From positions 4,216,001 to 4,280,000 of the forward strand of contig NZ_JAZIFX010000001.1 in assembly GCF_036634175.1 (NCBI RefSeq): 64,000 nt of DNA, written 5' to 3'. Positions within the stretch are counted from its first letter, which is position 1. Every line of letters starts with the position of its first letter. Shown here in pieces: positions 1-64,000 of this stretch. Origin of the DNA: Streptomyces sp. P9-A2. GTDB lineage: Bacteria > Actinomycetota > Actinomycetes > Streptomycetales > Streptomycetaceae. Below the pieces are notes generated by a model, which saw only the letters and a list, made by a program, of their open reading frames with translations, had not been told where the DNA came from and did no database searches. The position numbers and the translations under genes were made by a program.

Positions 1-818
1 CGGACGAGGTCGCGGTGCTCGACGCCGTCCAGTGCCGGATCCTCGTAGCCGAGCCGGTCGAGCAGTCCGGGGAGTCCGTCGCCCTCCTGCGCGGCCTCGA
101 GCGAGGTGGCGTGGTACGACCGCCCGGCCTCGATGCAGGAGAGCACCTCCTCCTCGGTGATGCGCAGCCGTCCGGCGATCTCGGCGGTCGTCGGGGAGCG
201 CCCGAAGGCGGTCGTGAGGTCTTCGGTCGCGCTGTTGACCTGCACCCACAACTCATGCAGCCGGCGCGGTACGTGGACGGTGCGGACGTTGTCGCGGAAG
301 TACCGCTTGATCTCGCCGACCACCGTCGGCATCGCGAACGTCGGGAACTGCACGCCCCGCTCCGGGTCGAAACGGTCGATGGCGTTGATGAGCCCGATGG
401 TCCCGACCTGGACCACGTCCTCCATCGGCTCGTTGCGCGAGCGGAAGCGGGCGGCCGCGTAGCGCACGAGCGGCAGGTTGGCCTCGATGAGCGCGGCGCG
501 TACGCGGGTGTGCTCCGGCGTGCCCGGCTGGAGGTTCTTGAGCTGGCCGAAGAGCACCTGGGTCAGCGCCCGGGTGTCCGCCCCGCGGCGCTTGGCGGGT
601 GACAGGGCGGCAGGCGGGGATGCGGTGGAGGAGGGACCGGCGGGCGTGGTGGAGAGAGGGGCGGGAGGAGGGACGGAGGGGGAGGCGGGAGGAGGGGCGG
701 AGGAGGGAGGGGCGGCGCAGGGTGGGCCGACGAGTGGGGCCGGGGTGTCCGGGGACTGAGCCGGAGCCGGAGTCAGGGCGGACACCTGGTCCTGGGGCGG
801 CGCAGTACTGGCCGACAC
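1..818 (-). CDS. sigF: RNA polymerase sigma factor, SigF/SigB family (3' end outside window)
   Basis: A partial stress/development-type sigma factor read off the left edge. After a Pro/Ser/Ala-rich N-terminus of about 80 residues comes a sigma-70 region 2 (RYAAARF, then [25 protein letters not shown]) and region 3 ([12 protein letters not shown], then the [18 protein letters not shown] helix-turn-helix). These are hallmarks of the SigB/SigF/SigG group controlled by RsbW-type anti-sigmas. GTG at 818 was chosen because AAGAGG lies about 11 nt upstream; GTG at 830 is in frame but has no spacing for a ribosome site. The order with tadA and upp matches what I recall for the sigF neighbourhood of Streptomyces. 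SigF is therefore likely, but other SigB-group paralogs look similar and region 4 is not visible. The low-complexity N-terminal tail is encoded by a purine/pyrimidine-skewed stretch at 605-760. Confidence 0.85.
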
Positions 819-947
819 GGTCAACGCCACCTCTTCATCGGTCGACTCATCCGTCAAAAGCGGTCATAGCATCACAAGACATGCTCGTCGTGTGCAAGCA
901 CCGCATATTCCGTGTTGAGGTCACGTCGTACCGATCATGCGCAAAAA

Positions 948-970
948 CCCCCCATCGTCGCGACGGGGGG
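948..970 (-). terminator. Rho-independent terminator of the Dabb gene
   Basis: A C6/G6 stem encloses the self-complementary CGTCGCGACG, and on the minus strand it is followed directly by five T residues. It lies 17 nt past the stop of the minus-strand Dabb gene, in the usual position for an intrinsic terminator. Confidence 0.8.
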
Positions 971-986
971 CTGCTGGGGCGGAGGC

Positions 987-1283
987 TCAGAACTCGTAGT
1001 CGGCGATCACCCACGTGGCGAACTCGCGCCACAGCCCGACGCCCGCCTGATGCTCCGGGTGCTCCACGTAGCGGCGCAGCGCGTCGGCGTCGTCGAACGC
1101 CGAGTTGATGGCGAAGTCGTAGGCGATGGGCCGGTCGCTGATGTTCCAGGCGCACTCCCAGAAGCGGATCTCCGGGATTCTGCCCTCGAGCGAGCGGAAC
1201 GCCTCCTCGCCCGCCACGACGCGCGGATCATCGCGTTCCACGCCCGCGTTCAGCCTGAAGAGGACCAGGTGGCGGATCATCAT
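987..1283 (-). CDS. Dabb (stress-responsive alpha/beta barrel) domain protein
   Basis: A 98-residue single-domain protein with the Dabb pattern: an N-terminal strand (IRHLVLFRL), a central helix, then W-E-x-x-W-N and a C-terminal strand followed by W-VIADYEF. Dabb proteins are small dimeric ferredoxin-like barrels; some are oxygenases or cyclases but most are uncharacterised, so no reaction is assigned. Two in-frame ATG codons (1283 and 1280) are possible. The start overlaps the stop of the upstream 58-codon gene (GGTGAATGATG), so the pair is translationally coupled and shares the terminator at 948-970. Confidence 0.85.
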   Translation of the reverse strand: MMIRHLVLFRLNAGVERDDPRVVAGEEAFRSLEGRIPEIRFWECAWNISDRPIAYDFAINSAFDDADALRRYVEHPEHQAGVGLWREFATWVIADYEF

Positions 1284-1456
1284 TCACCCCCGCTTGCGAG
1301 CCATGTCATGAAGTCCCCGACGGCGGTCGCCGCATCGGATATGCCCTCGAACGCTATCTGGACGTAGTCGGCCGCCTTGGCGGGATCCGTGATGATCACA
1401 TACAGCGCGAAGACCACGAGGACGTAGACGGCGACCTTCTTGGCGTTCACCGCCAT
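1280..1456 (-). CDS. Small single-pass membrane protein, 58 aa
   Basis: A short gene starting ATG at 1456 behind GGGGAGGG. It encodes a basic N-terminus (MAVNAKK), one hydrophobic segment (about residues 8-22, VAVYVLVVFALYVII) and a polar tail ending MTWLASGGE. The third codon position is almost always G or C, and the stop overlaps the start of the Dabb gene, both arguing for real coding. It has the look of a small membrane anchor or stress peptide. I do not recognise a named family, so function is unknown. Confidence 0.7.
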   Translation of the reverse strand: MAVNAKKVAVYVLVVFALYVIITDPAKAADYVQIAFEGISDAATAVGDFMTWLASGGE

Positions 1457-1543
1457 CGCGGCCCTCCCCTGTCACTGTTGCGCACTGGTGCCACTGCTGT
1501 GCACAGACGTCACCCTTGCTGCCGAGCGGGCCCATGATCGCAC

Positions 1544-1573
1544 GAAGGGCCCCATCTGACGACGGGGCCCTTC
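1544..1573 (-). terminator. Displaced tRNA-Ser terminator hairpin
   Basis: GAAGGGCCCC pairs with GGGGCCCTTC across a ten-base loop. It sits immediately past a degenerate copy of the tRNA-Ser 3' half and resembles the hairpin at 2595-2627 behind the intact tRNA. I infer it was the original tRNA terminator, displaced when an element integrated. Confidence 0.7.
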
Positions 1574-1579
1574 AGGAGG

Positions 1580-1632
1580 GGTAGCGGTGGGACGTGAACC
1601 CACGGTGACTTGCGACATACTCCCTTTCGAGG
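1580..1632 (-). repeat. Displaced 3' half of tRNA-Ser (attachment-site scar)
   Basis: Base-by-base comparison with 2637-2689 shows 48 of 53 identities, covering acceptor 3' strand, T arm, variable arm and part of the anticodon stem. The 5' half of a tRNA is absent, so this is not a functional gene. A 3'-half duplication of a tRNA is the classical scar of tyrosine-recombinase integration (attR versus the restored tRNA in attL). Confidence 0.8.
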
Positions 1633-1653
1633 TCTGTTCGCCCCGTCCGAGGC

Positions 1654-1833
1654 ATGATCAGGAGCCGTTCACAGGCGTTCATCACCCAGCTCATCATCCT
1701 GGCCGCCGCCGCCGCCGCCGTCGTCGTCGTCGGCTGGATCGCCGTCCAGGTGCTCGGTCTTGGCGGTCGCAAGGGCGGCACCACGGCGAACGTCCGCAAG
1801 GCCGTCCTCCAGCGCAACCACTTCCACGGCTAG
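1654..1833 (+). CDS. Small membrane peptide, 59 aa
   Basis: ATG at 1654 opens a 59-residue frame with near-uniform G/C third positions. It has a polar start (MIRSRSQAFITQ), an Ile/Ala/Val-rich transmembrane segment at about residues 13-36 and a basic tail rich in Gly, Arg and His. The ribosome site is weak (CGAGG upstream). Its last four bases overlap the convergent gene ending at 1830. It lies inside the tRNA-Ser element remnant and has no recognised family. It could be an element-borne peptide or a late survivor of a larger gene. Confidence 0.5.
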   Translation: MIRSRSQAFITQLIILAAAAAAVVVVGWIAVQVLGLGGRKGGTTANVRKAVLQRNHFHG

Positions 1834-2144
1834 GGCATGCCGCTGACCTGGCGCTTACCGCCCAGGAGCTGACCCATCACCATCACGATGAGGCCGGTCA
1901 CCATGAGCACGCTGCCTGTTATGGTCCCCCACTGTCGGATGCCGATGCCGTTGATCACCAGCCCGAAGACCACCTGGCAGCACAGGCCGACGGCAGCCAC
2001 CAACTGACCCCAGCCGTAGAGGCGAACGTGTCGAACGTGACGCCGGTTCATGGGGAGCACCCAGCCACGGGTGATCGCCGCCATGCCCAAGGCTGCGAAG
2101 AGTAACGCCACCACTACAGACGGTATGGCGAGATAGAGCCGCAT
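1830..2144 (-). CDS. Small integral membrane protein, 104 aa
   Basis: ATG at 2144 follows an excellent AAGGAGG ribosome site, which fixes the start despite an open frame extending further upstream. The protein has three clear hydrophobic segments (about residues 4-25, 46-68 and 75-95) separated by a basic loop (RRHVRHVR) and a short basic tail, so it is an inner-membrane protein. It is convergent with the 59-residue peptide and lies in the tRNA-Ser element remnant. No family is recognised; a cargo membrane protein of the element is the simplest reading. Confidence 0.65.
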   Translation of the reverse strand: MRLYLAIPSVVVALLFAALGMAAITRGWVLPMNRRHVRHVRLYGWGQLVAAVGLCCQVVFGLVINGIGIRQWGTITGSVLMVTGLIVMVMGQLLGGKRQVSGMP

Positions 2145-2350
2145 GGTTCCCCCTCCTTGCGCGCCGGCCCCGCGCCGGACGCCGCCGTGATCATGACACT
2201 CGCCGCACCCCGCGTCCACGCGCTTCCGTAGCCCACGATCCTCCTGAGCAGCCGGACAGTCCCGGCTACGCCAAGGGTGGCCCCGTCTCGCCGAATTCCG
2301 GGTCCGCCCTGAGTGACCAGCGCCCAACCAAGGAACTGGAGACCTCCAGC

Positions 2351-2476
2351 GTGGCCCAAGGCCCCCGTACCGCGCTGCGGTCCGCGGCGCTGGACGCCGC
2401 CGAACGCGGCTGGCACGTCTTTCCCCTCCGGCCCGGCACCAAGCGGCCCGCCCTGCAGGGCGAGAGACGGGCATGA
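2351..2476 (+). pseudogene. Bifunctional DNA primase/polymerase N-terminal fragment
   Basis: About 41 codons encode RSAALDAAERGWHVFPLRPG followed by TKRPALQGE. This is the signature opening of actinomycete prim-pol proteins (A-x-x-A-A-x-x-G-W-x-V-F-P-L-x-P-x-x-K-x-P). The frame then runs straight into TGA after GERRA, whereas family members continue for several hundred residues. The first base run after the stop bears no further prim-pol similarity, so the gene was cut by deletion. It is the best evidence that the tRNA-Ser interval is an integrative-element remnant. Confidence 0.75.
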
Positions 2477-2594
2477 TCCTCGATCATGCTGCCGCAACTG
2501 TCTCCGGGTGAGGTCGTCAGGAGTTTCGACGGATTCAGCAGACAGCCGGCGGATGGGCCGTCGCAACTGAGACGCAAACTGAGACGGAGACGTG

Positions 2595-2627
2595 CGAAGG
2601 GCCCGGTCCATCGGACCGGGCCCTTCG
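2595..2627 (-). terminator. tRNA-Ser terminator
   Basis: A near-perfect hairpin (CGAAGGGCCCGGTCC with its complement around a three-base loop) lies 8 nt past the tRNA 3' end. Its 15 bp stem and tiny loop suit an intrinsic terminator, with only a short T run. Confidence 0.8.
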
Positions 2628-2635
2628 TTCACCAG

Positions 2636-2720
2636 CGGTAGCGGTGGGATTTGAACCCACGGTGACTTGCGCCACACTCGCTTTCGAGGCGAGCTCCTTC
2701 GGCCGCTCGGACACGCTACC
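2636..2720 (-). tRNA. tRNA-Ser (CGA)
   Basis: Class II tRNA of 85 nt including discriminator G at 2636. Acceptor GGTAGCG pairs with CGCTACC. The anticodon arm is CTCGC-CTCGAAA-GCGAG, giving anticodon CGA. A long variable arm and a GGTTCAAAT T loop are present. CCA is not encoded. It reads codon UCG and serves as the integration target described for 1580-2636. Confidence 0.95.
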
Positions 2721-2786
2721 GGGAGAGACCTTACAGCACACGGCGCGATGGTTCGAAATCGGTATTCGAGGTGCGGCGGCCCCGCG

Positions 2787-3266
2787 TCAGCGGTTCCGGA
2801 AGAACGCCGTGAGCAGGCGTGCGCACTCCTCGGCGAGCACTCCTTCGACCACTTCGGGCCGGTGGTTGAGCCGCCGGTCGCGGACGACGTCCCAGAGGGA
2901 GCCGACCGCGCCCGCCTTCTCGTCCCGGGCGCCGTAGACGATCCGGTCGATCCGGGACTGCTGGATCGCGCCCGCGCACATGGTGCAGGGCTCCAGCGTC
3001 ACCACGAGGGTGCAGTCGGTCAGCCGCCACTGTCCCAGCGTCGTGGCGGCCCGCCGGAGGGCGAGCAGTTCCGCGTGCGCGGTGGGGTCGCGGGCGGCCT
3101 CGCGTTCGTTGTGCCCGGAGGCCAGCACGGTGCTGCCGTCCGGTGCCAGGACGACCGCGCCGACGGGTACGTCCCCGCTCCGGACGGCCCGCTCGGCCTC
3201 GTCCAGGGCGAGCCGCATCGCGGCCCGCCAAGGATCGCGCACCGGGTCGGGCACCGGATCGCGCAC
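2787..3266 (-). CDS. tadA: tRNA-specific adenosine deaminase TadA
   Basis: A cytidine/deoxycytidylate-deaminase fold enzyme converting the wobble adenosine of tRNA-Arg(ACG) to inosine. The zinc and catalytic residues are visible as H64-A-E66 and P93-C94-T-M-C97. Length of 159 is normal for TadA. The N-terminus (about residues 3-11) carries a short DPV repeat before the conserved domain starts near W13. An alternative start at M17 would remove it. The gene follows the TadA-associated protein gene by 20 nt on the same strand, an arrangement standard in actinomycetes. Confidence 0.93.
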   Translation of the reverse strand: MRDPVPDPVRDPWRAAMRLALDEAERAVRSGDVPVGAVVLAPDGSTVLASGHNEREAARDPTAHAELLALRRAATTLGQWRLTDCTLVVTLEPCTMCAGAIQQSRIDRIVYGARDEKAGAVGSLWDVVRDRRLNHRPEVVEGVLAEECARLLTAFFRNR

Positions 3267-3289
3267 CGGGTCGGGCGGGGTGGGCCCGG

Positions 3290-3832
3290 TCAGCGGACGG
3301 TCTCCAGGACCTCTGCGGCGCCCAGGACCTCGGCGATCTCACCGAGGGCGTCCCCGGACAGCGAGCGCAGGTCCTTCTCGCTCACGCCCAGGTCGTCCAG
3401 GACCAGGGCGTCACCGACCGGCCCGTGCGGTACGGAATCCGCGGAACCGGCGTCCGCCGTGCCGTCCTCGCCGGTGCCGGTGCCGTCCGGTTCACCGTCC
3501 TCCGTGCCGTCGAGGTCGAGGGCGTCCAGGTCGGGGCCGTCGACCCCGGGTTCCCGGCCGAGCAGCTCGTCGGTGAGCAGGATCTCGCCGTAGCTGCTGC
3601 GGGCGGCGGCCGCGGCGTCGGACACGTAGATACGAGGGTCGTCCTCGCCGTCCACGCGGACGACGCCGAACCAGCCGTTCTCCTGCTCGATCAGCACGAG
3701 CACCGTGTCCTCGTCGGGGGCGGCTTCCCTGGCCAGGTCGGCCAGATCCGACAGGGTCTCCACATCGTCGAGCTCCGTGTCGCTCGCTTCCCACCCGTCT
3801 TCGGTGCGCGCGAGCAGTGCGGCGAAGTACAC
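3290..3832 (-). CDS. TadA-associated protein
   Basis: A 180-residue acidic protein of the family found next to tadA in actinobacteria. It begins (V)YFAALLARTEDGWEASD, continues with a DLADLAREA helix and a strand pair (DTVLVLIEQENGWFGVVRVDG), then YVSDAAAAARSSYGEILLTD, a variable Asp/Gly/Thr-rich linker and a conserved C-terminal helix pair (ALVLDDLGVSEKDL, LGEIAEVLGAAEVLE). GTG at 3832 was chosen because GGGAGAG lies 5 nt upstream and similarity begins there, although the frame is open far further. Probably cotranscribed with tadA. Function unknown; it is named only by association. Confidence 0.85.
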   Translation of the reverse strand: MYFAALLARTEDGWEASDTELDDVETLSDLADLAREAAPDEDTVLVLIEQENGWFGVVRVDGEDDPRIYVSDAAAAARSSYGEILLTDELLGREPGVDGPDLDALDLDGTEDGEPDGTGTGEDGTADAGSADSVPHGPVGDALVLDDLGVSEKDLRSLSGDALGEIAEVLGAAEVLETVR

Positions 3833-4203
3833 CGTGACTCTCCCACTGGTCTTAGGTGTGCCGGTCGGGAATCCCCCCGGCGGCGGTGTGTGGACGAGGA
3901 GTGCTCTACGAGCCCCGCCCATTCGGAATCGTGGCAGAAACAAGGCCGACAGGGGACGTCTTCGGCTCCCTGTGTCCGGCAGTTTTGACCCCGTGCCGCC
4001 GAGTGTCCCCCGGAGCCTGCCCGGGACCCGTCGGCGCGCTCGCCGCCGCCACAGCGGATCGTACGCGGATCGGACTCCCGCGCTCGTACGGCCACGAGGC
4101 AAACACCCGCATGGGCCGTGCTCTTCCCGCAGCCGGGCCTGTGTCCACCGTGCTCACGACATCCCGTTCACCAGGAGCGTCCCGTCCTGCGGCCGTGGGC
4201 CTC
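3833..4203. other. Intergenic stretch without a recognisable gene
   Basis: About 370 nt between the TadA-associated gene and the next minus-strand gene. Frames are open on both strands but show no ribosome site, consistent codon bias or recognisable motif. I would expect the promoter of the tadA operon here but cannot place it with confidence. Confidence 0.5.
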
Positions 4204-4509
4204 CTACCAGCGGAAGGTCCGCATGCGCATCGCGTGCCGCAGCCGGGCCGCCTTGGCGCGGCGCGGCTGGACCCGGTCGCGCAGTTCCCGGGCTTCGGCG
4301 AGTTCGCGCAGGAACCGGGCGCGCCGCCGCCGCCGCTCGGCGTCCGTCTCGTCCGCCCCGGGCGGTCCGGTCATGCCGGGTACCCCGGACACCCCGGACA
4401 CCCTCGATGCGCGGGTCACGTCGGGCGCGTCGGGCGCGTCGGGCGCGCCGCGCGGGGCGCCGGATGTCTCGCGTGCCGACGGCGCGTCTCGGGAATTCCG
4501 CTCAGGCAT
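4204..4509 (-). CDS. Conserved Arg-rich hypothetical protein, 101 aa
   Basis: ATG at 4509 follows GGGGTGATGAAGCA. The N-terminal half is low complexity, with GAPDAPDAPD encoded by a 9 bp CGTCGGGCG-type repeat at about 4420-4450. The C-terminal half is strongly basic and helical (ERRRRRARFLRELAEARELR, then QPRRAKAARLRHAMRMRTFRW). A basic tail ending MRTFRW beside upp is something I associate with Streptomyces, so the gene looks conserved. It is divergent from upp. The positive charge suggests nucleic-acid or ribosome contact, but this is only inference. Confidence 0.7.
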   Translation of the reverse strand: MPERNSRDAPSARETSGAPRGAPDAPDAPDVTRASRVSGVSGVPGMTGPPGADETDAERRRRRARFLRELAEARELRDRVQPRRAKAARLRHAMRMRTFRW

Positions 4510-4647
4510 TGCTTCATCACCCCAGTCCGTCTCTCCCACTTTCCCCCGGACGGACGGTTTGACGCCAGCGAGGGAGTGGCGGCGGGCAGCGGGGCTTGCC
4601 GTGTGCGGGGGGCGCCGGGCCCTGTCCCGCCCGGTTAATGTGGGGAC

Positions 4648-5283
4648 ATGCGTCTCCACGTCGTCGACCACCCCCTGGTCGCACACAAGCTCACCACGCT
4701 GCGCGACCAGCGCACCGACTCCGCGACCTTCCGCCGTCTCGCCGACGAGCTGGTCACCCTCCTCGCTTACGAGGCCACGCGTGACGTGCGCACCGAGCAG
4801 GTCGACATCCAGACGCCGGTGGAGCGGACCACGGGCGTCAAGCTCTCCCACCCGCGCCCGCTGGTGGTACCGATCCTGCGGGCCGGTCTCGGCATGCTGG
4901 ACGGCATGGTCAGGCTGCTGCCGACCGCCGAGGTGGGTTTCCTCGGCATGATCCGCAACGAGGAGACGCTGCAGGCCTCGACGTACACCACCCGGATGCC
5001 GGAGGACCTCTCCGGGCGTCAGGTGTACGTGCTGGACCCGATGCTCGCCACCGGCGGCACGCTGGTCGCCGCGATCCAGGAGCTGATCAAGCGGGGCGCG
5101 GACGATGTGACCGCGGTGGTGCTGCTGGCCGCCCCCGAGGGCGTCGAGCTCATGGAGCGCGAGCTGGCCGGCACGCCGGTGACCGTCGTGACGGCGTCGG
5201 TCGACGAGCGCCTCAACGAGCACGGCTACATCGTGCCGGGCCTCGGAGACGCGGGGGACCGGATGTACGGGGCCGCCGAGTAG
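4648..5283 (+). CDS. upp: Uracil phosphoribosyltransferase
   Basis: Pyrimidine salvage enzyme making UMP from uracil and PRPP. At 211 residues it is full length. The PRPP-binding loop [10 protein letters not shown] is at about residues 129-138. Other conserved features are the substrate-side segment [19 protein letters not shown] (69-87) and the uracil-binding C-terminal region ([15 protein letters not shown]). ATG at 4648 begins the conserved [15 protein letters not shown]. Monocistronic: it is divergent from the Arg-rich gene and convergent with the LytR_C gene across a strong bidirectional hairpin. Confidence 0.95.
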
Positions 5284-5383
5284 GCCGTCCGCCGCGGGTA
5301 CGCGTACGGGCGGGCGGTACCGGACCGGTCCACCCGTTCGCGCGACGGCCACAGGGCGACCGCGTGACGACCACAGGACGAAG

Positions 5384-5423
5384 CGGCCGCCTCCGAGCTC
5401 CGTCCTCGAGCTCGGAGGCGGCC
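5384..5423 (+). terminator. Convergent terminator between upp and the LytR_C gene
   Basis: A long GC stem (CGGCCGCCTCCGAGCTC with its exact complement) around a short loop, placed 100 nt after upp. Downstream on the plus strand is a T/C-rich run. It can serve both converging genes. Confidence 0.75.
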
Positions 5424-5480
5424 GTCTCTGCTCCTGCTTCGCTCCTGCTTCTGTTCCTGCCTTTGTCTCTGCCTCTGGCG

Positions 5481-6125
5481 TCAGCAGCTCTTCTTCGCGG
5501 TGGGTTCGGGCTCGGGGTCGTTCAGCGCGGCCAGGGCCCGGTCGGCGTCCGCCTTGACCGTCAGCCGGGTGAAGGCGTCGCCGATGATCAGGTCGATCTC
5601 GCCGCCCTTGCGGGAGGCCTCGGTGCGGCGTTCGGCGTCGGCGAGCTGGGTGCCGAGCACCGGCAGCGAGGTCTTGAGGGCGGACGGGGGGCCGAGGAGC
5701 ACACCGGTGCCCTTGACCTTCTTGTCGTACTCCTTGGCCGCGTTGCCGACGTCGCCGATCTTGAAACCGCGCTTCTTCAGCTCGTCGGCGGTCTTCTGGG
5801 CCAGGCCGGACCTGGTCGTGGCGTTGAGGACGTTGACCGTGATCCGGTCGGGTCCGGGCAGCGCGGTACTGGGGCTCGGGCTGGGCGAGGGGCTCGCCTT
5901 GGTGGCACAGCCCGCCTTGACGCCGACCGCGGAGGCGGGGTTGCCGCCACCGGTGAAGACGTCGAAGAGCTGCAGTGTGCCCCAGCCGGCCACGCCGAGC
6001 GCCGTGACGGAGGCGATGGCCAGGACGACGAGCTTGCCGCGGCGTCGGGGTCGGCGCATCCGCGGGTACTTGTCACCCCGGATCTGGTACTGGCCGCCCA
6101 TGCCGGGAGGAGTCAGCATGCTCAT
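5481..6125 (-). CDS. LytR C-terminal domain protein, membrane anchored
   Basis: A 214-residue protein with a basic cytoplasmic N-terminus (MRRPRRRGK), one transmembrane helix (about 32-52, LVVLAIASVTALGVAGWGTL), a Ser/Pro spacer and an extracellular LytR_C domain (ITVNVLNATTRSGLAQKTAD, KKRGFKIGDVGNA, then IDLIIGDAFTRL). LytR_C domains accompany cell-wall polymer ligases but also occur alone, as here, so a cell-envelope role is inferred. ATG at 6125 begins the conserved MSMLTPPGMGGQYQI. The ribosome site is poor, so the nearby ATG at 6119 remains possible. Confidence 0.85.
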   Translation of the reverse strand: MSMLTPPGMGGQYQIRGDKYPRMRRPRRRGKLVVLAIASVTALGVAGWGTLQLFDVFTGGGNPASAVGVKAGCATKASPSPSPSPSTALPGPDRITVNVLNATTRSGLAQKTADELKKRGFKIGDVGNAAKEYDKKVKGTGVLLGPPSALKTSLPVLGTQLADAERRTEASRKGGEIDLIIGDAFTRLTVKADADRALAALNDPEPEPTAKKSC

Positions 6126-6374
6126 GGGCGCAGCGTAATGCGCTCCGGCGGCGATGCCTACCAGATGATCATTCGATAGTGCGCAGTCCAACCCGAAAGG
6201 GTCAAACCCCGTGCCGAAAGAGGTGCGTCCGGTGGGATCGAGGGGCCTCGATGACGTGCCGGTGCCCGCCGTGTACCGACGGATGCCCGCCGTGTACCGG
6301 CGGGTGTCACCCGCACTCCGGCCGGATCCGCCCGCGCCCCGGCCGGTGGGGCACCGGTCTGCGGGAGGGGAGCG

Positions 6375-6671
6375 TCAGCCCAGATCGAGGACGCGTGCGT
6401 GCAGCACCTGGCGCTGCTGGAGCGCCGCCCGTACCGCGCGGTGCAGCCCGTCCTCCAGATACAGATCGCCCTGCCACTTCACGACGTGCGCGAAGAGGTC
6501 GCCGTAGAAGGTCGAGTCCTCGGCGAGGAGGGTCTCGAGGTCGAGCTGTTGCTTCGTCGTGACGAGCTGATCGAGGCGGACCGGGCGCGGCGCGACGTCC
6601 GCCCACGACCGGGTGCTTTCCCGGCCGTGGTCGGGGTACGGCCGGCCGTTTCCGATGCGCTTGAAGATCAC
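6375..6671 (-). CDS. Conserved actinobacterial protein (annotated elsewhere as VapB-like)
   Basis: A 98-residue protein starting MIFKRIGNGRPYPDHGRES, with a highly conserved core RPVRLDQLVTTKQQLDLETL and FYGDLFAHVVKWQGDLYLED-GLHRAVRAALQQRQVLHARVL. I recall this as a protein next to the LytR_C gene in Streptomyces, often labelled VapB family. No toxin gene accompanies it here and its H-x-A-x-R-A-A-L segment looks more ParB/sulfiredoxin-like than ribbon-helix-helix. The antitoxin label should be treated as unproven. Confidence 0.8.
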   Translation of the reverse strand: MIFKRIGNGRPYPDHGRESTRSWADVAPRPVRLDQLVTTKQQLDLETLLAEDSTFYGDLFAHVVKWQGDLYLEDGLHRAVRAALQQRQVLHARVLDLG

Positions 6672-6973
6672 ACGGAAAGCCTACCGGCCCAGACGTTCCG
6701 GGCGCAGCCATGGCGGCGGAGTACGAAACGGGAAAAAACGTCCTGGAACGGGATGAAGCAGGAATGGATGAGGAGGGCCCGCGCCTTCTGCCGGCCGGCC
6801 CGGGCAGGTTCTTCAGCAGTTTCAGCAGCTTCAGCAGCTCCTCGCCGGCGCCCACCCCGTGCCGGGCACCGTCGGCGTCGAGGCCCGGCGTCGGGCCGGT
6901 GTCGTCGGCGGCGACAGGGCCCTGGGTGAGGCGAGGGTGATGTCCGTGCCCCGCTGACCGGTGTGTCCACGGG

Positions 6974-7696
6974 TCAGCTCGTGCGCCAGTACCCCAGGGC
7001 GTGCATCCGCTGCTTGGACACGCCCAGCTCCTTGCGCAGGAACGCCGACAGGGTCCGGGTGGTCGCGGTGTCGCAGGCGACCCAGACGTACGGGTCGGGG
7101 TGGGCCCGCAGCAGGTCGGGCAGGTCGGCCCGGACCCGCTCGACGAGGTGGGCGCCGGAGCCGAGGCGCGGGACCTCGCGCACCTCGTGCCGCTCGGGGT
7201 CGGCCAGGCAGGGCAGCCCGTCCAGGGTGCCCTCGAACCAGATGGTCGCCGGTGCGGATCCCAGGGCGCTCAGCAGGGAGTTGATGGCCGGGAGGGAGGC
7301 CGGGTCCCCCACCACGAAGACGTGCGAGGGCGCGGGAGCCGGCAACTCGAAGCCCGTCCCCTGGACGGTCGCCCCGATGGTGTCCCCGGGTTTCGCCGCC
7401 CGCGCCCAGTCGCCGGCGCACCCCTCGTGCAGGGCGAACTCCAGAGCGAAGGTGCCGGCCGCCGGGTCGGGGTCGACGAGGGTGTACGCCCGCTGGTGCG
7501 GCTTGCCCGCGTTGTCGAACCACAGCCGCACCCACATCGTCGGGTGGACGCCGGTCGAGGCGAGCATGCCGCCGTCGGTGCAGCGCAGCCGCCGGTAGTC
7601 GGGGGTGATGTCCTCGGCGCGCGTCACCGTGAACTCGAAGTCCCTGGCGCGCATCAGCTTGAGGACCGCGCACTCCCAGCCCCGCCCCTGCCTCAT
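6974..7696 (-). CDS. Siderophore-interacting protein (FAD/NAD(P)H ferric-siderophore reductase)
   Basis: A 240-residue SIP-family flavoprotein that would reduce ferric siderophores in the cytoplasm. Visible elements are an FAD-binding barrel (TPDYRRLRCTDGG, then the flavin-binding RAYTLVDPDP) and a C-terminal pyridine-nucleotide half (SHVFVVGDPASLPAINSLL, ending GYW). ATG at 7696 was preferred over GTG at 7729 because AAGGTGA lies 7 nt upstream of it. An iron box lies 41 nt upstream, shared with a divergent acylase gene, so expression should rise on iron limitation. The pairing resembles the desF part of desferrioxamine loci, although no biosynthetic desABCD genes are present in this window. 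Confidence 0.9.
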   Translation of the reverse strand: MRQGRGWECAVLKLMRARDFEFTVTRAEDITPDYRRLRCTDGGMLASTGVHPTMWVRLWFDNAGKPHQRAYTLVDPDPAAGTFALEFALHEGCAGDWARAAKPGDTIGATVQGTGFELPAPAPSHVFVVGDPASLPAINSLLSALGSAPATIWFEGTLDGLPCLADPERHEVREVPRLGSGAHLVERVRADLPDLLRAHPDPYVWVACDTATTRTLSAFLRKELGVSKQRMHALGYWRTS

Positions 7697-7736
7697 CGCG
7701 CGTTCACCTTTCGCGTACGATTCCGCCACGGCTCAC

Positions 7737-7755
7737 TTAGGGGAGCCTAACCTAA
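7737..7755. promoter_or_regulatory. Iron box (DmdR/IdeR operator)
   Basis: The 19 bp TTAGGGGAGCCTAACCTAA matches the actinomycete iron-box pattern TTAGGnnAGsCTnnCCTAA, with both half-sites intact. It lies between the divergent siderophore-interacting protein and acylase genes, so one site can control both directions. Confidence 0.92.
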
Positions 7756-7771
7756 AGTGAATGGGGGCACA

Positions 7772-10096
7772 GTGGCCGGCGAGATCTTCCGGGACGCCTG
7801 GGGCATTCCGCATCTGCGCGCGGGTGACGCCGTCGAACTCGCCCGTCTCCAGGGCCGGGTCACCGCCCTCGACCGGGCCTGGCAACTGGAGACCGAACGG
7901 CACAGGGCGCAGGGCACCTCGGCGTCCTTCCTCGGCCCCGAGGCCCTCTCCTGGGACCGCCTCGCCCGCCGGGCCCGCCTGACCGACACGGCCCGCCGCT
8001 GCCTCGCCGAACTGGACCGGCGGGACCCGGAGACGGGGCAGTGGCTCCGGGCGTACGTGGAGGGGGTCAACGAGGGGCTGGCGGCCCCGGGCGCTTCCCA
8101 CTCCCCGGTCTCCGGGCCTTCCCCGGTCTCCGGGCCTTCCCCGGTCTCCGGGCCTTCCCCGGTCTCCGGGCCTTCCCCGGTCTCCGGGCCTTCCCCGGCC
8201 CCCGGGCCCTCCGCGGTACCCGGATTCGCCGCGGCTCCCGAATTCGCCCGTGTCGCCCTCAGGCCCGGCCGCTGGGAGCCCTGGACGCCGCTCGCGGTGT
8301 GGCTCTCCACGCACATCCTGTTCGCCGGGTTCCCCGCGAAGCTCTGGCGCGAGCGGGTCGTCGAGTGTCTCGGGCGGGACGCCGTCGGACTGTTCGCCGC
8401 CGACGGTCCCGGCACCTCCGGAAGCAACGGCTGGCTGGTCGCCGGGGAGCGGACGGTGACCGGGCGGGCGGTGATCGCGGGGGATCCGCACCGCTTCATC
8501 GAGGACCCCGGCGTCTATCAGCAGATCCACCTGTCCTGCCCGGAGTTCGACGTCGTCGGCATCGCCGTGCCCGGTGTTCCCGGCATCGCCCACTTCGGCC
8601 ACACCGGCTCGGTCGCCTGGGCGATCACCAACGCCATGGCCGACTACCAGGACCTGTACCGGGAGCAGTTGCGCCGCACCGGCGCGGGCGTGGAAGCGCT
8701 CGGTCCGGATGGTGTCTGGCACCGGGCCGCCCGGCACACCGAGACCATCGAGGTCGCCGGCGAGGACCCGGTCGAGGTCGAGGTGATCGAGACCGACCGG
8801 GGGCCGGTGATCATCGGTGGCCCCGAGGGCCTGGAGGACGGTGTGTCCGAGCCCGGTGTTCCTCCGGTCGCCGTCGCCCTGCGTTACCCGCCCCGCGTCA
8901 CCGGTGACCTGGGCTTCGGCGCCCTGCTGCCGTTGCTGCGGGCCCGCCGGGTCGCCGACGTGGACCGGGCCGTCGATCTGTGGGCCGAGCCGGTCAACGT
9001 GGTCCAGGCCGCCGACACCGAGGGCGGCACGCTGCACCGGGTGGCCGGACGGGTGCCGGTGCGGGCCGAGGCCAACCGGATCCGTCCGGTGCCCGCGTGG
9101 GAGCCCGGCCACGACTGGCAGGGGTGGCACGAGCCGCCGCGCGCCGGCCTGACCGACGGCGTCGCCGTGATGGCGAACCAACGCGGCCCGGCGGCCCCCC
9201 TCGGCGTCGAGTTCGCCGCGCCGCACCGCGCCGACCGTATCGCCGCGCTGCTCGCACGGCGGGAACGCTGGTCGGCCGCCGAGATGCCCGCCCTCCACAC
9301 GGACACCCATCTCGCCTCCGCCACCGCCCTGCTGGACCATGTGGCCGTCCTCGACGATCTGACCGGTCCGGCGGCCGGCCTGCGCGACCGGCTGCTGGAC
9401 TGGGACCGGCACATGGACGCGGACAGCACCGGCGCGGCGCTTTACGCGGCGGTGCGCGGCACGCTCGTACGGCGGCTCGCGCGGCATCCCGCGTTCGCCC
9501 GGCTGGCCACGCCCCCGGACTGCCCGGAGGTGTTCCAGCCCTGGCTCGCGCTGGTCCCGCGGATCGGCTACGCGCTCGAACACCTTCTGACCGCGAAGGA
9601 GCTGTACGGCATCGACCGTCCGGCGGCGGTGCGCGCGGCACTGGAGGAGGTGGCCGCCCGGCCACCGGCCGGCACCTGGGGCGACACCCACCGGCTGGCG
9701 CCCTGGCGAGCCGTGGCGCCCACGACGCCGTACGACGAACCCGCGCTGTCCGGCGACCACGACTGCGTGCTGTCCACCTCCTCCGTGCCCGGCCTCACCG
9801 ACCTCGCGGCGCGCGGTTCGGCCGCCCGCTACGTCTGGGACCTGGCCCGCCGCGAGGACAGCCGCTGGGTGGTGCCGTTCGGCGCCTCGGGCGTCCCGGA
9901 CTCGCCCCACCACCGCGACCAGCTGCCGCTGTGGCTCGCGGGAGACCTCGTCCCGGTCGTCACCGACTGGGACGGGCTCCGCAGGGAGAACGTGGTCCGG
10001 GACGGGGACGGGGGCGGGGGCCGGGACCGGGGCGCTCATGAGGAGACCGATGAACTCGACGAGCTCGATGAGCTTCAGGAGGAGACCGATGGCTGA
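7772..10096 (+). CDS. Penicillin acylase family (S45) N-terminal-nucleophile hydrolase
   Basis: A 774-residue amidohydrolase of the penicillin/AHL acylase family. It starts with the family opening FRDAWGIPHLRA. The autoprocessing site and nucleophile are at G-S-N-G-W (Ser about 224), followed by the diagnostic DPHR and GIPGIAHFGHTGSVAWAITN-type segments. There is no secretion signal, unlike classical penicillin acylases, so it may act in the cytoplasm. The start is either GTG 7772 (GGGGG 4 nt upstream) or GTG 7757, which abuts the iron box. A hexapeptide repeat sits in the alpha chain. It overlaps the acyltransferase gene downstream. In some streptomycetes a penicillin-amidase gene (desG) and an acyltransferase (desH) accompany desferrioxamine genes, and this pair matches that description. 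Confidence 0.88.
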   Translation: MAGEIFRDAWGIPHLRAGDAVELARLQGRVTALDRAWQLETERHRAQGTSASFLGPEALSWDRLARRARLTDTARRCLAELDRRDPETGQWLRAYVEGVNEGLAAPGASHSPVSGPSPVSGPSPVSGPSPVSGPSPVSGPSPAPGPSAVPGFAAAPEFARVALRPGRWEPWTPLAVWLSTHILFAGFPAKLWRERVVECLGRDAVGLFAADGPGTSGSNGWLVAGERTVTGRAVIAGDPHRFIEDPGVYQQIHLSCPEFDVVGIAVPGVPGIAHFGHTGSVAWAITNAMADYQDLYREQLRRTGAGVEALGPDGVWHRAARHTETIEVAGEDPVEVEVIETDRGPVIIGGPEGLEDGVSEPGVPPVAVALRYPPRVTGDLGFGALLPLLRARRVADVDRAVDLWAEPVNVVQAADTEGGTLHRVAGRVPVRAEANRIRPVPAWEPGHDWQGWHEPPRAGLTDGVAVMANQRGPAAPLGVEFAAPHRADRIAALLARRERWSAAEMPALHTDTHLASATALLDHVAVLDDLTGPAAGLRDRLLDWDRHMDADSTGAALYAAVRGTLVRRLARHPAFARLATPPDCPEVFQPWLALVPRIGYALEHLLTAKELYGIDRPAAVRAALEEVAARPPAGTWGDTHRLAPWRAVAPTTPYDEPALSGDHDCVLSTSSVPGLTDLAARGSAARYVWDLARREDSRWVVPFGASGVPDSPHHRDQLPLWLAGDLVPVVTDWDGLRRENVVRDGDGGGGRDRGAHEETDELDELDELQEETDG
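8102..8210 (+). repeat. In-frame 18 bp tandem repeat encoding (SPVSGP)n
   Basis: Five near-identical copies of TCCCCGGTCTCCGGGCCT plus a degenerate sixth, inside the acylase alpha chain at about residues 110-150. The copies are identical at DNA level, so expansion is recent or gene conversion is active. All lengths stay in frame. Confidence 0.95.
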
Positions 10097-10700
10097 CCCG
10101 TACGCGTCCCGCGCGGCCGTTCACGAGCACACGGCCGACGGCTTCGGCTCCGTACGCGTGCTGCCGCTCGACCCGGCGGTGGACGCGGCCGTCCTGCACC
10201 GCTGGGTGAGCGGTGAACGCGCCGTCTTCTGGGGCATGAACGGCCTCACCGAGCGGCAAGTGGCCGATATCTACGCCCATATGGACACGCTCGACACCCA
10301 CCACGCGTACCTCGTCGTCAAGGACGGCGAGCCGGCCGCGCTGCTCCAGACGTACGAGCCGGAGGCCGACCGGGTCGGCGACTGCTACCCCGTCGAGCCC
10401 GGCGACATAGGCCTCCACCTGCTGCTCGCACCGGTCGGCCCGGAGGGGGCGCGTTCCGGCTGGACCGGCGCGCTGCTGGCCGTCATGGTCGGGTTCGCCC
10501 TGCTGGGCCTGGACCGCAGGCGCGTGGTGGTCGACCCGGACGTGGCCAACGAGAAGGCGGTCGCCCGCTTCCTGCGGCAGGGTTTCACGGCGGGCCCCGA
10601 GGTCGTCCTGCCCGAGATCGATCTGCCGGACGTGTACCTGCCGGAGAAGAAGGCCCAACTCGCTTTTCTCACCCGGGAGGTGGCTTTCCGAGGCCGGTGA
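10089..10700 (+). CDS. Siderophore-type N-acyltransferase (IucB/AlcB-like GNAT)
   Basis: A 203-residue GNAT acyltransferase of the class that acylates hydroxylated diamines in hydroxamate siderophore synthesis. Visible are the RWVSGERAVFWGMNG substrate segment, DGEPAALLQTYEP, the DIGLHLLLAP strand and the CoA-binding region ending with VDPDVANEKAVARFLRQGF. ATG at 10089 follows AGGAGGAGACCG and overlaps the acylase stop by 8 nt, so translation is coupled. Being under the same iron-box promoter argues for a siderophore role. I infer it supplies or exchanges acyl groups on a hydroxamate siderophore together with the acylase. The acyl donor is unknown. Confidence 0.85.
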   Translation: MADPYASRAAVHEHTADGFGSVRVLPLDPAVDAAVLHRWVSGERAVFWGMNGLTERQVADIYAHMDTLDTHHAYLVVKDGEPAALLQTYEPEADRVGDCYPVEPGDIGLHLLLAPVGPEGARSGWTGALLAVMVGFALLGLDRRRVVVDPDVANEKAVARFLRQGFTAGPEVVLPEIDLPDVYLPEKKAQLAFLTREVAFRGR

Positions 10701-10784
10701 TGCCGACCGGCCGGCGGATCGTCGTTCCGCCGGGCGGTGAGCATTCCGCGCCCCCCGTCCGTACCCCATCTGAAGCAGGATGGC

Positions 10785-10843
10785 CGGACATCTGGGTGGC
10801 CGGACAGCCGGACAGCCGGATGGCCGGACAGCCGGATGGCCGG
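10785..10843 (+). repeat. Short tandem repeat upstream of the copper gene
   Basis: Repeated GGCCGGACAGCCGGATGGCC-type units of about 8-16 bp, directly before the ribosome site of the CopC/CopD gene. It reads through an open frame but lies upstream of the chosen start. Possibly affects mRNA folding of the leader. Confidence 0.7.
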
Positions 10844-10858
10844 GGAGGTGGGAACGAC

Positions 10859-13132
10859 GTGCAGCGACGGCGCAGCGAGGCGGCGAGCGACAGTGGCGGA
10901 CGAGGTGCGGGCGGGCGGGGCGACAGAGCGGGCCGCCGGGCAACGGATCACGGAACGTCCGGTCGCGGAACGTCCGGTCGCGGAGTCCGGCGGCTTCAAG
11001 GGCTGGTGCTGCTGGGTACCGTGCTGGTCCTGCTCCTCCTTGGCAGCGCCGGACCGGCGAGTGCGCACGCGGCCGTCCGCGGAGCCGTCCCCGAGGACGG
11101 AAGCGTCGTCAAGTCCGCCCCGCAGCACGTCACCGTGACCTTCACGGAGTCCGTCGCCCTGCTCGACGACTCGTTCCGCGTCTACAGCCCCGACAACCAC
11201 CGGGTGAAGCTGGGCGAACCCGAGCACGCCGACGGCAGGTCCGACACCGCGCGCGTCGGCCTGCCCGGCGGGCTCGACGACGGCACCTACACGGTCGCCT
11301 GGCGGGTGGTCTCCGCGGACAGCCACCCCGTCTCCGGTGCCTTCACCTTCTCCATCGGCACACCCTCGCCCACCGCACCGGTGGCGCCCGCGACCCCGGC
11401 GGAGCACCCGATCACCGCGAGCCTCTACGACACCGGCCGCCATCTCGCGTACATCGCCGCCGCGCTGCTCATCGGCACGGTGGCGTTCGCGGCCCTGTGC
11501 CGGCCGCCGGACACCGCCCCGCTGCGGATGCCGCTGGTCACCGGCTGGTGGACGCTGCTGACGTCCACCGCGGTCCTGCTCGTGCTGAGGGCTCCGTACG
11601 AGAACGGGACGTCCCCGGCGACCGCGTTCGACCTCTCGGCCTTCGCCGGCGTTCTCACCGCGCGTCCGGGCATCGCGCTGCTGACCCGGCTCGCCCTGCT
11701 GGCACTGGTGGCGGCGGTCCTCCTGCGGCTGCCCCGCCTGCGGCAGGGCCAGGGGGAGCCGGACGGCCGGACACCGCCCGCCTTGCTCGCCCTGGGCACC
11801 GTCCTGGCCGTCGCCCTCGCGTTGACGTGGGCGTCGGCCGAGCACGCCTCGGCCGGTATCCAGGTTCCGGTGGCGATGACGTCGTCCGTACTGCACCTGC
11901 TGGCGATGGCCTGCTGGCTCGGCGGCCTCACGGCGCTGCTCGTCATCCTGTTCCGCGCCGACACCCCGCCGCCCGTCGCCACGGTCACCCGCTTCTCCCG
12001 CCTCGCCTTCCTCTCGGTGACGGTCCTCGTCGTCACCGGCGTCTACCAGTCCTGGCGGGGCCTCGGCTCCTGGTCGGCGCTCGCGGACTCGTCGTACGGG
12101 AACACACTGGTCGTCAAGCTCGTGGTGACGGCCGCACTGCTGCTGGCGGCGGGCCTGTCCCGCCGGCTGACGCTCGGCCTGGTGACGGCGGCCTCGGCAG
12201 CCTCGACCGTGGAGCACGAGACGGAGAAAGTCGGAGAAAGGACGGTGGCGGCCGTGCGGGAACGGATACCGGAACTGGTGGCCTCCGCCACTCCCGACAA
12301 GGCACCGTCCACGGGCCCCGGGCTGCCCGCCACCGGCGACGGCGCCACGGACTCCCCGTCGCCGGGCCCGGACTCGCCCGACCGGAACGCCCCGTCCGAC
12401 CCGTCCACCCCGTCCGACCCGTCCACCCCGTCCGACCCGCCTGCCCCGTCCGACCCGTCCGACCCGCCTGCCTCGTCCGGCCCGTCCGGCCCGTCCACCC
12501 CGTCCGACCCGCCTGCCCCGTCCGACCCGTCCGACCCGCCTGCCTCGTCCGGCCCGTCCGGCCCGTCCGGCCCGTCCGGCCCGTCCGGCCCGTCCGGCCC
12601 GTCCGGCCCGTCCGGCCCGGACGAGCCGGCACTCGACCGCCACCGCCGCGCCCTGCGCGTCTCCGTCCTGGTGGAAGCGGTGGTGGCGGTCGTGGTGCTG
12701 CTGGTCACGACGGTGCTGACCAGCACCCTCCCGGCCCGGGCGGAGGCCGAGGCCGCGGCGACCGAGGCAGCCCCGATCGCCGGACTGCCCCCGGCGACGG
12801 TGGTCACGATCCCGTACGCCCTCGACGTCCCCGGCGGGAAGGGCAGCGTGCAGATCACTCTGGACCCGGGCCAGGTGGGTGAGAACGGCATTCAGGCGGT
12901 GGCCTTCAGCCCCACCGGCGCCCTGGACTCGGTCCCCGAACTCCGCCTCTCCTTCACCCTCGCCGAGAAGGACATCGGCCCCATCGACGCCGGACTGACC
13001 GACCGCGGTGGCTACTGGGCCACCAGTAACCTCAACCTCCCCCTGCCGGGCACCTGGACGATGAAGGCGACGATCAGGGTCTCGGAAGTGGACCAGGTGA
13101 CCGAGTCCCACCCCCTGCGCATCGAACCCTGA
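10859..13132 (+). CDS. CopC-CopD fusion copper protein with C-terminal YtkA-like domain
   Basis: A 757-residue membrane protein. After a basic N-terminus and signal helix (LQGLVLLGTVLVLLLLGSAG) the cleavage site ASA-HA exposes an N-terminal His, the copper ligand of CopC. The CopC domain follows (VPEDGSVVKSAPQHVTVTFTE to SADSHPVSGAFTFSIG), then about eight CopD transmembrane helices, a roughly 80-residue Pro/Ser/Asp repeat linker, one more helix and an extracytoplasmic beta domain. GTG at 10859 was chosen for the GGAGG 10 nt upstream; the frame is open 162 nt further. The likely role is copper delivery across the membrane, for example to cuproenzymes. A copper enzyme subunit gene, ctaD, lies 8 kb away but is not linked. 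Confidence 0.88.
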   Translation: MQRRRSEAASDSGGRGAGGRGDRAGRRATDHGTSGRGTSGRGVRRLQGLVLLGTVLVLLLLGSAGPASAHAAVRGAVPEDGSVVKSAPQHVTVTFTESVALLDDSFRVYSPDNHRVKLGEPEHADGRSDTARVGLPGGLDDGTYTVAWRVVSADSHPVSGAFTFSIGTPSPTAPVAPATPAEHPITASLYDTGRHLAYIAAALLIGTVAFAALCRPPDTAPLRMPLVTGWWTLLTSTAVLLVLRAPYENGTSPATAFDLSAFAGVLTARPGIALLTRLALLALVAAVLLRLPRLRQGQGEPDGRTPPALLALGTVLAVALALTWASAEHASAGIQVPVAMTSSVLHLLAMACWLGGLTALLVILFRADTPPPVATVTRFSRLAFLSVTVLVVTGVYQSWRGLGSWSALADSSYGNTLVVKLVVTAALLLAAGLSRRLTLGLVTAASAASTVEHETEKVGERTVAAVRERIPELVASATPDKAPSTGPGLPATGDGATDSPSPGPDSPDRNAPSDPSTPSDPSTPSDPPAPSDPSDPPASSGPSGPSTPSDPPAPSDPSDPPASSGPSGPSGPSGPSGPSGPSGPSGPDEPALDRHRRALRVSVLVEAVVAVVVLLVTTVLTSTLPARAEAEAAATEAAPIAGLPPATVVTIPYALDVPGGKGSVQITLDPGQVGENGIQAVAFSPTGALDSVPELRLSFTLAEKDIGPIDAGLTDRGGYWATSNLNLPLPGTWTMKATIRVSEVDQVTESHPLRIEP
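12391..12617 (+). repeat. In-frame Pro-Ser repeats in the CopC/CopD linker
   Basis: Nested 9 bp (CCGTCCGGC) and 18 bp (CCGTCCGACCCGTCCACC-type) tandem units encode PSD, PST, PPA and at the end about eight PSG tripeptides. It forms an extended linker between the CopD helices and the C-terminal domain, and is prone to length change in steps of three residues. Confidence 0.95.
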
Positions 13133-13789
13133 GCGGCCCCGGCACCGGCAGGAGACGGGCGAGGGACTCACGGACCAGGGGGGGCTCGTGTGCATGGCCC
13201 CGCCGGCCACGTGGCACGGCGTTCCTCGGCGGCCGTGGAGCGGCCGTGGAGCGGGCGGGGGTCCGGCTGCCACCGGGTCACGGGCCGCCGAGGCCGGACC
13301 CCGTCGGCTTCTCCATGTGGGGCGGCCGAGGCTGTGGCCGCCGCGCGGAGGCCGGGCCGGGAATGCCCGCGGACCCGGAGGTGGACCCGGAGGCGGGTTC
13401 GGGTCCGCCTCCGTGGAGGCCGTAGCGATCGTGGAACGTGCGCAGGAAGCGCGGTGAGTACCAGGCGGAGCGGCCGGTTCGGTCGCACCGGGCCGGAATC
13501 CCGCGGCGGCACGGCGGACGGCGTCCAGCGGGAACGTTCTGCCCCGGCAGTGGCGTCCCGGGACGTGCGGGAGATCGCGGCGGGCCGTGGACCGGTGACG
13601 AACAGGCTCGGCGCCGGCCAGGAGCCGGGAGGCCCGGCCCTCGAAGTCCCGGTCGGACGTCTCGGCAGGCCTGTCCGCGGGAGCCGGGGCGCCCGACCGG
13701 GGAGCCGGGCCCGCGGCACGGCGAAGACCCCGGCTGCCATGCAGTCCGGGGTCTGTCGTGCCTGTTCACACGGCTGCGGCCTAGCGCGC
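13133..13789. other. Gene-poor interval
   Basis: About 650 nt with long open frames on several strands but no frame with coherent third-position bias, ribosome site or motif. It contains the terminator hairpin at 13725-13754. GAC CCG GAG-type short repeats occur at 13370-13400. I see no supportable gene. Confidence 0.55.
13725..13754 (-). terminator. Terminator of the 59-codon acidic gene
   Basis: AGACCCCGG pairs with CCGGGGTCT around a 12-base loop, 35 nt past the minus-strand stop at 13790. A short TT follows on the minus strand. Confidence 0.6.
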
Positions 13790-13969
13790 CTAGCGGTGGG
13801 GCGTACCCGTGTCCAGGTCCGGGAAGGATGCGTGCGCATCCTCGAACAGGAAGGACTCGTCCTCCCCGAAGTCCGGGGCCTGGAAGGGGTCCGCCTCCGG
13901 ACGGGGGGACGCTGCCGTGGCCTGGCGCGGCGCCCCTTCCGGGGCGGAGAACAGCGAGGTCGTGTCGAT
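13790..13969 (-). CDS. Small acidic protein with apparent non-canonical start
   Basis: A 59-codon frame encodes IDTTSLFSAPEG at its start, then PFQAPDFGEDESFLFEDAHA and a final DLDTGTPHR. Third positions are almost all G or C from the Ile codon at 13967-13969 onward and random before it. No ATG, GTG or TTG lies at that boundary, but GGAGA sits 6 nt upstream of the ATC codon. This implies either initiation at ATC or an error in the sequence. The acidic, aromatic-rich composition suggests a small regulatory or scaffold protein. No family is recognised. Confidence 0.55.
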   Translation of the reverse strand: MDTTSLFSAPEGAPRQATAASPRPEADPFQAPDFGEDESFLFEDAHASFPDLDTGTPHR

Positions 13970-14107
13970 GAGAGGTCTCCGATTCGGTGCGGGGCCATGA
14001 AGGGGTCTGGCATGTGCGTGGGGTGACCGGGCCCGGCGGTCCTGGAGCCGTTGCCATGGCTGCGACATCGGTCGCGGCGGCGGCCTCGGCCACAGTTACA
14101 GGTGCGA

Positions 14108-14329
14108 CTACAGCTTGCTCATCTTGGCGTACGGGCTCAGGATCCGTTCCTGCGCCGAACCGAAATCCACGAGTACCGCGATTCCGTCCTCGATGCCGAT
14201 CACTCGGCCGAGACCGTACATGTCGTGCGTGACCTGGTCGCCCACCGCGAAGTGCTTGGGCGGCGGTGCGACCGGGGCCTTGAAGGGGCTGGTGGGCAGA
14301 ATGCGCTTCGATGCAACTGGCTTTGTCAT
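14108..14329 (-). CDS. Small CarD/KOW-like protein, 73 aa
   Basis: ATG at 14329 follows CTGGAGACA. The protein has a basic N-terminus (MTKPVASKRILPTSPFKAP) and a compact beta domain (FAVGDQVTHDMYGLGRVIGI, EDGIAVLVDFGSAQERILSP, then YAKMSKL). The G-D-x-V-x-H-x-x-Y-G-x-G-x-V core is the pattern of CarD/TRCF RNA-polymerase-interacting and KOW-type domains. A role at RNA polymerase or on nucleic acid is plausible but unproven. It is divergent from the ATPase gene at 14412. Confidence 0.75.
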   Translation of the reverse strand: MTKPVASKRILPTSPFKAPVAPPPKHFAVGDQVTHDMYGLGRVIGIEDGIAVLVDFGSAQERILSPYAKMSKL

Positions 14330-14411
14330 TGTCTCCAGTATGGGCCTGCGAGCGCCGCTTGCTACCGCCGTCCACGGTTCACTACGCGCGGCTTCATGGG
14401 AAACTCGGGGC

Positions 14412-15125
14412 GTGATCGTCGAACGCGCGCACGTATCCGGTGTCTCGCCCGGCGAGGACGAGGGGGAATGGCCGTGGTCCGTGCCCTGTGTGCGAGGACT
14501 CGTGGCGGAGGGAATGCGGCTCACCGCGCCGGTGACCTACCTGGTCGGTGAGAACGGATCGGGCAAGTCGACCCTGGTCGAGGCTCTCGCCGAAGGCTTC
14601 GGGCTGGACTCCTGGGGCGGCTCGCACGACTGGCGCTATGCCAGTCACCGCCCGAAGTCGGTGCTGGGCGAGCGGATCCGCTTCGACGCGGCACCGCGCG
14701 GACGCCACATGCTGAGCAGCTGGCGCGCCCGCAAGGGATTCTTCCTGCGCGCCGAGACGGCGCTGGACGCGCTGGACCGGGAAGGGTTCGCGCCGGATTC
14801 GGTCAGCCACGGCGAGGGCTTCCTCGCGGCGTTCCGGGGGAAGTTCCTCCAGCCCGGCCTGTATGTGATGGACGAGCCGGAGGCGGCGCTGTCGTTCACC
14901 TCGTGCCTGGAGCTGCTCGGACATATCGACCGGCTGGTGAAGGACGGGGGCCAGGTCATCTGCGCCACGCACTCTCCGCTGCTGACCGCCCTGCCCGGCG
15001 CGGACATCATCGAGGTCGGCGACCACGGCATGCGCCGGACGGCTTGGGACGAGCTCGCCCTGGTCGAGCACTGGCGCCGCTACCTGGCCGACCCGCGGTC
15101 CTACCTGCGGCACGTTCTGGACTGA
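14412..15125 (+). CDS. AAA/ABC-type ATPase, single domain
   Basis: A 237-residue cytoplasmic ATPase. Walker A is GENGSGKST (about 47-55), the signature-like region lies near SVSHGEGFLAAF, Walker B is LYVMDEPEAAL and the switch His is in CATHSPLL. This is the AAA_21/ABC-like family that in many bacteria occurs as solitary proteins or with nucleases. No membrane partner or nuclease is adjacent. GTG at 14412 is in frame where similarity begins. Because these proteins often act in DNA repair or defence systems, its target is open. Confidence 0.85.
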   Translation: MIVERAHVSGVSPGEDEGEWPWSVPCVRGLVAEGMRLTAPVTYLVGENGSGKSTLVEALAEGFGLDSWGGSHDWRYASHRPKSVLGERIRFDAAPRGRHMLSSWRARKGFFLRAETALDALDREGFAPDSVSHGEGFLAAFRGKFLQPGLYVMDEPEAALSFTSCLELLGHIDRLVKDGGQVICATHSPLLTALPGADIIEVGDHGMRRTAWDELALVEHWRRYLADPRSYLRHVLD

Positions 15126-15204
15126 GCCCGGCCGGCCCGTCACCGCCGTGCTTCCGTGCGTGGCCGGACCCTGTCGGAGGTCAGGTGCCCGGCCGTCGCG
15201 CGGC

Positions 15205-15295
15205 GGGTCAGCGCGTGACGGATCAGTGCTCGAGGGATCAGCGCGTGACAGGTCAGCGCGTGACAGGTCAGTGCTCGACGGGTCAGTGCTCGACC
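15205..15295 (+). repeat. Tandem GTCAGYGCGTGAC / GTCAGTGCTCGA repeats
   Basis: Six alternating copies of a 14-15 bp unit (CAGCGCGTGACAGGT and CAGTGCTCGACGGGT variants) end within the last codons of the convergent DUF5707 gene. It lies just after the ATPase gene, so it may have replaced the terminator region. Confidence 0.85.
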
Positions 15296-15732
15296 TCGAA
15301 GGTGGCGGCGGAGGGCACGAACAGGGTGTCACCGTCCTTGGCCGTCGCCAGCGCCGTGACCTTCCAGGTGCCCGCCTCCAGCGCGGGCGCCTCCTCCTCG
15401 GTGATCTTCAGCGTGTAGGTGCAGCGGGAGGTCTCGTCCGAGGTCTTGCGGCAGGTGGCCGTCTCCTCCGTGTCGCGGGTCTCCTTCTCGGTCGGGTCCA
15501 GCTTCAGACCGGCGGGCCACGGCAGGATATGGAGGCTCTTGACGCCCGAGTCGTCGCTCACGTCCGTGGTGAAGGAGAACGAGCCCGCGCTGTCGCCGGA
15601 CGGAGCGGTGTAGCGGGCCGAGGTGTTTTCCAGGGACGGCTTCGTGGGGCCCGAGGCCATGGCGAAACCGGCGGCGGCTCCGCCGATGACGAGAGCACCG
15701 ACGAAGGATCCGATGAGAACGTGTTTGGACAT
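15283..15732 (-). CDS. Secreted DUF5707 family protein
   Basis: 149 residues with a Sec signal peptide (KHVLIGSFVGALVIGGAAAG, cleavage near AMASG) and an exported beta-sandwich-like domain. It contains two Cys (TCRK, RCTYTL) that could form a disulfide. GGGGGG lies 6 nt before ATG 15732. The upstream 60 bp is unusually A+T rich with repeated GAATTCG/GATT motifs, so a strong or regulated promoter is likely. DUF5707 is found mainly in Streptomyces, and function is unknown. Confidence 0.8.
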   Translation of the reverse strand: MSKHVLIGSFVGALVIGGAAAGFAMASGPTKPSLENTSARYTAPSGDSAGSFSFTTDVSDDSGVKSLHILPWPAGLKLDPTEKETRDTEETATCRKTSDETSRCTYTLKITEEEAPALEAGTWKVTALATAKDGDTLFVPSAATFEVEH

Positions 15733-15807
15733 GGTGAATCCCCCCGTTTTGGCCGAATTCGCTTGAATTCGATTGGATTTAATTGATTTCGCTTTTACTT
15801 GCCTGGT

Positions 15808-16200
15808 CGGCCGGGTGGAAGTAACCGGGCCACCGGCCGTGACGTGGAGATACGGTTGACCGGCCGGGTGCCCGGACGGCTGCCCACCGCCGTGGACCTG
15901 ACCGCGTAGCATGCGGCGGAGACCGTGCTCGCGGTGAGCGGTGAGGGGCCGGCGTTGCTGGAATTCGACGCGCACGACGGCTCGTTGACGCTCACGCTCA
16001 CGGTCACGGTCACCGGGGTGCCGGGCGCCGCCCGCGGCCTCGTACGGGAGCGGCTGGCAGCACGGGTCGCGGCACTCGACGGTACGGTGACCAGCGGCCC
16101 GGCGGACAGCGTCCGCCTCCAGTTGCCCCTCGCTCCGGTCCCGGAGGCCACAGGTGCGCCGGCCGCCGAGCAGGGGGACGAGGAGATGGGGGAACGATGA
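15808..16200 (+). pseudogene. Sensor histidine kinase remnant (ATPase half only)
   Basis: The frame feeding into the response regulator encodes GRDVEIRLTGRVPGRLPTAVDLTA, then a TAG stop at about 15907, then HAAETVLAVSGEGPALLEFD and further beta strands. This is the start of the HATPase region of NarL-partner kinases (L-P-x-A-V-D-L-x-A-Y-H). The Tyr codon has become TAG, and everything upstream (sensor, dimerisation, phospho-acceptor His) is missing. The surviving tail could still be translated from GTG 15925 and couples to the next gene by ATGA overlap, but cannot be a kinase. Confidence 0.75.
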
Positions 16201-16880
16201 GCCTCAAGGTGCTGGTCGTCGACGACCAGGGCATCGTACGGGCGGGGTTCGCCGCCGTGATCGGCGCCGAGGAGGACATGACCGTCGTCGGCGAGGCCGC
16301 CGACGGTGCCGCCGCGGTACGGCTCGCGGAGGAACTGGCCCCCGATGTGGTGGTGATGGACGTACGGATGCCCGAACTGGACGGCATCGCCGCCACCCGG
16401 ATCATCACCGGCGGGGAGAACGCGCCCCGTGTCCTGGTGCTGACCACCTTCGACCTCGACGTGTACGTCTTCGACGCGCTGCGCGCCGGCGCCTCCGGCT
16501 TCCTGCTCAAGGACGTGCACCCCTCCGAACTGCTCCAGGGCATCCGGGTGGTGGCCTCGGGGGAGAGCGTGCTCTCCCCGTCCGCGACCCGCAGGCTCAT
16601 CGGCCACTACGCGTCCGGCGCGCCCACCCGGGTCCAGGCCGCGAGCGGCCATCACGAGCTGGACAGCCTGACCGCGCGTGAGCGGTTCGTCCTCACCCTC
16701 GTGGCGTCCGGACTCACCAACATGGAGATCGGCGCCGAACTCGGCATCACCGTCGGCACGGTGAAGTCCCATGTGAACGCGCTGCTGCGCAAGCTGGGGC
16801 TGCGCGACCGGGTACAGGCGACGATCCTCGCGTACGACGTCGGCCTCGCCCACCCGAACCCGCCGGGCGCACACCTCTGA
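16197..16880 (+). CDS. NarL/LuxR-family response regulator
   Basis: 227 residues. The receiver domain holds acidic D9-D10, phospho-acceptor D55 (VVMDVRMPELDG), a conserved T (LVLTTF) and K (FLLKD). The C-terminal LuxR helix-turn-helix is LTARERFVLTLVASGLTNMEIGAELGI followed by VGTVKSHVNALLRKL. The start ATG overlaps the TGA of the kinase remnant. Without that kinase it may be phosphorylated by another partner or act unphosphorylated. Downstream is a membrane protein gene on the same strand, a possible target. Confidence 0.93.
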   Translation: MSLKVLVVDDQGIVRAGFAAVIGAEEDMTVVGEAADGAAAVRLAEELAPDVVVMDVRMPELDGIAATRIITGGENAPRVLVLTTFDLDVYVFDALRAGASGFLLKDVHPSELLQGIRVVASGESVLSPSATRRLIGHYASGAPTRVQAASGHHELDSLTARERFVLTLVASGLTNMEIGAELGITVGTVKSHVNALLRKLGLRDRVQATILAYDVGLAHPNPPGAHL

Positions 16881-16935
16881 CGCCCTGATCGCCACCGACG
16901 CCACCGACGCCACCGACACCGAGAGACCCACCGCC

Positions 16936-17289
16936 ATGCCCGATTCCGGCCGATCCGCCCGACCTGGGCGGCCTGTCAGATCCCTTTTCCGCTGGCTGCG
17001 CCGCGTCTTCTTCGGTGACGTCCTCGCCCTCGTCTACCTCGGGCTCTGTGCCGCCCTGCTCGTGTGGGCGATCGGGGATGCCTTCGTCGGCGCCGGGGAG
17101 GACGCGTCCTTCGCCGGAATCATCCCGCTGCTGGCCGCGGCCCCGGTCAGCCTGCTGTTGCTCGGGCTGCCGGGCGGCGTCATGGCGTTCATCGGCGCGG
17201 TGGCCGGCGGCGCGCTGGTCAACGCCGCGGTCATCTGCTGGTGCGCCCGCACACTGTGCCGCGGTGGCCGCTCGGACTCCGCCGACTGA
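16936..17289 (+). CDS. Small polytopic membrane protein, 117 aa
   Basis: Basic N-terminus (PGRPVRSLFRWLRR) followed by three hydrophobic segments (about 28-48, 60-80, 82-104) and a short polar tail. ATG at 16936 follows an imperfect GAGAGACC site. A 9 bp GCCACCGAC repeat occupies the 30 bp before it. It lies 55 nt after the response regulator on the same strand and may be cotranscribed. No family is recognised. Confidence 0.7.
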   Translation: MPDSGRSARPGRPVRSLFRWLRRVFFGDVLALVYLGLCAALLVWAIGDAFVGAGEDASFAGIIPLLAAAPVSLLLLGLPGGVMAFIGAVAGGALVNAAVICWCARTLCRGGRSDSAD

Positions 17290-17381
17290 GCGAAGGGGCG
17301 CCGTGCACCGCCCCCTGACGTCGCGGTCCAGGCAGACGCAGGCAGACGCAGGTAGACACAGGCAGGTTTAGGCAAGCGTCG

Positions 17382-17762
17382 TCAGGCGTCGAAGCGGTGG
17401 CGGGCGGCGTCGATGTGGCTGAGGTTCCGGTGCGTCCACTCGCACATGCCGTCGACCGTGGCGAGCAGACCGCGGCCCGGCCCGGTGAGGGTGTACTCGA
17501 CCCGGGGCGGCACGGTGGGGTACACCGTGCGCTCGACCAGGCCGTAACGCTCCAGCATGCGCAGGTTCTGGGTGAGCATCTTGTGGCTGATGCCCTCGAC
17601 CGCGTTCCGCAACTCGCTGAAGCGCAGGGTCCGGTCACCGAGCCCTTCAATGATCAGCAGTGCCCATTTGTTGGCGACGTCCGAGAAGATCTCCCGCGCC
17701 AGGGAGTCCGCGCGCCTCAGGTCCGCGTCCTCGGGCGAGCCCGTGTACTGCTTGGTTCCCAT
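17382..17762 (-). CDS. HxlR-family winged-helix regulator
   Basis: 126 residues with the HxlR core: DVANKWALLIIEGLGDRTLRFSEL, then the recognition region GISHKMLTQNLRMLERYGLV and the wing ERTVYPTVPPRVEYTLT. ATG at 17762 follows GGGAG. HxlR repressors usually control a divergent enzyme gene and respond to small electrophiles or redox cues. Here the divergent gene is a RidA-like remnant, so the regulator has probably lost its partner. Confidence 0.9.
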   Translation of the reverse strand: MGTKQYTGSPEDADLRRADSLAREIFSDVANKWALLIIEGLGDRTLRFSELRNAVEGISHKMLTQNLRMLERYGLVERTVYPTVPPRVEYTLTGPGRGLLATVDGMCEWTHRNLSHIDAARHRFDA

Positions 17763-17878
17763 CCGGTATCTCCCGTTACTGAAAAGTGCGTTCCTCCAGG
17801 TCGGCGGCCACTCTCCTGCAGTTCCCGAGTAACCACAAGAGAGCATGCCCGGCCGCCCGCACCGGAAGGACGAACGCC

Positions 17879-18022
17879 CTGGCCACCACCGACGTCTTCC
17901 GTCACCACGTCCCGGCCGAGAGCGACTTCGGCTATGCGCAGGCGATCAGGTCCGGCGACCTGATCCATGTGCCGGGTCAGTTCTCCCTCGGCCGGGAAGG
18001 GCGCGTTCCGTCACGCCGGTGA
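17879..18022 (+). pseudogene. RidA (YjgF) family N-terminal fragment
   Basis: About 47 codons encode (L)ATTDVFRHHVPAESDFGYAQ and then IRSGDLIHVPGQFSLGREG, the standard N-terminus of RidA enamine deaminases. An AAGGA site sits 8 nt before a CTG codon where ATG is expected. The frame then diverges and stops at 18022, while RidA proteins are about 130 residues. Both the start change and the truncation suggest decay. It is divergent from the HxlR gene, its presumed former regulator. Confidence 0.75.
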
Positions 18023-18114
18023 CCTCGTGGCCCGGCCGGCGTGAGTGTGCGGGTGGCCGGGTCCGCAGGTCTCCTCCGTAGGCCTGGACCATTGCCGCCC
18101 CGTCCGTCATGATG

Positions 18115-18132
18115 ACGTTGCCATGACAACGT
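18115..18132. promoter_or_regulatory. Inverted repeat upstream of the GH5 gene
   Basis: ACGTTG-N6-CAACGT lies 20 nt before the GH5 ATG, preceded by a CATGATG palindromic stretch. The size and spacing suit a LacI- or ROK-type repressor, a common control of glycoside hydrolases in Streptomyces. The regulator is not identified here. Confidence 0.55.
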
Positions 18133-18152
18133 AGTCCTTGGGGGTTCTCGGG

Positions 18153-20090
18153 ATGGTGACCGTGCGCGGAACCTTCGCCAGGGCAGTTCTGGCCGCCGCG
18201 CTTCTGCTGGCGCCCGTGACGCCCGCCGCGGCGACGCCACGGGAGTCCGCGGGCGAAACCTCCGCCGTCTCCGAACCCGCCACCTCCGCCACCGACTGGA
18301 CCGCGCCGCTCAGCACGCGCGGCCGCTGGATCGTCGACGCGGACGGTGACCGCTTCAAGCTGCGCTCCGGCAACTGGCACGGCGCCAGCGGCACATGGAA
18401 CGGTTCGGGCAGCGCGGACGACGACGCCAACCATCACGCGGGCGAGAACGCCGGCCGGATCCCCCTCGGCCTGGACCGCGCCCCCATGGCCGAGATCATC
18501 GCCGGCTTCCACGAGATCGGGATCAACAGCATCCGGCTGCCCTTCTCCAACGAGATGATCCACGACACCCGCCCCGTGACGGACGGCACCGTCACCGCCA
18601 ACCCCACCCTGCGCGGGAGGACCCCGCTCGAGGTCTACGACGTCGTGGTCCGCGAACTCACCGCCTCCAACATCGCGGTGATCCTCAACAACCACACCAA
18701 CACCACCCGTTGGTGCTGCGGTGTCGACGGCAACGAACGCTGGAACGCGAGCCGCTCCACCGAGGCATGGGAAAGCGACTGGCTGTTCATGGCCCGCCGC
18801 TACCGGGACAACCAGCGCGTCGTGGGCGCCGACCTCTACAACGAGGTACGCCGGAACATCTGGGACGACCCCAACTGGGGCCTGGGCGACAACCACGACT
18901 GGTTCACCGCGTCCCAGCGCGTGGGCGACCGCATCCTGACGGAAGCCGACCCCGACCTTCTCATCATCGTCGAGGGCATCAACTGGACTGGCATCCCCGT
19001 CGACGGGTTCGCGCACGGGCGCCCCACCCTGGAGCCGGTACGCCATCTCTCGCACACACTCGTCGACTCCGGAAAACTCGTCTACTCCGCCCACTTCTAC
19101 GGCTACACCGGCCCGAACCACAGCGGCGCCACCGGAATCGGCGAGACCACCGACCCCCGCTACCAGGACCTGAGCCCCGCCGAGCTGACCGACGTCCTGA
19201 ACCGGCAGGCCCTCTACGTCACCGCCGAGGGGGAGCGGCACTTCACCGCCCCCGTCTGGATCAGCGAGTTCGGCGTCGGCGGCCGTGAGGAGACGGGAGC
19301 GAAGCAGCGCGCCTGGTTCACGAACTTCGTCGACCACCTGATCCGTACCGACGCCGACTTCGCGTACTGGCCACTCGTCGGCTGGCACGACAACCGCAGG
19401 GGCAACGGCTGGGCGCTGCTGCACTGGGACGCCGCGGGCCACCGCATGGGCCTGTACGACGGTGACGACTGGCGGGCCGCCGACTGGACCCGGCTCGTCG
19501 GGGCCCCGGGCCGCACCGGCCGCATCGCCCCGGTGGCCGACTGGTCGATGCTCAGCCCCGACCACGCCGACTTCATCGCCTCGCGGCGCATGCGCGCGCT
19601 CCCCGACTGGAACTCCGGCGCCCGCAAGGCCGTCTGCCCCGACGGGCAGCGCCTTCTCGGCCTCGGCCACACCGGAAACCGCGGCCTGTGCTCCGACGTG
19701 ACCGCCGGACCCCTGTGGGCTCCGGCCGGCGGGCACGAGGTGGTCGTCGACGAACGACACGTCGGATCCGGCGGCGACTGGGCCTCCGGATACACCAAAC
19801 TCCAGTGCCCCGCCGGCCACTTCCTCACCGGCTACAGCGTCCGCGGCGCCGCCGTCTCCGCCGCCCTGTGCGCGGCCGCCCGGCCCGGCGCGATCACCGG
19901 CACGAGCGGCCGTACGGTCTGGTTCGACCGCGGCGACAACAGGGGCCCGTCCCCCCAGGGCGGCGACTTCGCCCACGGCCACTACAAGGGCCAGTGCGCC
20001 GCCGACGAGTACGCGGCCGGCATCGCCTACACCGGCCGCCTCGGCTCCTCCCGCACCCCGGACGCGCTGCACTGCCGCAAGCTGACCTGA
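18153..20090 (+). CDS. Secreted glycoside hydrolase family 5-type enzyme
   Basis: 645 residues with a signal peptide (about 1-27, cleavage after AAA) and a clan-A TIM barrel. The acid/base is in LYNEV (E231) and the nucleophile in WISEFGVGG (E372), with NNH (about 179-181) and SAHFYG as further barrel-strand motifs. A C-terminal region of about 180 residues contains six or more Cys in CPDGQRLLGLG, CPAGHFLTG and QCAADEY repeats, resembling a small disulfide-rich glycan-binding module. Substrate is likely a beta-glucan or beta-mannan outside the cell. Monocistronic, with an inverted repeat upstream and no linked transporter. Confidence 0.88.
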   Translation: MVTVRGTFARAVLAAALLLAPVTPAAATPRESAGETSAVSEPATSATDWTAPLSTRGRWIVDADGDRFKLRSGNWHGASGTWNGSGSADDDANHHAGENAGRIPLGLDRAPMAEIIAGFHEIGINSIRLPFSNEMIHDTRPVTDGTVTANPTLRGRTPLEVYDVVVRELTASNIAVILNNHTNTTRWCCGVDGNERWNASRSTEAWESDWLFMARRYRDNQRVVGADLYNEVRRNIWDDPNWGLGDNHDWFTASQRVGDRILTEADPDLLIIVEGINWTGIPVDGFAHGRPTLEPVRHLSHTLVDSGKLVYSAHFYGYTGPNHSGATGIGETTDPRYQDLSPAELTDVLNRQALYVTAEGERHFTAPVWISEFGVGGREETGAKQRAWFTNFVDHLIRTDADFAYWPLVGWHDNRRGNGWALLHWDAAGHRMGLYDGDDWRAADWTRLVGAPGRTGRIAPVADWSMLSPDHADFIASRRMRALPDWNSGARKAVCPDGQRLLGLGHTGNRGLCSDVTAGPLWAPAGGHEVVVDERHVGSGGDWASGYTKLQCPAGHFLTGYSVRGAAVSAALCAAARPGAITGTSGRTVWFDRGDNRGPSPQGGDFAHGHYKGQCAADEYAAGIAYTGRLGSSRTPDALHCRKLT

Positions 20091-20474
20091 CTCGCGCCGG
20101 CCGCCCGATTCCGCGGGGCGGCCACGCGGTTGCGTCCGTACGTACCAGACGTACCAGGGCGGTAGGCGCGAACACGCCGAATGATCTGAAACACGGCCGA
20201 ATGATCCGAAACGTGGCGCGAAGGCGTCGGACGACCCGACGACGAGAGCGGGTTCCGCACCGCCGCGCACATCAGGGCCGTTGGTCCTTCGGTCCGGCGG
20301 GCAGTAGGGACTGTTCGGCCCTGGCCGACCCCCGTACCCCGGCGGCGATCATGTGACAGCGGCCGGGAAGCGTCGCGTCCACTCCCGTCCGTTCGGCACC
20401 TCCCGGCTCGTCGACGCCTGTCCGGACACGTACGGACGGGAGCGGAGCACGAGCAGAAGGAGAGGGCGCCGGCG
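20091..20474. other. Intergenic region with a 20 bp direct repeat
   Basis: About 380 nt between the GH5 gene and ctaD. It carries two copies of SGCCGAATGATCYGAAAC (20175-20192 and 20195-20212), spaced 20 bp apart so on opposite faces after about two helical turns. This could be a binding site. No gene is supportable. Confidence 0.6.
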
Positions 20475-22184
20475 GTGGCCGAGGGGCAGATACAAGAGGT
20501 GGGGGCCACGGAGACGCACGCCGTGGCCCCCGGCGCGGGCGAGGCGCTGGAGCGCCCCGGGAACACCGCGCCGGAGACGGCGCGCGCGTCGTGGGTGGAC
20601 TGGCTGACGACCACCGACCACAAGCGGATCGGGACGCTCTACCTGGTCTCCGCGTTCGCGTTCTTCGCCGTCGGCGGTGTGCTGGCGCTGCTGATGCGCG
20701 CGGAGCTGGCCCGGCCCGGTCTGCAGGTCATGTCGAACGAGCAGTTCAACCAGGCGTTCACGATGCACGGTTCGATCATGCTGCTGATGTTCGCGATGCC
20801 GCTGTTCACCGGGTTCGCGAACTGGATCATGCCGCTCCAGATCGGCGCACCGGACGTGGCGTTCCCGCGGCTGAACATGCTGGCCTTCTGGCTGTTCCTG
20901 CTCGGCTCACTGATCGCGGCCGGCGGCTTCCTCACCCCGGACGGAGCCGCCAGCTTCGGCTGGTTCCTGTACGCCCCGCTGTCCAGCGAGCTCTACTCAC
21001 CGGGCATCGGCTCCGACCTGTGGATCATGGGCGTGGCCCTGTCCGGCTTCGGCTCGATCCTGGGCGCGGTCAACTTCATCACCACGATCATCTGCATGCG
21101 CGCCCCCGGCATGACGATGTTCCGCATGCCGATCTTCACCTGGAACGTGCTGCTGACCGCTCTGCTGATCCTGATGGTGTTCCCGGTCCTGGCGGCGGCC
21201 CTGTTCGCGCTCGAGTACGACCGGAAGTTCGGCGGGCACATCTTCGACGCCGCGAACGGCGGCGCACTGCTGTGGCAGCACCTGTTCTGGTTCTTCGGGC
21301 ATCCTGAGGTCTACGTCCTGGCCCTGCCGTTCTTCGGCATCGTCTCCGAGGTGCTCCCGGTCTTCTCCCGCAAGCCGATGTTCGGCTACATGGGCCTGAT
21401 CGGCGCCACGATCGCGATCGCGGGTCTCTCGGTGACGGTGTGGGCGCACCACATGTACACCACGGGCGGAGTGCTGCTGCCGTTCTTCTCCTTCATGACC
21501 TTCCTGATCGCGATCCCCACCGGGGTGAAGTTCTTCAACTGGGTCGGCACGATGTGGAAGGGGTCGCTGAGCTTCGAGACGCCGATGCTCTGGGCCACGG
21601 GCTTCCTCGTCACGTTCCTCTTCGGCGGGCTGACCGGTGTCATCCTGGCCTCACCGCCGCTGGACTTCCACCTCTCCGACTCGTACTTCGTGGTGGCGCA
21701 CTTCCACTACACGCTCTTCGGCACGGTCGTGTACGCGATGTTCGCCGGATTCCACTTCTGGTGGCCGAAGTTCACCGGCAAGATGCTCGACGAGCGGCTC
21801 GGGAAGATCACCTTCTGGACGCTCACGGTGGGTTTCCACCTCACCTTCCTGGTCCAGCACTGGGTGGGCGTCGAGGGCATGCCCCGCCGCTACGCCGACT
21901 ACCTGGCCGCCGACGGCTTCACCGCCCTCAACACCCTTTCGTCCATCGGGTCGTTCATGCTGGGCATCTCGATCCTGCCGTTCCTCTACAACATCTGGAA
22001 GACGGCCAGGTACGGCAAGAAGGTGGAGGTCGACGACCCCTGGGGCTACGGTCGTTCGCTCGAGTGGGCCACCTCCTGCCCGCCCCCGCGCCACAACTTC
22101 ACCTCCCTGCCCCGCATCCGGTCCGAATCCCCCGCCTTCGACATCCACCACCCGGAGATCGCCGCCCTCGAGGCGGTGAACTGA
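20475..22184 (+). CDS. ctaD: Cytochrome c oxidase subunit I (aa3 type), stand-alone
   Basis: 569 residues with about twelve transmembrane helices. Heme a ligands are H98 (MHGS) and H411; heme a3 ligand H409 (HFHY); CuB ligands H276 (FFGHPEVY, with cross-linked Y280) and H325-H326. The K-channel and D-channel regions are present. This would be the catalytic subunit of an aa3 oxidase in the cell membrane. The gene stands without ctaC, ctaE or ctaF, unlike the main Streptomyces oxidase operon, so it is probably a second copy. GTG start at 20475 follows GGAGAGGGC. It is followed 3 nt later by a membrane protein gene. Confidence 0.95.
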
Positions 22185-22187
22185 ACC

Positions 22188-22772
22188 GTGTCCCATCCCG
22201 TCCTGGCCCTCGGTGCGGGGGCGGTGACCGCGGCCGGCTCCGTCTGGTACCTGCCGGCCCTCGCCGATCTGAGGGCCGGAGCCGACCGGCCCGCTTCCCG
22301 CCGGACCGGGGCAGTGGCCTGCCTCAGCGGCTGGAGCACGGCCGCCGCCGTCGCCGTACTGCTCCTCCTGGCCGACAGCTGGTGGCCGCCCTGCGCGGCG
22401 GCCCTGGCGGGCGCGACCGCCACGACCGGTCTGTGGACCCGCGCGGCCGTCCACCGCCGACGCGGCGCACGCGAAACGGCCCGCCTCTGGGCGCAACTGG
22501 GGTGGCCCGGTCCCTCCAGCCGTTCTCGCGGCGCCGCCGCCGTCGTCGCCGTCCTGGTCGGCGGCCTGGTCGCGGCCACGATCACCGCCGCCGTTCTTCG
22601 GACCCACGGCCAGGACACGGCCCCGCCCCCGCCCCCGCCCTGGCTGACCGCCACTGCTCCCCTCACCCTGGTCGCCCTGTCCCTTGCCCTCGCCGTCGCC
22701 CTCACCGCCACCCGCAGAACCCGCCACCGCGAGCACGGCACCCCGGACCGGCCCGCCCGGCAGGGGGAGTGA
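22188..22772 (+). CDS. Membrane protein linked to ctaD
   Basis: 194 residues with four to five hydrophobic segments, a proline run (seven Pro in a row with WLT) and basic loops. GTG at 22188 is 3 nt past the ctaD stop, so the two are surely cotranscribed and perhaps coupled. No oxidase-subunit motif is visible. A role in assembly or stability of this oxidase is inferred from linkage only. Confidence 0.7.
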   Translation: MSHPVLALGAGAVTAAGSVWYLPALADLRAGADRPASRRTGAVACLSGWSTAAAVAVLLLLADSWWPPCAAALAGATATTGLWTRAAVHRRRGARETARLWAQLGWPGPSSRSRGAAAVVAVLVGGLVAATITAAVLRTHGQDTAPPPPPPWLTATAPLTLVALSLALAVALTATRRTRHREHGTPDRPARQGE

Positions 22773-22963
22773 ACGACAGGACGCCCCGGGGCGATGACCC
22801 GTCTCCGAAGACACGCTCCCGGGGGCCCGATCAACCGTGCGACGCACGGCACCGGACCCCGCTCCCTGACCGGGGCGGACCGGACCTGATCGGGCCGGGT
22901 TCGGGCCGGTCAGGGAGTGAGGTCCGGGTCCGGCCCGGTCCGGCCCGGTCCGGACAGGAGGTT

Positions 22964-23932
22964 CTATTCGTAGACCACCGACCACGGGCGTGGGGAATCG
23001 TCCGGCGGGTGGGGGAGGCCCTCGCGCCACGGGGCCGCGGTGTGGTCGCGGGCCAGGACGCCGGCCGCGAGTTCCGCGAAGCGGGCGGAGGCCGGGTGGA
23101 CTCCGCGGCCGGAGGGCCAGGCGCCGCTGATGCGCAGGGTGAGGGGACGGCCGGCCAGGGGCCGCCAGGCGACGCGCGGCTCTTTGCGGGCCACCGGCCC
23201 CTGGTCGAAGGCGACGCCGTGGCCGGCCGTCACCAGGGCGAGCAGGAACTCGGGGTTGGACGCGTGCCGTACCCGGCCGGGTACGAAGCCGTCGGCGCGG
23301 CACACGTCGAGGATCCGGTCGTACCAGCCGGGCGCGTGTGCCCGCGGGAAGAGCACCAGGTCGTGACCGCAGAGCTCGCCGAGCGTCACCTCCGGCAGCC
23401 GGGCCAGTGGTGAGGTACGAGGCAGGACGACACCCAGATCGAGGGGGACCTCAGGGCCGAGTCGCAGGTCGGTGGCGTCCACGGGGTGATGCACGAGTCC
23501 GACGTCCAGCCCGCCGGAGGAGAGCAGCCGCACCTGCTCCCCGGTGGTGACCTCCTGCAGGTCCACGGACAGCCCCGGGGCGTGCGCAGCGCAGGCGGAG
23601 AGCAGCGCGGACAGCACGGCGGTCGTGGTGTCGGGCGGTACGCCCGCGCGGAGGGTGCCGAGGCCCCCGTCGGCGGCGCGGCGGGCCAGCGTACGCAACC
23701 TCTGTTCCCCGGCGATGAGTTCGTGGGCCTCGTCCAGCAGCACCGCCCCGGCGGCGCTCAGCCGGACCCCGCGCTGGGAGCGGTCGAACAGCTCTGCGCC
23801 GAGTTCCTTCTCCAGCCTGCGGATCGCCTGGCTGAGTGGCGGCTGGGCCATGCCCAGCCGCTCGGCGGCCCGGCTGAAGTGCAACTCGTCGGCTACGGTG
23901 ACGAAAAGGCGCAGGTGGCGCAAGAGATCCAC
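22964..23932 (-). CDS. LysR-family transcriptional regulator
   Basis: 322 residues. The N-terminal winged helix is (V)DLLRHLRLFVTVADELHFSRAA followed by RLGMAQPPLSQAIRRLEKELGAELF, and a periplasmic-binding-protein-like effector domain fills the rest. GTG at 23932 begins the conserved domain; the frame is open upstream without similarity. It is divergent from the beta-lactamase-like gene (222 nt apart), its probable target, in the way LysR proteins control serine beta-lactamases. Confidence 0.9.
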   Translation of the reverse strand: MDLLRHLRLFVTVADELHFSRAAERLGMAQPPLSQAIRRLEKELGAELFDRSQRGVRLSAAGAVLLDEAHELIAGEQRLRTLARRAADGGLGTLRAGVPPDTTTAVLSALLSACAAHAPGLSVDLQEVTTGEQVRLLSSGGLDVGLVHHPVDATDLRLGPEVPLDLGVVLPRTSPLARLPEVTLGELCGHDLVLFPRAHAPGWYDRILDVCRADGFVPGRVRHASNPEFLLALVTAGHGVAFDQGPVARKEPRVAWRPLAGRPLTLRISGAWPSGRGVHPASARFAELAAGVLARDHTAAPWREGLPHPPDDSPRPWSVVYE

Positions 23933-24153
23933 GGTAACGACCTTACGCGAAGGCCGCGGTGAGGATGACGCATCCGGTGGCCGGGTCCCACGGGCGGCCG
24001 CGGGCGGGGTCCGACGGGCGGCAGTCGGACCCGACGGGCCCCGCGGCCGCGACGCATGGACGGCCGGACGCAACCACCGCCCGGGACGGCCCGGGGACCG
24101 AGGGCCGGGGGGCAGAGGGCCGATGACCGAGGGCCGATGACCGAGGAGAAACA

Positions 24154-25140
24154 GTGATCGAGGAGCGGATCCGACAGGTCTTCGCCGAGGCGGGGGCCGA
24201 AGGCCGGCTGCACGCGATACCGGTCCACGAGCCTGCGAGTGCGGTAGGGGAGGCGGGAGCCGAGGCGGGTGCGAAGCCCGGTACGGGTACGGGTACGGGT
24301 ATCCGTGCCGGTGCCGGTGCGGAGGCGTCGGGCGGGCGTGAGGTCGGCATCGGCGCCGACGACCTAGTGGTGATCGCCTCGATCTTCAAGGTGCTGCTGG
24401 TCCTGGAGTTCGCCCGGCAGGTCGCAGCCGGCCAGCTGGACCCGCGGGAACGGGTGCGGGTGACCGCGGCCGACCGCCTCGGCGGCTGGGGGACCGCCGG
24501 CTGTCTGGACGACGTCGAGCTGTCCCTACGGGACCTGGCCCACTTCGCGATGTCGGTCAGCGACAACTCGGCGGCCGACCTGCTGCTGGCCCGCGTGGGC
24601 CTGGACACCGTACGGCTGCTGGCGGCGGAACTCGGCCTGGAGCGGACCCGGATCGTGGGCGGCCCGCGTGACCTGCTGGAGTCGATGCTCACGGAGGTCG
24701 GGGCGCGCGACGAGCGGGATTTCGCCGTCCGCTACCCCGCCCTGCCGGACGACCGCAAGAGACGGCTGGCCGTGCTGGATCCCCGCCGCACCACGGCGAG
24801 CACGCCCCGCGAGATCACCCGGCTGCTCCGGCTCGTCTGGACCGACGCCGCCGGCCCGCCCGAGGCCTGCTCCTTCGTCCGTGAGCTGATGGGGCGTCAA
24901 GTTTTCAGACACCGCCTGGTGTCGGGCTTCCCGGACGACGTCACGGTCGCGGCCAAGACCGGAACCCTGCCGGGACTGCACATGGAGGCGGGCGTCGCCC
25001 GCTATCCCGACGGCGGGTGCTACGCGATCGCCGTCTTCGCCCGCACGCACGCCCTGGCCGCCTCCCGTCCCACGGTGGACGCCGCGACGGGCAGGGCCGC
25101 CGGGATCGCGGTCGGCTCTCTGCGTGGCGCCGGCCGGTGA
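24154..25140 (+). CDS. Cytoplasmic serine beta-lactamase/DD-peptidase-like protein
   Basis: 328 residues of the class A beta-lactamase fold. The active-site motifs are S76-I-F-K79, S136-D137-N138 and K268-T-G270. No signal peptide or membrane helix is present, so it should remain in the cytoplasm, and the class A omega-loop E-x-x-L-N is not evident. Antibiotic hydrolysis is therefore uncertain; esterase or peptidase activity is an alternative. A GTGTGTG/AGAGA low-complexity insert at residues 42-58 comes from a GGTACG repeat. GTG at 24154 follows GAGGAGAAACA. It is divergent from a LysR regulator. Confidence 0.85.
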   Translation: MIEERIRQVFAEAGAEGRLHAIPVHEPASAVGEAGAEAGAKPGTGTGTGIRAGAGAEASGGREVGIGADDLVVIASIFKVLLVLEFARQVAAGQLDPRERVRVTAADRLGGWGTAGCLDDVELSLRDLAHFAMSVSDNSAADLLLARVGLDTVRLLAAELGLERTRIVGGPRDLLESMLTEVGARDERDFAVRYPALPDDRKRRLAVLDPRRTTASTPREITRLLRLVWTDAAGPPEACSFVRELMGRQVFRHRLVSGFPDDVTVAAKTGTLPGLHMEAGVARYPDGGCYAIAVFARTHALAASRPTVDAATGRAAGIAVGSLRGAGR

Positions 25141-25147
25141 CCGGAGC

Positions 25148-25165
25148 GCATATGCGTTCGCATAT
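25148..25165. promoter_or_regulatory. Palindromic site before the MBL-fold gene
   Basis: ATATGC-GTTC-GCATAT, itself overlapping the palindrome CGCATATGCG, lies 59 nt upstream of the MBL gene start. Its low G+C contrasts with the surroundings. A repressor operator (TetR- or ArsR-like) is plausible, but the regulator is unknown. Confidence 0.55.
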
Positions 25166-25223
25166 CGGCGTAGCCGAATTCCGGTCTTGGACAGGGGAGT
25201 CGGCTCACTGATCTTCTGTCGCC

Positions 25224-26255
25224 ATGACCCAGGACACACCTGCCGCAGACCGGCCGAACACGTTTTTCCGCCGAGGCCCAGACCGCCGTACGGTGCTGCG
25301 TGGTGCCGCGCTCGGCGCGGCCTCCACGGCCGCCACCGCTGTGGCAGCCACAGCCACGGCAGCCACAGCTCCCGCCCGGGGCGGTGACCGAGCCGCCGGT
25401 TCGGCATCATGGCGCTGGCTCGGCACCGCCGGCTGGCGCATCGACGTCGGCGACCGGACCGTACTCTTCGATCCGTATCTCACCCGCTTCCCCACGGGTC
25501 TCTTCGACGGCGCCTTCGACCCGGGGACCCGCCTGCGGACCCGGCCGGAGATCGTGGACGCGCACATCGGCAGTCCCGAACTCGTCCTGGTCAGCCACTC
25601 CCACTGGGACCACCTCGGCGACGTGCCGCACATCGCCAGGACCACCGGCGCCCGCGTCGTCGGCACCGAGACCACGTACCACCTGCTGGTTTCCCTGGGG
25701 GTCGACGCGGGACAGATCTCCGTGGTCAAGGGCGGCGAGGTGCTGGACTTCGGCGGGGGGATCACCGTGGAGGTCGTACCGAGCCTGCACAGCCGCAACA
25801 AGAAGTGCGCCTACTTCGCCCCGGGCACGCTGAACGGCCCGCCCGCGACGCCCCCGAGCAGCATCTCGGACCTGCCGGAGGGCGACACCCTCGCTTTCCA
25901 CGTGACGGCGGGGGACGGCGGCCCGTCGGCGTTCCTCATGGGTGCCAGTGACTTCTCCGAACGGGCGGTGCGGGGCCTGCGCCCCGACCTCGCGATGATC
26001 GCCGTACCCGCGGGCACCGCCACCCACCGGTACGTACCCCGGCTGCTGCGCGCGCTGGACGGCCCGGGCGTCGTCGTCCCCGTCCACTGGGACAACTTCG
26101 AGGTGCCCCTGAGCGGCTCCCCCGTACGGGACCCGTCGATGGACCTGGAAGCGTTCCTCGCCCAGGTCGGGAAGGCGTCTCCGGCGACGCGGATCGTCGT
26201 CCCGGACCACCGCACCGTGTACGACGCGGCCATGCGCCCCGTAAGCGACCAGTGA
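25224..26255 (+). CDS. Tat-exported metallo-beta-lactamase-fold hydrolase
   Basis: 343 residues. A twin-arginine signal (RRTVLRGAALGAA at about 21-33) precedes an Ala/Thr-rich region and an MBL domain with the zinc motif H125-S-H127-W-D129-H130. Later metal ligands are likely in GASDFSERA and PVHWDNFEVP. The layout resembles UlaG/phosphodiesterase-like MBL proteins rather than antibiotic lactamases. The substrate is unknown. ATG at 25224 is weakly preceded by a ribosome site. It lies 83 nt after the serine beta-lactamase-like gene with an inverted repeat between them. Confidence 0.85.
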   Translation: MTQDTPAADRPNTFFRRGPDRRTVLRGAALGAASTAATAVAATATAATAPARGGDRAAGSASWRWLGTAGWRIDVGDRTVLFDPYLTRFPTGLFDGAFDPGTRLRTRPEIVDAHIGSPELVLVSHSHWDHLGDVPHIARTTGARVVGTETTYHLLVSLGVDAGQISVVKGGEVLDFGGGITVEVVPSLHSRNKKCAYFAPGTLNGPPATPPSSISDLPEGDTLAFHVTAGDGGPSAFLMGASDFSERAVRGLRPDLAMIAVPAGTATHRYVPRLLRALDGPGVVVPVHWDNFEVPLSGSPVRDPSMDLEAFLAQVGKASPATRIVVPDHRTVYDAAMRPVSDQ

Positions 26256-26437
26256 GACAAGGGACCCGGGGGCCGGAGACCGGTACAACCGTCAGGAGCC
26301 GTGCGGTCGTGATCGACGGCGCTGCTTGAGGAGTTTCGCTCCCGGCCCCCTCCCCGGGGCTTGGCCGAACGGGGAACGGCGCCGGATCGAGGGGCCCTTG
26401 GATGCCTTCTGATCCCCGCTGTCCGTCGACGTCGATG

Positions 26438-26653
26438 TCAGTCGCGTATGCCATGAGGCGCGGGCTTACGGCTCCTGCGCTGTCCGACCAAACGGCGCAG
26501 CAAGAGGGCGGAAAAGGCGCCACAGAGCACCAGCCATCCGAGGCGACTCCACCACGGGCTGGAGGAGCCGGCGGCATTCCACGCGCATACGGCGAGCAAG
26601 AAGACCCACCAACCGGAGCTGTCGAAAAAAGATCGCTCCCGGTCCTGCGCCAT
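26438..26653 (-). CDS. Small two-helix membrane protein, 71 aa
   Basis: ATG at 26653 follows AAAAGGGGGCAGCGC. After MAQDRERSFFDSSG come two hydrophobic segments (about 15-29 and 36-52) and a very basic tail (RRLVGQRRSRKPAPHGIRD). A Trp-rich interface (WW, SSPWW) suggests tight membrane packing. G+C is lower than in neighbouring genes. No family is recognised. Confidence 0.65.
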   Translation of the reverse strand: MAQDRERSFFDSSGWWVFLLAVCAWNAAGSSSPWWSRLGWLVLCGAFSALLLRRLVGQRRSRKPAPHGIRD

Positions 26654-26936
26654 GCGCTGCCCCCTTTTACCGGTCAGTGTGATCTTTCCACAGGGTGCGG
26701 CGTTCCGGCATGCGCGGAGCAGAAGTCGAGTCGTTCCCGGTGGAGCTTTTTACCGCGAGCGTACCGATGGCTCCCGTCGGCGGTGCGCCGCTGAACCGTC
26801 GGAGTGATCCCCCTTTATTCCCGAATCGGGCAGAGCACCCAGGTGATCCGCGATGCGGGGCCGCGCTAAGGGATCACGAGCCGGGTACTCGCCTCTCGAT
26901 GGGAAGCGTGAACCCGATCACCGGCCGGAGGCGGAC
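26654..26936. other. Intergenic region before the 39-codon gene
   Basis: About 280 nt, relatively rich in A+T for this genome, between divergent small genes. It should contain both promoters. No gene is supportable. Confidence 0.5.
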
Positions 26937-27056
26937 ATGAGTGACGAGAACATGGCGGACGACGTCTACCAGCTCACTGGGAGCAACGAGGAGCAGGAGG
27001 ATGGCGGGGTGGCGAAGGGATCGTACGGCGGTGTCCCGACGCGGCGCAGGGAATAA
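26937..27056 (+). CDS. 39-residue acidic peptide with GG motif
   Basis: ATG at 26937 follows a strong CCGGAGG site at 5 nt spacing, and the stop is TAA, rare in this genome. The N-terminal part (MSDENMADDVYQLTGSNEEQ) is strongly acidic, then EDGG, then a basic Gly-rich tail (VAKGSYGGVPTRRRE). The acidic leader, double glycine and basic end resemble a peptide precursor, but no modification enzyme, protease or exporter is within several kb. It may simply be a small conserved protein. I do not recognise a family. Confidence 0.5.
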   Translation: MSDENMADDVYQLTGSNEEQEDGGVAKGSYGGVPTRRRE

Positions 27057-27313
27057 AGGAAGGGAGCGCGACCCCCACAGGCCCTTCGCCCGCACGGGCC
27101 GGCACACCGGAACCGCGTCATCCGGGCGGAGGCCGGGCCGGGCGGATACTCCGGGATCCCGGAGCGCCGACGACGGGAACGGCCCGACGAGCCCCGGTCC
27201 CGGAGGCTCCCCGGAGCCCGAGACGCCCGTGGATCCCCGCGATCGACCGTGTCGGCTGCGAGGCCCGGCGGTTAGGGTCGGGGCCGGTCGTGGTCGAAGA
27301 GGGGAATCCGGGG

Positions 27314-27856
27314 ATGCGTGGGACAGTGACGGCGGTCAGCAGCAACGGCGAGTACTCGTTCACCAAGCCGAACCGGGACGACATCACGCTGCTCGCCGGG
27401 CTCGGTGTGGAGGGTGACGTCCACGCCGGTGTGACGGTCAAGCACCGCTCGCGGGTCGCGCAGGACCCGACCCGGCCGAACCTGCGCCAGGTCCACCTCA
27501 TCCACGAGGAACTCTTCGCCGAGGTCGGCGCGGAGGGATTCGAGGTGACGCCCGGTGATCTCGGGGAGAACATCACCACCCGCGGTATCGATCTGCTCGG
27601 TCTGCCGGTCGGCACGCTGCTGCGCCTCGGTGAGGACGCGGTGCTGGAGGTGACCGGTCTGCGCAATCCCTGCCTGCAGATCGACGCCTTCCAGGACGGC
27701 CTGCTGAAGAGGGTGGTCGGCCGTGACGCCGCCGGGAACCTCGTGCGCAAGGCCGGAATCATGAGCATCGTCAAGGAGGGCGGCACAGTGCGCCCGGGCG
27801 ACGCGATCGGAGTGGAGCTGCCCAGCGGACCGCACCGGCCCCTGGACCGGGTCTGA
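27314..27856 (+). CDS. MOSC-domain protein
   Basis: 180 residues of the MOSC fold (molybdenum cofactor sulfurase C-terminal). Typical segments are LGVEGDVHAG with HRSRVAQDP, then the conserved Q-V-H-L-I-H and the core (GDLGENITTRGIDLLGLPVG), VLEVTGLRNPC with the functional Cys, and a final D-A-I-x-V-E-L-P. Stand-alone MOSC proteins are thought to carry sulfur or bind Mo-cofactor, as in YiiM. ATG at 27314 was chosen; GTG at 27290 is an alternative. It is monocistronic. Confidence 0.88.
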   Translation: MRGTVTAVSSNGEYSFTKPNRDDITLLAGLGVEGDVHAGVTVKHRSRVAQDPTRPNLRQVHLIHEELFAEVGAEGFEVTPGDLGENITTRGIDLLGLPVGTLLRLGEDAVLEVTGLRNPCLQIDAFQDGLLKRVVGRDAAGNLVRKAGIMSIVKEGGTVRPGDAIGVELPSGPHRPLDRV

Positions 27857-27908
27857 CGCCCCTCCATCGGGCGGACCGTGGCCCACTACTGCCTCGCGTG
27901 GATAAAGA

Positions 27909-28136
27909 TCACACGACCAGGGTCACCACCATGGCGATCAGTCCGACCACCACCAGTGCTACCACCGCCATGATCAGGACGAGCGGCATCGCCCCCCACC
28001 CCCTGCGCAGCTCGGGCGGCTCCGGATGCGAGATGCCGTACGTGCCGCCTTCGGCGGGAGGCGTCTCACCGGGGGAGACGCCGCTCCTCGGTGCGACCCC
28101 CGGGGTTCGCCTCGGGTCGGGATCAGGAGTTGTCAT
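27909..28136 (-). CDS. DUF6480 family small membrane protein
   Basis: 75 residues: a Pro/Gly-rich cytoplasmic N-terminus (MTTPDPDPRRTPG, PGETPPAEGGTYG, PPELRRGWG) followed by one C-terminal helix (PLVLIMAVVALVVVGLIAMV). ATG at 28136 follows AACTCCTGAT poorly, but the conserved start fits the family. It is tail-anchored in the membrane. Function unknown. Confidence 0.75.
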   Translation of the reverse strand: MTTPDPDPRRTPGVAPRSGVSPGETPPAEGGTYGISHPEPPELRRGWGAMPLVLIMAVVALVVVGLIAMVVTLVV

Positions 28137-28276
28137 GGCGCACGCTCCTCTTGGCACTCATCTGCCGATGGGCTGGTTCCCCTTGACATCGCACCGCCCT
28201 CCTCCGTATGGAGGAGGCGCGCTCCTTATCGGGCCTCGCGGCGTTGACGTCGCCGAGGGCCGGCCCTGGGGCGCGC

Positions 28277-28405
28277 TCGACGACCGGAACGGCACCGATG
28301 TCTTCGCCCCGCATCATCCCGGCCACGCCCGTCCCCGAGGTCCGAGGTCCGAGGTCCAAAGGTCACCAGGTCACTCGTCATGACGTCGCGGACATGCTGA
28401 GCCAT
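28277..28405 (-). pseudogene. CBS-domain protein fragment, frameshifted by a 7 bp repeat
   Basis: Starting ATG at 28405 the frame gives MAQHVRDVMTSDLVTFGPRT, the usual start of Streptomyces two-CBS stress proteins. It then goes out of phase at three tandem GGACCTC units. Removing exactly one unit restores TSGTGVAGMMRGEDIGAVPV, the rest of the first CBS motif. After the VVE residues similarity ends anyway, so the second CBS domain is missing. It is therefore decayed, with a recent slippage on top of an older truncation. Confidence 0.75.
28337..28357. repeat. Three tandem 7 bp units causing a frameshift
   Basis: GAGGTCC repeated three times without mismatch. Two copies would keep the CBS reading frame; three break it. 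Confidence 0.85.
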
Positions 28406-28835
28406 GGGACTGCCCCTCCGCGGAGTGGGAGTGGGTGGGCGGTGCTCTCCCCGCCGCTCAGCCTGCCGAGTACCCGTGGGTGACCGGTCCTCACGTGGTC
28501 ATCGGGGGCGTGTGGGAGATCGGAAGCCGCCGTACCTCCCGGCCTCGTCAACCGGACACCGCGGGTGAGGTCGTAAGCCCGCCACAGCCTCGGGCGGGGT
28601 CGCAGGCGCGGGCCAGGAATGCGGTTCCGGAAGTCCGCCGCGCCGAGGTGATCGGCGTACGCGGGCGGTGGTGGGTCGGTGGCTCGCGGCACCGATGGCG
28701 TTCGTGACGCCGTGGGCAGCAGGCGGCGGCAGCCTGCGTGGTGTCCGCAGAGCCGCCGGCGGCACCGAGCCCCCCGGTGAAGGCGGGACGCCCGGTGCCG
28801 CCGTTGGCGGAGGTGTCGTGGGACGCCGGGCCGGG
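28406..28835. other. Intergenic stretch with no supportable gene
   Basis: About 430 nt between the CBS fragment and the DUF4232 gene. Frames are open but none has a ribosome site, signature or consistent codon bias. Confidence 0.5.
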
Positions 28836-29384
28836 TTACCAGACGAGGGCGTCCGCCGCGTTGTCCTGCCAGTAGGTGACGGTGGCGGCGCTGTTGAAGA
28901 AGACGCCGCCGTTCGGCAGCTTCAGGGTCTTCTCCGCGGAGGTCGCGTTGCCCTTCTTGCCGGCGAAGAACACGCCCAGGGTCTTCTCGGTGGCGCCCCC
29001 CTCGCCCTCGGGGGAGGACGTCGTGATGCCCGCGTACGCGGACTGACCGGGCTCGAGCTTCACCACGGCCTGCGGAGTGCTCTTCTCGACCCACGGCAGC
29101 GGGGCCTGGGCGTCGGCGCCGGCCCTCAGGTAGGGGGCGCTGTAGGCGTAGCAGGGCTTGGTGCCGGTGTTGGTGGCCTTCAGCAGCAGGTGGTTGATCG
29201 GGCGGGACACCTCGGTGACGGTCAGCTTGGTGTTCGCCGTGGTGCAGGTGACGACCGAGGAGGCCTTCGTCGTGGCGGCGGAGGCGGACTGCCCGGCGGC
29301 CTGGAAGCCGACGAACGCGAGGGCGGCGGCGACGACCATGGAGGAGGCGGCCGTGCGGGAGGCGAAACGAGTGGCGATACGCAT
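28836..29384 (-). CDS. Secreted DUF4232 protein
   Basis: 182 residues. Signal peptide residues 1-36 (ASRTAASSMVVAAALAFVGF, cleavage at SASA-AT) then a DUF4232 domain: CTTANTKLTVTEV, INHLLLKATNTGTKPCYAY with paired Cys, WVEKSTPQAVVKLEPGQSAY, and a C-terminal VFFNSAATVTYWQDN strand pair. DUF4232 proteins are exported or lipid-linked in actinomycetes, function unknown. The 330 nt upstream contains GGCTGACC repeats at about 29448-29470. It is divergent from the XRE gene. Confidence 0.85.
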   Translation of the reverse strand: MRIATRFASRTAASSMVVAAALAFVGFQAAGQSASAATTKASSVVTCTTANTKLTVTEVSRPINHLLLKATNTGTKPCYAYSAPYLRAGADAQAPLPWVEKSTPQAVVKLEPGQSAYAGITTSSPEGEGGATEKTLGVFFAGKKGNATSAEKTLKLPNGGVFFNSAATVTYWQDNAADALVW

Positions 29385-29712
29385 GAGTGGACTGCTTTCT
29401 CTGAACATCAGGAAGATGATTTTTTGGTGGTGAGCTGTGTCGGCCGGCTGACCGGCTGACCGGCCGGCCCTGGCCTGGCCGCGCTGCGTGGACGGAGTAC
29501 GGGTGGGCACGCCGGAAGCGCGGGTTGTGAAAGGGAGTCGAGCGGGGAGGATCACCGTGCCCGGCGATGCGCCGTGTTTGGATGGCCCAAGGCTGTGCCA
29601 GGCGGCGTCCCATGCGCCATTCCATCGGGAGTTTCGGGACGCTGGGATGTGCGACCGGCTCTGACCTGGGGAAACGTGACCTTTATGGGATGCCGTACGG
29701 AATGGGGGACTG

Positions 29713-31188
29713 GTGGGGGCGGCTGAGGAGATCGCTGATTTCGCGGCGTTACTGAGCGAGTTGAAGCAGCGATCCGGACTGAGTTACGAGGCCCTGGCGA
29801 AGCGGGCGCACATGAGCACCTCGACGCTGCACCGGTACTGCAAGGGGGAGGGGGTGCCGGCCGACCACGAGGTCGTCTCCCGCTTCGCCCGGGTGTGCAG
29901 GGCGACTCCCGAGGAACGGGTCGAGCTGCACCGGCGCTGGGTCCTGGCGGACGCGGCACGGGAACGTGCCCGGCGGACCACAGCGGACGCGGACCCGGAC
30001 CCGGACCCCGCGGACCGGACCGGAGTGTCCACGCCCGGCGGCTCGAACCCGGAGCCGCGCTCCGAGCAGGCACGCACGGAGGACCGACCCCGGCCGGAGG
30101 CCGTGCCGGACACTCCGCCCACGACCGCGTCCGCATCCGCACCCGCGCCGCCGACCGCACCCGCGTCCTCCGCCATGAGCGAGCCCGAGGACCCGCCCGC
30201 CCCCGCCACCGAACCGTCGCCGGAGGTGGCTGTCCTCACTCGCCGCCCACCGACGCTCCTCCGGACCGCCCGCGGAAGGCGGTGGACCCTGATCGCGGCG
30301 AGCACCGCCCTCGTCGTCGCCGTGTCCACCGTGCTCACGCTCGGCCTGAAGAGCGGGGGGACGGACCGGGCGGAGAGCGGCCGGCCGGCCGGCACCGTGT
30401 CCTCCTCCGACGAACCGGCGGCCTCCACCGCCTCCACGCCGCACCCCTCGGCGTCCACGTCCCCCTCCGCGCGTCCGAGCCGCCCTCCGACCCCGACCCC
30501 GACCCCGATCCCGGCCACCGGAACGCCCGACGCCGAGCCGTCGGCACCCAGCCCCGGTACGGGCCGCGCCCAGGACGGCGACGAGGCCGTCCCGCTCACG
30601 GTGAGCACCCGCACCTATGCCTGGGACGACCCGCAGTGCGAGGGGAAGTACCTGATCGACCGGCCCGCCGACAAGGTCTCGCCGCCGGTGATGGGGCAGG
30701 ACGTGCCGGGCTGGGTGAAGGCGCACGGCGCCGTTGCCGCCGACCGGCAGCGGGTGGCGCTGACCGCGCAGGGCACAGGGGACGAAACCGTCGTCATCGA
30801 GTCCCTGCACGTCCGTGTGGTCAGTTCGAGCGCACCTCCGGCCTGGAACGCGTACCTGGGGTCGTCGGGCTGCGGCGGAGGTGTGGAGACGAGGTCGTTC
30901 GACACGAACCTCGACGCCGCCCACCCCGCCATCGTGCCGAAGGCCGGCCAGCGCGGTTTCCCCTACAAGGTCAGCCGGTCCGATCCCGAGGTGCTGTACA
31001 TCACCGCCGGTGCCGACGCCCACGACGTGAACTGGTACGTGGAGCTGCAGTGGTCCAGCGGCGGCCGTCAGGGAACCATCCGGATCGACGACCACGGAAA
31101 ACCGTTCCGCACCAGCGGCAGCCGGGGCCGTCCCGTCTACGAGCACCCGCTCGGCGGCACCGAATGGTTCAGCGTGGCGGAGGACTGA
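29713..31188 (+). CDS. Membrane-bound XRE-family protein with extracellular domain
   Basis: 491 residues. N-terminal XRE helix-turn-helix (LLSELKQRSGLSYEALAKRA, STSTLHRYCKGEGVP), a long Pro/Ala/Ser linker, one transmembrane helix (about 195-215, WTLIAASTALVVAVSTVLTLG), a second Pro/Ser/Thr spacer and an extracellular beta domain with two Cys (DDPQCEGKYL, SSGCGGG). This is a one-component transmembrane regulator that could sense wall or surface signals. GTG at 29713 follows GGGGGACT. It lies just upstream of the ECF sigma gene on the same strand. Confidence 0.8.
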   Translation: MGAAEEIADFAALLSELKQRSGLSYEALAKRAHMSTSTLHRYCKGEGVPADHEVVSRFARVCRATPEERVELHRRWVLADAARERARRTTADADPDPDPADRTGVSTPGGSNPEPRSEQARTEDRPRPEAVPDTPPTTASASAPAPPTAPASSAMSEPEDPPAPATEPSPEVAVLTRRPPTLLRTARGRRWTLIAASTALVVAVSTVLTLGLKSGGTDRAESGRPAGTVSSSDEPAASTASTPHPSASTSPSARPSRPPTPTPTPIPATGTPDAEPSAPSPGTGRAQDGDEAVPLTVSTRTYAWDDPQCEGKYLIDRPADKVSPPVMGQDVPGWVKAHGAVAADRQRVALTAQGTGDETVVIESLHVRVVSSSAPPAWNAYLGSSGCGGGVETRSFDTNLDAAHPAIVPKAGQRGFPYKVSRSDPEVLYITAGADAHDVNWYVELQWSSGGRQGTIRIDDHGKPFRTSGSRGRPVYEHPLGGTEWFSVAED

Positions 31189-31271
31189 CCCGGGCCGGCA
31201 CCCCGCCCCTTTCGCCGGTGGTGTGGCCCATGCCACAGGAACCGGGCCGGGGCGGCGGAGAGTCAAAGGGT

Positions 31272-31925
31272 GTGAGCCATACAGAACCTGCGGAGTCGCT
31301 GCGTACGCGCATACGTTCGGGGGACCGTGCCGCGTTCGCCGGCCTGTACGACCGGCACGCGCGGGCGGTCTACAACCATGCCCTGCGGCTGACCGGTAAC
31401 TGGGCGGAGGCCGAGGAGGCGATGTCCGAGACCTTCCTCGCCGCCTGGCGCACCCGGGAATCGGTGGAGCCGGAGGGCGGCTCGCTCAAGCCGTGGCTGC
31501 TCGGCATCGCCACGAACAAGGCGCACAACGCCAACCGGGGTCTGCGTCGACGGCTCGCCTTCCTGGCCCGCAGCCCCGAACCCCGCCAGGTCGAGGACTT
31601 CGCGGACGAGACGGCCGGCCGGATCGACGACGCCCGCCGGCTCGCGGTGGTCCACGCCGCCCTGTGCCGGCTGCGACGCCAGGACCGGGAGGTGATCGCC
31701 CTGTGCGTGGCGTCCGGGCTGGACTACCGGCAGGCCGCCGAGGCGCTCGGCATCCCGGTGGGCACCGTGCGGTCGAGGCTCTCGCGCGCCCGGACGCGAC
31801 TGGCCCGGATCAGCTCCGCCCCACCGCGCGGACAGGGACGGAAGGCGGAACCACCCGGCGCCCACGGAGAGATGGAAAGTGAGGCCGCGTTCGCGGCCCT
31901 GTTCCTGCGGGAGGAAACCCGATGA
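31272..31925 (+). CDS. ECF-type RNA polymerase sigma factor
   Basis: 217 residues. Region 2 is FAGLYDRHARAVYNHALRLT with AEEAMSETFLAAWR, and region 4 is ALCRLRRQDREVIALCVASG with DYRQAAEALGIPVGTVRSRL. GTG at 31272 follows CAAAGGG. Its stop overlaps the ATG of the CU044_5270 gene, a pairing seen repeatedly in Streptomyces, where the second protein is presumed to be the membrane anti-sigma factor. It presumably controls its own operon; no ECF promoter could be placed by eye. Confidence 0.9.
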   Translation: MSHTEPAESLRTRIRSGDRAAFAGLYDRHARAVYNHALRLTGNWAEAEEAMSETFLAAWRTRESVEPEGGSLKPWLLGIATNKAHNANRGLRRRLAFLARSPEPRQVEDFADETAGRIDDARRLAVVHAALCRLRRQDREVIALCVASGLDYRQAAEALGIPVGTVRSRLSRARTRLARISSAPPRGQGRKAEPPGAHGEMESEAAFAALFLREETR

Positions 31926-33091
31926 ACGCCGGCCATCCGCCCCGCGCGGACTCCACCGCGGGCTCCGCCAGGGGCTCCACCGCGGGCTCCACCCGGAGTG
32001 CGGCGGAGGACCTGCTGGCATCGGCCGAATGGGACCTCCCGCCGAGCCGTCATCTCCGTCACAAGGAAACCCTGATGCAGCAGATCGACCGCGCCCACGC
32101 CCCTTCGACCCCTGCCCCTTCGACCCCCGCTGCCTCGGCCCACAACCCCTCGGATCACGGCACCTCGGCCCACGGCACCTCGGCCCGGACGTCCCCGGCG
32201 CCGCGCCGCCGCCGGCTCCCGCGCCCCGTCCTGGTGTTGCCGGCCGTGTCGATGGCCCTGGCCGGGGCGCTGTTCATCACGTTCTCCGGTGGGGGCCACG
32301 ACTCCGCCCCGGCGGCCGGAGCCGGCACCGCGCCGGCCAAGGTGAACAGTGCCTCCGTCACCCTCGACCGGATCGCCGCCGCGGCACTGGAGACCGACGC
32401 CACGCCGGTGAAGGACGACCAGTTCGTGTACGTCGAGCGCCTGATCCGCGGGAACACCGGCTCCTTCAACGGTCCGGTGCGGCTCGGCGCCCCGCACAAG
32501 CAGGAGGTGTGGACCGCGCAGACCCCCGGCCCGGTGACCAGGACCGGCTGGATGCGGGAGACCGGCGAGGACGCCGTCATGCCCGGTCAGGAGGTGCCCG
32601 TCGAGTTCGCCGAGCCCGTCCGGGCGGGCATCGACCACCCCACGTACGCGTGGCTGGCCTCGCTGCCCACCGAACCCGACGCCCTGCTCGAACTGCTCTA
32701 CTCCCGGACCGGGGTGGAGGACGGAGACTCGAAGCACCAGGCCGTCTTCGGGAGGATCGGCGACCTGCTCAGCTCGACGATCATGCCCCCGGCCACCGCC
32801 TCCGGTCTCTACCGGGCCGTCGAGAGGATTCCCGGTGTGACCCAGATCCCCGACGCCGTCGACGCCGCCGGCCGGCACGGCATCGGCATCACCCGCGAGG
32901 ACGCAGAGTCCGCGACCCGGGACGTGTGGATCTTCGACAAGCACACGTTCGCCCACCTCGGCTCGCGGTCGTACATCACCAGGGACGAGGCCAGGGGCAT
33001 CACGACCGACACGCTGTACGGCATCGACGCCGTCATGGCCCGCGCGGTCGTCGACCGTCACGGCGAGGGACCCGCCGGGACCGAGAGCTGA
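31922..33091 (+). CDS. CU044_5270 family protein, presumed anti-sigma partner
   Basis: 389 residues. A cytoplasmic N-terminus of about 100 residues with repeats (STAGSARGSTAGS, HGTSAHGTSA, APSTPAPSTPA) leads to one transmembrane helix (about 102-120, PVLVLPAVSMALAGALFITF) and an extracellular domain of about 250 residues (VYVERLIRGNTGSF, ELLYSRTG, ASGLYRAVERIPGV, VWIFDKHTFAHLGSRSY). It overlaps the sigma gene by 4 nt. The C-terminal 120 codons lie in the direct repeat copied at 34705. The anti-sigma role is inferred from gene pairing; no RsiW zinc motif is seen. Confidence 0.8.
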   Translation: MNAGHPPRADSTAGSARGSTAGSTRSAAEDLLASAEWDLPPSRHLRHKETLMQQIDRAHAPSTPAPSTPAASAHNPSDHGTSAHGTSARTSPAPRRRRLPRPVLVLPAVSMALAGALFITFSGGGHDSAPAAGAGTAPAKVNSASVTLDRIAAAALETDATPVKDDQFVYVERLIRGNTGSFNGPVRLGAPHKQEVWTAQTPGPVTRTGWMRETGEDAVMPGQEVPVEFAEPVRAGIDHPTYAWLASLPTEPDALLELLYSRTGVEDGDSKHQAVFGRIGDLLSSTIMPPATASGLYRAVERIPGVTQIPDAVDAAGRHGIGITREDAESATRDVWIFDKHTFAHLGSRSYITRDEARGITTDTLYGIDAVMARAVVDRHGEGPAGTES

Positions 33092-33136
33092 CCCGGGCTG
33101 CGCGGACGGGGGCGTGCGGCGGTTCCCCGGCCCGGA
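32707..33136 (+). repeat. Segmental direct repeat, copy A
   Basis: About 430 bp covering the 3' third of the CU044_5270 gene and 45 bp past its stop. Copy B at 34705 starts exactly 1998 bp later with only scattered substitutions. The two flank the DUF6411 and ppk2 genes. Confidence 0.95.
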
Positions 33137-33392
33137 GCCCGGCCAGGGAGATGGGACCCGTGAAGCACCGGGGACCGGGGGTCCGATCCGCCGAGCGGAC
33201 CGGACCCCCGTGCGGGCGGGGCCACCCGTGCCCGCCGTCAGGGAGATCGCCGGTGTCGTGCCCGGCGCGCCGGTCGCGCCGGTCGCGGGGGCCGTGTGCG
33301 GGGCCCGGTCCCGGAACGGAGCCCTCGCTGCCCACATGGGTGGGGCGGGACGGGGCACCTGTATGTCCGTCCACCAGCGAAAGGAGCCGGTC

Positions 33393-33635
33393 ATGGCAGT
33401 CGTCGCCGTCATCGCCGTGTGTGTGGTCCTGGCCGTCCTGGCCTTCCTCGTCCCCCGTCTCTCCCGCCATCCCGAACGCGGCACGCAACGTACGCTCGGT
33501 GCCGGGGCGCGGGCCGGCGCCAAGGCGCCCGGCATCCTGGGCCGGCTCTTCAGCAAGCCCTTCCACACCGGTTCGCGTGCGGTGAGCCGCAGCGGCTCGG
33601 CAGGCCGCCGCACCCGCGGCCGTATGCCCTTCTGA
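33393..33635 (+). CDS. DUF6411 family small membrane protein
   Basis: 80 residues: one N-terminal helix (VVAVIAVCVVLAVLAFLVP) and a basic Gly/Arg/Ser tail (LSRHPERGTQRTLGAG, GRLFSKPFHTGSRAVSRSG, RRTRGRMPF). ATG at 33393 has an AAAGGAG site 6 nt upstream, which fixes the start though the frame is open 279 nt further. It precedes ppk2 by 32 nt on the same strand and is probably cotranscribed. Function unknown. Confidence 0.8.
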   Translation: MAVVAVIAVCVVLAVLAFLVPRLSRHPERGTQRTLGAGARAGAKAPGILGRLFSKPFHTGSRAVSRSGSAGRRTRGRMPF

Positions 33636-33667
33636 CCGGCTGTGCGAACCGAGCGGGGAGCCGGGCG

Positions 33668-34624
33668 ATGAACACCGAAGACGCGGACAAACTGCTGGCC
33701 GGGCTGACGGTGGATGTCAGCCGGCGGGAGCAGCCGATCGTGCTGGACGCGGACGGGCGTCCCCTCCGGACATGGCGGGAGAACCATCCGTACGACCGCA
33801 AGGTGAGCCGCAGGGAGTACGAGCGGACCAAGCGCATCCTGCAGATCGAGTTGCTCAAGCTCCAGCGGTGGGTCAAGGACACCGGCGCACGCCTGGTCGT
33901 CGTGTGCGAGGGGCGTGACGCGGCGGGCAAGGGCGGCACGATCCAGCGGCTCACCGAGCGGCTCAACCCGCGTGGCGCACGCGTGGTCGCCCTGGACAGG
34001 CCCACCGAACGCGAGGCGGGCCAGTGGTACTTCCAGCGGCACATCGCGCAGCTGCCGACGGCCGGGGAGATCGTCTTCTTCGACCGCTCCTGGTACAACC
34101 GGGCCGGCGTGGAGCGCGTGATGGGATATTGCTCCAAGGACGAGTACGAGCTGTTCCTCGACCAGTGCCCGGCCTTCGAGCGGATGCTGGTCGACGACGG
34201 CGTCCTGCTGGTGAAGTTCTGGTTCTCCGTGTCCCGTTCCGAGCAGCGCACGCGCTTCGCGATCCGGCAGGTCGACCCGGTGCGCCAGTGGAAGCTCTCC
34301 CCCACCGACCTGGCGTCGCTGGACCTCTGGGACGACTACACCGAGGCGAAGGTCGACATGTTCCGCGCCACGGACACCGCCCACGCCCCCTGGACCGTCG
34401 TCAAGAGCAACGACAAACGGCGCGCCCGGCTGGAGACCATGCGCAGTCTGCTGTCGCGCATCGACTACGCCAGCAAGGACGGCGAGGCGGTCGGCACACC
34501 CGACCCCTTCATCGTCGGCGCCGCCGACACCCTTCTGGAGCCCGGCGAGGAGGACACCGCCCTGTCACCCACTCCGTTGTCCCCCGGCGCCGACGGGCCC
34601 GGCAAGCACCCCGGGACCGGCTGA
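33668..34624 (+). CDS. ppk2: Polyphosphate kinase 2
   Basis: 318 residues of the PPK2 family, which transfers phosphate between polyphosphate and nucleotides. Walker A is EGRDAAGKGG (81-90), Walker B and lid start at VFFDRSWYNRAGVE (about 136-150), and further conserved blocks are YFQRHIAQLPTAGEI and VKFWFSVSRSEQRTRF. The C-terminal 30 residues are a variable acidic tail. Length and single-domain form fit class I PPK2, which mainly makes NTP from NDP with polyphosphate. ATG at 33668 follows GGGAGCCGGGCG. It is enclosed by the two copies of a segmental repeat. Confidence 0.92.
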   Translation: MNTEDADKLLAGLTVDVSRREQPIVLDADGRPLRTWRENHPYDRKVSRREYERTKRILQIELLKLQRWVKDTGARLVVVCEGRDAAGKGGTIQRLTERLNPRGARVVALDRPTEREAGQWYFQRHIAQLPTAGEIVFFDRSWYNRAGVERVMGYCSKDEYELFLDQCPAFERMLVDDGVLLVKFWFSVSRSEQRTRFAIRQVDPVRQWKLSPTDLASLDLWDDYTEAKVDMFRATDTAHAPWTVVKSNDKRRARLETMRSLLSRIDYASKDGEAVGTPDPFIVGAADTLLEPGEEDTALSPTPLSPGADGPGKHPGTG

Positions 34625-34704
34625 CGCGCACGGGACCCCGTGAGAGGACCCGGGCCTGCGTCACCGCTGCGCGGAGGCGCGCCTTCCACGCCCCCACGGT
34701 CACC

Positions 34705-35149
34705 GACCAGGGCGGAGGACGGAGACTCGAAGCACCAGGCCGTCTTCGGGAGGATCGGCGACCTGCTCAGCTCGACGATCATGCCCCCCGCCACCGCCTC
34801 CGGTCTCTACAAGGCCGTCGAGAGGATTCCCGGCGTGACCCAGATCCCCGACGCCGTCGACGCCGCCGGCCGGCACGGCATCAGCATCACCCGCGAGGAC
34901 GCAGAGTCCGCGACCCGGGATGTGTGGATCTTCGACAAGCACACGTTCGCCCACCTCGGCTCGCGGTCGTACATCACCAGGGACGAGGCCAGGGGCATCA
35001 CGACCGACACGCTGTACGGCATCGACGCCGTCATGGTCCGCGCGGTCGTCGACCGTCACGGCGAGGAACCTGCCGGGGAGGAGCCCGCCAGGACCGAGAG
35101 CTGACCCGGGCCGCGCAGACGGTGGCGCGCAGCGGTTCCTCGGCTCGGG
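34705..35149 (+). repeat. Segmental direct repeat, copy B
   Basis: Same sequence as 32707-33136, with a 15 bp insertion near the end that adds EEPAR-type residues. The boundaries are sharp: upstream sequence is unrelated to copy A before GACC at 34705. Confidence 0.95.
34715..35104 (+). pseudogene. Duplicated C-terminal fragment of the CU044_5270 gene
   Basis: The frame repeats the last 120 or so residues of the presumed anti-sigma protein from EDGDSKHQAVFGRIG to ARTES. Three substitutions are visible (R to K, G to S, A to V) plus a five-residue insertion. No signal, transmembrane helix or credible ribosome site precedes it. It keeps an intact frame, so the copy is recent. It may act as a donor for gene conversion of the full gene rather than as a product. 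Confidence 0.85.
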
Positions 35150-35234
35150 CTGACCGGATCGGGCACAGGATGTCGGGTCGGGGAGGGGGGCTGCTCCCTA
35201 GCGTGGTGATGGCGAAAGAGGAAGGAGGCCGGGA

Positions 35235-36101
35235 GTGCTGGAGCGTCTCAACCAGGCCCTGGAACACATCGAGGGCCGTCGCGAGCAGCAGGTCGACGTG
35301 ACGGAGCTGGCGTGCATCGCAGCCACCTCGGAGTACCACCTGCGCCGGATGTTCTCCGCACTCGCGGGCATGCCGCTGTCGGAGTACGTGCGGCGCCGTC
35401 GGCTCACGGTCGCGGGTGCCGAGGTGCTCGCGGGGCGGGAGTCGCTGCTGGAGATCGCGGTGCGCTACGGCTACGGCTCGGGCGAGGCCTTCGCCCGGGC
35501 GTTCCGTGCCATGCACGGCATCGGGCCGGGTGAGGCCCGGCGTACCGGTGCCGTGCTCGTCTCCCAGCCCCGGTTGGCCTTCCGCCTCACCGTCGAAGGG
35601 AGCAGCAGCATGCGCTATCGCGTAGTGGACAGGGCGGATTTCAGCGTCGTCGGGCTCAAGGCCTGGGTACCGCTGGTGCACACGGGACCGAACCAGGCGA
35701 TCATCGACTTCGTCCGCGGGATCGACCCGCGGATGCTGGAACGCCTGGAGAAACTGTCGGACCAGGAGCCACAGGGCATCGTCGCGGTCTGCGACGACCT
35801 GGACCCCAGCCGCGCCGAGGGCACCGAACTCGACTACTACCACGGGGTGATCACGTCGGCGGCCGCCTCCGAGGGCACCACCGTGCTTTCCGTCCCGGCC
35901 GGCACCTGGGCGGTCTTCACCACCTCCGGGCCGGCCCCGCAGGCCATCCAGGAACTGTGGCGGGACGTGTTCACCCAGTGGTTCCCCTCCACCCCGTACC
36001 GCAGCCGCCCCGGCCCCGAGATCCTCCGCACCCGCTTGTCCCCCGACGGGACCGAGGCCGATGCCGAGCTGTGGCTCCCGGTGGAGCGGGACCAGGGCTG
36101 A
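35235..36101 (+). CDS. AraC-type regulator with GyrI-like effector domain
   Basis: 288 residues. The N-terminal AraC double helix-turn-helix is LERLNQALEHIEGRR, ELACIAATSEYHLRRMFSAL, SEYVRRRRLTVAGAE, EIAVRYGYGSGEAFARAFRA. The C-terminal domain (MRYRVVDRADFSVVGLKAWV to AELWLPVERD) is the GyrI-like/SOUL-like small-molecule binding fold (Rob/BltR type). GTG at 35235 follows GAGGAAGGAGG. Such proteins typically activate drug efflux or detoxification genes. None is adjacent, so the targets are elsewhere. Confidence 0.9.
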   Translation: MLERLNQALEHIEGRREQQVDVTELACIAATSEYHLRRMFSALAGMPLSEYVRRRRLTVAGAEVLAGRESLLEIAVRYGYGSGEAFARAFRAMHGIGPGEARRTGAVLVSQPRLAFRLTVEGSSSMRYRVVDRADFSVVGLKAWVPLVHTGPNQAIIDFVRGIDPRMLERLEKLSDQEPQGIVAVCDDLDPSRAEGTELDYYHGVITSAAASEGTTVLSVPAGTWAVFTTSGPAPQAIQELWRDVFTQWFPSTPYRSRPGPEILRTRLSPDGTEADAELWLPVERDQG

Positions 36102-36181
36102 ACATGACACCGAGCCCATGGGCGTGGAGCTGCGACCGAGTGCTTCGGACGGCCGGAGGAGAAGCCGACTGAAGCACTCGG

Positions 36182-36224
36182 TAGGGGCCGGCCCGGGAGG
36201 GGACCCCTCCTGAGCCGGCCCCTA
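36182..36224 (+). terminator. Strong hairpin beside a tRNA-like remnant
   Basis: TAGGGGCCGGC pairs with GCCGGCCCCTA across a loop that itself folds (GGGAGGGG/CCCCTCC). It is followed by ACTTCT on the plus strand. A second stem (CGAGTGCTTC with GAAGCACTCG, 36137-36180) precedes it. It terminates the AraC gene and on the minus strand lies just past a tRNA 3'-end remnant. Confidence 0.75.
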
Positions 36225-36230
36225 CTTCTG

Positions 36231-36275
36231 TGCCCCTGGCAGGACGCGAACCCGCGACACGGCTCGAGGAGTTCG
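36231..36275 (-). repeat. Degenerate tRNA 3' end, probably tRNA-Arg (attachment scar)
   Basis: Read on the minus strand this gives a T arm (GCGGG-TTCGCGT-CCTGC) followed by the acceptor 3' strand CAGGGGC and A, which fits tRNAs beginning GCCCCTG such as Streptomyces tRNA-Arg. The 5' half and anticodon arm are not recognisable. The order of hairpin then tRNA 3' end matches the other displaced att copies in this window. The intact gene is not in the window. Confidence 0.5.
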
Positions 36276-36361
36276 GTCCGAGGCCGCTCCGGCTGCTTCC
36301 TTCGACTGGTGTGACGGCCGAACGGAGTCGTTGGTGTACGCCCCGTCCGGCGTCGTCGAGG

Positions 36362-36610
36362 TCAGCCGTGGATGTCGGGCGGAGGGCTTACCGGGGTCTC
36401 GGAGATCTGTCGCGCCAACTCCTCGACGACCTGCGGGACGGCCCGCTGAGCGTCCTCGTCCTGTAGTGCTTCGACAAGTGCTCGATGCACTGCCGCATAC
36501 GGCTGTCCGGCGTGTGAGGCGCGGGTCCGGTCGACCGCCCGCTCGATCTTCGCGAGGTGGGCTGCCACGAGTGGCATGGCTTTCTCGTACTCGCTGGGGT
36601 CTGTGGTCAT
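36362..36610 (-). CDS. Small helical hypothetical protein, 82 aa
   Basis: ATG at 36610 opens an 82-residue, mostly helical, slightly acidic protein (TTDPSEYEKAMPLVAAHLAK, IERAVDRTRASHAGQPYAAV, HRALVEALQDEDAQRAVPQV). The ribosome site is weak. Codon use is a little less biased than in core genes, and it sits between a tRNA-derived scar and an S1-domain gene, suggesting an acquired segment. No family recognised. Confidence 0.55.
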   Translation of the reverse strand: MTTDPSEYEKAMPLVAAHLAKIERAVDRTRASHAGQPYAAVHRALVEALQDEDAQRAVPQVVEELARQISETPVSPPPDIHG

Positions 36611-36832
36611 AGGCTCAGCCGATCAAGGTGGGCCGACGGGGTAAAGGCCGGCGGTAGGCCATCAGCTTGGGAAGCTGAGTTCATTCGTGCGCCGTTGGTG
36701 CACTGACCTGCGTGAAGGGTCGGTCCGGGACCTCGTCGGGCTCGGCCGGCTTCACCGTGGTTCCCCGCTGTTCCCCTGTCCCCGCTCGATCCGGTGCGGA
36801 TGTGGTGCAGTGCTGTGGCGCCCAGGAGGTGA

Positions 36833-37159
36833 TCAGCCGGGTACGTTCCCTTCATCGAGCCTGATCTTCACCTGACGGTTGCGATCTGCGTGCCGGATCA
36901 CTTCACCGGTGACGGTGGAGCCCACGGCGGGCGGTTCCATGGGGTGAGACATGGCGGTGATCTCGGCAAGGCCAACCGCATTCGGTACGCCATCGAGCAC
37001 AAGGAAGACGCCGCACGGCTGTCGGCCGATGACCCGTCCGCCGACGTGAGATCCAAGGGGCAGTGCAGAGACGGTTGCCGGCCGACTCCGGTCCATGGCG
37101 TCCGAGGCCGGCACCTGGGGGCGGGTCCGGCCAACTGAACTCGGGCATGGGCCCGGCAT
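36833..37159 (-). CDS. S1-like RNA-binding domain protein
   Basis: An OB-fold S1 pattern is visible: LGSHVGGRVIGRQPCGVFLV, LDGVPNAVGLAEITAM, VGSTVTGEVIRHADRNRQVK. Start at 37159 or an internal ATG at 37096; the latter places the domain at the N-terminus. Ends with IRLDEGNVPG. Small single-S1 proteins in Streptomyces are uncharacterised, and RNA binding is inferred from fold only. Confidence 0.65.
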   Translation of the reverse strand: MPGPCPSSVGRTRPQVPASDAMDRSRPATVSALPLGSHVGGRVIGRQPCGVFLVLDGVPNAVGLAEITAMSHPMEPPAVGSTVTGEVIRHADRNRQVKIRLDEGNVPG

Positions 37160-37706
37160 GGCCAGAGCGGCGGAAGGTGTCGACAGCCGGTCTCGTCGCC
37201 CGGCCGCTCAGGCACGGGGCCGACAGCTTTCCAACGGGGGTGGTGGGAGGCCGGCCCCACTCGCCTCGTACCGGCGGCAGACCGCTGGTCGGCGGCAGGA
37301 GCCGGATGACGTCTCATGTCGGCGGATGACGTCTCGCGTCGGGCCGCCGCCTCCCCACATCGGCATCCACGATCCACGGCCCACGGCCCACGACCCCCGG
37401 GCGTCGACAGCGCCGAGTGAGGCCGCGGCGGCGACGGACGGGCGGAAAATCGCCGTTCCGGTGCCCTTTCCGCCCCGGCCGGCTGGCGGGACCACCACCA
37501 TGGAGGCGCCGGGATCTCCGCACTCCGCAAGTGAATTATCGATTCGGCTTCGTTTCCCTTTTCCCATCCGCCCCTGGTGAATCTGCCGTCCGTCAAAAGA
37601 AAACCGAGCGGGTCGAATTTTCGTCAAGTGGTGTGATCGGTGGTTTTTGGACTTTATCTGCCGAAGGATCCGGGAAACCGTTTCTCCATATCTACGATCG
37701 CAAGCT
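37160..37706. other. Non-coding leader region of the oxidase operon
   Basis: About 550 nt without a convincing gene. It contains a direct repeat (ATGTCGGCGGATGACGTCTC, 37306-37345) and CCACGGCC repeats near 37370-37400. The last 200 nt are markedly A+T rich for this genome (long A and T runs at 37595-37650), which would suit a regulated promoter or bound protein. I cannot place the -10 and -35 elements. The ATG at 37707 lacks a good Shine-Dalgarno (ATCGCAAGCT). Confidence 0.5.
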
Positions 37707-39746
37707 ATGACCGACATTTCACGGGAAAACTCGGCCATCCGTGAGCGCTGGCAGACCTGCCTCAGGCTTGCCCGCGAACTCCTTCTCGTCGGGCCGGACG
37801 ACAAGGACCTCAAGCTCGGCTATCTCCACACCCTGATCGACACGGGCGACCTCGGCCCCACCCGTCACCCGCGCAAGAAGATCCTCGTCATCGGCGCCGG
37901 CATCACCGGCCTCGTCGCCGGCCGCCTGCTCAAGGACGCCGGCCACGACGTCACCGTCCTCGAGGCCAACGCCGGTCGCGTCGGCGGGCGCATCAAGACC
38001 TTCCGCGCCACCAAGCACCACCAGCCCTTCGCCGACCCCGCCCAGTACGCCGAGGCCGGCGCCATGCGGCTGCCCGACTTCCACCCGCTCGTCCTCGCCC
38101 TCGTCGACAAACTGGGGCTCGGCCGCCGTCAGTTCTACAACGTGGACGTGGACCCCTCCACCGGCAGCGGCCCCGACGTCCCCGTCCCGCCGGTGACGTA
38201 CACCTCCTTCACCGGCCGGACCTGGACCCACGGCGACGACAGTCCCGACTTCCGTGAACCCGACAAGCGCGGCAACGCGTGGATCCGCGCCAACCGCGTC
38301 CAGGTGCGGCGGGCCGACTACACCGCCGGTCCCGAACGGATCAACGAGGGTTTCCACCTCACCGACGACGAGGTCCGCTCCCCCGTCGTGAAGATGGTCG
38401 ACGACGCGCTGGAAAGCGTGCGCGACTACTATTCCGACGTCGTCGACGGCACGCGTGTCAACAAGCCGTTCGACGAGTGGGTCGAGGGCTGGGCCCGGGT
38501 GATCCGCGACTTCGACGGCTACTCCATGGGCGGCTTCCTGCGCGATCACGCCGGGCTCAGCGACGAGGCGATCGAGGCCGTCGGCACGCTGGAGAACATG
38601 TCCTCACGGCTGCACCTCTCCTTCTTCCACAGCTTCCTGAGCCGCAGCGACATCAATTCCACCGTCCGCTACTGGGAGATCCCCGGCGGCAGTTGGCGCC
38701 TGCCGCACGCTCTCCACCAGGGCCTGCGCGACGAGGTGCGGCTCGGCCACCGCATGATCCGCCTCGAGTACCACGACCCCAGCCGCGACGCCGGCCCCGA
38801 GGGCACCGGCGCCGTCGGTCCCGACGGCTGGGGTGTGGCCGTGCAGACCGTCGCCGAGCACGATCCGCAGGCCCCGCCGCGTCTGTGGACCGCGGACCTG
38901 GCGATCGTCACCGTCCCGTTCTCCGCCCTGCGCTTCGTGGAGATCGTCCCCTCGATGTCGTACAAGAAGCGCCGCGCCCTCATCGAGACCCACTACGACC
39001 AGGCCACTAAGGTGCTGCTGGAGTTCAGCCACCGCTGGTGGGAGTTCACCGAGGACGACTGGCGCGGCGAGCTGGAGAACATCGCACCCGGCCTCTACGC
39101 GTACTACCGGCTCGGCGCCGACGCGGACGCCGAGCCCCGCATCACCCTCCCCGATCCGGAGGCCGGCCTGCTCGGCGCCGCGGTCAAGGACAGCGGCGTC
39201 ACCGAGGAGATGCGGCGGCTCGACAGGACCATGCCGCTGCGCGGCCCCGCCGTCCGCCCCGCCACCCACTGCTTCGGCGGGGGCTCCGCCGCCGACAACC
39301 CCAACCGGTTCATGTACTACCCCTCGCACCGGGTCGAGGGCAGCACCGGTGGCGTCGTGCTCGCCTCGTACTGCTGGTCCGACGACGCCGCACGCTGGGA
39401 CTCCCTGTGCGAGGCGGAGCGCTACGTCTACGCCCTGCGCAACCTCCAGGCCGTGCACGGCCGCCGCGTCGAGGTGTTCTTCACCGGCCGGGGCGCCACC
39501 CAGAGCTGGGCCCGCGACCCGTACGCCTTCGGCGAGGCCGCCATCTACACCGCGCACCAGATGACCAGCTTCCACCTGGACGTCTCCCGGCCCGAGGGCC
39601 CCGTGCACTTCGCCGGAGAGCACACGTCCCTCAAGCACGCCTGGATCGAGGGTGCCCTGGAGAGCGCCGTCCGCGCCGCCGTCGCCGTCCACCGGGCCCC
39701 GCCGGTCACCACCCCGGGCCCGGACAGGGAGGAGTACTCGTCGTGA
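37707..39746 (+). CDS. L-glutamate-oxidase-like flavin amine oxidase
   Basis: 679 residues of the L-amino-acid oxidase family, closest in my recollection to L-glutamate oxidase of Streptomyces sp. X-119-6. It has the FAD dinucleotide motif [12 protein letters not shown] (61-72), [14 protein letters not shown] (86-99) and the C-terminal FAD site PVHFAGEH. Aligning from memory with that enzyme, substrate residues R124, R305 and H312 correspond here to R121 (GAMRLP), R301 (ENMSSRLHL) and H308 (FFHSF). Oxidative deamination of L-glutamate, giving 2-oxoglutarate, ammonia and H2O2, is the leading hypothesis. There is no signal peptide, so it is probably cytoplasmic. The stop overlaps the next gene by GTGA, so this is the first gene of a three-gene operon. 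Confidence 0.88.
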
Positions 39747-41653
39747 TCGCGATCACCCCGGGGTGCACGGTCGCCCGCTACCTCGCCCTGCGCCTGGCCG
39801 AGTTGGGTATCACCCACCTGTTCGGCGTCCCCGGCAACCACCTCGGCCCGTTCCTGACCACCCTGCGCGCCGAGGGCGACATCGAGTGGGTCGGCACCCC
39901 CACCGAGGGCGGCGCCGGCCAGGCCGCCGACGCCTACGCCCGCATCCACGGCATAGGCGCGGCCGCCGTCACCTACAGCGTCGGCGCGTTCAACCTGCTG
40001 GGCGCGTGCGGCGGCGCCTACGTCGAGCGGGTCCCGCTCGTCGCCGTCAACGCCTCCCCGCCCTACGAGCAGTGGCAGAACTACCGTGCCCTCGGCCTGC
40101 TCACCTCCCACATGATCCCCCGCCCGGAGAGCAACCTGGACGTCTACCGGCAGGTCACCGTGGACGCGCAGATCATCTCTCACCCGGGGCTCGCCCCCGG
40201 CCAGATCGACGCCGCGCTCACCGCGTGCCTCTCCGAGCGCAGGCCGGTCTACCTGGAGGTCATGGAGGACCTGTGGGACGAGCCCTGCGCCGAGCCCGGG
40301 GAGCCGATCCTCCGCCGCGAGCGGCCGTTCGGCGCACGCGACCAGGCCATGCTGGACAGCGCCGTGCACGCGATCCTCACCCTGATCGAGGAGCACCCCG
40401 GCCCGGACGGCAGGCCCCGCCCGATCGTGTGGGCCGGCGAGGAGATCGACCGGTTCCGCCTCGGCGGGCGGCTCACCGACCTGGTGGAGGCCACCGGAGT
40501 GCCGTTCTGCACCACCGTCGGCGCCAAGGCCGTCGTCGACGAGGACCAGCCGCAGTTCCACGGCGTCTACAACGGCCACGCCAGCCACCCGGACATGCAC
40601 TGGATCTTCCAGGACTGGGCCACCTGCCGTATCGGGCTCGGCGCCTGGTCCACGTCGAAGGACCTCGGCGGCGAGCAGTCCGTCGGCACCGACTGGGTGA
40701 TGGCCGCGAACGGCGGCCTCAGCGTCGGCACCTCCTACTTCCCCGACGTCCGGCTCGAACAGCTGCTGCCCGCCCTCCAGGGCGCGCTGGTCAAGGGCTA
40801 CGGCTCCGGGGGCCTGGCCGCCGACTACTACGCCGAGGCCCACGCCCACCACGGAGCGCCCGAGGACCGCCCCGCCGCCCTGGAACACCACCGCGCCTCA
40901 CTCCGGGTCTCCGGCTCGCCGTCCCGGCACCCCGAACGGCTCACCTACGACGGCGTGTTCGACCGGATCAACCACTTCCTGGGCCACGAGACCCGGGAGG
41001 ACTGGACGGTCGTCTCCGACGCCGCCTTCTCCCTCATCGGCTCGATGAACCTGTCCCTGCCCGCGGGCGGGTTCCTGTCCCAGGTCAGCTGGCTGTCCAT
41101 CGGCTGGTCGGTCGGCGCGGCCACCGGCGCCGCGCTCGCCCCCGAGCGCACGCCCGCCCGCCCGATGGTGTTCGTCGGCGACGGCGCCTTCCAGGAGACC
41201 TGTCAGGAGATCTCCACCCACACCCGGCTCGGGCTGCGGTCGGTGGTGTTCGTCATGGACAACGGACACTTCTACGGCATCGAGCAGATGCTGGTGCGCC
41301 CGTCCTACTACGCCGAGCCGGGTTCCACCGGCCCGGACGGCTCCGTCGGCCCGGACGGCTTCACCGGCCCCGCCGACCCGGACGGCCCCGCCGACCCGGA
41401 CGGCCCGGACTTCTACAACGTCCTCCACCCGTGGCACTACGACCGCCTCGCGGCCGTCTTCGCCGGCAGGAACACCCCGGCGAACGGGGTCGTCGTGGCG
41501 GACACCTCCGAGCTGGACGCCCTGCTGGCCCGCCTCACCGCCCCCGCCGACCCGGTCAACGCCGGACCGCTGCTGGTCCGCGTCCGCCTGCGCCGGCACG
41601 ACTACCCGCGAGCGATGGCGTACAAGGTGCCGAAGCCCGCCACGACCGCCTGA
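39743..41653 (+). CDS. ThDP-dependent 2-oxo acid decarboxylase-like enzyme
   Basis: 636 residues with the pyruvate/indolepyruvate decarboxylase layout: N-terminal Pyr domain with activating E55 ([17 protein letters not shown]), middle domain, and C-terminal PP domain with the ThDP motif G479-D-G-A-F-Q to N507 ([13 protein letters not shown]). The paired active-site His of pyruvate decarboxylase is here S122-H123 (LLTSHM), so chemistry may differ. A Gly/Pro/Asp repeat insert (about 528-556) follows the ThDP motif. GTG at 39743 overlaps the oxidase stop and has GGGAGGAG upstream. Coupling to an amino acid oxidase suggests it consumes the 2-oxo acid, yielding an aldehyde (succinate semialdehyde if the oxidase uses glutamate). 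A carboligase is an alternative. Confidence 0.85.
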
Positions 41654-41733
41654 CGGGCCGCCCGGCCCGGCAGGAGCAAGAGGCGCGCCGAGGCGGTGCG
41701 CCGGAAGAAACCCGTGTCCGAAGGGGGCAGGAA

Positions 41734-42243
41734 ATGGCTGATCTCAACGTACTGATCGCATTCGACGCGGCCACGATCGTCGAGCGGTACCCCGACGCGT
41801 CGAAGAACCCCGACGCGCCGACCTACGTCGACGAAAGCCTGATCTACATGACGACGCGCCAGGACCACATCATCGGCACGTCGGGCGCCGAGCTGAACCT
41901 CCGGGCCGAACCCGGGGACAGCGTCAAGTGGCGGGAGACGACGCTGTCGCTCGACACCGACCACAAGGCACTCCTGTACCGGTACGTGAGCAGCGACAGC
42001 GAGCACGTGCTCATCAGGACGCCGGAGATCGAGGTGATCGACGGCGTCTATCCGATGCCGAAGGAGGGAACCGAGGGCAGGCCGGAATTCGTGACGCAGA
42101 ACTACCAGGATCATTACTGGCGGACGACGGTCAAAAGGACCGGCAAAGTCGTGTACCACTTCTCCTTCCAGATCCTGGACCGCCATCGGCAATTGAAGGG
42201 GTACTTCCAGTGGGACCCCTTCATCACCATCGAAAATCCCTGA
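41734..42243 (+). CDS. PixA/AidA inclusion-body family protein
   Basis: 169 residues matching the PixA/AidA family: NVLIAFDAATIVERYPDASK, YMTTRQDHIIGTSGAELNL, the signature GDSVKWRETTLSLDTDHKAL, and the C-terminal VVYHFSFQILDRHRQLKGYF then WDPFI. Family members form crystalline inclusion bodies in Xenorhabdus or are quorum-induced in Ralstonia, with unclear biochemical function. AAGGGGGCAGGAA precedes ATG 41734. It is third in the operon, 80 nt after the decarboxylase, and ends before a terminator. Its presence beside two metabolic enzymes in an actinomycete is unusual. It may scaffold or store them, which is speculation. Confidence 0.88.
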   Translation: MADLNVLIAFDAATIVERYPDASKNPDAPTYVDESLIYMTTRQDHIIGTSGAELNLRAEPGDSVKWRETTLSLDTDHKALLYRYVSSDSEHVLIRTPEIEVIDGVYPMPKEGTEGRPEFVTQNYQDHYWRTTVKRTGKVVYHFSFQILDRHRQLKGYFQWDPFITIENP

Positions 42244-42256
42244 CGGCTCGGGTGGA

Positions 42257-42285
42257 GGGGGCGGTCGGCACAGAGGCCGCCCCCC
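42257..42285 (+). terminator. Terminator of the oxidase operon
   Basis: GGGGGCGG pairs with a CCGCCCCC run 13 nt past the PixA-like stop, loop about ten bases. No long T run follows, as is common in Streptomyces. Confidence 0.75.
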
Positions 42286-42288
42286 CAT

Positions 42289-42378
42289 CAGGGTGTCGTC
42301 TTCCGTCCAGGCAATGCCCGCGTTCTTGTCGGTGCCGTAGGAGCCGCCGGTCTTGTCGGCGACGGGTGAATGGCGCTC
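42289..42378 (-). pseudogene. Class A beta-lactamase C-terminal scrap
   Basis: The minus strand encodes SPVADKTGGSYGTDKNAGIA then WTEDD, the KTG box and following strand of class A beta-lactamases (V-A-D-K-T-G-x-x-Y-G-T-x-N-D-I-A-V-x-W). Nothing upstream or downstream continues the family. A 30-residue relic. Confidence 0.65.
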
Positions 42379-42610
42379 CCTCTGCATGCAGGGGCGGCTC
42401 GCTGTCCGCGCGGTGACGGCTCCGGATCTCGACTGAACGGCCGCGAACAAGGCTGAATGAGACGGGAACTGAGACGGGAACCGAGACGGTGATGCGCGTC
42501 CTCGGGCGGCCTCCCAGCTGAAGCGGCCCTCCGATCGGTCGGGACTGGGGTGGGCGAAGCCGGCGCCGTATGCGAAGTTCAGGAAGTACGGGCGAAGCAC
42601 CCGGGCGCAA

Positions 42611-42692
42611 CAACAAGGCCCAGGTTTCTGACCTGTGCCTTCGGTAGGGAGCGGGTGACGAGCACCGAACTCGCGCCCTCGGCTCGGGAAGC
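42611..42692 (-). repeat. Displaced tRNA-Gly 3' half plus terminator, copy 1
   Basis: Hairpin AAGGCCCAGGT/ACCTGTGCCTT followed by GAGCGGGTGACGAG, then CGAACTCGCG and GGGAAGC. This matches the terminator and 3' half of tRNA-Gly at 60881-60955 with several changes. The 5' half is missing. It is an attachment-site scar and the most diverged of three. Confidence 0.75.
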
Positions 42693-42942
42693 GGGGGCGC
42701 TCGTCCGATCGTGGCGGGTTCGGTGCTCTGTCACGGAGTGGGGGGGGGTGCCCCTATCTGTTTCGTCAACCCCGCCAGGGTCGGTTCATGGGAGTTGGCA
42801 ACGGTTTTCGGGAGCGGCCCGCGAAGCGGGACGTTCCCGGCGGATCGGGTGCCTGATGGGCAGCCCGGCGGCCGGCAGGGCTGAAGTGGCCGTGCCGGTG
42901 CGTGGGCGTGATGGGGCCTGGAGGGCAGCAGCGGTGGAGTCG

Positions 42943-43620
42943 TCAGGCGGCGAGGCCGACGCCGTCGGGGGTGCGGGGCTCGTAGAGGGCGCCGGTGCGG
43001 ATCATCGCGTGGATGACGTTCACGCGTTGCCGGGCCAACCGGAGGATCGCCTGGGTGTGGGTCCTGCCGCGTGCTCGCTGACGGTCGTAGTAGATCCGGG
43101 AGGACGGGTCGCTCTTGCAGCCGATCGCGGCGAACGCGGCCTGGAACAGGGCACGTTTGAGGAGCCGGTTGCCGCGGTGGGGCGCGTGCTCGCCGCGGAT
43201 CGAGGTGCCCGAGGACTTCGTGGCCGGGGCGAGTCCGGCGTAGGAGGCGAGGTGTCCGGCGGTGGGGAAGCCGGTGCCGTCACCGATCGCCACGATCACC
43301 GCGGCCGTGGTCCTGACGCCCAGGCCGGGCAGGGACGTCAGGAGGTGGAAAAGAGGGAGGGCCTCCAGCAGGGCGGCGATCTCCTGCTCGGCCTGGCTGC
43401 GCTGGGTGTGGGCGGCGGCGAGCTGGCCGGCCAGCCCGGGCACGATCAGCGCGGACGCCTCGGTGCCGGGAACCACCAGGGTCTGCTCGGCCAGCGCGTC
43501 GAAGATCTCCCCGCTCAGGTGGTGGGCCTTGCGCGAGCCGTGTGCCCTGAGCAGGGCCTCGCAGCGGGCCCGGCCGAGTCTCTTCAGCCTGGCGGGCGAG
43601 CCATACCGGACCCGGGGGCC
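42943..43620 (-). pseudogene. IS110-family transposase, C-terminal part
   Basis: About 225 codons encode the Transposase_20 half of IS110/IS116/IS902 enzymes: LTSLPGLGVRTTAAVIVAIG, TAGHLASYAGLAPATKSSGT, GNRLLKRALFQAAFAAIGC and YYDRQRARGRTHTQAILRLA. The N-terminal DEDD catalytic domain is absent; upstream sequence changes abruptly near 43620. It cannot transpose. The intact 3' end with stop suggests a single upstream deletion or insertion junction. Confidence 0.85.
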
Positions 43621-43976
43621 AGGCGCCCCATTGCGGGGCCACGAAAAAGGTAACGGGGGACCGGGATCGCCAGTGCCACCGCACAGGAGGGTGCGATGGG
43701 CGCGGCGGGGCGGCCCGTCTTCGTGCCGCATCCCCAGAGCGCCGGCCTCTTCAACAGGGAGACGGGCGCGGAGGTCGTTGTCGGTACGGCCTCGTACTGG
43801 GCCGTACTCGGCTGTTCGGCTGACGAAGCGGGATACCGTGCCGGGCGTCGCGAGCGTCGAAGGCCTTCGACCTGTGACCATGGGGCGTTCATTGAATGTG
43901 ATCGACGAGGAGCTCCAGGTCCTGGGGCCGACGTGTCGCCGCCGTGAGGTGCTCATGGGAACGCGCTGCAGGTGAT
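43621..43976. other. Junction region, possible gene remnant
   Basis: A plus-strand frame from 43696 (MGAAGRPVFVPHPQSAGLFN, continuing to about 43850) shows fair third-position G/C but loses it after GYRAGRR. No family is recognised. It may be the stub of a gene cut by the IS110 event. Low support. Confidence 0.35.
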
Positions 43977-44777
43977 GTGGTGGACTGGCTGACCTCGCTG
44001 CCGGCGGTGGTGCTGGTTGTGGGCGGGCTCTTGCTCGCCTTACTGGTCGCGGCCGTGGCGCGGATCGGAGTCCGGGCGCTCGTACCGGTCGGGGAACGGG
44101 ACCGGGTGCCGCAGATCGCCACACCCCTGATGCCGACACTCGGCGCTGCCTTCGCGATCTTTGCGGCACTCTCACTGGCCAGCGAGGCCGGCTACCTGCG
44201 CGCAGCAGAGGGGCTGGTGAGCGACGAGGCGGCTGCGGCCTCCCGCCTGGCATGGGCGGCGACAAGTCCGCGAGTCCAGTCGGAGCCGATCCATGCGGCG
44301 CTGCTGGACTACTTGCAGACCACGCGTGCCAAGGAATGGAAGAGTCCGGCAGCGGCGTCCGGTGACGACCCGGCCACCGCCCGCGCGATCGCACAGCTGG
44401 AACGGAGCGTGCGTGCCGAGGCGGCCCGGCCCGTGGTGGGGACCACGACAGGCACGGAGCTGGTGGTTTCCCTGGACGGTGTCACCAGTGGTCGTCGCGC
44501 CCGCGTCGCGGCCGCCTCGCGCGACGTTCCCACGCTCTACGTGGTCACGCTGGTGGTCAGCGGACTGGCCTTGATCGTGAACTCCGGCGCACTGGTCTTC
44601 CGCAGCAGCCTGCGAACGTCACTGCTCATCGTGGGTGTCGCGAGTGTGGTCGGGCTGAGCCTGGCGTTGCTCTTCGCACTCAGCGCGCCCTGGAGCGGAC
44701 CGTTGATCGTCAGTGGGCATCCACTCGACGCCGTCATCGGGGACCTGAGGTCCGGCTTCTTCCACGGCGGGCCGTAG
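43977..44777 (+). CDS. DUF4239/bestrophin-like membrane protein
   Basis: 266 residues with two N-terminal helices (about 4-26, 42-64) and two C-terminal helices (about 188-207, 214-236) separated by a cytoplasmic helical region (LVSDEAAAASRLAWAATSPR, then ALLDYLQTTRAKEW). This matches the bestrophin-like DUF4239 family, presumed channels. Start is GTG 43977 or GTG 43980 with AGGTG just upstream. Codon use is slightly less biased than in core genes. Confidence 0.75.
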   Translation: MVDWLTSLPAVVLVVGGLLLALLVAAVARIGVRALVPVGERDRVPQIATPLMPTLGAAFAIFAALSLASEAGYLRAAEGLVSDEAAAASRLAWAATSPRVQSEPIHAALLDYLQTTRAKEWKSPAAASGDDPATARAIAQLERSVRAEAARPVVGTTTGTELVVSLDGVTSGRRARVAAASRDVPTLYVVTLVVSGLALIVNSGALVFRSSLRTSLLIVGVASVVGLSLALLFALSAPWSGPLIVSGHPLDAVIGDLRSGFFHGGP

Positions 44778-44971
44778 GCGGCGGGCGCGACCAGTACGCC
44801 GACCCCTGCCCGGACTCTTGGTCACATGAGTCATGTATAGGACAACTGCTACGATCCGGCCACTTGTCCGGGGGGACGAATGTCGCCCGTCGCAGGTTCG
44901 TGACCTGCGGCTCAACGGCGCGTCGCACAAGCCCCCCAAGCTTTCGCCCGCCATTCCCGGAGAGGACCCGC

Positions 44972-45346
44972 ATGGCCAGACGTGCGCTCGTACGCGGCGC
45001 CGCCGTTTCTCTCACGCTCGCCATGGGCCTCAGCCTGCTGACGGTCGGTACCGCGCACGGTGAAACGGTCGCGGGAGAGGTGGTTCTCCCCGCTGCCACG
45101 GCCATGTTTCCCAGGACGGGCCTGCTGAGCGCGGGGCCCTCCGGGTTCCTCCGCTACGCGTACGGGCGCGGTCACCTGTGGACGACCCACGACGGCGTCG
45201 ACACGGTCGTCGACGCGTCCGCCACGGACGTGTCCGGCCTCCCGGAGTTCGGCGCGGGCTCGGATGTCGTCGCCGACTACGACCAGTCCGACCGTGTGGT
45301 GACGCTGCGGGACATGACGATGTCCCGCACCGGAGCCGGGGGGTGA
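44972..45346 (+). pseudogene. Truncated secreted protein (N-terminus of an FG-GAP/VCBS-type protein)
   Basis: ATG at 44972 behind GGAGAGGACCCGC opens a Sec signal (RALVRGAAVSLTLAMGLSLL, cleavage AHG-ET) and an exported start (LLSAGPSGFLRYAYGRGHLW, TTHDGVDTVVDASATDVSG, FGAGSDVVADYDQSDRVVTL). Streptomyces homologs I recall begin this way and continue for several hundred residues with FG-GAP repeats. This frame ends at TGA after RDMTMSRTGAGG. It looks truncated, though a short secreted peptide could still be made. Confidence 0.65.
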
Positions 45347-45558
45347 CGTGCGGGACGGCGACGGACCCGTCGCAACCCGGGCTGTGCTCTTTCCGTCCTG
45401 CTTCGAAGGGCAGTTCTTCGTAGGGGGAAAGCGGTTCCGGTCGGAAGATGACGAGCGAAACCCGCCCTGACATGACCAAAATCTAACAAAGTGGCCAAGA
45501 GTTGAGATACATACCACCGCGGGACTTTCCGCGAATAAACCGAAGGACCGCGTTCTCC

Positions 45559-46911
45559 GTGGGGCGTCGACCACGCGCGAGACTCTGGGCCGTGGCGGGT
45601 GTCGCGGCCCTCGGATTCCTCATTGCGCTGGAGTTCGCCGCGCGTCGCCACGGCCTGCAGGGGCCGATCGCCAACCAGGTGCGAGAGCTGATATTCGCCC
45701 CCAAGTCGGGCGGCCTGCTGTACGCCGCCATGGCGTTGATGATGGTGGTCCTCACCTGGCGGCAACGGTTCATCGCGGTGGGTACGGCGATCGGTATCGA
45801 TATCGCCTTCTCGCTGGTCCGGTGGGCGGTGGACGCCGAGACGACCGACGGCCACCCCTTCGGCAACGGCGCGTTGTGGGTGATCCTGGGCCACGCGGTC
45901 ATCGCGGTCACTCGCCGCACCGGCCGGGAACGTGTCCTGCTGCTGAAGGGCGTCGGGCTGGGCCTGCTGCTGGTGGCCGGCCGCAAGACCGGCGACACCT
46001 GGCTGCTCATCACCTCGAAGACCCGCCCGACGGTGCTCGACCAGTACGTGGCGACAGCCGATCACGCGCTGGGTGATCCGTCGTGGCTGGTGGGCCGGGT
46101 CGTCACCGCCACCGGCCCCATCGGCTTCAACGTCCTCGACGTCGTCTACGGTCAGCTCGCGGTGGCCGCGGTCATCGTCGCGCTGTATCAACTGCGCGGC
46201 GTGGCGGTCGAGCGCCGCTTCCCGGGCCATCACCTGGTGCGCACCTTTCTGGTGATCGGCCTTCTCGGGCCGGCCTTCTACATGATCTTCCCGGTGGTCG
46301 GACCGCTCTTCGCCTACGGCACCGGCACCGAGTACTGGGCGACGGTCAGCCTGTGGTCGCCGGACATTCCGTCCAGCGAGCACTGGGCGGTGGCCGACCT
46401 GTGGCCGCGGACGCCGCCGCCGATCAGTACCCCGCACCCCATGCCCTTCGACGGGATCACCCCACGGAACTGCATGCCCAGCCTGCACACGGCGTGGGCT
46501 GTCGCGCTCTTCATCCATTCCCGGAAGGGCCCACGCGTTCTGCGGTACGCAGGCACGTTCTGGCTGATCGCCACGCTCACCGCAACGCTGGGATTCGGCT
46601 ACCACTACGGCGTGGATCTCCTTTCCGGCGTGGTGTTCGTGCTCACGATCGAGGCGGCTCTGCGGTCGTTCGACCGCGGCTGGGATCGATCAGGGATCCG
46701 GCTGGTCGCTTACGGAGCAACGGTCTTCGCCGCGCTGTTGGTGTCCTACCGCTTCCTGCCGTTGAAGATGGCCGAGCATCCGTGGGTGTCCGGACCCCTG
46801 CTCGTGCTGGCGATGACCTCAGTGGTCTACGGCTACGTACGGACCACCACGGCGTGGGAACCGAGAGCCACGCCGACGCGACAAGCGGAACCGCAACCAG
46901 AACCGATCTGA
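45559..46911 (+). CDS. PAP2-family membrane enzyme (inositol phosphotransferase-like)
   Basis: 450 residues with about ten transmembrane helices. The catalytic motifs are R-N-C-M-P-S-L-H-T-A-W (about residue 305-315) and G-Y-H-Y-G-V-D-L (about 350), the second and third PAP2 motifs, with an upstream acid-rich loop. It resembles the AUR1/PAP2_3 group that transfers lipid head groups. Start chosen at GTG 45559 (GAAGGACC upstream); TTG 45502 is an in-frame alternative. Sequence G+C is lower than average at its 5' end. Confidence 0.82.
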   Translation: MGRRPRARLWAVAGVAALGFLIALEFAARRHGLQGPIANQVRELIFAPKSGGLLYAAMALMMVVLTWRQRFIAVGTAIGIDIAFSLVRWAVDAETTDGHPFGNGALWVILGHAVIAVTRRTGRERVLLLKGVGLGLLLVAGRKTGDTWLLITSKTRPTVLDQYVATADHALGDPSWLVGRVVTATGPIGFNVLDVVYGQLAVAAVIVALYQLRGVAVERRFPGHHLVRTFLVIGLLGPAFYMIFPVVGPLFAYGTGTEYWATVSLWSPDIPSSEHWAVADLWPRTPPPISTPHPMPFDGITPRNCMPSLHTAWAVALFIHSRKGPRVLRYAGTFWLIATLTATLGFGYHYGVDLLSGVVFVLTIEAALRSFDRGWDRSGIRLVAYGATVFAALLVSYRFLPLKMAEHPWVSGPLLVLAMTSVVYGYVRTTTAWEPRATPTRQAEPQPEPI

Positions 46912-46967
46912 ATCGTGTCGCACCAGGTTGTCGGCTGCGCGCCGCCCGAGTGAGGCCGGGGTCGGCG

Positions 46968-47190
46968 TCACAAGGGCACCCGTGCCCTCGTCGAGCCGTG
47001 CGCCGAGCGTGTCGGCCTTCGCGACTGCGGCGTCGACCCTGACATGAGGCCGTAGCCGGTGACGCCGGCAGCCATGGTGCTCCGGTACAGGAACGCCATC
47101 CCGCCGAACACGCGCTTCTCACTGACTTCCGGGTCCGCTGCCCGGCGTTCCCGGATCCGTTGCGTGAATCCTTCGTCGTGCGCCGCCGTC
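46968..47190 (-). pseudogene. TfoX N-terminal family protein, frameshifted
   Basis: The minus strand gives HDEGFTQRIRERRAADPEVS, EKRVFGGMAFLYRSTMAAGV and TGYGLM, the TfoX_N pattern. After ATG the base sequence TC AGG GTC GAC lacks one nucleotide. Restoring it yields RVDAAVAKADTLGARLDEGT, the expected continuation. The start codon is also gone (GCGGCGCAC in place of an initiating ATG codon). So two lesions inactivate it. Confidence 0.75.
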
Positions 47191-47523
47191 CTCCCGACCT
47201 CTGCCACGAGTCCCGCTTCGAGGTCGCACAGGCCCTTGGCGGGGGTGGCGCTGACCTGCCGGGCCGGCAGCGGTGCCGCCGGCCGGTGGAAACCTCCCTC
47301 CCCGTCCCGCATGTGGGTGCGGGCGTGAGTGCCGCGTGAGTGCCGCGCGGGTGGGGCTCGAAGAGGTGGGTGACGTGCGGGGGCACCGGGCCGGCCACGG
47401 AGAGCAGGTCCGGCAGCCGTGGCGGGGCGTGCGCGGCGACGCGTTCGGGCGCGGGGCAGGAAGCGCCCGGCCGTCACGTCGATCGTCATTCATGGCCTCG
47501 GACTGCTGCCTCCTCGGAAGCGG

Positions 47524-48990
47524 TCACCATCGGGTGAGCAGCAGATGGTTGAGGAGCAGGGCGAGCAGTGCCTGGGCGGTGAGCCAGGCGCGGACGGGGG
47601 TCCCCTCTGCTTGTGGGGGTCCCCCCTGTTCGAGCAAAGTCGAGAACTTGGGGGAGGAGCCGGGACCTCGGGGGAGGGTGAGGAACGCGCAGGCCGGGAG
47701 CAGCCACAGGGTGAAGGGCAGCCAGACGCGTTCCGTCTCCGCCTTGCTCATGCCGGACAGGTCGGCGACCAGCAGGGCGAGGAGGGCGGCGGACACGAGG
47801 AGTGCGAGGCGGGTCTCGGCCGCCCGGCCGGGGGTGTCGTGGCGGCGGCGGACGAGCACCGCACCGGTCCGCCGCAGGCCCGCAGCCGTCGCCAGGCCCG
47901 TGACGAGCACCGTGCAGGCGAGGTTGGCCCACACCCAGTAGCCGTAGGGGCGGATGCCGCCCACGCCCTGGTGGTAGCGCGTGACCAGCAGGTGGTAGGC
48001 CTCCCACCAGTTGAACCCGGCGAGTGCGAACGCCGTCGGGACCACCGCCAGTCCGGCGAGCAGGGGCACCAGCAGGGCGGGGCGCCCCCGGATCCCGTGC
48101 CGGCCGAGGACCATGACCGCCGCCGCGATCAGTGCGACGAGCGTGAGGCCGTACGACAGGTAGCAGGTCAGGCCGAACAGCAGCCCGGACGCCCCCGCCC
48201 ACCACAGGGACCGTCCGGTGACCGCCAGGGCGAGCAGCGCCACCGCCCACGCCGCCACCGCCGCGAAGTACGCGTCGGCCGAGGTGCCCATCCACACGGC
48301 GGCCGGGGCCAGGACGAGGAAGGGCGCCGCCCTTCGCGCGAGTGCCTCGTCGGCCAGGGCGCGGATCGTGACCAGTACGGCCGCGCAGGCCGTCGCCCCG
48401 ACGGTGATGCACCACACCCCGGCCCAGCCTCCGCCCCGCAGCCCGATCCGGTCGAGCAGGACGAAGGTGAGCGTGGCCGCGGGCGGGTGGCCGGCGATGT
48501 GGGCGGGCCAGTGGTCGGGGGAGCCGAGCAGGATGTGCTGGGTGAAGTCCCGCAGCGCCGCCGGGATGTCATGGAAGCGGTCGACGGCCTGGAGGTACTC
48601 GTGGGGGGTGGTGAGCCGGACGGCGATGCCCCGGTGCCAGCCGTCGACCAGGGCGAGGGAGGAGGTCCACGCCAGGGACGTGCTCCACGTCAGGGGGACC
48701 AGGGCCCGCCAGGGGAGACGGGCCGCGAGGGCGGGGCCGTACGCCACGGTGGCGATCGCCACCAGGACGGCCGCCGGAGTGCCGGGGCCGAGGTGGGGGC
48801 CCCAGGACGCCAGCAGTGGGGGCCAGTCGGCGAACAGCGTACGGCTGGTCCCCTGGATGTGGCGGCCGACCAGCACGGCCGCCGTCACGAACAGCACGGC
48901 GGCCCCGGCGGCGTACAGGTCACGGCTCGGGCCGCGGGGCACGCCGGAGTGCGCTGCGCCGGGCTCGGCGGAGGGCGGGGTGCGGTTCAC
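47524..48990 (-). CDS. Polytopic membrane glycosyltransferase-like protein
   Basis: 488 residues with about eleven hydrophobic segments. An N-terminal periplasmic-type loop contains LVDGWHRGIAVRLTTPHEYL and DHWPAHIAGHPPAATLTF, resembling the first loop of GT-C (ArnT/PMT-like) glycosyltransferases, but the D-D/D-E signature is not clear. GTG at 48990. A dispersed repeat near the 3' end adds PKFSTLLEQGGPPQAEG in frame. It is divergent from the molybdopterin oxidoreductase and near a sugar operon, so a role in glycan or glycolipid synthesis is plausible. Confidence 0.7.
   Translation of the reverse strand: MNRTPPSAEPGAAHSGVPRGPSRDLYAAGAAVLFVTAAVLVGRHIQGTSRTLFADWPPLLASWGPHLGPGTPAAVLVAIATVAYGPALAARLPWRALVPLTWSTSLAWTSSLALVDGWHRGIAVRLTTPHEYLQAVDRFHDIPAALRDFTQHILLGSPDHWPAHIAGHPPAATLTFVLLDRIGLRGGGWAGVWCITVGATACAAVLVTIRALADEALARRAAPFLVLAPAAVWMGTSADAYFAAVAAWAVALLALAVTGRSLWWAGASGLLFGLTCYLSYGLTLVALIAAAVMVLGRHGIRGRPALLVPLLAGLAVVPTAFALAGFNWWEAYHLLVTRYHQGVGGIRPYGYWVWANLACTVLVTGLATAAGLRRTGAVLVRRRHDTPGRAAETRLALLVSAALLALLVADLSGMSKAETERVWLPFTLWLLPACAFLTLPRGPGSSPKFSTLLEQGGPPQAEGTPVRAWLTAQALLALLLNHLLLTRW
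47605..47665. repeat. Dispersed Streptomyces short palindromic element
   Basis: Contains TGTGGGGGTCCCCCC followed by GTTCGAGCAAAGTCGAGAAC and TTGGGGG: a G/C5 palindrome joined to a TCGAGCAAAGTCGA palindrome. I recognise this pair as a repeat scattered through many Streptomyces genomes. Here it lies inside a reading frame without breaking it. Confidence 0.7.
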
Positions 48991-49102
48991 ACCGGAACGC
49001 TAGGCCGCGCGGCCGGTCGCGGACCGCCGTCCGGGCCCGATGTCGGCGTTTCGTCATGGTCTGCGCACCTTCGACCGGGTGGTTCCGGCCTACCGTCGGG
49101 AC

Positions 49103-50353
49103 ATGCGCGCCCCCGGCCCCGACCCCGACACCCCACGGCTTCCCTCCTCGCCCGGCTTCTGGCGCAGCCCCCTGCGCGGCCCCTGGTTCACCTCGGTGCT
49201 GGGCCTCGTCCTGCTCGTCGGCATCACCGTGCTGTTCGTGACGGGCCTGGTCTCGTACGCCGCTTACAACCCCGACCTGTCGCCGGTGAACGACAAGACA
49301 CCGGACAAGGGGATCCTCGGCTTCTACCTCTTCGCCTGGCCGACGGACCCGCACTGGCTGTACCGGCTCAACCAGGGCGTCCACGTCACCCTCGGCATCA
49401 CCCTGATCCCTGTCCTGCTCGCCAAGCTGTGGTCCGTGGTGCCGAGGCTGTTCGCGCTGCCGCCGGCCCGCTCGCTCGCGCACGCCCTGGAGCGGATCTC
49501 GCTGCTGCTCCTGGTGGGCGGCGCACTGTTCCAGTTCGTGACCGGTGTGCTCAACATCCAGCTCGACTACGTCTTCCCCGGCTCCTTCTACCCGCTGCAC
49601 TTCTACGGGGCATGGGTGTTCTTCGCCGCGTTCGTCGCCCATGTGCTGCTGCGGATGCCCACGGTGCTGCGCAATCTGCGACACCTGCGGGAGGAGCGGA
49701 ACGACCTGGTGACTCCGCGCCCCGCCGAGCCGACCTTCTCCCGGCGGGGCGCCCTGTGGTTCGTCGGGGGCGGCTCGCTGCTGCTGTTCGCCACCACGGT
49801 GGGGCAGAACTTCGACGGTCCGCTGCGGCGCACCGCCCTCCTGGCACCGCGCGGCGGCGGCGATCCCGGCAGTGGCCCGAACGGCTTCCAGATCAACAAG
49901 ACCGCCGCGTACGCCGGGATCGACGCGGCGGAGACGGGCGAGGACGCGTGGCGGCTCACCGTCACGGGGCGCGCGGGCACCGTCCGCCTCCGCCGGGACG
50001 AGCTGCTCCGGCTCCCCCTGCACAGCGCGGCGTTGCCCATCGCCTGCGTGGAGGGCTGGTCGACGTCGAACCAGTGGTGGCGCGGGGTGCGACTGCGCGA
50101 CCTCGCGGCGCTCGTCGGGTACGACGACGACCCGCCGGACGTGTTCGTCGAGTCCCTCCAGCGGAGCGGCGCCTTCCGGGAAGCCGCCCTGCGCGCCAAC
50201 CAGGTGGCCGACCCGCGTTCCCTGCTCGCCCTGTACGTCAACGGCGAGGAGCTGTCCCCCGACCACGGCCACCCGGCACGGATCATCGTGCCCGCCGCGC
50301 CCGGTGTGCTCAACACCAAGTGGGTGGCCCGGATGACGTTCGGAGACCTGTGA
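49103..50353 (+). CDS. Molybdopterin oxidoreductase fused to cytochrome b561-like helices
   Basis: 416 residues. Four to five N-terminal helices (LGLVLLVGITVLFVTGLVSY, GVHVTLGITLIPVLLAKLW, ISLLLLVGGALFQFVTGVL, HFYGAWVFFAAFVAHVLL) carry His suitable for heme. A C-terminal sulfite-oxidase-type Mo-pterin domain has the Mo-ligand Cys in PIACVEGWSTSNQWWRGVRL. A further helix (FVGGGSLLLFATTVGQ) links them. Such proteins pass electrons through the membrane; the substrate is unknown. ATG at 49103 was chosen; ATG 49040 is in frame. It overlaps the next gene by one base. Confidence 0.85.
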   Translation: MRAPGPDPDTPRLPSSPGFWRSPLRGPWFTSVLGLVLLVGITVLFVTGLVSYAAYNPDLSPVNDKTPDKGILGFYLFAWPTDPHWLYRLNQGVHVTLGITLIPVLLAKLWSVVPRLFALPPARSLAHALERISLLLLVGGALFQFVTGVLNIQLDYVFPGSFYPLHFYGAWVFFAAFVAHVLLRMPTVLRNLRHLREERNDLVTPRPAEPTFSRRGALWFVGGGSLLLFATTVGQNFDGPLRRTALLAPRGGGDPGSGPNGFQINKTAAYAGIDAAETGEDAWRLTVTGRAGTVRLRRDELLRLPLHSAALPIACVEGWSTSNQWWRGVRLRDLAALVGYDDDPPDVFVESLQRSGAFREAALRANQVADPRSLLALYVNGEELSPDHGHPARIIVPAAPGVLNTKWVARMTFGDL

Positions 50354-50877
50354 TGCCTCCACGGCTTCGGCCACGGCTTCGGCGGCTTCCCCGGCCTCTG
50401 CGGCTTCCGCGCGTTCCGATCGGCAGCCCCCTGCAACTCCTGCTGCTGGTCTGCTCGTTCGCGCTCGCCGCCTACGCGGGTGTACGGCTGCTCGCGGACG
50501 ACTGGTTCGGCGTGGCGCTGTGGTTCGTGGGGGCGGCGCTGCTGCACGACCTCGTGCTGCTGCCCTTGTACACGGCCGCGGACCGGGCGGCCGTACGGGG
50601 GCTCGGCGCGATCCGGCGCCGGGAGTGGGTGCTGTACGTACGCGTACCGGCGGCCCTCTCCGGGCTGCTCCTCCTGGTGTGGTTCCCGCTGATCAGCGGG
50701 AGGGTGGAACGGCGCTACCGGCTCGGCACCGGGCTGCCGGCGGACGTGTTCCCCGCCCGCTGGCTGCTGATCACCGCCGTCCTCTTCGGCGGCTCGGCAC
50801 TGCTGTTGGCGCTGCGGTTGCGGCGGCTGCGGCGGCTGCGCAGGGCGGCGAAGCACCGTCCGCCGACCGTCCACTGA
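50353..50877 (+). CDS. Membrane partner of the molybdopterin oxidoreductase
   Basis: 174 residues: Arg/Pro/Leu-rich N-terminus (PRLRPRLRRLPRPLRLPR) and four hydrophobic segments with basic C-terminal tail (RLRRLRRLRRAAKHR). Its ATG shares a base with the stop of the oxidoreductase (TGATG), so translation is coupled. It likely assists or anchors the oxidoreductase. No named family is recognised. Confidence 0.75.
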   Translation: MPPRLRPRLRRLPRPLRLPRVPIGSPLQLLLLVCSFALAAYAGVRLLADDWFGVALWFVGAALLHDLVLLPLYTAADRAAVRGLGAIRRREWVLYVRVPAALSGLLLLVWFPLISGRVERRYRLGTGLPADVFPARWLLITAVLFGGSALLLALRLRRLRRLRRAAKHRPPTVH

Positions 50878-50956
50878 CCGGCCGGCGGACGGCGGACGGC
50901 AGGGGGCGGGGTGCTCATCGGGGTGCGGCCGTGGGCGGATCCGGTTCCGCGACGGG

Positions 50957-51700
50957 TCAGGGGCCCGGTGGGGAGTTCGGTCGGCCGTTCGGTGGAGAGT
51001 CCGGCCCGGAGTCCGGCTCCGTGCCTGGCGGCGAGCCGCCCCTTGTGCCCGGTGACGAGTCGACTCCCGTGACCGGCCGCGCATCCGGCCCCGCGACCCC
51101 CGTGCACCGGGCCAGCCGTGCGGCGAAGCGGCCGTGCGGGGCAAGGGCGGCGACGGCGTGGGCGTCGGCGGCGGTGTCGACGTCGCGCAGGGGCGGCAGG
51201 TCGCGCACCCGCAGGCCGGCGGTGAGGAGCCGGTTCCGTTGGGCCGCTCCCGTGCCCGGGGTCGACATGGGCACGCCCCGCAGCAGGGCGGGATCGGGGC
51301 GCGCCAGACCGAGGGCCCAGAAACCGCCGTCCTCGGCCGGGCCGAAGTGGGCGTCGCAGTCGGTGAAGTCCACGGTGAGCAGTTCCGGCGTCACCTGCGG
51401 GGTGTCCATGCCGATGAGCAGGGCCGGGCCGTCGCAGCGCGCGAAGGCGTCCGCCAGCCGCTCGTCCAGCCCGCCCGCGCACTGCGGCACGACGTCGAAG
51501 CCGGGCGGCAGCCAGGGGCCGGGGGCGCCGTCGAGGACGAGGACGCGCCGGGAGGCGGGCGTGGCCGCCACGGCGTGCAGGGTGTCCGCGAGGGCCGCCT
51601 CGGCCAGCTCCGCCGCCTGACCGGGCGTGAACGGCGGGGTGAGCCGGGTCTTGACCCGGCCCGCCCGCGGCTCCTTGGCGATGACGAGGAGCGTGGTCAA
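50957..51700 (-). CDS. DUF2064 / TIGR04282-type glycosyltransferase
   Basis: 247 residues with the DUF2064 nucleotidyl/glycosyltransferase-A-like pattern: LLVIAKEPRAGRVKTRLTPP, DTLHAVAATPASRRVLVLDG, ALLIGMDTPQVTPELL (acidic metal site) and FGPAEDGGFWALGLARPD. TTG at 51700 follows GGGAGG and overlaps the stop of the GT2 gene by four bases. The C-terminal 40 residues are Pro/Ser/Gly repeats encoded by CCGGGG-type repeats. It is third in a sugar operon. Confidence 0.85.
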   Translation of the reverse strand: MTTLLVIAKEPRAGRVKTRLTPPFTPGQAAELAEAALADTLHAVAATPASRRVLVLDGAPGPWLPPGFDVVPQCAGGLDERLADAFARCDGPALLIGMDTPQVTPELLTVDFTDCDAHFGPAEDGGFWALGLARPDPALLRGVPMSTPGTGAAQRNRLLTAGLRVRDLPPLRDVDTAADAHAVAALAPHGRFAARLARCTGVAGPDARPVTGVDSSPGTRGGSPPGTEPDSGPDSPPNGRPNSPPGP

Positions 51701-52392
51701 CGGACGGTTCCTCCCCCGTGCACGGGGGGTTCGTTCAACACACGACCCATGTCCCGCACGGCCTGCCAGGTGCCGCGCCAGGTGCCCGTCACCTTCGACG
51801 CCCCGGTGCGCGGCAGGTACGGCACGTCGTGCTCGGTGATCCGCCAGCCGGCGTCGGCCGCGCGGACGACCATCTGGAGCGGATAGCCGCTGCGCCGGTC
51901 GGTGAGGCCGAGGGCGAGCAGGGGTGCGCGGCGGGCGGCGCGCAGGGGACCGAGGTCGTGCAGGCGCAGTCCGGTGCGGCGGCGCAGCATCCGTGCGAGC
52001 GCGAGGTTGCCGGCGCGGGCGTGCGCGGGCCACGCGCCCCGGCCCCGCGGACGCCGTCGGCCGAGCACCAGGTCGGCCTCGCCGCCTTGGACTTCGCGGA
52101 CGAAGGGGACGAGGAGCGACGGGTCGAGGGAGGCGTCGCCGTCGCAGAAGCACACCACGTCGGCGGTGGCGGCGGTCAGTCCGGCGTGGCAGGCCGCGCC
52201 GAAGCCCCGGCGCGGCTCGTGCACGACGGTCGCGCCGTACGCGCGGGCGACCTCTGCCGAGCCGTCGGTGGAACCGTTGTCGACGACGAGGGCGCGCCAG
52301 CCCGGCGGGATCCGTTCGAGCACCCAGGGAAGGGCCTCGGCCTCGTTCAGGCAGGGCAGCACCACGTCGACGTCCGAAGGAGTCGTCGTCAC
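51697..52392 (-). CDS. Family 2 glycosyltransferase
   Basis: 231 residues of the GT-A fold: DVDVVLPCLNEAEALPWVLE, VVDNGSTDGSAEVARAYGA, and the metal motif FCDGDASLDP. Polyprenyl-phosphate glycosyltransferases (dolichol-P-mannose synthase-like) share this form but no C-terminal membrane helices are present. GTG at 52392. It is second in the epimerase / GT2 / DUF2064 operon. The likely role is sugar transfer to a lipid carrier or small molecule; the acceptor is not known. Confidence 0.88.
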   Translation of the reverse strand: MTTTPSDVDVVLPCLNEAEALPWVLERIPPGWRALVVDNGSTDGSAEVARAYGATVVHEPRRGFGAACHAGLTAATADVVCFCDGDASLDPSLLVPFVREVQGGEADLVLGRRRPRGRGAWPAHARAGNLALARMLRRRTGLRLHDLGPLRAARRAPLLALGLTDRRSGYPLQMVVRAADAGWRITEHDVPYLPRTGASKVTGTWRGTWQAVRDMGRVLNEPPVHGGGTVR

Positions 52393-52501
52393 GGGGCCAC
52401 CCTACAAACGCGAATCGGGCATACCGGGCTTTCGCTCCTCGCGAAACGCGGACGTCCGAGGCCGGGGCGGCGCTCGGGCGCGCACCGGCGACGGCGCGGT
52501 C

Positions 52502-53539
52502 CTATGCCCCGGCGCGGTCCTGCGCCCCGGCGCGGTCCTGTGCCCCTCGCATTCCGGCCCGCGCGAACTCCGCCATGCCCTCCTCGAAACCGACCTCCGG
52601 CTTCCACCTCAGCCCGGCCCGCAGCCGCGACGAGTCCGCGGTGATGTGCCGTACGTCCCCGAGCCGGTACTCGCCGGTGACGACCGGCTCGGGCCCGCCG
52701 TACGCGAGGGCCAGCGCCCGCGCCATCTCGCCGACGGTGTGCGGTTCACCGCTGCCGGTGTTGTACACCGTGAGCACACCCCCGGCGGCCGCCGCCTCCA
52801 GCGCCACCGCGTCGGCCGCCGCCACGTCCCGGACGTGCACGAAGTCCCTCAGCTGCCGCCCGTCCTCGAACACGCGCGGTGCTTCACCCCGGGCGAGCGC
52901 CGAGCGGAAGAAGGAGGCGACACCGGCGTACGGGGTGTCGCGGGGCATCCCGGGCCCGTACACGTTGTGATAGCGCAGCGACACCGCCGACCCGCCGGTG
53001 CAGCGGGCCCAGGCGGCGGCCAGGTGCTCCTGGGCGAGCTTGGTCGCCGCGTACACGTTCCGGGGATCGGCCGGGGCGTCCTCGCCGACCAGCCCGGGGG
53101 AGAGGTCGTCCCCGCACACCGGGCAGGTGGGCTCGAACCGGCCCGCCTCGAGGTCGGCGACGGCACGCGGCCCGGGCCGTACGACTCCGTGCCGCGGGCA
53201 CTCGTACCGTCCCTCCCCGTAGACGACCATCGACCCGGCCAGCACGAGACGTCCGACGCCGGCCTCCGCCATGGCGGCGAGCAGCACGGCGGTGCCCAGG
53301 TCGTTGCGCGAGACGTACTCCGCCGCGTCGGCGACCCCGTCGCCGAGCCCGACCATCGCGGCCTGGTGGCACACGGCGTCCACACCGGACAGGGCACGGC
53401 CGACGGCTGCCGGGTCCCGCACGTCGGCACCGGGATCCTCCCGCACGTCGAACACGAGCGGCTCGTGCCCGCGCTCCCGGAGCACGGCGACGACCTGGGA
53501 CCCGATGAACCCGGCGCCGCCGGTGACCAGTACGCGCAT
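52502..53539 (-). CDS. NAD-dependent sugar epimerase/dehydratase (extended SDR)
   Basis: 345 residues. The NAD motif is VTGGAGFIGS (about 5-14), the catalytic pair is Y-A-A-T-K (about 163-167) with S at LAGSMVVYGEG, and R/Y residues for sugar binding occur in SLRYHNVYGPG. An insert with CPRH and CPVC (about 124-143) could bind zinc, as in a subgroup of actinomycete epimerases. ATG at 53539. The C-terminus is a duplicated AQDRAG. It is the first gene of the sugar operon. The substrate is a nucleotide sugar, identity unknown. Confidence 0.9.
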   Translation of the reverse strand: MRVLVTGGAGFIGSQVVAVLRERGHEPLVFDVREDPGADVRDPAAVGRALSGVDAVCHQAAMVGLGDGVADAAEYVSRNDLGTAVLLAAMAEAGVGRLVLAGSMVVYGEGRYECPRHGVVRPGPRAVADLEAGRFEPTCPVCGDDLSPGLVGEDAPADPRNVYAATKLAQEHLAAAWARCTGGSAVSLRYHNVYGPGMPRDTPYAGVASFFRSALARGEAPRVFEDGRQLRDFVHVRDVAAADAVALEAAAAGGVLTVYNTGSGEPHTVGEMARALALAYGGPEPVVTGEYRLGDVRHITADSSRLRAGLRWKPEVGFEEGMAEFARAGMRGAQDRAGAQDRAGA

Positions 53540-53701
53540 ACGGCCACGCTAGGCCCGCACCGGCGCCGCACCACGGGACCGCGCCCGTAGGCCGTGACTC
53601 CGTCAGGCATGCGGGGGAGGTGTGCGCGGGTGCGTCGAACCGGGGCAAACCGGAAATCGTGCGAGAGGCTGCCGCCCATGACGGCCTCACCCTCCACCGA
53701 C

Positions 53702-54027
53702 ACCCCGTACCGCTACGACGACCTGACCGCGGCCCGCACCCACCGGATCATCCGAACCTGCGAACGCCAAGACGTCCCCGTCCTGGCCGACCGTGCCTAC
53801 CAGGGCGCCGGCCCCTGAGTCACCACCGGACGCAGGCGGCCGCCCGGCGGGCAGCTGTCCCCGACACAGCGGACGGTCAACCGGGCACTGGCCATGTCCC
53901 GGGCGCCCGCCGAACGGGGCATGGCACTGTGCTGAAGTCCTGGCGGATCTTCCGAAGGTCCCGGATCAGCCCCAACCGCATGACGTCAGTCGCCGAAGCC
54001 GTCCTCACACTGGAGAGGCAGCGCTGA
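53702..54027 (+). pseudogene. IS5-type (DDE_4) transposase remnant
   Basis: Pieces in different frames encode DDLTAARTHRIIRTCERQDV then VLADRAYQGAGP, and RTVNRALAMSRAPAERGMA then LKSWRIFRRSRISPNRMTSV with AVLTLERQR. These form the C-terminal third of IS5-family transposases common in Streptomyces. At least two frame changes (a TGA after GAGP and one near GMAL) separate them. No terminal repeats were found. Confidence 0.8.
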
Positions 54028-54114
54028 AAAAGCTCAATGGGCGTGGCAAGCGCTGGCAACTGCGGTCAGTAGCCGGTCTACTGATCAAGGGACTCGCTGA
54101 ATAGCGAGATTGAG

Positions 54115-54154
54115 GAAGCCCACAGCTCTGACCAGGTCGGATGCCGTGGGCTTC
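54115..54154 (-). terminator. Terminator hairpin downstream of the lipoprotein gene
   Basis: GAAGCCCAC pairs with GTGGGCTTC around a 22-base loop that contains further pairing, flanked by CTGTCGTTGTT on the plus strand. Suits termination from either side. Confidence 0.6.
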
Positions 54155-54309
54155 TGTCGTTGTTGGTTGGCGTCGGCTCACCTCGGACAGCCCCAGGACG
54201 GCCCGGTGTCTCGTTCTCATAGAGGGGCGGCTACGCCCAGCGAGTGGCCAAAGCGCTGATCACCTGGCTCACCCATGCTTTGGCCGGGCCTTGGCACGCG
54301 AGCCCAGCC

Positions 54310-55035
54310 TCAGGGGCGTTGTGCGTTTTGCAACCGCTCGACCTGCCGGTTGACCAGATCGGCGGGGAAGGACGCGCTGCCATCGACGTTCAGCTTGTGG
54401 AACGTCACGATCGTGTTCCCGGCCCGCACCACGGTGAACTGCTCGTTGCGCTCCTCGGAGTGCTCAGGGCCCATGGGGATGGTCTCCCGGAATCGCACGG
54501 CTTCGTTCCCAACGTCTGGGGCCTGTTCCATCGTCAGCGTGGACTTGAACTTCCCGACCCAGCCCGTGCCTTCATACGAGCGGCAGGAGTCGAGTGCCTG
54601 CTTGAGCTGTGTGAAGGCCTGCTGGGCTTTCCCGTCTTCGTAGGCGGCAAGCGTCGAGCCGCCACCCCAGATGTCACCCTTCCAGTTGAAGACCTGAAAG
54701 ACGACGGTGGACGCGCGCTCTCCGTTGCGGATATCGCGCGTGGTCTGGCAAGCGGGGTCGGACACCGGCGGGAAAGAGCGCTGTTCCTCTTTCGGCTTAG
54801 GGTCCTGCACCGGAATCCCGTCCTCGTGCGCCCCCGCAACCTCGCCCTCCTTGAAGGTGAGTGCCCGCAACTGTGCCCGCGTCAGAGGCGCTACGGCGGC
54901 CTTGGCCGATGCGGTCGCCCGCGGTCCCACCGAGTCTGGTCCTGCAGCTGGCCCTGCGGAGCACCCGGAGGCCATCAGAACCCCGGAAAACACAATGCCG
55001 AGTGCCGGCATAGGCCGCAGTGCGCGGACGTACAT
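54310..55035 (-). CDS. Secreted lipoprotein
   Basis: 241 residues. Signal with lipobox L-M-A-S-G-C (Cys about 25), then a mature domain with a Cys pair (DPACQTTR, ALDSCRSYEG), VFQVFNWKGDIWGGGSTLAA, and a C-terminal strand region (NEQFTVVRAGNTIVTFHKLN) with FPADLVNRQVERL. This layout resembles extracytoplasmic sensor-like (PknH-type) lipoproteins of actinomycetes. Codon bias is weaker than in core genes, in keeping with acquisition. It lies in the accretion zone between transposase scraps and the GntR gene. Confidence 0.8.
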   Translation of the reverse strand: MYVRALRPMPALGIVFSGVLMASGCSAGPAAGPDSVGPRATASAKAAVAPLTRAQLRALTFKEGEVAGAHEDGIPVQDPKPKEEQRSFPPVSDPACQTTRDIRNGERASTVVFQVFNWKGDIWGGGSTLAAYEDGKAQQAFTQLKQALDSCRSYEGTGWVGKFKSTLTMEQAPDVGNEAVRFRETIPMGPEHSEERNEQFTVVRAGNTIVTFHKLNVDGSASFPADLVNRQVERLQNAQRP

Positions 55036-55364
55036 GGATGTTCCCCCAAGGGCTGTGAGAGTGAGGGCGCTGACTGTAGCCGTGCTGGGTCGTCCATGAC
55101 CAGGGATTTCCTATGAAACTACGGGCGCGACGGTCGCTGAGGTTTACTGGGCTGGCCAGCCGCGTACGCGCAGGAATGGCCGACTGCGGTCGTGTCATGG
55201 CCTGCGCCGTGGACACGCGGTCGGCGTAGCGACTTTGGCCGGGAGCGGGCGGCTGGCGGTGCCGAGCGGGGCGGAGACATGAGCGCGGGCGCCGACGGAC
55301 GCCCGCTCCCGCCCGGAGGAGCGAAGCGACGACGGGTGCTTGAACCTGTGAAGAAGGTTGTAAC
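55036..55364. other. Intergenic, no gene supported
   Basis: About 330 nt between the lipoprotein start and the GntR stop. Includes CGGGAGCGG repeats and hairpins near 55295-55325. No gene is supportable. Confidence 0.5.
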
Positions 55365-56150
55365 TCAGTTGTTGATTGGGGTGGTTCTCGGGCTCGCGTC
55401 GAAGTCGTACTCCAGGACGTACGAGGCGGCGTCCAGTGTCATCTCGTTGACCTCGACGGGGTGGCCCTTGTCCGTGAATGCGGTGCGGCAGATGAGGATG
55501 ACCGGAGTGCCCGCGGACATGGCCAGCTGTGCCGCCTCGTCCTTCGACGGCATGCGTGAGCGGATCTCTTCGCGGAAGTGCACCGGTTCGTATCCGAGGT
55601 CGGCGAGCCTTGCGTAGGTTCCGCCCGGCCCGGTGTCCTCCTGGGTGATCGCAGAACCGGCGACCAGGGCCATGGGGAGGTAACTCGTCGCGAGCAGGAC
55701 CGGCTTGCCGTCCAGGACGAAGCGCCGGCGCCTCACGCATGTCGTCCCGTCGTCGGTCAGGTTCAGGACCGCGTTGATGCGGTCGGGCGCCGTCTCCTCG
55801 GACACGGTGATCCGGTCGACCTCAAGTGCCCGGTTCTCGACGTCCGCCGACCAGATGGACCGGCCGTTGCCCCACTGGTCGCGGGCCAGTCGCTCGATGC
55901 TTCGGCGTCGGATCGGGCGGAAGGCCCGGACGAACACGCCGGCGCCCTTGCGGGCTTCGGCGACGCCTTCGTCCCGGAGGACGCTCAGGGCCTGTCGGGC
56001 TGTCATGCGGGCCACGCCGTACGTGGTCATGAGGTCGTTCTCGCCCGGAAGCCGATCACCGGGACCGTAGTCGCCCGACTGGATCGCCTCGCGCAGGGAG
56101 TCCGCGATCCGCTGGTACTTGGGCCGACGGTCGTCGTCGGTAGTCGCCAT
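55365..56150 (-). CDS. GntR-family regulator with UTRA domain
   Basis: 261 residues. N-terminal winged helix: KYQRIADSLREAIQSGDYGP, GDRLPGENDLMTTYGVARMT, ARQALSVLRDEGVAEARKGA. C-terminal UTRA effector domain from about residue 90 (TCVRRRRFVLDGKPVLLATS, YLPMALV, EVNEMTLDAASYVLEYDF). Start ATG 56150. TCTAGA palindromes lie upstream and probably serve as its operators. GntR/UTRA proteins of this type repress transfer genes of Streptomyces integrative elements (KorSA/TraR-like) but also occur alone next to tRNA islands. Confidence 0.9.
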   Translation of the reverse strand: MATTDDDRRPKYQRIADSLREAIQSGDYGPGDRLPGENDLMTTYGVARMTARQALSVLRDEGVAEARKGAGVFVRAFRPIRRRSIERLARDQWGNGRSIWSADVENRALEVDRITVSEETAPDRINAVLNLTDDGTTCVRRRRFVLDGKPVLLATSYLPMALVAGSAITQEDTGPGGTYARLADLGYEPVHFREEIRSRMPSKDEAAQLAMSAGTPVILICRTAFTDKGHPVEVNEMTLDAASYVLEYDFDASPRTTPINN

Positions 56151-56167
56151 TCCGGAACCCTCCTCGC

Positions 56168-56294
56168 TTCTCTAGACACCTTAGGCCATAGGTCGGGGGC
56201 TCGCTCGCTGCGCGTAACCGCCCGTGATTCCTGCTCGCGGGCGTCCCGGTTGACATCTCTAGAGATGTGGCAGATTCTGGGGATGTCTAGAGAG
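56168..56294. promoter_or_regulatory. Three TCTAGA-centred operators and a divergent promoter
   Basis: A perfect 16 bp palindrome ACATCTCTAGAGATGT (56253-56268) is flanked by half-conserved copies CTTCTCTAGACACC (56167-56180) and GATGTCTAGAGAGGT (56282-56296). TTGACA at 56250-56255 overlaps the central operator and would be the -35 box of the rightward gene. The first copy lies 20 nt before the GntR start. This fits autorepression plus control of the ATPase gene. Confidence 0.75.
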
Positions 56295-56473
56295 GTCGCG
56301 CTTCGGTCTCTGTGGACGCGGGGGTGCCCGTCTGTCGTCGTTCGGCATCGGCCCCTTCTCGACAGCAGGGGCGGCGGTGCCGTCATCGAATTCTGTGGCG
56401 CCGCTCGAGACGCTTCGACGGCCGGAGCCAGCGCTGCTGTGATCACGACGGCAGTGGCAAGGAGTGAGCGCGG

Positions 56474-56911
56474 ATGACCTGCATGATCGACCGTTATCCC
56501 TGCGAGGAATCACCGCGGCTCGGGGCGATGACCTTGCATCCGATTCCGGAGTCCGCCCCCCGGGCCCGACGCTGGTTCCGGAAGTTCATCACCCCGTACG
56601 GTCCGCTCTGCTCGGTCGACGACTGCGTTCTGATGATCTCGGAACTGGTGACCAACGCGATCCTCCACGGACGGTCGGACGAGGCGTGGGTCGTACGGGT
56701 CGAGTGGTTCCGGGAGGGGACCTCGCTGCGTGTGGAGGTGCACAACCCGGGATTCCCGGCGAGCGTGTGCCTCCGTCGACCGGACGCCGACGACGCGCAC
56801 GGACGCGGGCTGCTCCTGGTCGACTCCCTCGCCGCATCCTGGCACTCCGGCCCAAGCCGTTTCGGGGGGACGGTCGTCTCCTTCGTGATGGTTGACGCCT
56901 GGCCCGCCTGA
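56474..56911 (+). CDS. RsbW-like histidine-kinase-fold ATPase
   Basis: 145 residues with the HATPase_c N box ELVTNAILHG (about 57-66) and G boxes (D-A-H-G-R-G-L-L-L-V-D-S-L). These are single-domain anti-sigma/regulatory kinases abundant in Streptomyces. ATG at 56474 has AAGGAG 12 nt upstream. It is controlled by the TCTAGA operators shared with the divergent GntR gene. Its partner (anti-anti-sigma or sigma) is not nearby, although a SigF-type sigma is at the window start. Confidence 0.88.
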   Translation: MTCMIDRYPCEESPRLGAMTLHPIPESAPRARRWFRKFITPYGPLCSVDDCVLMISELVTNAILHGRSDEAWVVRVEWFREGTSLRVEVHNPGFPASVCLRRPDADDAHGRGLLLVDSLAASWHSGPSRFGGTVVSFVMVDAWPA

Positions 56912-57070
56912 GGCGCTTGGGTGGCGTACGGCGCGGGGAGATCGCTGTGTGCCTGCGGGCCGGCGTTGGACGTCACCGTCGCAAATGCTTGACCGTCACG
57001 ACCAGGGAGACGGGCGACGATTCTTCTGGCGTGGATCTGGCACACGACAACCGATGACCGGGGACAGCAA

Positions 57071-57150
57071 AAAGGCCCGGGTCTCCGACCTGGGCCTTCT
57101 GCGTGGAGCGGGCGACGAGAACCGAACTCGCGCCCTCAGCTTGGGAAGCG
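57071..57150 (-). repeat. Displaced tRNA-Gly 3' half plus terminator, copy 2
   Basis: Hairpin AAAGGCCCGGGT/ACCTGGGCCTT then GAGCGGGCGACGAGAACCGA, ACTCGCGCCCTCAGCTTGGG and AAGC. This aligns with tRNA-Gly 60881-60955. It continues into CGACGGCGCTTGG, the same bases as copy 3, so copies 2 and 3 share an element-side arm. No 5' half is present. Confidence 0.85.
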
Positions 57151-57641
57151 ACGGCGCTTGGGGAGCAGGACGGCTTCCGACCTGGGCGTATCAACTCTGG
57201 TGCGGCGTCCCGGAGCGCGGGACAGCGCCGCTGTTGACCGTGGTTCACCGGTGTTGTGGGCACGTTAAGGGCACGCCGCCGGCCCGGAGGTTCGGGGCGC
57301 TCCACTCAGTGGGGGAACCTCGGATCGCTGTTCACCGCCCCTACTGGCACGGCTGCCCGTGTGGCGTCAGGAGGGAGGTCGATCGGCAGGGAAGTCGTAT
57401 GTGCTCGGCGGTGGTGTGCTTCGGCAGGAAGTCCAGCCCTGGGGGCATGAGCTCGGCATGCCGCCGCTCATGGATCCGAACCGAGGGCCTTGTCGGACCG
57501 GTGGCAGCGGAGACGGGAAGGGGGCAAGCCGCTCCTGCGCACGGCCAGGGGGCTCGGCTTCTCGACGGTTGCCCGTACTGGTCCACCAGGTTACAGTTAT
57601 TTCAGATGTATTCCTCGCCGGGGCAATGATGGGAGGCGGTC
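57151..57641. other. Element arm region without genes
   Basis: About 490 nt following att copy 2. The first 110 nt resemble the sequence after copy 3 (CGCCGCTGTTGACCGTGGTT here against CGCCGCTGTTCATCGTGGTT there). No gene is supportable; this may be a former attP/int end. Confidence 0.55.
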
Positions 57642-58088
57642 ATGGCTCGTTCCAGCGTTCTTGCCCGTGCTGAGAAGATCGAACCGGATCCTTCGCACCA
57701 GGGCGCGTTCGCCGCGACTGCTCGGATGGCACCAGAGTCGGTCGAGCTGTTGGTGCGTACTCCGGACGGCCGGGAACTGGCTCTGCCTGGGGAGCTGGTC
57801 CGCGTACTCCTGGCCTCGGCCGGCGAGTTGGCCCGCGGGCATGCGGTTACGGTCCTGGCGTCCGAGGTGCAGTTGTCGCCCACTGAGGCCGCTGAGCTTC
57901 TTGGCTTGTCCCGGCCGTTCGTCGTCCGCTTGCTCGATGCCGGCGACATCCCCTCGACGAACCTGCCTGGCAGCAGCCACCGCGTGGTCCGCCTGGCGGA
58001 CGTGCTGGCTTTCCAGCAGCGGCGTGAGCGTCGCAGGGAGGGGCGGCGCCAGATCGCTGATGCCCTGGAGGGCGCCGATCTGCCCTGA
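57642..58088 (+). CDS. Helix-turn-helix antitoxin
   Basis: 148 residues. A variable N-terminal half is followed by a MerR/excisionase-type HTH: LASEVQLSPTEAAELLGLSR, PFVVRLLDAGDIPSTNLPGS, HRVVRLADVLAFQQRRERRR. ATG at 57642 follows GGGAGGCGGTC. It is directly upstream of the PIN-domain gene (43 nt) on the same strand. Such HTH-PIN pairs are type II toxin-antitoxin modules, with the HTH protein binding DNA and neutralising the PIN nuclease. Modest codon bias fits an acquired gene. Confidence 0.85.
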   Translation: MARSSVLARAEKIEPDPSHQGAFAATARMAPESVELLVRTPDGRELALPGELVRVLLASAGELARGHAVTVLASEVQLSPTEAAELLGLSRPFVVRLLDAGDIPSTNLPGSSHRVVRLADVLAFQQRRERRREGRRQIADALEGADLP

Positions 58089-58130
58089 TCATGGGTGCCG
58101 CCGGTAGCCGTCAAGGAGAAGAGGGGGAGT

Positions 58131-58715
58131 GTGGCAGCGCGGGTCTTTGTGGACACCAACGTCTTATTTCCGTTCTCGGTGATGGACGTGATGCTGGCCC
58201 TCACCGAAGACCTCATCCACGAGATCGTGTGGTCCGAACGGCTGCTCGCGGAGTGGGAGCGGGTCATCGTCCGGGAGGGACGGCGTTCGGCGGAGTCGGC
58301 TGCCGCGGTTGCGCAAGCCGTCCGACGTTTCTTCGCCGACTGTGAGATCGAGGCGGCGGCCTACAGGCACCTTGTGGATGAGATGCCGGGCGATGACCCT
58401 GACGACCGGCACCATGCGGCGGCAGCCGTGGCCGCCGTGGCCGCCGGGGCCGACGCGTTGATCACGTGGAACCTTGCCGACTTCCCTGCCGGTGAGTTGG
58501 CTGCGCGTGGAGTGCGGGTGATCGAGCCGGATTCTTACCTGTGCGGGCTCTGTCGCGAGTTTCCGCATGAGGTGGTGGAGACGGTGGTCAGGCTCGCCGG
58601 AGAGAAGCGCAACCCACCAGTCACGAGTGCCGACGCCGTCGCCCGACTCGCGAAGGCTGGTCTGCCCGGCTTTGCTGACCTTCTGACGCGCCACCTCGGG
58701 CGCCGAATGACGTGA
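58131..58715 (+). CDS. PIN-domain toxin (ribonuclease)
   Basis: 194 residues. PIN acidic residues: FVDTNVLFPF (D about 8), E in LLAEWERVI, and PDDRHHAAAAVAA with ITWNLADFP as third and fourth sites. The long form (about 190 residues with a C-terminal helical domain) is typical of partners of HTH antitoxins. GTG at 58131 was preferred because the conserved domain begins there, preceded by GAGGGGGA; GTG 58095 is an alternative. It is predicted to cleave RNA when unneutralised. Confidence 0.88.
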   Translation: MAARVFVDTNVLFPFSVMDVMLALTEDLIHEIVWSERLLAEWERVIVREGRRSAESAAAVAQAVRRFFADCEIEAAAYRHLVDEMPGDDPDDRHHAAAAVAAVAAGADALITWNLADFPAGELAARGVRVIEPDSYLCGLCREFPHEVVETVVRLAGEKRNPPVTSADAVARLAKAGLPGFADLLTRHLGRRMT

Positions 58716-58763
58716 TGTGGTGCGAAGGCATCGCGGGGCGCCTGATTCGATCTGGACAACAAA

Positions 58764-58845
58764 GAACCCCCGGGTCTGTGACCTGGGGGTTTGTCGTGGA
58801 GCAGGTGACGAGAATCGAACTTGCGCTCTCAGCTTGGGAAGCGAC
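58764..58845 (-). repeat. Displaced tRNA-Gly 3' half plus terminator, copy 3
   Basis: Hairpin AACCCCC...GGGGGTT then GGAGCAGGTGACGAGAATCG, AACTTGCGCTCTCAGCTTGG, GAAGC. It is the closest copy to the native tRNA-Gly (GTGACGAGAATCGAAC identical). It continues into CGACGGCGCTTGG as in copy 2. No 5' tRNA half. Confidence 0.88.
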
Positions 58846-59168
58846 GGCGCTTGGACTGCCTCGTCCCCTCTGACCTGCCCAGATTCGTGGTGCTGCTGGA
58901 GGTGCGGCGACCTGATGGCGCCGCTGTTCATCGTGGTTGTCCGCTCTTTTGGGCACGCCGTGGGCAGGGGAACGCGGCGAGCTGACGCGTGGGGCCTGCG
59001 AGAGGCTTCCTCTGCCATGTTGGACAGGGCGCATCGGCTGGCTCTGCTGTGCCCTTGCGGATGCACACGATGGTTGGCTGTTCCGTCCCTGCCGTGACGA
59101 AGTTGTTCCCGCCTGGCCGGTGACGGGCGGAGGGCCGAAGGAACAGCCGAACGCCCGGCTCCCTGGGT
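58846..59168. other. Element arm region without genes
   Basis: About 320 nt with similarity to the arm after copy 2 (see 57151-57641) and a short GGGCACGCCGTGGGCA motif. No gene is supportable. Confidence 0.5.
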
Positions 59169-59591
59169 TCATTTGCCGGGTTCTGGCCCGTACCACTGGA
59201 GCGCCTGGCCTGTGACGGCGGCGATGCATGCGAAGTCCCGGTCGCGGTGCAGGAGGGTCAGTCCCTGCAACTCGGCCGTGGCGGCCACCACGAGGTCGAC
59301 GGCTCCGGCACTGCGGTGCTGTCCGCGCTGGGTGAGGATGTTCTGCACCTGCCAGGCGCGGTCGTAGGCGCGGTCGTCGACCGGCACCCAGCCGAAGAGC
59401 AGGCGCAGGTCCTCGATGCCTTGGGCACGGTCGGCGGCGGAACGCGTGCTGTAGAAGAACTCCAGCTCGGTGATGGGGCACGTGGCGATGAGCCCGGCTG
59501 CCGCCGCCCGGTCCCATCCGTACTGCTCGGCGTCGCCGCGCAGCAGACGGGCGAGTGCGCTGGTGTCGATCAGGAACTGAGCGGCGTTCAC
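59169..59591 (-). CDS. vapC: VapC-type PIN-domain toxin
   Basis: 140 residues with the VapC motif set: FLIDTSALARLL (D about 9), ELEF (E about 43), GAVDLVVAATAEL (D about 98) and HRDRDFACIAAVTG (D about 118). GTG at 59591 overlaps the vapB stop (GTGA), so translation is coupled. VapC enzymes cleave tRNA or rRNA at single sites. The target is unknown. Confidence 0.92.
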   Translation of the reverse strand: MNAAQFLIDTSALARLLRGDAEQYGWDRAAAAGLIATCPITELEFFYSTRSAADRAQGIEDLRLLFGWVPVDDRAYDRAWQVQNILTQRGQHRSAGAVDLVVAATAELQGLTLLHRDRDFACIAAVTGQALQWYGPEPGK

Positions 59592-59803
59592 CGACGGTAG
59601 TTTCCCTTGTCCTCAAGGAGATCGAGATCGAAGGCGCCCTCGGCCGCCGTCGCCCGCAGGCGGGTGAGGGCCAGCGCCCGCCGCCGGTTCTCCAGCACCT
59701 CGCGCAGGGCGGTGTTCACCGTCTCCTTCTTGGTGCTGGTGCCGAGGGCCTTGGCCACGTCGGCGACCAGCTGGTCATCGAGGTCTATTACGGTGCGCGT
59801 CAT
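59588..59803 (-). CDS. vapB: VapB-type antitoxin
   Basis: 71 residues. N-terminal ribbon-helix-helix (MTRTVIDLDDQLVADVAKAL, GTSTKKETVNTALREVLENR) and a C-terminal toxin-wrapping tail (LRATAAEGAFDLDLLEDKGN). ATG at 59803 follows GGAGGCACATCA. An A+T-rich operator region lies immediately upstream, as expected for autoregulation by the VapBC complex. Confidence 0.92.
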   Translation of the reverse strand: MTRTVIDLDDQLVADVAKALGTSTKKETVNTALREVLENRRRALALTRLRATAAEGAFDLDLLEDKGNYRR

Positions 59804-59811
59804 TGATGTGC

Positions 59812-59848
59812 CTCCATAGATATATCGAGTGCCATCAAGTATATATAG
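59812..59848. promoter_or_regulatory. vapBC promoter/operator region
   Basis: CCATAGATATATCGAG and CAAGTATATATAGGG form imperfect inverted A+T-rich arms, far below the local G+C. Placed 10-45 nt upstream of vapB, they are the likely autoregulatory operator. Confidence 0.6.
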
Positions 59849-59866
59849 GGATGTCACTCCTGCTGG

Positions 59867-60205
59867 ATGGTGACTGCGGACGAGTGGCGGTACGAGAGGG
59901 AGAACAGCCCCGGCGTGCCCGGCGGCCATCGCCTGATCACGCGTATGCGGAGCGCGGTCGTGGCAGAGGTGGCGCGAGCGGCCGTCACCACCTGGGAGCG
60001 GCGCGCGGCGGATTTCCCCGACCCCCGGCGTACCGTCGGCCAGGACTACTTTCACGAGTCGGAGATCTTGAGCCGGCTCGAGAAGGCACGGCCGGGGAGC
60101 CGGGAGTTCTCCACCCCGCTTCCCACGGCGTACCTGATGCCGACCGATCGGGGCGCTACCGGCTCAAGGCGGGCGACATCGTTTGCGTCCGCGCAGGCGC
60201 CATAG
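59867..60205 (+). CDS. Short protein with helix-turn-helix-like segment, probably a fragment
   Basis: ATG at 59867 opens a 112-residue frame. Residues 26-75 (MRSAVVAEVARAAVTTWERR, AADFPDPRRTVGQDYFHESE, ILSRLEKARPGS) match the W-x-x-R-x-x-D-F-P helix-turn-helix pattern seen in excisionase-like and DNA-methylase N-terminal segments. The region after about residue 85 looks unstructured, and coding bias fades, so the 3' end is probably replaced. It is divergent from vapBC across the A+T-rich operator. Confidence 0.4.
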   Translation: MVTADEWRYERENSPGVPGGHRLITRMRSAVVAEVARAAVTTWERRAADFPDPRRTVGQDYFHESEILSRLEKARPGSREFSTPLPTAYLMPTDRGATGSRRATSFASAQAP

Positions 60206-60880
60206 GGCCACCGGCCTCGGTACGGAGGGGGCAGCCGGCGGTGGGGCGCACGCGGCCGGGATGACGGCCACCTCTCCGGCGCCGTCGAAGTGCTCGCGCC
60301 CCACAGGGTGCTCTCCGGCGGCCTCCCTCACTCGGGTGCGCCAGAAGGTGAGTTCGGCGTAGTCGGCGGACCGGAACCTCCGGCCACCCGGGTCACCGAA
60401 CTTCAGGTCGAGCCCTGGTCCGGGTCTGCCTGTGGTGCGTACGCACCACAGGCAGACCCGGACCGGAGCGGGGCTTGAGACCCGGAGTCCGGCCGGACTG
60501 TCATGCCCTCGGCGGACGAGCGGCGGGCCGCCTCCTGGGGCAAGGCCGTACTTGACGTGACCGGCTCGTGGGCCGAGTACACGAACTCGCCGCCCGAACT
60601 GCAAGGTCGTCGCCGACACGTACAGAAAAAAGCGGACCCTGCCGGCCTGGGCGAGCGCGATGAGCGTGCCGTCGTCGGCCGTCGCTACTTTCGAAACACG
60701 CCCTGGTCCACCCGCACCGCCGCGCCGAACAGGGCGGGCGCCTGGTCGACCGCATGGCTGCCCAGGACAGGATCCGAAGCCCTGGGTGACCACGCAAGTC
60801 CTTCTTCGAGTCCCGCTGTTCGAAACAAGTGGGTGGCACGTCCTTGGCGTGCCACCCCCGACTTGGACTGGACAATAAAC
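60206..60880. other. Unresolved interval before tRNA-Gly
   Basis: About 670 nt. A minus-strand frame (60164-60660) encodes fragments such as VRFFLYVSATTLQFGRRVRV and DPGGRRFRSADYAELTFWRT that read like real protein, but it runs through a perfect palindrome and lacks a clear start. I treat it as a remnant of unknown identity rather than a gene. Confidence 0.4.
60417..60464. repeat. 48 bp perfect palindrome
   Basis: Position-by-position pairing around the centre 60440/60441 (GTAC) holds for 24 bases each way without mismatch, from GGTCCGGGTCTGCCTGTGGT outward on the left arm. There is no unpaired loop in the DNA. No T run follows on either strand, so it is not a simple terminator. It could be a protein-binding or transfer site of the decayed element, or a sequence-assembly fold-back. 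Confidence 0.9.
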
Positions 60881-60907
60881 AAACCCCAGGTCACTGACCT
60901 GGGGTTT
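60881..60907 (-). terminator. tRNA-Gly terminator
   Basis: AAACCCCAGGT pairs with ACCTGGGGTTT around a five-base loop, and on the minus strand TTTGTTTATTG follows. It lies 7 nt past the tRNA-Gly 3' end. The three displaced copies carry homologous hairpins. Confidence 0.9.
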
Positions 60908-60914
60908 CAAGAAG

Positions 60915-60985
60915 AGCGGGTGACGAGAATCGAACTCGCGTTCTCAGCTTGGGAAGCTGATGTTCTACCATTAAACTACACCCGC
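60915..60985 (-). tRNA. tRNA-Gly (CCC)
   Basis: 71 nt including discriminator T. Acceptor GCGGGTG pairs with CACCCGC. Anticodon arm CAGCT-TCCCA-AGCTG gives anticodon CCC. T arm GCGAG-TTCGATT-CTCGT. No CCA encoded. It reads codon GGG and is the intact target of the repeated integrations to its 3' side. Confidence 0.95.
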
Positions 60986-61262
60986 TTGTGATCCGGGACA
61001 CTGATCTCGACCGGTGTCCGGATGCTCGCCCACTGTACCCCATGCCAGGTCCCCGGTGTTTTCCGTGCCGGGGGCCTGATGGCGTTTCAGGGGTGGAAGC
61101 GTGTGCGGAGGGCTGGAGTTGGGGCGTACGGTGGGGCCCCGAGTGGGGGGGTGCGCGGGCGGGGGTGCCGCCCGCAGGGTCGTCTCCTTGATCCCGTAAT
61201 GTGGCTTTTGTCGTCAGGGCAGGAAGTCAGACGCGGTTCTTGGGAAGGGACTCTTGGACTTG

Positions 61263-61421
61263 ATGGAGCGCACCGTCGTCCGCTGTGCCGATGGGCACGT
61301 ATTCGCCGCCACTTCGTTCCCGATGCAGCAGGCCGAGCGACTCGGCCCCGGTCGGTTGCTGCGTTGTCCGCGCTGTGCGCGGCTTCGCAGCGTCGTACCG
61401 GTGGCTTTCGAGAAGCGGTAG
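61263..61421 (+). CDS. Small Cys-containing protein, 52 aa
   Basis: ATG at 61263 (or TTG 61254, closer to the GGGAAGGGA site) encodes [51 protein letters not shown]. Cys/His positions C8-x3-H12 and C35-x2-C38 suit a small zinc ribbon. Third positions are mostly G/C. A hairpin GGCCGGC...GCCGGCC follows at about 61422-61456. The family is one I have seen unnamed in Streptomyces. It may bind RNA or protein. Confidence 0.65.
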
Positions 61422-61554
61422 GGCCGGCAGGGCCGGGTTCGGCCCGCCGGCCGGTCGTGAGACCGAGCGGTGGGCCGGAGCGGCACACCTTGGGCATGGG
61501 CGCGTGGGGCGGCGCGATGGTGGCCGGCCTGCGCGCCTTGCGTATCCTCGGGGA

Positions 61555-62130
61555 GTGCTTCTCTCAGACAAGGACATCCGGGCCGAGATCGACGCCGGGC
61601 GGGTACGGATCGATCCCTACGACGAATCCATGGTGCAGCCGTCCAGTATCGACATCCGTCTCGACCGCTTCTTCCGGGTGTTCGAGAACCACCGGTACCC
61701 GCACATCGACCCCTCCATCGAGCAGGCGGAGCTGACCCGGCTCGTCGAGCCGGAGGGGGACGAGCCCTTCATCCTTCACCCCGGTGAGTTCGTGCTGGCC
61801 AGCACGTTCGAGGTCATCTCGCTGCCCGACGATCTCGCTTCGCGGCTCGAGGGGAAGAGTTCGCTGGGGCGGCTCGGGCTCGTCACGCACTCGACCGCCG
61901 GGTTCATCGACCCCGGCTTCTCCGGGCACGTGACCCTCGAGCTGTCGAACCTCGCCACGCTGCCCATCAAGCTGTGGCCCGGTATGAAGATCGGCCAGTT
62001 GTGTCTGTTCCGGCTCAGCTCGCGCGCCGAGTTCCCGTACGGCAGTGAGCGGTACGGGTCCCGTTACCAGGGGCAGCGCGGGCCCACCGCCTCGCGGTCC
62101 TTCCTCAACTTCCACCGGAGTCAGGTGTGA
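61555..62130 (+). CDS. dcd: dCTP deaminase
   Basis: 191 residues, the standard length. Conserved blocks are (V)[36 protein letters not shown], the active-site [20 protein letters not shown] with [13 protein letters not shown] (catalytic Glu), and [16 protein letters not shown] at the nucleotide-closing tail. It makes dUTP from dCTP (or dUMP if bifunctional) for thymidylate synthesis. GTG at 61555 is in frame with the conserved start; the Shine-Dalgarno (GGGGA) is close. It is followed by a perfect-palindrome terminator. Confidence 0.95.
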
Positions 62131-62176
62131 GCGGGCAGGTTCTCGACGCGTAGAGAGCGGTCGAGGGTAGATCAAC

Positions 62177-62210
62177 AGGAAGGGGGCTCCCGATCGGGAG
62201 CCCCCTTCCT
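62177..62210. terminator. Bidirectional terminator between dcd and the Yip1 gene
   Basis: AGGAAGGGGGCTCCCGATCG is the left part of a 34 bp perfect palindrome, with CC/TT-rich flanks. It separates two converging genes and can serve both. Confidence 0.88.
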
Positions 62211-62244
62211 CGTGTGCCTCGTGTGCCGCGTGTGCTGCTCGTGG

Positions 62245-63312
62245 TCAGAGCGTGCCCAGCTTCACCAGGGACAGCAGGGCCAGGAGCTGGATCGCGGACG
62301 CGCCCAGGGCCTTCGGCCAGGGGAGGTCGTGGGAGCGGCTGACCATCAGGGTGAGGAGCGCGCCGCCCGCGACCCAGGTGGCCCAGCCGACGATCTGGAC
62401 GAAGCCGGCGTCGCCGCTCGCGAACATCGCGAGGATCAGGCGGGGGGCGTCCGTGAGGGACATGATCAGCATGGACAGGCCGACCGTGGGCTGCCAGGCG
62501 CCGTTGCCGCCGAGCTGGCGGGCCAGGGAGTGGGTGACCACGCCCAGGATGAGGAAGCTGATCACCATGGCCACGCCCGTCATCAGGATGATGGGTATGA
62601 GGCTGGTGACAGTGGCGTCGATCGCCTCTTCACGGGCGCCGTCGAAGCCGAAGATCGCGAGCAGGCCGTAGAGGAAGGTGACGGTGAGGGCGGGGCCCCA
62701 CACCGTGTAGTCGCGCATCTGCAGGAAGGTCCGGTCAGGGGCGGTGACGATGCCCTTGAGCAGGTCCTTCCAGCGCAGGCGGGGGCCGACCGGACCGGGC
62801 AGGGGATCCGCGTCGCCGGGATACGGGTCCTCGCTGATCCGGAAGGCCTGGGTGTGCCCCGGGTTGTTGGCCGCGTACGGGTCGTGGGGGGTGTGTGGGG
62901 CATGCGGGGCGTGCGGGCCGGGAGGGTACGCGCCGCCGTCGCCGAAGTATTCGGGCTCGCCGTGGCCGCCGCCGGCACCGGGGCGGTGCTGTCCGCCGTA
63001 GCCGCCCGGACCGCCCGGACCGCCCGGACCGTTCGGCCCGCGGTTCACCTGCGGCCAGCCGCCGTTGCCGCCTCCGCCGTAGGACGGCTGCTGGGGCGGG
63101 TACGACTGAGGCGCCTGCGGGGAGCCGTACGACGGCCCCGGCGGCGTCTGCTGTCCGTACGGGGGTTGTTGCGGTCGCGCGTGAGGAGCGCCGTTGTTGT
63201 CCCGGCCGCGTCCGATCCTGAATCCAGCCACGTTGTCGAACGTACCTGGTCCCGGAGGGCCGCGTGCCGGGCCCGGGGTTTCGGGCCCGCCTTTGCGGCC
63301 GAGCTGTGACAT
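62245..63312 (-). CDS. Yip1-family membrane protein with Pro/Gly-rich N-terminus
   Basis: 355 residues. The N-terminal 165 residues are disordered and rich in Pro, Gly, Gln and His (QQPPYGQQTPPGPSYGS, GPGGPGGPGGYGG, HAPHAPHTPHDP). Then comes a Yip1 domain of about five helices (WKDLLKGIVTAPDRTFLQMR, ALTVTFLYGLLAIFGFDG, IPIILMTGVAMVISFLILGV, PRLILAMFASGDAG). ATG at 63312. It sits in the membrane with the disordered tail in the cytoplasm. Function in bacteria is unknown. Confidence 0.85.
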   Translation of the reverse strand: MSQLGRKGGPETPGPARGPPGPGTFDNVAGFRIGRGRDNNGAPHARPQQPPYGQQTPPGPSYGSPQAPQSYPPQQPSYGGGGNGGWPQVNRGPNGPGGPGGPGGYGGQHRPGAGGGHGEPEYFGDGGAYPPGPHAPHAPHTPHDPYAANNPGHTQAFRISEDPYPGDADPLPGPVGPRLRWKDLLKGIVTAPDRTFLQMRDYTVWGPALTVTFLYGLLAIFGFDGAREEAIDATVTSLIPIILMTGVAMVISFLILGVVTHSLARQLGGNGAWQPTVGLSMLIMSLTDAPRLILAMFASGDAGFVQIVGWATWVAGGALLTLMVSRSHDLPWPKALGASAIQLLALLSLVKLGTL

Positions 63313-63673
63313 CCCTTAAGGGGTCGTCAGCATGGTGGTCCGCCCTGCGGATGGCTTGACGCCGGCTCGGTCCTCCGCAGGACGGAGTCGGGGTCGGTCG
63401 GTGCCGGTCGGTCGGTGAAGTCGCCACCGGCGTACCGCGATGCCGTCCTGCGTCGTCGGGGCGGTGCTTGTGCCGCGCGGCGGGATGCCGCGCCGGTGGA
63501 GCAGGGTGGTTGCACGTGGACATGGCGAAGATGCGCGTGAGCGCGTGACGGGTGCGGGTGCGGGTGCGGGTGCGGGTGCGGGTGCGGGCCGGACGGTGCG
63601 GTCCGGCCCGCACCGCGCGGGTCTGCGCTCGGTGCGGGCCGGAGCCCCGTCGAGGGGAGAAGGGCGGCGGCTC
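63313..63673. other. Intergenic with a GGTGCG microsatellite
   Basis: About 360 nt. Six perfect GGTGCG units run at 63551-63586, followed by GGTGCGGGCC-type pieces. No gene is supportable. The promoter of the Yip1 gene should lie near 63320-63380. Confidence 0.6.
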
Positions 63674-64000
63674 CTAGGTGTTGTTGCTCGAGCGGCCGAA
63701 GAACTCGATCTCGGCGATCGCCACCTGCTTCTTCGGGGCGGCGCCGTAGGCCGAGCGCAGGACGAAGCGCACGGCGGTCACCTCACCGACCCGGAACTTG
63801 CGGCGCTGTCCGCCGGCGGCCTGGTCCAGGGTGATGGTGCGGGTGATCTTCTTGCCGTCGGCGAGGGTGATCTGGGCCTCGAGCTGACGCGGGAGCGCCG
63901 ACTCCTGCAACTGTTCCGACTTGGTCGAGACGCCGGGGGTGATCACGAGGTCCAGCAGACGGGTCGGCTGGTCGAAGCGGGCCTCCAGCCACTCGCCCTC
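63674..64000 (-). CDS. C-terminal glycan-binding-like domain protein (5' part outside window)
   Basis: 109 codons open to the right edge, encoding EGEWLEARFDQPTRLLDLVI, TPGVSTKSEQLQESALPRQL, ITLADGKKITRTITLDQAAG, VTAVRFVLRSAYGAAPKKQV, AIAEIEFFGRS. This beta-sandwich resembles the discoidin-like 'NADase-type glycan-binding' domain found at the C-terminus of actinomycete membrane proteins with N-terminal zinc ribbons. The N-terminal part is outside the window. The stop TAG at 63674 is followed by GCGCGG repeats. Confidence 0.75.
   Translation of the reverse strand, partial: EGEWLEARFDQPTRLLDLVITPGVSTKSEQLQESALPRQLEAQITLADGKKITRTITLDQAAGGQRRKFRVGEVTAVRFVLRSAYGAAPKKQVAIAEIEFFGRSSNNT

Follow-up and report, generated by a model that had tools for sequence, protein, structure and literature searches.

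A window of 64,000 nt from the Streptomyces sp. P9-A2 genome carries a three-gene operon that would encode an intracellular glutamate-oxidising module, made up of an L-glutamate-oxidase relative and a ThDP-dependent decarboxylase with a PixA/AidA family protein as accessory. We infer both substrates, the cytosolic location and the direction of flux, and give this reading a probability of roughly 55%. One conserved, probably leaderless promoter would drive all three genes. The oxidase would turn L-glutamate and O2 into 2-oxoglutarate, NH3 and H2O2, and the translationally coupled ThDP enzyme would then split 2-oxoglutarate into succinic semialdehyde and CO2. General dehydrogenases could oxidise succinic semialdehyde to succinate; no aldehyde-handling gene was found inside the operon. 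The jelly-roll protein PixA, translated from the shared mRNA, would have an accessory task in assembly, storage or peroxide protection. The original prediction had drawn a path from an amino acid to a 2-oxo acid, with H2O2 and NH3, and on to an aldehyde; this is supported in part, in that sequence comparisons favour both steps and allow them to be specified as glutamate and 2-oxoglutarate. Ehrlich-type routes use an aminotransferase and a 2-oxo acid decarboxylase. The order of amino acid, 2-oxo acid and aldehyde would be common to both, whereas here the first step would be catalysed by an H2O2-forming oxidase and the genes are translationally coupled.

Many biosensors rely on glutamate oxidase. 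Its physiological function in Streptomyces is called unknown, and the enzyme extracellular, in a passage of a review (PMC4699246). The operon offers a concrete lead on the purpose of this bacterial glutamate oxidase type, and the translational coupling to a decarboxylase apparently suited to an acidic 2-oxo acid makes that role directly testable. The two enzymes may also represent a natural pair for making succinic semialdehyde. A search of open-licence PMC papers found no description of such an operon.

Operon layout and transcription signals

The three genes lie on the forward strand. Gene 1 (37707..39746, ATG start, 679 aa) encodes the L-glutamate-oxidase relative by homology and Pfam, gene 2 (39743..41653, GTG start, 636 aa) a 2-oxo acid decarboxylase of PDC/IPDC type by homology, Pfam and fold, and gene 3 (41734..42243, ATG start, 169 aa) the PixA/AidA family protein by Pfam and fold. 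Genes 1 and 2 overlap by GTGA, and gene 3 starts 80 nt past the end of gene 2. Coordinates, Pfam matches and conserved neighbourhood bear out the proposed operon of these three families, while the overlap and the conserved co-occurrence do the same for one transcription and translation unit; the genes are probably co-translated as one operon. The gene caller used was crude, and the operon genes in relatives were set by tblastn. Of 46 clade A loci, 42 share the 4-nt overlap of the enzyme genes; among 20 loci of clade B and other genera the script recorded it in 13 and left the remaining seven unscored.

Upstream, a GGACTTT box (37649..37655, forward strand) lies within a block conserved among 18 aligned clade A upstream regions and is a putative regulator site; it is altered in locus L158 and present also in the L140 region. 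The sequence TACGAT (37693..37698, forward strand), a putative -10 element, is conserved, the 18 aligned regions and L140 all having TANNNT at this position, and ends 8 nt 5' of the gene 1 ATG. Together with the lack of an obvious ribosome site by eye, this suggests a leaderless gene 1 mRNA, which would probably be transcribed from one conserved promoter. No match to the sigma-70 consensus was found, a genome search for the upstream region turned up no further copy (a single weak 28-base match, E 0.63), and Rfam gave no match at E up to 0.5. A separate pixA promoter would speak against a single unit; in S. caniscabiei, where both enzyme genes have been lost, pixA sits directly behind the oxidase upstream region, which leaves the unit standing. 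Past the operon, the predicted terminator took the form of a strong hairpin (42257..42286, forward strand, -40.6 kcal/mol, z -4.45). A U-run was looked for and not found, so the hairpin is likely, not certain, to be a transcription terminator.

Substrate-site residues of the two enzymes

The gene 1 product matches the amine oxidase family PF01593 (E 4.4e-46) and shows near full-length homology to a characterised L-glutamate oxidase (LGOX), that of Streptomyces sp. X-119-6 (7e0c, E 2.5e-282, query residues 17-666 of 679). R121, R301 and H308, predicted to be conserved, indeed align with Arg, Arg and His of X-119-6 LGOX (R124, R305 and H312 in the numbering of the original prediction, of which R305 alone also occurs in a paper passage); the R301 counterpart is Glu in 7e0c and Arg in 8jpw. 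The R301 codon stands at 38607..38609 (forward strand), and R305 contacts the substrate side chain according to that passage. R121, R301, H308, Y555, W557, W646, K435 and a neighbouring Met are invariant in 58 of 58 oxidases (33+12+13), and the compared substrate-site residues of X-119-6 LGOX (PDB 2e1m, 7e0c, 8jpw) are the same in the gene 1 product, which thus has the substrate-contact Arg and its partner residues. Homology and these invariant residues support the L-glutamate-oxidase-like assignment, and L-glutamate is, by sequence, the likely substrate.

X-119-6 LGOX is nearer to a clade B oxidase, scoring 1281 bits to that of L130 versus 942 to the gene 1 product. Clade B loci yielded no PixA. 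The oxidase tree left out L137, L138, L140, L145, L163, L172, L173 and most of the further clade A loci. No export signal was seen in clade A or clade B oxidases, the gene 1 product included. An exported oxidase was rejected because Tat signals occurred only in the distant relatives sampled, and we infer a cytosolic location. The extracellular label in the review passage (PMC4699246) contrasts with the lack of a visible export signal in clade B, the clade closest to X-119-6.

The gene 2 product has the three ThDP domains PF02776, PF02775 and PF00205 and a GDG..N motif, so its ThDP motifs are intact, as predicted. Ser-His does replace the His-His of PDC, at S122-H123 (codons 40106..40111, forward strand), and Asn32 takes the place of PDC Asp27, a change absent from the original prediction. 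The PDC catalytic set Asp27, His113-His114 and Glu473 therefore reads N32, S122, H123 and E514 here; since two of the four positions differ, the protein is a PDC relative and not a PDC. It also scored below the cut-offs of the NCBIfam indolepyruvate decarboxylase equivalogs (159.3 versus 946 and 157.3 versus 554.5 bits). In a 111-row alignment, which includes repeats of the same genomes, the Asp27 position is Asn in 66 rows and the His113 position is Ser, Thr or Ala in all 111, and the equivalents of His114, Glu50 and Glu473 are kept. The fold is common to PDC, IPDC and branched-chain 2-oxo acid decarboxylases (2vk4, 1zpd, 1ovm, 2vbg; TM 0.67-0.73 by query and 0.76-0.85 by target length), as are the ThDP motif and those three retained residues. 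At 21-26% identity, the gene 2 family differs from them in Ser/Thr for His113, Asn or Asp for Asp27, and the residues R127, R296 and K306.

Among 152 decarboxylase sequences, counted as distinct strings of which some may vary in trimming alone, R127 and R296 each occur in 152 and K306 in 149. All three are absent from five PDC-like comparators, which have Asp at the position of the invariant R127 (codon 40121..40123, forward strand). K306 (codon 40658..40660, forward strand) is a candidate for holding the distal carboxylate of 2-oxoglutarate. The decarboxylase looks adapted to an acidic 2-oxo acid, and these residues make the proposed step from 2-oxo acid to aldehyde more specific. In the structure model, the loops bearing R127 and K306 (residues 121-141 and 304-311) have low confidence, so their placement in the pocket rests on alignment. 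A Gly-Pro-Asp-type repeat (41324..41410, forward strand) forms a variable linker, with pLDDT <50 at residues 527-553. K306 is changed to Asn or Gly in one lineage only, of three sequences 87-90% alike, and at the two such loci with surroundings read, the partner of the decarboxylase is a different amino-acid oxidase, LGOX being absent. Cyanobacterial KGD belongs to another branch of ThDP enzymes than the gene 2 product. A passage on the cyanobacterial 2-oxoglutarate decarboxylase MaKGD describes Lys471 docked onto 2-oxoglutarate (PMC10418658), and the conversion to succinic semialdehyde is the same as proposed here. Among the MaKGD contacts in that passage, Gln254, Lys386 and Lys471, K471 alone was hand-aligned and has no counterpart in the gene 2 product, with K306 and R127 lying elsewhere. 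For the glutamate module speaks the loss of K306 where the partner is another oxidase; against it speak the restriction of that loss to one lineage and the missing K471 counterpart.

Conserved neighbourhood and the place of PixA

A genome-neighbourhood search for co-occurrence of the three families in 392 Streptomyces genomes was clearly positive. PixA of the operon type occurred in 22 genomes, with the decarboxylase directly upstream in 21 and a full-length oxidase as well in 20. The decarboxylase adjoined a full-length oxidase in 33 of the 34 genomes that had it, the 34th retaining an oxidase remnant, and the oxidase form without an export signal adjoined the decarboxylase in 33/33 genomes, compared with 0/13 sampled exported relatives. 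A family-wide scan found the enzyme genes adjacent in 25 of 30 loci, five of them from the 392-genome sample; loci L136-L195 and L101-L135 likewise overlap partly, being from the same genomes. A chance neighbourhood was rejected because the adjacency is conserved across genomes. Oxidase and decarboxylase form the wider core, present also in two other genera of Streptomycetaceae and lacking PixA in many genomes (clade B, other genera). Beyond this family the decarboxylase is rare: a class scan at E <= 1e-120 found it in 3/374 genomes, all Streptomyces (1/133 genera).

PixA or the decarboxylase is retained without the oxidase in some genomes. Three clade A genomes keep both and have most of the oxidase deleted, and four loci (L241, L244, L245, L249) have the decarboxylase alone; this persistence without an intact oxidase counts against the module. 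Flanking genes beyond the cassette differ among most clade A loci, so a larger gene cluster was rejected there; one subclade shares neighbours (clusters c5/c6 before, c8-c11 after), indicating local synteny.

The PixA/AidA assignment of gene 3 was confirmed by PF12306 (E 1.4e-46, 159.2 bits versus a gathering score of 21) and by a model (pLDDT 92.7) with TM about 0.8 to the Xenorhabdus and Burkholderia proteins 4pib and 4lzk. Family and fold are shared with these, whereas identity is 18-22% and the protein is here fixed in an enzyme operon, a stable biochemical setting for one branch of PixA. The window copy has three Met and no Cys. PixA is co-expressed with both enzymes and mostly under purifying selection. 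In favour of the module, dN/dS was <1 in all pairs computed, although the simple method used is skewed by third codon positions rich in GC. The original prediction that PixA might package the H2O2-producing enzymes finds no direct support: many genomes have the enzyme pair and no PixA, and some retain PixA or the decarboxylase after loss of the oxidase.

PixA could nevertheless be a co-transcribed passenger with an unrelated task, leaving the two enzymes as the real unit. We consider this possible if doubtful: at 20/20 loci of PixA relatives outside Streptomyces, oxidase and decarboxylase are absent from the fetched stretch, the enzyme pair occurs without PixA, and in S. caniscabiei pixA is the one gene left behind the former promoter. 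However, the decarboxylase directly precedes near-complete PixA of the operon type in 36/38 Streptomyces loci, with an 8-nt gene overlap in several, and the distances of the three proteins correlate over 29 loci, much of which shared ancestry explains. That comparison omitted L136 (a near-copy of the window), L137, L138, L145, L160 and L165, as well as L140 and L163 (a gene missing) and L172 and L173 (outside script range).

It is unlikely that H2O2 and NH3 are themselves the purpose, for competition or signalling, in which case the decarboxylase would draw the oxidation forward and PixA or a DyP-type peroxidase would deal with the peroxide. The oxidase family makes H2O2, and a DyP gene, with no PixA, stands directly upstream in part of clade B (L124, L130-L132; degraded in L123) and of another genus (L250, L251); none of the loci searched had both DyP and PixA. 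Yet this exclusivity may be mere ancestry, a DyP of the L130 type is missing from 7/12 clade B loci (of these, L126 has a 27% relative), and the clade A and B oxidases lack the export signals of their sampled Tat-type relatives. Within the glutamate-oxidising module, PixA might, at long odds, fill the DyP slot of the sister operons as partner of an intracellular peroxide-forming pathway, either as an assembly holding or shielding both enzymes or by peroxide uptake. If true, a PixA/AidA protein would have a role in metabolism, and LGOX with the decarboxylase would be defined as a glutamate-to-succinic-semialdehyde bypass. Changes at proton-relay positions of ThDP enzymes can favour ligation, and the altered Asp27 and His113 positions would suit a carboligase joining the 2-oxoglutarate-derived carbanion to another carbonyl compound to give an unknown metabolite, but the retained His114, Glu50 and Glu473 equivalents and the lack of any other biosynthetic gene that accompanies the cassette throughout clade A make this improbable. 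The decarboxylase of L123 and the second oxidase of L247 are each in two frames, reflecting draft damage or real decay.

Operon layout and gene neighbourhoods

The three genes lie on the plus strand of the window, with the oxidase gene first (37707-39746), the decarboxylase gene second (39743-41653, joined to the oxidase gene by a GTGA overlap) and the PixA gene third (41734-42243), 80 nt after the decarboxylase gene. The families assigned to the three products in the original prediction were borne out by Pfam and PDB searches, and the proteins match those of S. hirsutus at 98-99%. A hairpin is predicted 3' of pixA (-40.6 kcal/mol, z -4.45) and no U-run was found at it. An IS116/IS110/IS902-type transposase reading frame lies just 3' of the operon on the minus strand (42946-44394).

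A neighbourhood search for co-occurrence of the three families had been proposed, and neighbours were assigned from coordinates and tblastn on fetched regions. Among 392 same-genus genomes, PixA matched in 22, the decarboxylase in 34 and the oxidase in 130 (both enzymes at E <= 1e-100). The decarboxylase gene was found immediately 5' of 21 of the 22 PixA genes, preceded by a full-length oxidase gene in 20. Of the two exceptions, genome G166 keeps an oxidase remnant, and G272 yielded neither enzyme, whether in the fetched stretch or genome-wide at E <= 1e-100; one genome, G009, has both enzymes and no PixA. Scanning named species genomes with an alignment of PixA gave 60 loci. In the 38 Streptomyces loci with a near-complete PixA, the decarboxylase gene is directly 5' in 36, and the oxidase is apparently intact in 32, frame-shifted in L172, reduced to remnants in L137, L138, L145 and L163, and absent from L140. 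Neither enzyme was found in the stretch examined at the remaining 22 loci (2 Streptomyces fragments, 9 other actinomycetes and 11 other bacteria). Oxidase and decarboxylase genes overlap by exactly 4 nt in 42 of 46 loci, and start calls, an alignment gap and a frame shift probably account for the other four (L105, L118, L165, L172); the decarboxylase-pixA junction ranges from -8 to +145 nt. The flanking genes differ between most loci of clade A, the PixA-linked oxidases, therefore the cassette and not the region is the conserved thing.

The upstream regions of 18 different genomes have in common a block containing GGACTTT, a motif changed in L158. Within the same regions TACGAT stands 8 nt before the window ATG (TAGGAT in two of the 18), a gap that would fit a leaderless mRNA. 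At L140 of S. caniscabiei both enzyme genes are missing, and an intact pixA is preceded by the first oxidase codons and by a block still recognisable as the same one, its GGACTTT altered. This arrangement suggests that pixA is driven by the operon promoter and can persist without either enzyme; a separate pixA promoter, named beforehand as evidence against a single unit, is not indicated.

Oxidase clades and decarboxylase active site

Residues 17-666 of the window oxidase align with the L-glutamate oxidase (LGOX) of Streptomyces X-119-6. Seven active-site positions, R121, R301 and H308 among them, show no variation across 33 proteins of clade A, 12 of clade B (PixA-less) and 13 of clade C (distant, Tat-type). 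In a midpoint-rooted tree, clades A (support 0.88) and B (0.93) form one group (1.0) against C; the X-119-6 enzyme is nearer to L130, the clade B protein tested, than to the window protein. The decarboxylase adjoins every one of the 33 oxidases of clades A and B in the 392-genome sample. A further 97 genomes have only more distant oxidase matches, and the fetched stretches of the 13 such loci examined contained no decarboxylase or PixA. At least 12 of these 13 oxidases carry a visible twin-arginine signal, with L196, the thirteenth, read in part. This pattern of neighbours and signals suggests that the exported oxidase acts on its own and the form lacking a signal acts with the decarboxylase. 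A review excerpt terms the Streptomyces enzyme extracellular (PMC4699246), which speaks against a simple cytosolic interpretation. L135 and L196-L207 represent a large group of LGOX relatives that are probably Tat-exported and, over the stretches examined, have no decarboxylase gene beside them.

The AlphaFold model of the decarboxylase (pLDDT 82) has pyruvate, indolepyruvate and branched-chain decarboxylases as its nearest folds. All sequences of a 63-row alignment share Glu55, His123, Glu514, R127, R136 and R296, and 62 of them have K306. In contrast, five comparators from related genomes that resemble pyruvate decarboxylase (PDC) carry Asp at R127, Leu or Val at R296 and Thr, Leu, Ser or Tyr at K306; their residue 122 is His, against Ser or Thr in the family of the window. 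R127 and K306 lie in two loops (121-141 and 304-311) left unsettled by the model, which we take to be the mobile active-site loops of PDC and which may clamp an acidic substrate. K306 is replaced in 3 of 152 distinct sequences, all of one lineage. Two of these variants, L246 and L247 (Asn/Gly), whose surroundings were examined, pair the decarboxylase with a different amino-acid oxidase, the second amine oxidase, and have no LGOX, whereas L222 and L223, two LGOX-containing loci from that genus, have Lys here. The covariation between the K306 state and the oxidase partner comes from a single event and is suggestive, short of proof. A Gly-Pro-Asp repeat expansion within the gene (41324-41410), modelled as a low-confidence linker, is shorter or missing in the other family members shown.

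Variable partner genes

A family-wide scan (E <= 1e-150) detected the decarboxylase in 43 of 375 genomes and 3 of 17 genera. At 30 loci examined, five from genomes already sampled, an oxidase gene lies <=1.5 kb upstream in 25, and the other five comprise two DyP-decarboxylase pairs and three decarboxylases alone; Streptomyces locus L249 (83% decarboxylase) also lacks partner genes. The order DyP-oxidase-decarboxylase occurs in L250, L251 and clade B L124, L130, L131 and L132; L123 has a degraded DyP gene. In L124, L130, L131 and family-scan L208, L213, L214, L219 and L220, a second flavin amine oxidase comes next. The clade A loci that were searched (E <= 1e-10) showed neither DyP nor this second oxidase. 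Since partner genes vary among loci, the decarboxylase is the most constant part, while the oxidase, DyP, second oxidase and PixA are each present at some loci and missing from others. A DyP-type peroxidase gene is directly 5' of LGOX or of the decarboxylase in L123, L124, L130-L132, L242, L243, L250 and L251, and at L130 the DyP-LGOX operon has a divergently oriented neighbour (L130:3629-4996) that encodes a ferritin-like PF12902 protein.

Oxidase loss and PixA

In three named clade A genomes most of the oxidase is lost and the decarboxylase and PixA frames are open: L137 (same genome as L102), L138 and L145 have internal oxidase deletions of differing extent and keep the 4-nt overlap. That both genes outlast the oxidase counts against our own reading of a pathway from glutamate through 2-oxoglutarate to succinic semialdehyde. 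Either the decarboxylase is fed there from another 2-oxo acid source, or the losses are recent. Every cell contains plenty of 2-oxoglutarate, a possible other source, and this abundance makes a supplying oxidase equally less necessary. It is odd for a cell to produce 2-oxoglutarate through an oxidase in the first place, and this oddity points to a role for the peroxide or the ammonia. A literature search, mostly at abstract level, found no published description of the oxidase-decarboxylase-PixA operon.

The PixA model (pLDDT 92.7) has the fold of 4pib/4lzk/4q52, and Cys is absent from 23 of 29 copies. PixA dN/dS was 0.02-0.82 in 18 pairs, highest between two subclades (0.63, 0.82) and 0.02-0.32 in pairs with a broken-oxidase locus; values were 0.16-0.35 for the oxidase and 0.26-0.58 for the decarboxylase. 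Pairwise distances correlate between oxidase and decarboxylase (0.80), oxidase and PixA (0.69) and decarboxylase and PixA (0.58), none reached in 999 permutations, with common descent contributing to these correlations. The PixA copies at L160, L172, L173 and L163 are broken or short.
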